In this document: one piece after another, positions 1 through 17,772 of the stretch | Layout: each line of letters begins with the position of its first letter | Numbering within the stretch: position 1 is the stretch's first letter | Assembly (NCBI GenBank): GCA_948687865.1 | Contig: CAPQQE010000022.1 | Location: forward strand, 1 to 17,772 | From: an uncultured Bacilli bacterium | GTDB lineage: Bacteria > Bacillota_I > Bacilli_A > RF39 > UBA660 | Direction: 5' to 3' | Length of the DNA stretch: 17,772 nt | Made by a program: the position numbers and the translations under genes | Notes under the pieces: model-generated | Databases searched by the model: none | Seen by the model: only the letters and a program-made list of their open reading frames with translations | Told to the model about the DNA's origin: nothing

Positions 1-145
1 CTTCCTCATCAAAAACTATTAAAACATCTTTATATTTAATAACATCTATATATTCATTACCTACAATTTTTCTTAATGTTTCTAGTCTGTTTGGAATTCT
101 TTTTAATTCAGGATTTTTTTCATTTTCTATTATAAGAACATACAT
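1..145 (-). CDS. DUF3846-like protein, N-terminal part (runs off window)
   Basis: An open frame continues off the left edge of the window. It begins MYVLIIENEKNPELKR and includes LRKIVGNEYIDVI and VLIVFDEE. This order of elements (hydrophobic strand, 'pel..i.n.le.l..iVG..i.vi', then 'livfdEeG') is that of DUF3846, a small domain of unknown function common on Firmicutes mobile elements; a second, complete copy lies at 3218-3934. An AGGAGG overlaps the relaxase stop codon, so the gene is probably coupled to the relaxase. The start is uncertain: the ATG at 145 lies 23 nt from that ribosome binding site, whereas an in-frame ATT at 160 is at ideal distance. Only about 48 residues are visible. Confidence 0.6.
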   Translation of the reverse strand, partial: MYVLIIENEKNPELKRIPNRLETLRKIVGNEYIDVIKYKDVLIVFDEE

Positions 146-172
146 ATTCTGCTTTTCAATTACTACCACCTC

Positions 173-1120
173 CTACATTTCCATATCTTCTAATTCTTCT
201 AAGCTATAATGCATTTCCATTGCATATTGTTTTTTAGCACTTTCATTTAATTCATAATGATGTGTAATATCATTTTCATGTTCTTTTCTTTGAAATTGTT
301 TGATTAATTCAGCCAAAGATAAAGACATACTCCTATATTGAGTATGCCTTTCGTATTTTTTTACACCTTTAATTCTTGCTTTATATTTTTCTTTAAAATA
401 TGCTTCCATATTTTCTTTTAAATACTTTTCATTATGCAATTTTCTATCTCTGCATTTATAACCTTCTGAAGTTGTATATGTAATATTTTTTCTTTCTTTA
501 GTCCATGTAACTTTATATCCCATTTCGTTCATCACTTTAAAAAATTCAAATTTATTATTTGATTTTTTCATAGCAATATCAATACTTTTTTCTAACTTTT
601 CTTTCCAACTAATCCCCTTTTGTTTTGCTTTATATTCATTAATTCTTATATCATCTATATTTGATTTTTCTCTTATTATAGATAATCCTTGCTCTAGGCA
701 TAACTTATTAGAATATGATTTTAAGCTTTCTAGATCTTTATTAGAAAATTGTATCTTTTTACCTGTTTCAAAATTTACTGTATTCACAACAAAGTGTGAA
801 TGTATGTGTTCCTTATCTTGATGAGTTGCTACAACAACTTGATAACCTTTAAAATATTTTTCTGCTATTTTCATTGCTATTTCGTGTGCTGTTTCATAAC
901 TCAGCTCATCATTTGGACTAAATGCTTGAACAAAATGTAATTTTTCTCTTCCTTTTGTTTTACCATACATATTTTTTATAGCCATCATTTCTTCATAAGC
1001 ATTTTCTGCCATGCAATCTTTTCCTGAAATAAACTTATTATTAGTTTTTTCTTCTTTGCAAATATAATTTAAAGTTCTCTTTAATCCGACCTTGTTATTA
1101 ATGAATTTAATGATTGCCAT
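173..1120 (-). CDS. MOBP-type relaxase (MobA/VirD2-like mobilisation nuclease)
   Basis: This 315-residue protein should nick the element's oriT and stay covalently attached to the transferred strand. The N-terminal part (MAIIKFINNKVGLKRTLNY) carries the early motif region of PF03432 relaxases. The HUH metal-binding motif is plain at about residues 97-111, THQDKEHIHSHFVVN, matching HxDxxHxHxHFVVN. The likely nucleophile is Tyr19 in TLNYI. The C-terminal part after about residue 160 is basic and helical and ends in an acidic tail, EELEDMEM. The protein is shorter than multidomain relaxases, with no helicase or primase domain. It overlaps mobC by 40 nt, and its ribosome binding site (GGAG, 11 nt before the ATG) lies inside mobC. 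The family is certain; substrate specificity is inferred only from the hairpins at 1421-1490. Confidence 0.93.
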   Translation of the reverse strand: MAIIKFINNKVGLKRTLNYICKEEKTNNKFISGKDCMAENAYEEMMAIKNMYGKTKGREKLHFVQAFSPNDELSYETAHEIAMKIAEKYFKGYQVVVATHQDKEHIHSHFVVNTVNFETGKKIQFSNKDLESLKSYSNKLCLEQGLSIIREKSNIDDIRINEYKAKQKGISWKEKLEKSIDIAMKKSNNKFEFFKVMNEMGYKVTWTKERKNITYTTSEGYKCRDRKLHNEKYLKENMEAYFKEKYKARIKGVKKYERHTQYRSMSLSLAELIKQFQRKEHENDITHHYELNESAKKQYAMEMHYSLEELEDMEM

Positions 1121-1389
1121 ATTTTACTTAACTCCTTTTTTACTCCTTCCAATTCAACACAAGTTATAACTCTTCCATTTGCTAGTTTTGTTAATTGATT
1201 TACATTATTTCCTAGCTTTCTTAATTGAATTACTAATTTATCAAGATCATTGATAACTACAATTTCTTTTTTAGTAGCACTTTTAATTAGATACTCTGAA
1301 ATTGTTGTTTTAGCTTCTACACTATTGTTTATAATCTTTGTTTTCTCTTCAGGAGTTAATCTAATTTCAATTCTTTCAGTTTTTCTCAA
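1081..1389 (-). CDS. mobC: MobC-like relaxosome accessory protein
   Basis: This 102-residue protein probably binds oriT and helps the relaxase reach the nick site. The N-terminus (RIEIRLTPEEKTKI) has the look of a ribbon-helix-helix DNA-binding domain. The second half contains the MobC hallmark LRKLGNNVNQLTKLAN (about residues 55-70), followed by the usual closing helix ending in IWQSLNSLI. The start is TTG at 1389, preceded by GGAG at 5 nt; no better ATG lies upstream. The gene is first after the hairpin-rich gap 1390-1499 and overlaps the relaxase gene, the usual mobC-mobA arrangement. Confidence 0.88.
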   Translation of the reverse strand: MRKTERIEIRLTPEEKTKIINNSVEAKTTISEYLIKSATKKEIVVINDLDKLVIQLRKLGNNVNQLTKLANGRVITCVELEGVKKELSKIWQSLNSLITRSD

Positions 1390-1420
1390 TTACTCTCCTC
1401 TCCACCTAAAAATTTTTATG

Positions 1421-1490
1421 AAGGGTTTGGGGACACCTCCCCTTAAATAAGAAAAGTTATACTTTTCGTTCTATTTGTACTTACAAATAG
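1421..1490 (-). other. Candidate origin of transfer (oriT): three consecutive hairpins
   Basis: Between parB and mobC lie three tight inverted repeats. At 1428-1442, GGGGA/TCCCC encloses a 4-nt loop on the minus strand. At 1451-1467, GAAAAGT/ACTTTTC encloses 3 nt, and at 1471-1490, CTATTTGT/ACAAATAG encloses 4 nt. None is followed by a convincing T-tract, so they are not typical terminators. Position directly upstream of mobC and relaxase is where oriT sits in MOBP systems. The nick site cannot be assigned by eye. Confidence 0.5.
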
Positions 1491-1499
1491 GAATCTTGC

Positions 1500-2387
1500 T
1501 TAACTTATCGCTTCGCTACTAAAATATTCATCTAGTAATTTGATTATCAAATCTGTAAATTCTTTATCGTTTTTAAATCTATCTTTGTAGATTTTCATTG
1601 CTCTTTTTTCTATTTTTCCTGTAAATTTTTCTACTTTGACTTTCTCATTTTTTATAATTTTAAGCAAGGTTTCATAACTAATATTGTTTTTCTTTAATCT
1701 AACTTTCTGTGCTTGTGCAACAGTAATTTTAGTTTGTTCATCTTCAATAACTTGATTTACAATTTCTTGTTCTTCTTTATTTAAGTATGATATTTCTACT
1801 CCTGCTTTTATAGGTATTTGCTCTATATTTACTTTTTCCTGTAAAGGCTTAATTAGTTCCGTTAGTCTTATATAGTTATAAATTTGTGATTTTCCTTCTT
1901 CATTCCACTCGGTGGAATTATCGTAAAATTCGTCCATATTACTATTGTTTTGCCTATTTTTTATGATGTTGTTTCTTTGTTTATAGGCATAGCCTTTTTC
2001 AACAGGTAGTATTTTTTCCCTATTGTTTAAGTTTGTATCCAACATTATTAATGTTGCTTTTTCATCATCACAATCCACAATTTGAGATGGAATTGTGGAA
2101 AAGCCCAGCTCTTTTGCACATTCTACTCTATTATGTCCTGATATAATTTCGTATTTATCGTTTTCTATTTTTCTAACTATAATAGGCACTAAAATTTCAT
2201 TTTCTTTTATGCTTTCTTTCATTTCTTCTTTTTTATTTTTATCATACATTGAAAAAGGTTGCCCTTTTCTAAAGGCAACCAACTTACTTATTTCTATATT
2301 AGTTATATTTTTATTTTCTTCCCTTCCGTTTTTTTCAGGTACTTTATCAACTACAAATTTTGATCTTATTTCATTAATACTACTCAA
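1500..2387 (-). CDS. ParB/Spo0J-family protein (ParB N-terminal nuclease-like domain)
   Basis: This 295-residue protein belongs to the ParB/RepB/Spo0J family. The ParB N-terminal fold spans about residues 35-120, with 'MKESIKENEILVPIIVR', the CTP-binding/nuclease-like box IISGHNRVECAKELG and 'IPSQIVDCDDEKATLIMLDTN'. A helix-turn-helix region follows (about 165-215, EISYLNKEEQEIVNQVIE). Such proteins bind centromere-like sites; on mobile elements without ParA they may act in segregation, regulation or as nucleases. No ParA is seen in the window. The start is TTG at 2387, with GGAG 8 nt upstream inside the last codons of the preceding gene, so the two are coupled. The family is clear; the exact role on this element is not. 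Confidence 0.88.
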   Translation of the reverse strand: MSSINEIRSKFVVDKVPEKNGREENKNITNIEISKLVAFRKGQPFSMYDKNKKEEMKESIKENEILVPIIVRKIENDKYEIISGHNRVECAKELGFSTIPSQIVDCDDEKATLIMLDTNLNNREKILPVEKGYAYKQRNNIIKNRQNNSNMDEFYDNSTEWNEEGKSQIYNYIRLTELIKPLQEKVNIEQIPIKAGVEISYLNKEEQEIVNQVIEDEQTKITVAQAQKVRLKKNNISYETLLKIIKNEKVKVEKFTGKIEKRAMKIYKDRFKNDKEFTDLIIKLLDEYFSSEAIS

Positions 2388-2389
2388 CT

Positions 2390-2809
2390 TTACATCTCCA
2401 TTTCTTCCTCATATTCTAATTCTTTATTAAATTTTTCTATTTTATTTATCGCTTCAAACAAATCTGTATTTTTGTCTATTTCTATATATGGTATTTTATC
2501 TTTTAAATTATTGTATATTAAAAAAGATCCATTATTAGGATCTAAAACTACTGCATAATATGATATATTTTTATTTTTTAAATCTTGACTAGTTTCTTTC
2601 CATACAAATTCATCATCTTCAGTTATTCCTACTCTTGAAAAATAAATCATATTATCTATTCTCTTTAATATTGTTGGATTTCTAAATATATTATCTTCAG
2701 GTAATTCAGAATAATTATTTACAATATAATTATATAAATAACTATCATCCGAAAAAGCTTTTAACATATCTAGTTTATTACTTTCTATGAATAATCTTAT
2801 ATTTTTCAA
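2390..2809 (-). CDS. Hypothetical acidic protein, 139 residues
   Basis: I do not recognise this gene. It encodes a soluble mixed alpha/beta protein without signal peptide or membrane segment. A central stretch (about residues 80-115: ISYYAVVLDPNNGSFLIYNN) looks like a beta hairpin in a small alpha/beta fold. The C-terminus is strongly acidic, ending EYEEEMEM, a tail shared in style with the relaxase. The start is TTG at 2809 with an excellent AAGGAGG 6 nt upstream. An intrinsic terminator lies between this gene and the one before it, and the stop overlaps the ribosome binding site of parB, so it is expressed with parB and probably partly attenuated. Confidence 0.75.
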   Translation of the reverse strand: MKNIRLFIESNKLDMLKAFSDDSYLYNYIVNNYSELPEDNIFRNPTILKRIDNMIYFSRVGITEDDEFVWKETSQDLKNKNISYYAVVLDPNNGSFLIYNNLKDKIPYIEIDKNTDLFEAINKIEKFNKELEYEEEMEM

Positions 2810-2827
2810 ATCACCCCTCCTTTGTAT

Positions 2828-2855
2828 AAAAAAGAGTTAGATATCACTCTAACCC
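2828..2855 (-). terminator. Intrinsic terminator directly after the 2856-3149 stop codon
   Basis: On the minus strand, GGGTTAGA/TCTAACTC (8 bp, one G-U) encloses a 6-nt loop and is followed by TTTTTT. It starts at the base after the stop codon of the upstream gene and is followed by AAGGAGG of the next gene. It could work as an internal attenuator of the parB-mob operon. Confidence 0.75.
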
Positions 2856-3149
2856 TTAACTTACACATTCTACTATTAAATTAACTCCATCTTTGAATCC
2901 TTGCTTGTAATATTTTTCTAAACTAGCACAATATCTTTTTGAAACATCTTCAAGTGCATAATCAAGCATTTCTTCTATTTTATTTCTTAGTCTATCTTCT
3001 TTAACTTGCTCTATCAATTTTCTTAATTTATCTTCGTTTCCATCTCGTTCTATTTCTAAAATTACATTTCTTTCTTCATCAGAAACATTTGCAAGTACTC
3101 TTTGTTCTCTGTCAAAGAAAATAGATTCTAATATTTTTTCTTCTTCCAT
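2856..3149 (-). CDS. Small helical protein, first gene of the parB-mob unit
   Basis: This 97-residue charged, all-helical protein has no catalytic motif I can recognise. Its C-terminus YYKQGFKDGVNLIVE follows the pattern 'Y/F-xx-GF-K-x-G/A...E' also seen in the protein at 5975-6316 (FKLGFKEAYIYFE). Both resemble small mobile-element proteins I remember as DUF6809, a name given with low confidence. It is the promoter-proximal gene of its unit, with a clear GGAGG before the ATG and the promoter at 3171-3203. The 5975-6316 gene is also first behind the same promoter type, so the two may be paralogous unit leaders. Confidence 0.75.
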   Translation of the reverse strand: MEEEKILESIFFDREQRVLANVSDEERNVILEIERDGNEDKLRKLIEQVKEDRLRNKIEEMLDYALEDVSKRYCASLEKYYKQGFKDGVNLIVECVS

Positions 3150-3170
3150 AGTCTTTACCTCCTGTATAAG

Positions 3171-3203
3171 ATTATACTATGGCGTTTTTATATATCCAAA
3201 CCC
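3171..3203 (-). promoter_or_regulatory. Promoter with GGGTTTGGA motif, for 2856-3149 and parB-mob
   Basis: Minus strand: -35 TTGGAT (3194-3199), 17-nt spacer, -10 TATAAT (3171-3176). The -35 box is embedded in GGGTTTGG (3196-3203), preceded by an A/T-rich stretch resembling an UP element. The same arrangement occurs at 4532-4565 and 6347-6380. Confidence 0.7.
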
Positions 3204-3217
3204 TTTTAAAAAAGATT

Positions 3218-3934
3218 TTAAAATTCCATATCATCTTCTTCAACTTCTTCTATTTCAACAACTTCAATACTTCTATCTTTCAAATCTTGTTTTATTTCTT
3301 CTATTTGTTCTTCACTAACAGATTTGAAACCTGCATTTTCAAAGTCATCTCCTACAACAAAACAATTTCCTGCAATATAATCATATCCAAAGTCAAGATT
3401 TGGTTTTTGATTGAGAATCTTTCCTTCTTCATTACAAACTAATAATAAATCTTCTTTATAAGGTACTACTTCAATTAAACCTCCAACTAGCTTTTGCTTA
3501 GCTTCTAATGTATCATCTATTTCCATTACTATTGGATCTTTTCCTACTTGTTTGTATATAACTTTTAACTTTTTTTCTGTTTCTTCTTCCATATCATACA
3601 TTTCTATTATTTCTTGTAGTGAATATTTATTTAAATCTATACTTTCACTTTTATCTATATAACCGTCATCTAATAATTCAACATATCCACTCATTTCAGC
3701 ATCTCTACCATAACTCTCAAAATCAAAATATCCTTCAATTCCATGTTGTTGTAACACTTCTAACAATCCTGTATCTTCAGCAAATCTATATCCATATTTT
3801 TCTTCTGCTGACATAGTCCAACTATCTATTTGATAAGAATAATAAGGTAGCTCATCTTCTTGAATAATTATATTCATTAATTCTTCAATGCTTAAATCTC
3901 CTTCTGAATTTGCATATCCTTCTATTGCTTCCAT
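3218..3934 (-). CDS. ArdA C-terminal part fused to DUF3846 (separated from its N-terminus by a frameshift)
   Basis: This 238-residue frame has two parts. Residues 1 to about 115 are the C-terminal half of an ArdA anti-restriction protein: LLEVLQQHGIEGYFDFESYGRDAEMSGY matches the ArdA 'l...l..YiDyeayGRDl' region. Residues about 120-225 are a DUF3846 domain, with LKVIYKQVGKDPIVMEID, KLVGGLIEVVPYKEDLLLVC and NEEGKI. The ATG at 3934 has no ribosome binding site. The same frame continues upstream as ELNLLAKVSENIYN, which is the ArdA segment expected after the 3961-4170 fragment, so this ATG is probably not a true start. ArdA mimics DNA and inhibits type I restriction enzymes. As written the protein is split, so activity is doubtful unless frameshifting occurs. 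The C-terminus is acidic (EEDDMEF). Confidence 0.8.
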   Translation of the reverse strand: MEAIEGYANSEGDLSIEELMNIIIQEDELPYYSYQIDSWTMSAEEKYGYRFAEDTGLLEVLQQHGIEGYFDFESYGRDAEMSGYVELLDDGYIDKSESIDLNKYSLQEIIEMYDMEEETEKKLKVIYKQVGKDPIVMEIDDTLEAKQKLVGGLIEVVPYKEDLLLVCNEEGKILNQKPNLDFGYDYIAGNCFVVGDDFENAGFKSVSEEQIEEIKQDLKDRSIEVVEIEEVEEDDMEF

Positions 3935-3960
3935 ATTATAAATATTTTCTGATACTTTTG

Positions 3961-4170
3961 CTAATAAATTAAGCTCTCATATTCATTAACTTTATATGGT
4001 AAATCTGTTTCAAAATCATTTATCATATATTCTTCGTATTCATCATTAAGTCCAACTACTTCTTTTAAGAATTTATCAATTTCTTCTTTTTCTTTTGGTA
4101 ATTCTAGCCATCCTCCTTTTAATTCTCCTTCATTATATTTTCCTAAATTACCAACCCATATATTAAGCAT
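3961..4170 (-). CDS. ardA: ArdA anti-restriction protein, N-terminal part (frameshifted)
   Basis: These 69 residues are the start of ArdA: WVGNLGKYNEGELKGGWLELP and EEYMINDFETDLPYKVNEYES match the family's 'YiaNLgkYNEGeLvGaW' and 'EEYaIhDyE...vdEY.s'. The frame ends in TAG at 3961, while the continuation is found one frame away from GAG at 3976. The break lies at GAGAGC (3973-3978). Compared with the Tn916-type ArdA order EYTSIGELN, about ten bases appear to be missing there. The ribosome binding site GGAAGGAG is good and lies just after the terminator at 4192-4226, so translation should start normally and stop early. The gene follows the TnpV-like gene in the same unit. Confidence 0.8.
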   Translation of the reverse strand: MLNIWVGNLGKYNEGELKGGWLELPKEKEEIDKFLKEVVGLNDEYEEYMINDFETDLPYKVNEYESLIY

Positions 4171-4191
4171 ATTTTCTCTCCTTCCTTATAT

Positions 4192-4226
4192 AAAAAAGAG
4201 CTAGTAATTTTATGCTTTACTAACTC
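4192..4226 (-). terminator. Intrinsic terminator between the TnpV-like gene and ardA
   Basis: On the minus strand, GAGTTAGTAA/TTACTAGCTC (10 bp, one G-U) with a 9-nt loop is followed by TTTTTT. It lies 5 nt after the upstream stop codon and just before GGAAGGAG of ardA. I see no separate promoter for ardA, so its expression needs read-through. Confidence 0.75.
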
Positions 4227-4231
4227 TCCTC

Positions 4232-4507
4232 TTATATTTTTACTAAAACTTCCTTCATTAGAATTTCATCAACTAATCCATCAATCATTTGTTGATATTT
4301 TGCTATAACATACATTTCGCTTGTTTTAGGTTCTTTATATTCTATTTTTATTTCTTTTTCTAATTTTTCTTTTAATTTTAAAATATATTGTTCTCTTTCA
4401 AATATTTTCGTGTTTAGTTCTCCTGTGAATTCTAATTCTTGTTTTCTGTATGGATAATTTTTCTCCATATTACTTAAAATCATCTGCCCATATTTTCCAA
4501 AAATCAT
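4232..4507 (-). CDS. TnpV-like protein (short form)
   Basis: This 91-residue protein resembles the TnpV family found on Firmicutes transposons and ICEs: FGKYGQMILSNMEKNYP aligns with 'lGkYGrmRl.yLke', ELNTKIFEREQ with 'kLn.hL.eid..A', and the C-terminus MIDGLVDEILMKEVLV with 'i...AeEivl.Elvy'. Full-length TnpV starts about 25 residues earlier. The missing N-terminal strand is not found upstream in frame, so this is a short form. Its biochemical role is not established. The ATG at 4507 has GAAGG at a workable distance, and the promoter at 4532-4565 lies just upstream. The gene opens a unit with ardA. Confidence 0.65.
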   Translation of the reverse strand: MIFGKYGQMILSNMEKNYPYRKQELEFTGELNTKIFEREQYILKLKEKLEKEIKIEYKEPKTSEMYVIAKYQQMIDGLVDEILMKEVLVKI

Positions 4508-4531
4508 TGTTTTCTACCTTCTTTCATTTAT

Positions 4532-4565
4532 ATTATACTTTACCAATATCGGGTTTTCCAAACCC
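4532..4565 (-). promoter_or_regulatory. Promoter with GGGTTTGGA motif, for the TnpV-like gene and ardA
   Basis: Minus strand: -35 TTGGAA (4556-4561), 18-nt spacer, -10 TATAAT (4532-4537). The -35 is embedded in GGGTTTGGAAAACCC (4551-4565), which is also a dyad (GGGTTT/AAACCC). It is the second member of the three-promoter set and starts directly after the terminator at 4566-4603. Confidence 0.65.
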
Positions 4566-4603
4566 AAAAAGAAAAGAGATACAAAGTTTTTCTCTGCATC
4601 TCT
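4566..4603 (-). terminator. Intrinsic terminator ending the 5975-4707 unit
   Basis: On the minus strand, a 12-bp stem (AGAGATGCAGAG with CTTTGTATCTCT, two G-U pairs) and 5-nt loop are followed by TTTTCTTTTT. It closes the unit of genes 5975-6316, 5206-5961 and 4707-5201, about 100 nt after the last stop codon. It would also end any short RNA started at the promoter-like sequence 4624-4651. Confidence 0.8.
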
Positions 4604-4623
4604 ACAAGTATTTCATTATACAT

Positions 4624-4651
4624 ATTATACCACCTATTTTTAGCTTTTCAA
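4624..4651 (-). promoter_or_regulatory. Promoter-like sequence in front of a terminator (possible small RNA)
   Basis: Minus strand: TTGAAA (4646-4651), 16-nt spacer, TATAAT (4624-4629). This is close to consensus, but the only thing downstream before the 4566-4603 terminator is about 50 nt with no ORF. The boxes overlap the arms of the plus-strand hairpin at 4629-4666. It may drive a small RNA or be a chance match in AT-rich DNA. Confidence 0.35.
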
Positions 4652-4666
4652 GGTGGTCTTTTTTTT
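4629..4666 (+). terminator. Hairpin with T-tract facing the plus strand
   Basis: ACCACCT/AGGTGGT (7 bp) is followed by CTTTTTTTT on the plus strand, the form of an intrinsic terminator. No plus-strand gene ends here, so it may stop antisense transcription coming from the TnpV/ardA side. On the minus strand it has no T-tract. Confidence 0.55.
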
Positions 4667-4706
4667 GTACTCTTTTTTGTGTGTACTTTTTATAGTACTA
4701 TTTTTG

Positions 4707-5201
4707 TTAAACTTTTTTATCCTTAGATTTCAATTTTGATATCTCCATATTATCTTCCAACTCATTTAATCGTTCAAATTCATTTATCAATGTATTTATT
4801 GGAATATTCAAATCTAATACAGGTTTTAGCATATTTTCTAATTCAGTTATTTTTTTATCCTTTTCTTTTAGTTGATATTCAAGTTGTTTAGTATATTCAT
4901 CAACCCTATCTTCATTTATTAAATAAGTTTTTTCTTTTTCAAACTTTATTCCATTTATTTCACAACTCTTGTCCCAATTAGAATTTTGATATTGCTTACT
5001 TTCCTCATTAAAATTTATTCTATGTTGTAATAATAATGTTCTTAGTAAAAACTCTGTATCGTGATTCACTTCATCAAATGCAGTTTCTGTAGCAATATAT
5101 ACTAAATCTTTATACATATTTCTCAAAACATCTATACTAAGATTTTCTATTGGTTGTTCCATATAATTATTATAATTTTTCTTAAAATCATCCCAAAGCA
5201 T
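4707..5201 (-). CDS. Hypothetical coiled-coil protein, 164 residues
   Basis: I do not recognise this gene. The first 60 residues are helical (DDFKKNYNNYMEQPIENLS, then RNMYKDLVYIATETAFDE). A middle segment at about 70-95 has EINGIKFEKEKTYLINED. Residues about 100-155 form a likely coiled coil (DEYTKQLEYQLKEKDKKIT, ELENMLKPV), ending in a basic tail KSKDKKV. There is no signal peptide or membrane segment. It is the last gene of a three-gene unit and starts 4 nt after the stop of 5206-5961, with a ribosome binding site (GAAGGAG) inside that gene. Structural or regulatory roles are equally possible. Confidence 0.72.
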   Translation of the reverse strand: MLWDDFKKNYNNYMEQPIENLSIDVLRNMYKDLVYIATETAFDEVNHDTEFLLRTLLLQHRINFNEESKQYQNSNWDKSCEINGIKFEKEKTYLINEDRVDEYTKQLEYQLKEKDKKITELENMLKPVLDLNIPINTLINEFERLNELEDNMEISKLKSKDKKV

Positions 5202-5205
5202 ATTA

Positions 5206-5961
5206 TTAGACTCCTTCCTTATTTAATATTTTCTCATAATACTCAAAGATATCATCAATTTTTTTACCACCAAATGATCTTTTATAGTCTTCTTGTTCAT
5301 TTTCCTTCCACCATTCAAATTTTTCTTTAATTTTATTTCTTATCTCTATGGTATCTATATCAGAATTCTTTTCTATTGCAAATAAAACTTTTATAATATC
5401 TCCTCCACAAATAAAAAAATCAAAATTCCTTACTTCATCATTACCATATTTCCCCTTAATTTTTTCTATTTTTTTATCATAGGAAATATATAGATAATCA
5501 TCTTTAAACAAATGATTTTCTTTTAAATATGTATAATATAAATCTTTTACTCCTGATGTTTTTACAAATCCTGTCATATACCATATTGTTCTACTTCTAA
5601 TTTTAATATAATCTTTTGGCAAATCTATTTCTTTTATTTTAGTAATATATTTTCCTTCTGAATATAAAAATTCATTTTCTTGATCTTCTAGCTTCAATGT
5701 TTTTCTCTCTAATCTTCCTCTTGTATACCAATTAGACATTATTTTTTTATTAATTATTTCTTCACAATAATCAAATAAATATTTAAACTGTTTTCCATCG
5801 TTTCTGTCAATCCATTCTATATCTTCTTTTTCTCCTCCTACTCTGCAATAATCATCTCCTCCATCTATATAGCAAGATCCACATTTACACATTTGAAAAT
5901 CATGTCTATATTTACTTTGTAATATATCTCCACATTTTTTACATCTGATTCTTTCTCCCAT
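5206..5961 (-). CDS. Zinc-ribbon protein (DUF7695-like N-terminus)
   Basis: This 251-residue protein begins with a zinc ribbon: Cys7-x2-Cys10 and Cys25-x-Cys27 (CKKCGD...CKCGSC), followed by YIDGGDDYCRVGG. That is the DUF7695 pattern (C..C, 'hdf..C.Cg...vDGG.dY.R..g'), recalled from memory. The remaining 200 residues are mixed alpha/beta, rich in Lys, Asp and Tyr, with no motif I recognise. Zinc ribbons of this type usually stabilise a nucleic-acid- or protein-binding unit; the role here is unknown. The start is ATG with GGAGG upstream, 13 nt after the stop of 5975-6316. It is the middle gene of a three-gene unit under the promoter at 6347-6380. Confidence 0.75.
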   Translation of the reverse strand: MGERIRCKKCGDILQSKYRHDFQMCKCGSCYIDGGDDYCRVGGEKEDIEWIDRNDGKQFKYLFDYCEEIINKKIMSNWYTRGRLERKTLKLEDQENEFLYSEGKYITKIKEIDLPKDYIKIRSRTIWYMTGFVKTSGVKDLYYTYLKENHLFKDDYLYISYDKKIEKIKGKYGNDEVRNFDFFICGGDIIKVLFAIEKNSDIDTIEIRNKIKEKFEWWKENEQEDYKRSFGGKKIDDIFEYYEKILNKEGV

Positions 5962-5974
5962 TTGTCTCCTCCTT

Positions 5975-6316
5975 CTATATTTTTAACAGTTCCATTGATT
6001 CAAAATAAATATAAGCTTCCTTAAATCCTAGTTTAAAAGCCTCTTTTAATTCAATCAAATTAATCTCTTCTTGTAACTTTAGTATTTCTATAATTGCATT
6101 TTCTTCTTCATCATTTAATTTAGTTTTCTCTCCATCTTCTAATAAAGTTACTACATTAGGATATTTATTTTTGATTTCACAAATAGCCTTCTCTATTTCT
6201 TTATATTCATTTCTTAATCTTATTCTACCTACTCTTTGATTTTCAAAATAATCTGCGAAGTAATCAGACCACTCACATGTATATTGATTTAAAAGTTCTT
6301 CGTTCAAATTTCCCAA
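5975..6316 (-). CDS. Small helical protein, first gene of its unit
   Basis: This 113-residue charged helical protein has no recognised enzymatic motif. Its C-terminus ELKEAFKLGFKEAYIYFE resembles the end of the protein at 2856-3149, so the two may belong to one family (I recall DUF6809, low confidence). The start is TTG at 6316 behind GGGAGG, with the promoter at 6347-6380 only 30 nt upstream. It leads the unit with the zinc-ribbon and coiled-coil proteins. Confidence 0.75.
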   Translation of the reverse strand: MGNLNEELLNQYTCEWSDYFADYFENQRVGRIRLRNEYKEIEKAICEIKNKYPNVVTLLEDGEKTKLNDEEENAIIEILKLQEEINLIELKEAFKLGFKEAYIYFESMELLKI

Positions 6317-6346
6317 CTTTTTTCCTCCCTTTCTTTATTTTCGATC

Positions 6347-6380
6347 ATTATATAGTGAGCATATATCAGATTCCAAACCC
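6347..6380 (-). promoter_or_regulatory. Promoter with GGGTTTGGA motif, for the 5975-4707 unit
   Basis: Minus strand: -35 TTGGAA (6371-6376), 18-nt spacer, -10 TATAAT (6347-6352). GGGTTTGG (6373-6380) overlaps the -35, and upstream lies an A/T stretch nearly the same as that at 3204-3220. It is the third member of the set. Confidence 0.7.
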
Positions 6381-6397
6381 TTTTTATAAAAAATTTT

Positions 6398-6434
6398 AAA
6401 AAATAACCTAGTACATAAAATTTGTACTAAGTTA
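6398..6434 (-). terminator. Intrinsic terminator after the 7739-6460 genes
   Basis: On the minus strand, an 11-bp stem TAACTTAGTAC/GTACTAGGTTA (one G-U) with a 9-nt loop is followed by TTTTTT. It closes the long unit that begins at the AAA+ ATPase gene, just before the promoter at 6347-6380. Confidence 0.8.
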
Positions 6435-6459
6435 CCATCTACAGCTTGTAATTTGTGTT

Positions 6460-6570
6460 TTACTTATTCTTTAATATTTCTAAATAATTATCTGCTTATT
6501 CTCTTGTTTTAAAAATAATGATATTTTTATTCATTTTGTATTTTTCTAGCAATTCATATAATTGAACCAT
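6460..6570 (-). pseudogene. Tiny ORF with an in-frame stop, overlapping the end of 6554-7393
   Basis: An ATG at 6570 opens MVQLYELLEKYKMNKN followed by IIIFKTRE, then TAA at 6496-6498, then ADNYLEILKNK and a second TAA at 6460-6462. The 24 codons plus the 11 codons after the stop read like one continuous small protein (compare '..FKTREEADnYLe.Lkn'), so a sense codon such as CAA, GAA or AAA probably mutated to TAA. It overlaps the preceding gene by 17 nt in another frame. There is no strong ribosome binding site, so translation may depend on coupling. Confidence 0.4.
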
Positions 6571-7393
6571 TTTCTTTAAGGGCATTCCATAAATCATCAT
6601 CTTCAAATTCATTATCTGGCTCAAAATGTTTTAATAATATATCTAAATTTTTCCTTACAAAATCACATATTTGGTCAAAATCTTCTTTTGAAAGCTTATT
6701 TTTTCCTATAATTACTCTTGGATTTTCTTCTAATGTAATGCTAAATCTATCTATATATTTATTTTTAGTATTTGAAACACGAATTCTAGGTAAATCATTA
6801 TGAACACGGACATTACTACTTTTAGATCTATTCTTTTCTGGATATATGTTAGTTTTTAATCCTGTTCTACGTTCAGTAAGTACTGTAGAATACCATCCCC
6901 AATTATCACAATCATCTAGAGTTGCTTCCCTGAAAGTTTTTATATTTAATGGCGTTTTTCCAACTTTAATTTCATTCCAATAATTTTCTGTTGGTATTTC
7001 TAGATCTCCTTTTACAATTCTACTTAATAAATCATATTCTGAATCTTCTTCAATTACTCCATTATATTTTTCTATGTCTTTTTCAAGGTATTCAAATGTA
7101 AACAATTCTTTATTTCCCCACTGATTGTTATTCATCTCATAGAATGAAATTAAAGCATATTTATTTTCAAAATATTTTTCTCCATTAAATTTTCTTGGTA
7201 GCCATCTCACAACATATATTCTATCTGTATTGTCGTCTATGTAACCTTCTCCTTCTTCTAAATTATGCTTTAACTTTACAATATCTCCAATTTTAAATTT
7301 TTCACTTGCCTCTTCCTCTAAATCTTCTGGATATAATTCAACACTATGTTTTGTATCTGTCAAACTATTTTTATATCGATATTCATACATCAT
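6554..7393 (-). CDS. Hypothetical protein, probably the C-terminal part of a frameshifted 395-residue gene
   Basis: I cannot name this gene. The 279-residue frame contains KFKIGDIVKLKHNLEEGEGYI (about 33-53), typical of a small SH3-like 'GDiVkl' barrel. A C-terminal region follows at about 205-265 (YIDRFSITLEENPRVIIG, then LSKEDFDQICDFVRKNLDILL). The frame has no stop for 41 codons upstream of the ATG at 7393 and reads IDDLEYAENFDIDYDAYHKE, joining the frame of 7512-7739 if one G is removed at 7520-7522. The ATG does have AAGGAG 11 nt upstream, so internal initiation is possible, but these bases also encode EGD of the longer frame. Confidence 0.7.
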   Translation of the reverse strand: MMYEYRYKNSLTDTKHSVELYPEDLEEEASEKFKIGDIVKLKHNLEEGEGYIDDNTDRIYVVRWLPRKFNGEKYFENKYALISFYEMNNNQWGNKELFTFEYLEKDIEKYNGVIEEDSEYDLLSRIVKGDLEIPTENYWNEIKVGKTPLNIKTFREATLDDCDNWGWYSTVLTERRTGLKTNIYPEKNRSKSSNVRVHNDLPRIRVSNTKNKYIDRFSITLEENPRVIIGKNKLSKEDFDQICDFVRKNLDILLKHFEPDNEFEDDDLWNALKENGSII

Positions 7394-7511
7394 ATATAAA
7401 ATATCTCCTTCATAATTTAAATGATATACCTTATGTGTAGGTTCTAATTTATTATATTCTTCTTTATGATAAGCATCATAATCAATATCAAAGTTTTCTG
7501 CATATTCTAAA

Positions 7512-7739
7512 TCATCTATCCCGTGTTATTGTAAATAAATAATCTAGTTTTTCTTTTTCTATCATTTCATCAAATGCCATGTTTTCTTCTTGTTCTACTT
7601 GTTTTATTCTTTCTTTTAAGTTATTTATGCCTTGCTCTTTTGCTTTTGCAAAACTACTATATATATTACAATAAGAGTTTGCATCAAGAAGTTTAGAACC
7701 ATAGTCATACATATCAACTTGTAACAAATATAACTTCAT
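7512..7739 (-). CDS. N-terminal part of the same frameshifted gene
   Basis: These 75 residues begin MKLYLLQVDMYDYGSKLLDA and look like the first strand-helix unit of a small alpha/beta domain of the kind found at the start of ICE accessory proteins (YodL-like in appearance, low confidence). They end LDYLFTITRDR and TGA. Removing one base from the GGG at 7520-7522 gives FTITRIDDLEYAENF and continues without stop through 6554. I therefore read 6554-7739 as one ancestral gene of about 395 codons with a 1-nt insertion or a sequencing error. It lies in the AAA+ operon. Confidence 0.65.
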   Translation of the reverse strand: MKLYLLQVDMYDYGSKLLDANSYCNIYSSFAKAKEQGINNLKERIKQVEQEENMAFDEMIEKEKLDYLFTITRDR

Positions 7740-7782
7740 TTTATCATTTTTCCCTTCTTTACTTATTCTATTAGTAACAATA

Positions 7783-8217
7783 TTAATTCAATATTATAAT
7801 TCTTATATCTTTCTTTTCTTTTAAATCTCTACTTTTGGCAACAATCTCTTGCATTGAGTTTTCTAATGTATCATCTATATAAATTTCTTTTTTTGAAAGT
7901 GTTTCTATTATTTTTTTAAGTTTCTCCCATTCTTCACTATTTATTTGCCCACTTTCTATTTTTCTATAATCAATATTTGAATAATTAGATAAGATTTTAT
8001 TTATAATTTGTTTTTTATTTACCCTTGAACTAAAAATTGCAATTGGATTATTTATTTTTTGTAACACATTAGAAATGGCATTCAAAGCTACATCTTTTGT
8101 ATAATCCTTTAAATTTAATATAACTAATTCTTCTCTACCTGCCTTTTTTGTACTTTCGTCTATGTTTGAGATTTCTACTAAAAATTTATTTATATCACTA
8201 ATTTCTTTTATTTCCAT
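7783..8217 (-). CDS. Degenerate, truncated DnaB-like helicase domain
   Basis: This 144-residue protein follows the first half of the DnaB helicase RecA fold. ELVILNLKDYTKDVALNAI matches 'dLiilaArPsmGKTafAlni', NNPIAIFSSRVNKKQI matches 'kPVaiFSLEMskeQl', and IESGQINSEEW matches 'irtGqlddedW'. KKEIYIDDTLENSMQEIVAK matches 'l....iyIdD.sglt..ei..kaR', and it ends IRIIILN exactly where Walker B (DYLQ) should follow. The P-loop GKT is replaced by TKD and the catalytic Glu of FSLEM by Arg, so it cannot be an active helicase. The codons after the stop do not encode the missing half. It may be a remnant, or a protein that binds replication proteins. It lies fourth from the end of the AAA+ unit, 49 nt after 8267-9148. 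Confidence 0.68.
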   Translation of the reverse strand: MEIKEISDINKFLVEISNIDESTKKAGREELVILNLKDYTKDVALNAISNVLQKINNPIAIFSSRVNKKQIINKILSNYSNIDYRKIESGQINSEEWEKLKKIIETLSKKEIYIDDTLENSMQEIVAKSRDLKEKKDIRIIILN

Positions 8218-8266
8218 TGTAATTTTTCTCTTTCTCTATATTACTTTGATACTAACTTTTACACTA

Positions 8267-9148
8267 CTACTTTCTACTTGTTTCAATATTAATAACTTCC
8301 CATTTTCTATTAAATATCACTTTACAATAAGCATATTCATCAGAAAAATAATGTTTTTCTATTATTATTGGTATATCTCCAAATTGATTTTGAGATTTTA
8401 TTGGGGGTTCTTTTTTTAATGCTTCTATTGTTTCTTCAATTGTCATATAACCATTTCTGTTTAAAATATTTAACTCATCTTCTGGAAAATATATGCTATA
8501 AAAATAGATTGAATTAGGGCTAGCAAAAGAGTCAAAATCAAGCATTTCATTATTATCTTTCATAAACTCTTCTACTGCTTTCTTTTCTCTTGCGAAATCC
8601 ACTTTATTTGATTGTTCTTTTTCTCTTTTTAGAAGATATTTATCAGAAGCAAGTTCAAATTCTGAATCTATAATTGCTATTTCAAAGGGCATATCCATCA
8701 TCAAATAAATCGTATCTTCTGTTATTCTTTTACAAATATACACATCTGTATTTGATGTGCCTATATCTGTATATTTGTAAAAAACATTATATTTATCATA
8801 TTGCTTTAAATCTTGGTCCAATAAAAATAGGTCTTGAATGCATATATGTTGTTTATTATCTATTAATTTTGTAATCGTTTCTCTTTCTTTTATTGGTATT
8901 CTGCCTTCTGGATCATAGTCATATTCTAATAACTTATTATCACAATATTCTTTATTTAATTCTAATCTAAATTTTAATACACTCTTTTCATTAAACCTAC
9001 CACCTGTCAAAATGGTATCTATTTCAAATTTCCTGATTGCTTTTCTTTCTATGATTGCTGTGTCTAAGTTTGAAAACCATAAAGCTAAATGTTCAAACTT
9101 CTTACTTTTCAATATATCTTGATTTATTTTTTGCATTACATAACTCAT
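8267..9148 (-). CDS. Hypothetical 293-residue protein of the AAA+ operon
   Basis: I do not recognise this gene. It encodes a soluble mixed alpha/beta protein with no membrane segment. The N-terminal 90 residues carry FEIDTILTGGRFNEKSVLKF. A middle part at about 120-175 (VYICKRITEDTIYLMMD, then FEIAIIDSEFELA) looks like antiparallel strands. The C-terminal 60 residues contain IPIIIEKHYFSDEYAYCKVIFN. It lies 25 nt downstream of the AAA+ ATPase gene, so it is probably a functional partner, perhaps a substrate or adaptor. ATG start with GAAGGG upstream. Confidence 0.72.
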   Translation of the reverse strand: MSYVMQKINQDILKSKKFEHLALWFSNLDTAIIERKAIRKFEIDTILTGGRFNEKSVLKFRLELNKEYCDNKLLEYDYDPEGRIPIKERETITKLIDNKQHICIQDLFLLDQDLKQYDKYNVFYKYTDIGTSNTDVYICKRITEDTIYLMMDMPFEIAIIDSEFELASDKYLLKREKEQSNKVDFAREKKAVEEFMKDNNEMLDFDSFASPNSIYFYSIYFPEDELNILNRNGYMTIEETIEALKKEPPIKSQNQFGDIPIIIEKHYFSDEYAYCKVIFNRKWEVINIETSRK

Positions 9149-9173
9149 TTTCTATACATCCCTTCTTTATTTT

Positions 9174-10787
9174 TTATCCACCGAATCCTATTCTTTTTTT
9201 ATTCTCTACAGTTTTAATTTTATCTACCACATTTTTTATGTCTTGTGGTATTATTGTATATAAATCATCACTATCTTTTTCTTTGATTCGCACAGCTTGT
9301 TCAAATTTTATCTTTTCTACTAGATTTCTTACTAAACGACCATTTCCAAAATTTTCTTTTTTTAATTTTACTTCGTTTTCAAAATACTGGGTTACAATTT
9401 CTTTACAACCTTTTTCTAATTTAAGAAAATCTTCTTTAAGTTGTTCTAAAAATATCTCATATAATTCTTCTACATTATAATCTGGAAAATCTATAAAAAA
9501 TTGTATTCTGCTTTTGAAACCTGAATTCGCACTAATCAGTCTTTCCATTTCTTCTGGATAACCTGCTAATATAACACACAAATCTTCTCTATGATTTTCC
9601 ATTTCTTTTATTAATGTTGCTATACATTCATAGCCATAGTCATTCCTTCGTCCATCTGAGCCTTGTATTAGTGAATATGCTTCATCTATAAACAATACAC
9701 CACCTATTGCTTGCTCAATAACCTTTTTTGTTTTTGCTGCTGTATGTCCTACATATTCACCAATTAAGTCTTCTCGACCAACTTCTACAAAAATTTTTTT
9801 AGTGCTTAATATTTCATTTTCTGCAAATATATCGCCGATTATTCTTGCTACAGTAGATTTTCCTGTACCAGGATTTCCACTCATACACATGTGTAGCATA
9901 GTTCTTCCTTGCCCGCCTCGTTCCAAATCTACTTCAACGTAGCTTAATATTTTCTTTATTTGTTCTTTTACATCATTTAATCCAATTAAAGAATTTAATT
10001 GGCGTAATCCATGTTCGGATTTTTTTTCTGTTTTAGGATTATCCCATTTAAACAATATATCGTCTAAATCAAAACAATCTGTATTTATTTCTTTTAATTC
10101 TCGTTTATTGGCTTTAATACAAGCTCTAATAAGTGTTTTATCCAATTCTATCATTGAATTTTTTGCAATAGATTTTATTATCCAATCTTCTAAATTTATT
10201 TTTAAACCATTTTGTTTTGCTACATTGTTTATATATTGTATCTTTTCTTCTTGCGTAGGCTCTATTATATTTAGTTCCCAATAAAAGTTTCTTTGTAACA
10301 TTTCTAGTGTGTTATCTTTATCTCTTTTTGACATTAATTTTGAATCTTTTATTATAACAACAAATATGCAATTTGGATTCTTTTTAATGATTGATTCTAA
10401 TTTTCTATCAATCTTATTTTCATCATCTATAATATAAAGTTTATTTTTCTCAAATCCAGTATTTTTTAAAGTATATAAATCAGTAATAATTGTTATTTTA
10501 TCATCTTTTATTATGTCTTCTTTTATCAATATTTTACTAATTATCTCAACTTCTTTTTCATAATCTTTAGAATCGTTATCACAGAACAGTATAATATTAT
10601 CATTTCCTATATTTATCTTATTTTCTTTTTTTAGTCTAATATATTCTACATACTCTTTTAGTTTATTTCTAAAAAAAGTTACACCATAACACTTATCTAA
10701 ACTTTTTAAAATATCTTCTGTAGTTTCTTCTTTCTTTATTATACTATGTTTTTCTAAATTTTCCATTTTAATTCCAATTCCCTTCAC
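9174..10787 (-). CDS. AAA+ ATPase of the SpoVK/CbbX type with a degenerate N-terminal P-loop-like domain
   Basis: The C-terminal half (from about residue 265, LNSLIGLNDVKEQIKKIL) is a complete AAA+ module: Walker A GNPGTGKST at about 304-312, Walker B GVLFIDEAYSL at about 362-372, sensor 1 in VILAGYPEEMERL, arginine-finger region SRIQF, sensor 2 GNGRLVRNLVEKI. This is the CbxX/CfqX/SpoVK subfamily, hexameric remodellers of protein complexes. The N-terminal half (about 60-230) keeps the outline of another P-loop domain (IILFCDND, KLYIIDDEN, then a lid-like helical part) but has no GKT/S. The GTG at 10787 opens the frame; ATG at 10766 (MENLEKH) is an equally likely start. It leads a unit with 8267-9148 and 7783-8217, under the promoter at 10816-10844. 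Confidence 0.9.
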   Translation of the reverse strand: MKGIGIKMENLEKHSIIKKEETTEDILKSLDKCYGVTFFRNKLKEYVEYIRLKKENKINIGNDNIILFCDNDSKDYEKEVEIISKILIKEDIIKDDKITIITDLYTLKNTGFEKNKLYIIDDENKIDRKLESIIKKNPNCIFVVIIKDSKLMSKRDKDNTLEMLQRNFYWELNIIEPTQEEKIQYINNVAKQNGLKINLEDWIIKSIAKNSMIELDKTLIRACIKANKRELKEINTDCFDLDDILFKWDNPKTEKKSEHGLRQLNSLIGLNDVKEQIKKILSYVEVDLERGGQGRTMLHMCMSGNPGTGKSTVARIIGDIFAENEILSTKKIFVEVGREDLIGEYVGHTAAKTKKVIEQAIGGVLFIDEAYSLIQGSDGRRNDYGYECIATLIKEMENHREDLCVILAGYPEEMERLISANSGFKSRIQFFIDFPDYNVEELYEIFLEQLKEDFLKLEKGCKEIVTQYFENEVKLKKENFGNGRLVRNLVEKIKFEQAVRIKEKDSDDLYTIIPQDIKNVVDKIKTVENKKRIGFGG

Positions 10788-10793
10788 AATTTT

Positions 10794-10832
10794 AAAAAAT
10801 CCTATCTACATTATTAGTATATAGGATTTTTT
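10794..10832 (-). terminator. Near-symmetrical (bidirectional) terminator between the WYL and AAA+ genes
   Basis: AAAAAATCCTAT is matched by ATAGGATTTTTT across a 15-nt interior with extra pairs, so both strands have a stem followed by TTTTTT. On the minus strand it ends the DUF2779-WYL operon 55 nt after its last stop. The -10 box of the next promoter lies inside it. Confidence 0.75.
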
Positions 10833-10844
10833 ATTCATTGTAAA
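10816..10844 (-). promoter_or_regulatory. Promoter of the AAA+ operon, nested in the terminator
   Basis: Minus strand: -35 TTTACA (10839-10844), 17-nt spacer, -10 TATACT (10816-10821), five of six consensus bases each. The transcript would start in or just after the hairpin loop at about 10809, so it carries only one arm of the terminator and is not stopped by it. Confidence 0.6.
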
Positions 10845-10849
10845 ATGTA

Positions 10850-10866
10850 TTGGTCATATTATGTAT
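10850..10866 (-). promoter_or_regulatory. Putative operator, copy 2 of a shared 17-bp motif
   Basis: The minus strand reads ATACATAATATGACCAA, 5 nt upstream of the -35 box. The copy at 15044-15060, in front of the DUF2779 operon, matches at 15 of 17 positions and has the same 5-nt spacing. The likely ligand is the WYL regulator encoded next to it (inference). Confidence 0.55.
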
Positions 10867-10887
10867 TTATGTTACATTTAATTCTAT

Positions 10888-11865
10888 TTAATATCTTTTT
10901 AGTATTTCTTTTAAATTATTTTTTAATTCTTCTCGAATTGATGTTGGTTCTAAAACTTCCACATAATTCAAATATTGCATAATCCACATTTTTAGTCCTT
11001 TAGGACAAACATATAATTTCACTTTAAAATGATTATCATCTATTTTTTGAATTTCTATATTGGTTCCGAATTTTTCTATTACAGCATCTAATATTAACAT
11101 ATCACATTTTAACTCTATTACTGCTCTCTCTCCACCAAACATATATACAGAACTTTGTACAAAATCTTTAATTGATTGATTAGTTTTAACATTTGGTATT
11201 TCAGTTGATTTAATATTTTTAATTCTATCTAATCTAAAATATGATAATTCATTAAATTTTTCGTTATATGCTATTAAGTAATAAAATTCATTTTCGCAAA
11301 GAATAGCATATGGACTTACTCTTTTTGTTTTTTCTAGTTTTAATTTTTTATTGATATCATATTTATAATATTCAAATTCAACTTTTGTTTTAGATTTTAT
11401 GCTATTTGATAATACTTCTATGTTATTTAATACATCTTTGTTTATTGTCTTTATATTTTTGCTGTATACTTCTATGTTTTCTGTTTCGTTAATTGTTTCT
11501 TGTTCATATATACTTAATAAACCTTTTAATTTTTCTGCTATTTCAACTGAAAATGCCTCTTCCATAAATTTTGAATAATGTAGTAAATCTATCATCATTT
11601 TTATTTCACTAAATTCAAAATCTTTTGTTCTTAAATAGTAACCTTGTCTATTTTCTTTAAATGTTTCTATGTCTATATCTAATTTCTCTATTAGCACTCT
11701 TATATTTCTTCTTATCGTTCTATCTTCTATTTCTTCATTAAATTCTTCTTTTACATATTTTATAATATCTTTTACACTTAAAATATGATTCACATCTGAA
11801 TACTTCTTTAGAACATCATAAATATAAATTATATTTCCTAAATTTGTATGTAATTTATCCTTCAT
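10888..11865 (-). CDS. WYL-domain transcriptional regulator
   Basis: This 325-residue protein has the standard WYL regulator layout. The N-terminal winged helix is at about residues 8-70 (YDVLKKYSDVNHILSVKDI, then EIEDRTIRRNIRVLIEKLD). The WYL domain lies at about 150-225 (KVEFEYYKY, VSPYAILCENEFYYLIAYN, LSYFRLDRIKNI), and a C-terminal WCX-like region follows (VIEKFGTNIEI, MWIMQYLNYVEVLEP). WYL proteins sense ligands such as nucleic acid and often repress phage-defence operons (BrxR and CapW are named examples). It is the third gene after DUF2779 and the PUA-like gene and precedes the AAA+ operon, so it is well placed to control both. The start is ATG with GAGG 8 nt upstream; no clear private promoter lies in the 74-nt gap before it. 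Confidence 0.92.
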   Translation of the reverse strand: MKDKLHTNLGNIIYIYDVLKKYSDVNHILSVKDIIKYVKEEFNEEIEDRTIRRNIRVLIEKLDIDIETFKENRQGYYLRTKDFEFSEIKMMIDLLHYSKFMEEAFSVEIAEKLKGLLSIYEQETINETENIEVYSKNIKTINKDVLNNIEVLSNSIKSKTKVEFEYYKYDINKKLKLEKTKRVSPYAILCENEFYYLIAYNEKFNELSYFRLDRIKNIKSTEIPNVKTNQSIKDFVQSSVYMFGGERAVIELKCDMLILDAVIEKFGTNIEIQKIDDNHFKVKLYVCPKGLKMWIMQYLNYVEVLEPTSIREELKNNLKEILKRY

Positions 11866-11939
11866 TTATTTTTCCTCTTTTATTGTAATTACTATATACC
11901 CTAATGTTTTCTATTTCATTTTTTGTATAAGTCCATAAG

Positions 11940-13493
11940 TTAAACTCCTATTATTTCTTCTACTATAGGTCTTACTTCATCTATAATATTTGTTATTTCA
12001 TTCTCTGCACTTTCAATAATAAAACATTTAAATTCGTTATTATAATAAAAATGGGCTTCTTCTCCATTAACTTTGTAAAAAAACTCAATACTATCTATTC
12101 TATTTTTTGCAATTTCAATTTCATTAGCACAAGAGTATTCTTTTAATGAGGTATGTAAAATTTTTCCGTCATCATCAAAAAAATGCACTTTAAATATCTT
12201 TTTTCCATTTAAATGTTCATTGTATTTATGCATTGACCAACCATTATATTTACTATTACATCGAGAAACTTTAATGTTTATCTCTTCATTGCTATTGTTC
12301 TTAAATTCAGTTCTATAATATTCCTTATTATTTAGAAAAGGGAAATAATTAATATTATCTATTAAACAATCATATAATTCATTTTGTTGTATTTTTTCTA
12401 CTTTAGCATCTTCTTCAACTTCATTACCATATTCATTAATACCTGAAAAAAGATATATTTTCTTAAATAAGTCTTTTTGCTTTAAGTATTCTGAATACTC
12501 AATTTTACATATATTTTTTACTTGACAAGTTATATTTTTCTCATTAACATTATTTTTATCTTTTAAATAAAATTCATACATAGGTTCACTAATTTTACAA
12601 TGTGATGGCAATAAAACTAAATTTTTATTATTTTCCTTATCTAAAATGTATAAATATACTAAATCTTCTAATTCATCTGGATTCAATGAACATCCAAAAT
12701 TGTTCTCATTTAATACTATTGGTGGTATTTTTATATTTGGTTTTTTTCTATTTTTTTTCTTTTCTTGATATAACTTTAATGCTAATAATTTTATTTTATC
12801 ATTTGTACTAGATATAGTATTTTGATTTCTTTGAGAAAATCTACCTATTATATCTGATAATATTTCATTTCTTTTCAATGGAACCCATTCATCAACCTCA
12901 CATCTCCAACTAAATCCATTAGATTCGCATTCTTTCAATATTTCTTTTTCTTCTTTCTCTTTTTTAAAAAATTTTTTTCCATCTCTTACTTGTCCTATTA
13001 AATATATGCCATTTTTCAATCTAGTTATGATTATATCACCTTCTTCAACTTTAAAAAAACTGTTAATTGCTCTTTTTAATCCATTGTTTTCACTATCAGC
13101 TATTTCATTTTCTTTATTTTCGTCTTTAGGGGTAATTTTGTTATATACTTTTTGATAAATATCTTGGATATATTTATCTTTAAATTCTACTTTATCAAAT
13201 ATATTATACTTTTTTATTTTTTCAAAAACTTTTTTTCTTAACTCCTCTGACAATTCTCCATCGCTAATTTCTACATCATCAAAAATATCTTCGAGCCTTT
13301 TCATTTTATTATTTTTTTCATCATAATCATTGCTCCATCCAATTCCAAAAATTTTGTTCTTAAAGCAAAAATTTTGATAATCATTAACTAAGTTCTTATT
13401 ATTTTTATCTTTAGAAGTAAATGGTAACATTTGGACTAACCAACAATTTTTTACTTGCCTTGAATCAATAACTTCTATATTTTTTATATTCAT
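11940..13493 (-). CDS. PUA/EVE-like domain protein with a possible Mrr-like nuclease half
   Basis: This 517-residue protein is not confidently named. The first 200 residues hold a pattern seen in PUA/EVE-like base-reader domains: CWLVQMLPF, FGIGWSND at about 46-53, then AINSFFKVEEGDIIITRL and GIYLIGQVRDG at about 140-168, with WRCEVDEWVPL after it. The middle has NPDELEDLVYLYIL (about 268), MYEFYLKD and ITCQVKN (about 320-327). A helix-strand-(E)-QxK order like this is found in Mrr-type PD-(D/E)xK restriction endonucleases, with Q in the QxK form. The last 150 residues look beta-rich. The start overlaps the end of DUF2779: its GGAGGAAAATAA gives the last codons there and the ribosome binding site here. 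It may recognise and cut modified or foreign DNA (inference). Confidence 0.7.
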   Translation of the reverse strand: MNIKNIEVIDSRQVKNCWLVQMLPFTSKDKNNKNLVNDYQNFCFKNKIFGIGWSNDYDEKNNKMKRLEDIFDDVEISDGELSEELRKKVFEKIKKYNIFDKVEFKDKYIQDIYQKVYNKITPKDENKENEIADSENNGLKRAINSFFKVEEGDIIITRLKNGIYLIGQVRDGKKFFKKEKEEKEILKECESNGFSWRCEVDEWVPLKRNEILSDIIGRFSQRNQNTISSTNDKIKLLALKLYQEKKKNRKKPNIKIPPIVLNENNFGCSLNPDELEDLVYLYILDKENNKNLVLLPSHCKISEPMYEFYLKDKNNVNEKNITCQVKNICKIEYSEYLKQKDLFKKIYLFSGINEYGNEVEEDAKVEKIQQNELYDCLIDNINYFPFLNNKEYYRTEFKNNSNEEINIKVSRCNSKYNGWSMHKYNEHLNGKKIFKVHFFDDDGKILHTSLKEYSCANEIEIAKNRIDSIEFFYKVNGEEAHFYYNNEFKCFIIESAENEITNIIDEVRPIVEEIIGV

Positions 13494-13494
13494 T

Positions 13495-14997
13495 TTATTT
13501 TCCTCCTATAACTTCGTGTAACTTTCCCCATATTTTAACCATCGCATAAGTATCTAATTTGCAATAAACTAAAAGTCCTTGTCTTATTTTTTCTTGTTCC
13601 TCTTTTGTTTTTTGCTCAAGTGTTGCAAATACACTCATTGCCTCTCCACCATTGTGTACTAATGGTAAATTATGATAATCAAGTTCTGGATCATCTGGAA
13701 ATAATGCTGGCAAAACATATTTAATCGAATATGAACCTTGCATCTCTTTACAATAATACATTCTATCTACAAAAGGAATCATTAAGTCTTTTATATTGTT
13801 ATGTATTATTAATAAATCTTCTCTTAAATCTTCATATAATTCTGCTAGATTTTTTATTACCATTTTTTCAAATTGCATATTATATGCTAATACACAAGCA
13901 TTTTCTGGAATATCCTTTACTAATTGCTCAGCTAGTTTTCTTCTTGGATCAATTCCTGCTTCTGCTAGAAATTCTTTATGTTTGAGTTCTCCCTTTTCAT
14001 TTTCTATATAATGCAAAGAATATTGAAAAGGTATTTGCATATAAGGTCTTATTCCATCATATTTTGGAATTGGTTGTTGGAATGTTTCAAAGTCCAAAAA
14101 GTATAATGGATAGTATAAATTCTTCATAAAAGCTCTAATTTTTTCTTTATCTATTACAGGCTCTTTATTTAATTCTTCAAATTCTACTTGTTGCTTAAAT
14201 TTCCAATCTATATCTTGATTTAATAAATCGTTAAATTTATAAATACCTTTGTTATATAAATTAAATTTTTGGTCTTTCCTCATTCTTCTAATTTTGAACA
14301 CATTGTTCTCTGGTAACTTCCTTGTACAATAATTCCAATACTCACAATTATATGGATTAAAACAATGTTTTCCAATATCTTGTATTGGCTCGTCTTCTTG
14401 TTCCATATATTTATTAATTTCATTGATTTTATCTTTGATTTCTTCTTGTTTAGAAAATACAATTTCTGTTACATCTTCTATATTAAACAACTTGTCTAAT
14501 TCAAGTTCTCCATTTCTTACATATTGATTGTTAATGTACACTATACTTGCTTTTTTCACTTTATATCCTAAATTAAGAAGTATATATACTTGATACGAAA
14601 TGTCATCCAAATAAATATCGTTTATTGAAGTTGAACTTTTTACTTCATATATTTCTATTCCATCTACATCATTTTTTAAAATATCTACACTACAAAAATT
14701 TTCGTCATAATCAAAAGATGCTTCTGTAATAATATTCGGCTTTTTTTCTATATATTGTTTTGTTTGTTCTATCATTTTAGATAAATCACTTTGATATTCA
14801 ATATTGATATATTCCCCGAATAGTTGTCTTGCAAGTTCACCTACTTCTGTTCCATTCTCTAAAACAGCCTCACTTGCTGTCTCTTCAGCACATTCTGGTT
14901 TGTATTTATTTAACCATAGTATTTTATTGCATTGTTTTGCTTTGCAGTATGTAGATTTAGATAAATGCACCTTCTCCATATAATCCCTTTCTTTCAT
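13495..14997 (-). CDS. DUF2779 protein: Cas4/RecB-like Fe-S nuclease fused to a DEDD exonuclease
   Basis: The N-terminal half (to about 230) is Cas4/RecB-like. It has an early Cys pair (CKAKQCNK), the PD-(D/E)xK core FCSVDIL...IYEVKSS, the YQVYILL helix, and closing cysteines CFNPYNCEYWNYC, which together suggest a 4Fe-4S cluster. The C-terminal half (about 290-500) has the DUF2779 signature with an RNase H-like DEDD fold: YFLDFETFQQP, IPFQYSLHY, VLAYNMQFEKMVIKNLA, GSYSIKYVLPALFP and YCKLDTYAMVKIW. It should be a DNA- or RNA-cleaving enzyme; the substrate is unknown. The start may be the ATG at 14979 (MEKVHLS), which has AAAGGG 7 nt upstream; the ATG at 14997 has none. It leads the operon with the PUA-like and WYL genes. 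Confidence 0.9.
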   Translation of the reverse strand: MKERDYMEKVHLSKSTYCKAKQCNKILWLNKYKPECAEETASEAVLENGTEVGELARQLFGEYINIEYQSDLSKMIEQTKQYIEKKPNIITEASFDYDENFCSVDILKNDVDGIEIYEVKSSTSINDIYLDDISYQVYILLNLGYKVKKASIVYINNQYVRNGELELDKLFNIEDVTEIVFSKQEEIKDKINEINKYMEQEDEPIQDIGKHCFNPYNCEYWNYCTRKLPENNVFKIRRMRKDQKFNLYNKGIYKFNDLLNQDIDWKFKQQVEFEELNKEPVIDKEKIRAFMKNLYYPLYFLDFETFQQPIPKYDGIRPYMQIPFQYSLHYIENEKGELKHKEFLAEAGIDPRRKLAEQLVKDIPENACVLAYNMQFEKMVIKNLAELYEDLREDLLIIHNNIKDLMIPFVDRMYYCKEMQGSYSIKYVLPALFPDDPELDYHNLPLVHNGGEAMSVFATLEQKTKEEQEKIRQGLLVYCKLDTYAMVKIWGKLHEVIGGK

Positions 14998-15009
14998 TTA
15001 TTTTCTTTT

Positions 15010-15038
15010 ATTTTATCAAACTATATATATTCCGTCCA
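15010..15038 (-). promoter_or_regulatory. Promoter of the DUF2779 operon
   Basis: Minus strand: -35 TGGACG (15033-15038), 17-nt spacer, -10 TAAAAT (15010-15015). Each box is modest. The match in spacing to the AAA+ promoter (17-nt spacer, motif 5 nt upstream of the -35) raises my confidence. The start of transcription would lie within about 20 nt of the first ATG. Confidence 0.5.
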
Positions 15039-15043
15039 CTATT

Positions 15044-15060
15044 TTGGTCATAAAATGTAT
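15044..15060 (-). promoter_or_regulatory. Putative operator, copy 1 of the shared 17-bp motif
   Basis: The minus strand reads ATACATTTTATGACCAA, differing from the copy at 10850-10866 only at the two central bases. Both copies end 5 nt before a -35 box. The core CAT-N3-ATG is a short dyad. Confidence 0.55.
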
Positions 15061-15230
15061 CTATACTTTTAAAACCACATTTATTTTTCCTTTTGCATAT
15101 TATTACATGTTCTCTATAATTATATTTTATTATTTTGGAATGTATTTATTTGAAAAAGATTTATTTATATTTTCAAATTTTAGATATTCATCTACAAATT
15201 ACTATCTTGTATTTCGATTATATCATATTT
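15061..15230 (-). promoter_or_regulatory. Gene-free upstream region with an extended -10 box
   Basis: No ORF of more than a few codons is seen on the minus strand here. Right after the 15231 stop codon lies TGATATAAT (15217-15225), an extended -10 box with no good -35. If used, it would give the DUF2779 operon a leader of about 210 nt, containing a small hairpin TAGAT/ATCTA. A plus-strand frame of 65 codons (15044-15241) is rich in Phe, Tyr and Ile and looks accidental. Confidence 0.3.
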
Positions 15231-15674
15231 TCAAATATTGAGTATACTTTTAGCTATTAAATTATTCAAAGTAGCAATTATTCCTATTTCAAAATAAATA
15301 TCATTTATATAAGCTCTTACTGTCGACTTTGAAACATATAATTCATCTGCAATAATATCTTCAGTAATATTACCAAAAAACTTGTATTCAACTATTTTTA
15401 GTTTAGTTTTATCGCATTTTCTAAAATCTTGAAGCACATTATCTATTAACTCTTTCCATTTTTTATATTCATTTATTTTGCAATCTATGTTGATATTTTT
15501 TATACCTTGTGATTCTACTGCTCTACTAATTTTGTTTTTACTTCTTATTGAGGAATTAATATCTCTTCCGATTATTGTCTCTTTTTCAAGCTCTAACTCA
15601 TTTATTAATCTATCATATATTGGGTATTCATATAATTTTTTTCTAATAATCTTTTTTACCTTTTTAGTAACCAC
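15231..15674 (-). CDS. ArpU/RinA-like phage-type transcriptional regulator
   Basis: This 147-residue protein resembles the ArpU/RinA group of late-gene activators. It has a conserved mid-segment (NEYKKWKELIDNVL) and then a sigma-region-4-like helix-turn-helix: LKIVEYKFFGNITEDIIADE followed by LYVSKSTVRAYINDIYFEIG. Proteins of this group turn on packaging or transfer genes in phages and ICEs. It starts at GTG (15674) behind a perfect AGGAGG, just after the terminator at 15692-15717. A second protein of the same build is at 16588-17004. Targets could be the GGGTTTGGA promoters, but nothing shows this directly. Confidence 0.68.
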   Translation of the reverse strand: MVTKKVKKIIRKKLYEYPIYDRLINELELEKETIIGRDINSSIRSKNKISRAVESQGIKNINIDCKINEYKKWKELIDNVLQDFRKCDKTKLKIVEYKFFGNITEDIIADELYVSKSTVRAYINDIYFEIGIIATLNNLIAKSILNI

Positions 15675-15691
15675 TTTGTACCTCCTAAAAT

Positions 15692-15717
15692 AAAAAAATC
15701 ACAACTCTTTAGTTGTG
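15692..15717 (-). terminator. Intrinsic terminator directly after the replication gene
   Basis: On the minus strand, CACAACT/AGTTGTG with a 4-nt loop is followed by ATTTTTTT, beginning at the base after the stop codon of 15718-16497. The next gene's AGGAGG follows at once, without room for a promoter. Confidence 0.75.
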
Positions 15718-16497
15718 TTACATATCTAAATCCATTTCATCTTCTTCAGTATTTGCTGAAGTAAAATTATTATTTTCATATAAACTATCTAAAAATTCTT
15801 TAGGATATTCTCTTTGTTCATAATTATTAAAGTTTTTATTTTTAGTAGCTTTTTTATCTTTTCTTGCCTCCAATTCTTCCACTCTTATAATTACCCATCT
15901 TTTTATTGTTGCATAATCGCTCTCATACTCTACTCCCTTTGATTTCTTATATAAAGATAATTCTTCAATACATTTTTTGGTTTTGTTTTCTCCGTATTCT
16001 TCTAGTAATTTTTTATATTCATAATCATAAAGAAATACATTTTCATTAAATTTTTCTTTGCTGACTGTGTGTGTATTTATATTATTATCTATTATATTAT
16101 TATCTTTGACTTTTTCATCAATACCCTCTTGATTTTTTAGTATATAGGGGTATTGATTATTTAGTCTATAGGGTACATCATTTGGAAATATTCTCCTACA
16201 AATTATCTCTTTTTTCTCGTTTCTCATTATATCTACAAAAACATAATTGTTCCTTCTTAAATCAGTTATCCATCTTGAAACTGTTACAGGATCTACTCCT
16301 AACTTTTCTCCTAAATATTTATTAGAAGCATAACAATAGCCTTCTTTATTTGATAAAGCTGTTATAAGAGCATAAAGCAATTTTTCATTAGGTTTTAATC
16401 GTTCATTAAATAGAACAGTAGCAGGTATTACTGCATAATATCCTATTCTTTGTATCTCTTCATCTTTCACAATGGCTATCACTTTCCTTTCCTGCAA
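15718..16497 (-). CDS. HTH_36-type replication initiator / replisome organiser
   Basis: The N-terminal winged helix at about residues 30-95 is typical of HTH_36 replication proteins: IPATVLFNERLKPNEKLLYALI, then YASNKYLGEKLGVDPVTVSRWITDLRRNNYV. A C-terminal part (about 150-215: FLYDYEYKKLLEEYGENKTKKCIEELS shortened here to its key order FLYDYEYKKLL...ELSLYKKSKG, then YATIKRWV) has the look of the DnaD-like tail of phage replisome organisers. It probably binds an origin on the element and recruits helicase. The tail is acidic, EEDEMDLDM. The frame opens at TTG 16497, but GTG at 16470 (followed by KDEEIQRIGYYAVIP) is more likely: it matches where family members start and overlaps the preceding small gene. 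Confidence 0.78.
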   Translation of the reverse strand: MQERKVIAIVKDEEIQRIGYYAVIPATVLFNERLKPNEKLLYALITALSNKEGYCYASNKYLGEKLGVDPVTVSRWITDLRRNNYVFVDIMRNEKKEIICRRIFPNDVPYRLNNQYPYILKNQEGIDEKVKDNNIIDNNINTHTVSKEKFNENVFLYDYEYKKLLEEYGENKTKKCIEELSLYKKSKGVEYESDYATIKRWVIIRVEELEARKDKKATKNKNFNNYEQREYPKEFLDSLYENNNFTSANTEEDEMDLDM

Positions 16498-16570
16498 TTA
16501 TACAAGCATATAATATCAAGCTTATATTTGCTCCTACTATTAGTCCTATAATTAATCCTATCCAAAACAT
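16460..16570 (-). CDS. DUF3789-like small membrane peptide, 36 residues
   Basis: This short frame starts at ATG 16570 behind ATGGAGG and encodes MFWIGLIIGLIVGANISLIL followed by YACIIAGKESDSHCER. It is one transmembrane helix with Gly zipper spacing and a short charged tail containing GKESD. That is the layout of DUF3789 peptides, commonly found beside replication genes on Firmicutes ICEs. Function is unknown. It overlaps the start of the replication gene by 11 nt if that gene starts at 16470. Confidence 0.7.
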   Translation of the reverse strand: MFWIGLIIGLIVGANISLILYACIIAGKESDSHCER

Positions 16571-16587
16571 TTTTATTACCTCCATAT

Positions 16588-17004
16588 TTAAACCAAATTT
16601 CTCATTTTCGCATTTTTATACACGAACTCAATTAACTTGTCTTTTATTATTTTTTGTTTCTTAAAATCGAATTTAAGAGTTTCCTCAATCTCATCTTTAG
16701 ATTGCTTTTTAAAATATTTTAGATTTATAAAATCATAATATTTCGGATATTTTTGTAGCAAAAAAGCAAGTACCTTTTTTATAAGTACTTGCCATCTCTT
16801 AAATTCTAGTATTTTTTTATTTTCTATTATCTTAATAACTTGATTTTCTAAAGTATTATTGCATACTGTTATTCCTTTTCTCCATGCACTCCCACTTATA
16901 TTAACACTATTTATCAAGCCATCTTTTATCTCATCAATTAGTTTATCTATATTACTATAGTTATATAAATAATACTCTATCTTTTTGTAATCAGTTTTAT
17001 TCAT
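16588..17004 (-). CDS. ArpU-like regulator, second copy
   Basis: This 138-residue protein has the same build as 15231-15674: a helical N-terminus, ILEFKRWQVLIKKVLAFL in the middle, then YDFINLKYFKKQSKDEIEE and a final basic helix pair in the position of the sigma-4-like helix-turn-helix. The recognition helix (FDFKKQKIIKDKLIEFV) is less canonical than in its neighbour. It probably binds DNA or RNA polymerase as an early regulator. The start ATG overlaps the stop of 16997-17449 (ATGAATAA), so the two are translationally coupled. Confidence 0.6.
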   Translation of the reverse strand: MNKTDYKKIEYYLYNYSNIDKLIDEIKDGLINSVNISGSAWRKGITVCNNTLENQVIKIIENKKILEFKRWQVLIKKVLAFLLQKYPKYYDFINLKYFKKQSKDEIEETLKFDFKKQKIIKDKLIEFVYKNAKMRNLV

Positions 17005-17449
17005 ATTGCCCTATTCCTCCTTCTAGTAACTTTTCTAGTTCAAGAAATAGGTAATCTTCATCTATCTCATACATATTATTTTCAATAAAATTCATTATTG
17101 TATCTTTTATGTAATTGTCATTATATAGCTCAAAGTCATTCATATAGTCTCCTAATTCTTTCTTATTATATGCTAATATTGAATTACATATAATATCAAC
17201 TTTATCTTCAGCATTATATATTGCAATTTCTAATTCTTCTAATATTTGTTCAAATAACTCTAGCATATTATTTAATTCTTCTATTTGTGTTATTCCATCT
17301 TGCGACATTCTAAGCCATTCCATAAAGTAATAATCCTCAATATATTCATCATATTCTTCATATATATTTTCTAATTTATATGATATTCTTTTTAATCTTG
17401 CAATTTTATTTATTTCATTAATTAATTTATCAATTTTCCCTTTATACAT
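16997..17449 (-). CDS. Hypothetical acidic helical protein, first gene next to the tRNA
   Basis: I do not recognise this gene. The 150-residue protein is almost wholly helical and very acidic after a basic first 25 residues (MYKGKIDKLINEINKIARL). It is rich in Glu, Asp, Tyr and Asn, with a possible coiled coil at about 50-75 (ITQIEELNNMLELFEQILEE). It has GGAGG 6 nt before its ATG. It opens the rightmost gene block; the only sequences upstream are the terminator at 17461-17491, the direct repeats and the tRNA. Confidence 0.72.
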   Translation of the reverse strand: MYKGKIDKLINEINKIARLKRISYKLENIYEEYDEYIEDYYFMEWLRMSQDGITQIEELNNMLELFEQILEELEIAIYNAEDKVDIICNSILAYNKKELGDYMNDFELYNDNYIKDTIMNFIENNMYEIDEDYLFLELEKLLEGGIGQYE

Positions 17450-17460
17450 ATAAAACCTCC

Positions 17461-17491
17461 AAAAAAAATAATCCCAAATGCCTTGAGATTA
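17461..17491 (-). terminator. Intrinsic terminator just before the first gene of the block
   Basis: On the minus strand, TAATCTCAA/TTTGGGATTA (9 bp, one G-U) is followed by TTTTTTTT, ending 12 nt before the ATG at 17449. Its position between any upstream promoter and the first gene suggests an attenuator or a boundary insulator. Confidence 0.75.
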
Positions 17492-17525
17492 CTTAGTATA
17501 TTTCACTTCACTTTAATATTATTTC

Positions 17526-17547
17526 TTTCCCTTTATTTTCCCTTTAT
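17526..17547. repeat. Tandem direct repeat, 2 x 11 bp
   Basis: TTTCCCTTTAT occurs twice in perfect tandem (17526-17536 and 17537-17547). It lies between the tRNA and the first element gene. It could be an iteron-like or integrase arm-type site, or an operator. Confidence 0.6.
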
Positions 17548-17555
17548 GAAACAAA

Positions 17556-17594
17556 TTTTAATGATTTTTAACGGTTTTTAATGTACTTAAATGG
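17556..17594. repeat. Four 10-bp-phased repeats (TTTTA-ATG-N type)
   Basis: ATG or ACG triplets recur at 17561, 17571, 17581 and 17591, each preceded by TTTTA (three times) or CTTAA (once). The period is one helical turn, which suggests cooperative protein binding on one face. Function unknown. Confidence 0.45.
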
Positions 17595-17611
17595 ATTACT
17601 TCAAAATTTAT

Positions 17612-17646
17612 AAAAGTCCCTATTTTTCAACGAAAATGGGACTTTT
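17612..17646 (-). terminator. Terminator of tRNA-fMet (works on both strands)
   Basis: AAAAGTCCC/GGGACTTTT arms, with inner pairs ATTTT/AAAAT, follow the tRNA 3' end by 3 nt on the minus strand. T-runs are present on both sides, so it can act in either direction. Confidence 0.75.
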
Positions 17647-17649
17647 CAG

Positions 17650-17725
<76 letters not shown>

Positions 17726-17739
17726 ATATTCTGTTAAAA

Positions 17740-17756
17740 TGCTTCATTTAGAAGCA
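17740..17756 (-). other. Small hairpin upstream of tRNA-fMet
   Basis: TGCTTC/GAAGCA (6 bp, 5-nt loop) is followed by TTTT on the minus strand. It may be a weak terminator or processing signal of whatever lies upstream of the tRNA. Confidence 0.35.
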
Positions 17757-17772
17757 AGCCGATGATCGGACT

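Follow-up and report, generated by a model that had tools for sequence, protein, structure and literature searches.

The 17,772-nt stretch of DNA analysed here (the window) carries six genes whose association raises the question of whether they work together, to what end and under what control. A preliminary description had arranged them in two same-strand operons, which is correct (Table 1), and had regarded them as a defence or DNA-processing module. Linkage elsewhere, a shared operator and restriction-type cargo now favor such a module, while its fixed six-gene composition was not upheld: none of the eight loci that carry the 293-residue protein u293 has all six genes intact, and the exact set was not met again at any locus inspected, so that the six genes as such do not constitute a fixed system. 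The six genes nevertheless form part of a genuine unit. Judged from the sequences compared, DUF2779-WYL-AAA is its core, with the PUA nuclease as one cargo among several. Taken together, the locus is probably a WYL-controlled modular defence cassette, carried here on a mobilizable element. The cassette is apparently unnamed and defence-like, with a clear three-gene core, and its hosts are little-studied uncultured Clostridia and mobile elements.

Table 1. Coordinates of the features in the window
Feature	Position	Strand	Remarks
DUF2779 protein, first gene of operon 1	13495..14997	-	Cas4-like PD-(D/E)XK part with conserved cysteines, and DEDD-type exonuclease part
EVE/PUA-like reader + PD-(D/E)XK (E..E..QxK) nuclease, PDC-S02 family, variable cargo slot 1	11940..13493	-	Predicted modification-dependent restriction enzyme
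HTH-WYL-WCX transcription factor, last gene of operon 1	10888..11865	-	Pfam WYL 1e-11, WCX 1.6e-7
Box ATAAATACATAATATGACCAA upstream of AAA	10850..10870	-	Putative WYL operator
Box ATAGATACATTTTATGACCAA upstream of DUF2779	15044..15064	-	Putative WYL operator
-35 element TTTACA, AAA promoter	10839..10844	-	5 nt after box
-10 element TATACT, AAA promoter	10816..10821	-	17 nt after -35
-10-like element TAAAAT, DUF2779 promoter	15010..15015	-	Distance to box as in AAA promoter
Inverted repeat around AAA -10 box	10793..10833	-	Terminator-like hairpin expected in read-through RNA from WYL operon
AAA+ ATPase, SpoVK/CbbX type, first gene of operon 2	9174..10787	-	Walker A absent from first AAA-like region; second domain intact
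u293, 293-residue protein, neighbour of AAA gene	8267..9148	-	52 homologues
Truncated DnaB RecA-core paralogue	7783..8217	-	DnaB_C 3.4e-19; without Walker A; ends before Walker B
o7512	7512..7739	-	Matches N-terminal part of o7512/o6554 family
o6554	6554..7393	-	Matches C-terminal part of o7512/o6554 family, with extra C-terminal stretch

Linkage of the core genes

DUF2779 is present in 34 of 385 genomes sampled from one order. Of the 34 DUF2779 genes, 30 have a WYL gene no more than 10 kb away, always on the same strand, with WYL downstream in 28; the corresponding figure for the 51 AAA genes is 35, again always on the same strand, with WYL upstream in 34; the neighbourhood check thus confirmed that the genes are linked elsewhere. 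These counts rest on place lists at E <= 1e-80, E <= 1e-30 and E <= 1e-10 and on one 385-genome sample, much of it in small contigs. After DUF2779 and WYL, a SpoVK/CbbX-type AAA+ gene usually comes next, and this recurring core keeps the same order and strand in most loci. In seven loci (L090, L091, L093, L096, L099, L100 and L183), all three core genes are present with no interior ORF of at least 100 aa. The four DUF2779 genes without WYL comprise two at contig ends (G144, G155), a broken one (G013) and one that adjoins AAA (G005). Loci L068-L106 were picked by AAA or WYL matches, DUF2779 not being a criterion, and therefore finding WYL and AAA in them does not count as independent evidence; loci L167-L185 were picked by DUF2779 or WYL matches. 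Two of the u293 loci, L004 and L008, hold five of the six window genes, with the PUA nuclease diverged and DUF2779 absent.

DUF2779 also occurs on 28 plasmids of other taxa. Six of these were inspected, and five had an AAA-annotated gene within 8 kb; the genes near DUF2779 on the six included those for dGTPase (2), Fic (2), restriction-modification (1) and SIR2 (1). Near-identity searches matched the tRNA-Met region only, both in plasmid records (best 20 of 148 records) and in all 16 phage records. From a reading of the ORFs, the L001 cassette lies among mur-type and the L002 cassette among addA-type genes, seemingly chromosomal housekeeping surroundings.

A shared box and a leader hairpin

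One box-promoter design precedes both operons, with a 21-nt box beside the -35 element. The shared operator that had been proposed does recur: the site is found in 38 of 52 AAA promoters, the training set of the position weight matrix (PWM), and among 37 DUF2779 promoters held out from training, 18 exceed the 99% null score of this AAA-trained PWM; in these counts a few loci are near-identical and some of the DUF2779 genes belong to other orders or taxa. Of 42 WYL upstreams, one was positive with the same PWM, that of L093, a locus whose core begins with WYL. The exact core box had 45 matches in 22 genomes, against 8 for a reversed-pattern control, and by hand tally 27 of the 45 have a core gene no more than 10 kb away. 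Inspection showed no palindrome in the conserved box. The box directly adjoins the -35 element, a location typical of activators; we infer that the WYL factor would bind the box and switch on both operons, and a ligand of the WYL domain, e.g. ssDNA, may trigger this activation. PMC11804915 describes the WYL factor PafBC as activated by ssDNA. It also presents PafBC and DriD as WYL-domain activators of promoters, to which the cassette's factor is likened by domain; a difference is that PafBC is a DNA-damage regulator.

The inverted repeat that surrounds the -10 box of AAA varies in its letters, and the DUF2779 promoters lack it. When box-bearing leaders were folded, z was below -2 in 27 of 37 AAA leaders versus 2 of 18 DUF2779 leaders (those of the window and L001); the window's AAA-leader hairpin reached -6.2. 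The hairpin arms covary, own arms giving -16.2 and swapped arms -8.1 kcal/mol. This arm-swap test was used instead of column covariation because the alignment of eight AAA leaders put the arms out of register. The hairpin looks built to block read-through, and it would terminate or mask the read-through RNA, so that operon 2, as we propose, would depend for its expression on its own promoter alone, once induced. The WYL regulator is thereby given a concrete predicted binding site, and a hairpin safeguard is predicted on the AAA gene.

These features bear on the idea of an ordinary defence island, a hotspot that gathers unrelated defence genes with no joint working. Highly varied cargo and the 16 of 51 AAA genes without WYL within 10 kb would suit it; however, the usual core order and strand, the hairpin of the AAA leader and the box, which keeps a fixed spacing in the promoters of both operons, speak for co-regulation and not for a chance pile-up, and we consider such an island very improbable.

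Proteins of operon 1

The window DUF2779 protein matches Pfam DUF2779 (2.8e-46), a Cas4-like family (1.2e-4) and PADLOC Cas4 (6.5e-10). Among 23 sequences, residues C18, C23, C212, C218, C224, E118, K120, D302, E304 and D482 are nearly invariant, and we take them to belong to the Cas4-like PD-(D/E)XK motif, the cysteines and the DEDD-type exonuclease motif. DUF2779 appears as an exonuclease clade in PMC3985635. For the DUF2779 and WYL proteins, sequences of solved structures gave no useful match.

The PUA/EVE-like protein had been credited with a possible nuclease core, and it does combine reader-like and PD-(D/E)XK nuclease folds, the nuclease core having catalytic residues. It matches the PADLOC model PDC-S02 (2.9e-25, residues 30-384) and is best read as a predicted modification-dependent restriction enzyme. 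VcaM4I, McrBC and MspJI share the two folds; in contrast to them, the window enzyme unites the two domains in a single chain of 517 aa that extends into an additional C-terminal part, and is embedded in a WYL cassette. PDC-S02 is a PADLOC phage-defence candidate, presumably listed as a single gene, as we understand the 'S', yet here it belongs to a larger unit, as one of the cargos. Foldseek by itself gave no significant match for this protein, the viral contigs scan gave no relatives, and annotated plasmids gave no match at 1e-8. Once induced, operon 1 would supply a DUF2779 two-domain nuclease together with an EVE-PD-(D/E)XK protein that would read modified bases and cut the DNA.

Comparison with known systems

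BREX loci are defined by the presence of pglZ and brxC. No PglZ was found among 10 window proteins searched against PADLOC and 20 against Pfam, the window AAA remained sub-threshold against BrxC_BrxD (19.5 bits; cut-off 22.2), and no BREX was seen for 89 cargo proteins of other loci among the 25 of 141 PADLOC families listed. According to PMC9122601 and PMC8565348, in BrxR/WYL-controlled BREX islands (pEFER) a WYL protein governs a mosaic defence island with frequent type IV partners; the cassette resembles them in this, but has a DUF2779 and SpoVK-like AAA core. As in BrxR-type regulation, an HTH-WYL regulator stands beside defence genes (PDC-S02 adjacent here, restriction-type cargo elsewhere), whereas the BrxR operator is a known inverted repeat and the putative operator of the cassette is a box next to -35 in two promoters, an inverted repeat being present around the -10 of AAA. 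Some CoCoNuT type IV systems also carry SpoVK-family AAA+ proteins; they are built around McrBC and coiled-coil nucleases, and in the available text of PMC11090510 WYL is confined to the reference list and Cas4 is absent. Literature searches turned up no named system with this gene set, in agreement with the preliminary description.

Proteins of operon 2

In the AAA family, the Walker A pattern occurs before residue 200 in 0 of 44 sequences and after residue 220 in all 44. The window AAA is below the curated cut-offs of TIGR02881 (256.8 bits; cut-off 422.95) and TIGR02880 (213.9; cut-off 459.25). Its gene has dN/dS of 0.18-0.29, the WYL gene 0.15-0.21 (versus L001, L004 and L008) and u293 0.33-0.45. 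u293 is a speciality of a sub-clade, found in eight of 385 genomes with one copy broken, and lies directly downstream of AAA in seven of the eight loci; in L001 one 168-aa ORF intervenes. Pfam, PADLOC and NCBIfam contain no family for it, the viral contigs scan gave no relatives, and its AF2 model was of too low quality for use. Its profile resemblance to a 350-aa cargo family, 'YEL', is weak (E 0.0057, probability 6.5%) and was not relied on.

The DnaB-like protein is catalytically dead, as had been claimed: motif alignment shows both Walker A and Walker B missing in the window, L003, L004 and L008. A decaying pseudogene is disfavoured because the same truncated ORF is kept intact in these four loci (144-147 aa) with dN/dS of 0.43-0.56 between the window and each other locus and 0.30-0.45 among the others; constraint is nonetheless weaker than for WYL or AAA. 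Recent per-genome duplication was likewise rejected, because cassette copies of DnaB group mostly with each other: the cassette label needs 3 changes on the tree versus 9.8 in shuffles, the tree being a quick one with several long branches, two of which meet, and with four rows left out. Operon 2 would yield an AAA+ remodeller, a 293-residue partner and a Walker-less DnaB core. Replication complexes are the probable target of the AAA+ machine, the dead DnaB core may serve as a bait for, or inhibitor of, helicase loading, and the cassette would shield the host, or the mobilizable element carrying it, from phages or rival elements.

Exchangeable cargo and host-protein paralogues

The cargo between the core genes is interchangeable and includes EVE/PUA with PD-(D/E)XK (the window's type), GmrSD, LlaJI, PDC-S02, dGTPase and Fic, as well as paralogues of the host proteins DnaB, PolC, DnaA, FtsZ and DnaJ, often single-domain or inactive, as the dead DnaB of the window is. 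Counting same-strand ORFs of at least 100 aa between core genes, with families from the 25 of 34 Pfam families listed, 11 of 28 cargo-bearing cassettes have a recognised restriction or defence type and 11 have a paralogue of a host protein. These figures leave aside genes located beyond the core, namely the dead DnaB of the window and the DnaB/PolC genes of L073, L091, L092 and L102. The slots are a place to seek new type IV restriction enzymes.

The FtsZ GTPase domain stands alone in L069 and L072, the DnaA ATPase domain lacks the rest of DnaA in L071, and PolC-like proteins have an altered catalytic motif in L069, L072, L076 and L091 and retain it in L078, L081 and L092. Full-length DnaB with intact Walker A occurs in L074 and L078. 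Such copies might be swappable decoys of the phage-targeted host proteins, induced by a WYL infection sensor, an idea that we hold only tentatively and consider rather doubtful. The stripped or dead copies would absorb phage takeover proteins, and these, or stalled replication complexes, would be passed to the AAA+ machine and nucleases. Literature searches by titles and abstract beginnings, one of them covering 10 of 142 papers, found nothing on replisome-protein decoys. If true, the cassette would parallel, in bacteria, the integrated decoys of plants; the inactive or single-domain copies make the idea testable, as bacterial decoys or as inducible brakes modelled on phage-attacked proteins.

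The same copies could instead poison the host replisome or divisome in a WYL-triggered growth arrest, at an abortive-infection or damage-checkpoint locus. The lone FtsZ and DnaA domains, the Walker-less DnaB, the altered PolC-like cargo and the activation of PafBC by ssDNA point in this direction, as do boxes preceding YEL (93 nt from box to gene), o7512-family (92 nt), FtsZ-like (86 nt) and DnaB-core (232 nt) genes. However, the intact DnaB and PolC-like proteins named above and the 17 of 28 cargo-bearing cassettes without a host paralogue among interior cargo argue against it, and the restriction enzymes found in the other slot are more in keeping with defence; we consider growth arrest unlikely.

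In a further alternative, DUF2779, AAA+ and the DnaB and PolC paralogues serve the replication or maintenance of a mobile element. DnaB and PolC are replication genes, the window's element has a relaxase, MobC, ParB and an HTH_36 replication-type protein, and L069 carries, beside its cassette, relatives of the HTH_36 protein (74%) and of ORF 16588 (55%). This role is quite improbable, since DnaB and PolC are absent from most cargo-bearing cassettes, several copies are catalytically altered, restriction enzymes are among the cargo, and the L001 and L002 cassettes apparently sit amid chromosomal genes.

The o7512/o6554 family, matched in the window by two ORFs, is one protein of 277-294 aa in L003, L068, L070, L078, L089 and L103.

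Linkage of the core genes

The most economical reading of the locus is a WYL-induced modular defence cassette, in which core genes for DUF2779, the WYL regulator and the AAA+ ATPase are joined by exchangeable cargo; its AAA+ machine and host-protein paralogues are the interesting part. The six genes named in the preliminary description are all present where it placed them, on the minus strand of a window with about 25% GC, and they are linked elsewhere, although not as the same set. A large protein database yielded 52 homologues of the 293-residue protein (u293), and a scan of genome contigs for u293 gave eight loci, all in MAGs titled Clostridia or uncultured Clostridium, none with all six genes intact. 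AAA lies immediately upstream of u293 in seven of these and is separated from it by one 168-aa ORF in L001. A WYL gene (90-91% identical) precedes AAA in L001, L004 and L008, diverged PUA nucleases (29-33%) lie upstream of WYL or AAA in L004, L005 and L008, DUF2779 occurs in L005 and, broken up over two ORFs, in L001, and a relative of the dead DnaB occurs in L003, L004 and L008, with a fragment in L001.

In a wider sample of 385 genomes of the order, u293 is rare (eight genomes, one copy, in G260, being broken), and relatives of AAA (E <= 1e-80) and WYL (E <= 1e-30) were found in 47 and 57 genomes, respectively. DUF2779 is present as a single copy in 34 genomes; WYL lies within 10 kb of it in 30 of the 34, always on the same strand and downstream in 28, and AAA within 10 kb in 22. 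Since a genome of 1-2 Mb seldom holds more than a single such WYL gene, chance alone should place WYL this near to DUF2779 in far fewer than one of the 34 (an estimate rather than a computed null). Likewise, WYL lies within 10 kb of AAA in 35 of 51 cases (computed from the sample lists), on the same strand throughout and upstream in 34.

DUF2779 retains Cas4-like cysteines, nuclease residues and DEDD-type residues. In the AAA family, Walker A is intact in the second AAA-like region of all 44 proteins and absent from the first region of all 44. PMC3985635 assigns DUF2779 to an exonuclease clade with an attached DUF83 nuclease domain, with which the conserved DUF2779 residues agree. Our searches found no literature on DUF2779 together with WYL and, judged by title, nothing on DUF2779 concerning defence; for WYL domain with SpoVK and defense, the CoCoNuT paper was the only match.

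Putative mobile element in the window

Judged by its gene content, the window looks like an integrative mobilizable element. It encodes a relaxase (Pfam, 2e-36), MobC/NikA, ParB-N, an HTH_36 replication-type protein, a DUF3846 protein and an ArdA split over two ORFs; no integrase was identified in the window. The weak PADLOC match of its DUF7695 protein to Cas10 of type I-D (8.5e-5) is probably a chance match. Relatives of the replication-type protein (74%) and of ORF 16588 (55%) adjoin another cassette (L069:891-2220), and thus related elements bear cassettes in more than one genome.

Features of the window
Feature	Coordinates	Remark
ArdA, C-terminal piece	3218-3934	fused to DUF3846; ArdA as a whole 3218-4170
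ArdA, N-terminal piece	3961-4170	separate ORF
DUF7695 protein	5206-5961	
Inverted repeat around AAA -10 box	10793-10809 and 10817-10833	two arms
tRNA-Met	17650-17725	

Cargo and host-protein paralogues

Up to 20 kb were fetched around the AAA/WYL genes and the DUF2779 genes, and the ORFs of the AAA/WYL set were clustered. The usual order is DUF2779 - slot 1 - WYL - slot 2 - AAA, with a different order in L088 and L093. Two or more kinds of core gene were found together at 43 loci. Interior cargo is present at 28 of these and amounts to 89 proteins; seven that have all three core genes (L090, L091, L093, L096, L099, L100 and L183) have no interior ORF of at least 100 aa. The cargo was assigned with Pfam and PADLOC at 1e-5, and the following counts hold among the families listed (25 of 34 for Pfam, 25 of 141 for PADLOC). 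One group of families holds GmrSD (3), PDC-S02 (5), LlaJI nuclease (2) with McrB-like AAA_5 (2), dGTPase, Fic, ADP-ribosylglycohydrolase (2) and macro domain (2). Paralogues of host proteins comprise DnaB_C (8), DNA_pol3_alpha (5), the DnaJ C-terminal domain (4), the FtsZ GTPase domain (2) and the DnaA ATPase domain (1). A recognised restriction/defence type occurs in 11 of the 28 cargo-bearing loci, and a host-protein paralogue also in 11. An RNase J-like protein of about 394 aa with a metallo-beta-lactamase fold and RMMBL domain (cluster c6) recurs inside or beside cassettes at seven loci, e.g. L081, L086, L092, L094, L102 and L104.

The dead DnaB of the window belongs to this wider pattern of host-protein copies. 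DnaB above the family cut-off occurs outside the cassette in 17 of 19 genomes examined (the sole match of G383 is the cassette copy, and G096 has none), and ordinary polymerase III alpha in 10 of 10. The DnaB copies in or beside cassettes are full-length (L074, L078), reduced to the RecA core with Walker A kept (L068, L069, L073, L075, L076, L083, L102), or truncated and Walker-less (window, L003, L004, L008). The cassette polymerases resemble PolC. Their catalytic motif PDIDLNF is retained in L078, L081 and L092, L068 has the near match PDIDLNV, and the motif is altered in L069, L072, L076 and L091; in L091, one 599-aa protein (L091:5176-6975) has a PolC-like part, in which the usual catalytic motif is absent, followed by a DnaB RecA core whose Walker A is intact. 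The FtsZ-like cargo ends after the GTPase domain (195-202 aa). In the DnaA-like cargo (L071:2415-3401), the ATPase domain is fused behind a domain of the o7512/o6554 type, a family matched by two window ORFs, and this fusion suggests that the o7512 domain may be an adaptor for host-protein baits.

Such paralogues could serve as decoys that draw phage takeover proteins, as dominant-negative brakes or as genuine replication factors. The inactive or domain-only forms, the boxes before several of them (see below) and their exchange between cassettes favour decoys or brakes over replication factors, without separating decoys from brakes. For the truncated DnaB of the window, dN/dS is 0.43-0.56 in comparisons with L003, L004 and L008, which points to some constraint, weaker than that on u293 (0.33-0.45), AAA (0.18-0.29), WYL (0.15-0.21) or DUF2779 (0.12, one pair).

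Shared box, a predicted operator

The preliminary description had proposed a shared operator for the two operons, and a 21-nt word (the box) is indeed common to both intergenic regions. A PWM trained solely on AAA promoters, with a site in 38 of 52, exceeds the 99% null score in 18 of 37 DUF2779 promoters and in one of 42 WYL upstream regions, that of L093, where the gene order is WYL-AAA-DUF2779. In box-aligned promoters, a -35-like element lies 5 nt after the box (core rCAWWAYRTGACCA), and TATAAT comes 17 nt after that element. The AAA promoter of the window reads TTTACA-17-TATACT; its DUF2779 promoter has a poorer -35 and a -10-like TAAAAT. Since the box abuts the -35, this predicted operator would seem to act in activation.

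Exact matches to the core number 45 in 22 genomes (20 of which have at least one), versus 8 for the reversed control; by a count made by hand, 27 of the 45 have a core gene within 10 kb. Boxes also precede cargo, namely YEL, a 350-aa family (93 nt), the o7512 family (92 nt), an FtsZ-like gene (86 nt) and a DnaB-core gene (232 nt). Two outside cassettes precede genes of the c18 family (133 and 231 nt), which also occurs as cassette cargo, and the c18 gene outside cassettes is possibly a distant member of the WYL regulon. These two boxes are at G231:C35:824 (L209) and G003:C25:3282 (L202). Among the other 16, 11 were examined; nine lie within ORFs on either strand, and two are intergenic without known cargo.

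Hairpin of the AAA leader

RNA from AAA's own promoter would begin at about the 3' arm of the inverted repeat, with the 5' arm missing. Transcripts reading through from the WYL operon would form the complete hairpin; in the window type it closes with a U run, and in the L101 type it contains the ribosome-binding site. The fold z-score is below -2 in 27 of 37 AAA leaders (mean -3.5) versus 2 of 18 DUF2779 leaders (mean -0.35), the two being L001 (-2.5) and the window (-5.5). The arms vary across genomes yet match their partners (own -16.2 versus swapped -8.1 kcal/mol), and swaps between dissimilar arms pair equally well in 11% of cases for AAA leaders versus 44% for DUF2779 leaders. The covarying arms and strong folding therefore suggest selection for keeping AAA off unless its own promoter fires. 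A hairpin that encloses the -10 box and is escaped by locally started RNA is possibly a general anti-read-through device.

Cassettes beyond the order

In a sample of 398 genomes of the phylum, nine have DUF2779. G415 has two copies; an AAA of the cassette type (292-295 bits) and a WYL gene with only distant similarity (51-54 bits) lie within a few kb of each, the WYL of the second copy being on the opposite strand. Apart from G001, the remaining seven genomes, in two of which the contig is shorter than 6 kb, have neither a cassette-type AAA nor WYL near DUF2779. DUF2779 also occurs on 28 annotated plasmids (Arcobacter, Helicobacter, Selenomonas and others), with 41-47% identity among the 15 of 28 matches listed. 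One Helicobacter plasmid, L219, has no AAA, dGTPase, Fic, restriction-modification, PD-(D/E)XK, SIR2 or WYL gene near DUF2779. Five of six plasmids inspected have an ATPase, AAA by annotation only, within 8 kb of DUF2779, and the neighbours in the six include dGTPase (2), Fic (2), SIR2 (1) and, in one plasmid, restriction-modification with a PD-(D/E)XK nuclease; the Selenomonas plasmid has a WYL gene as well.
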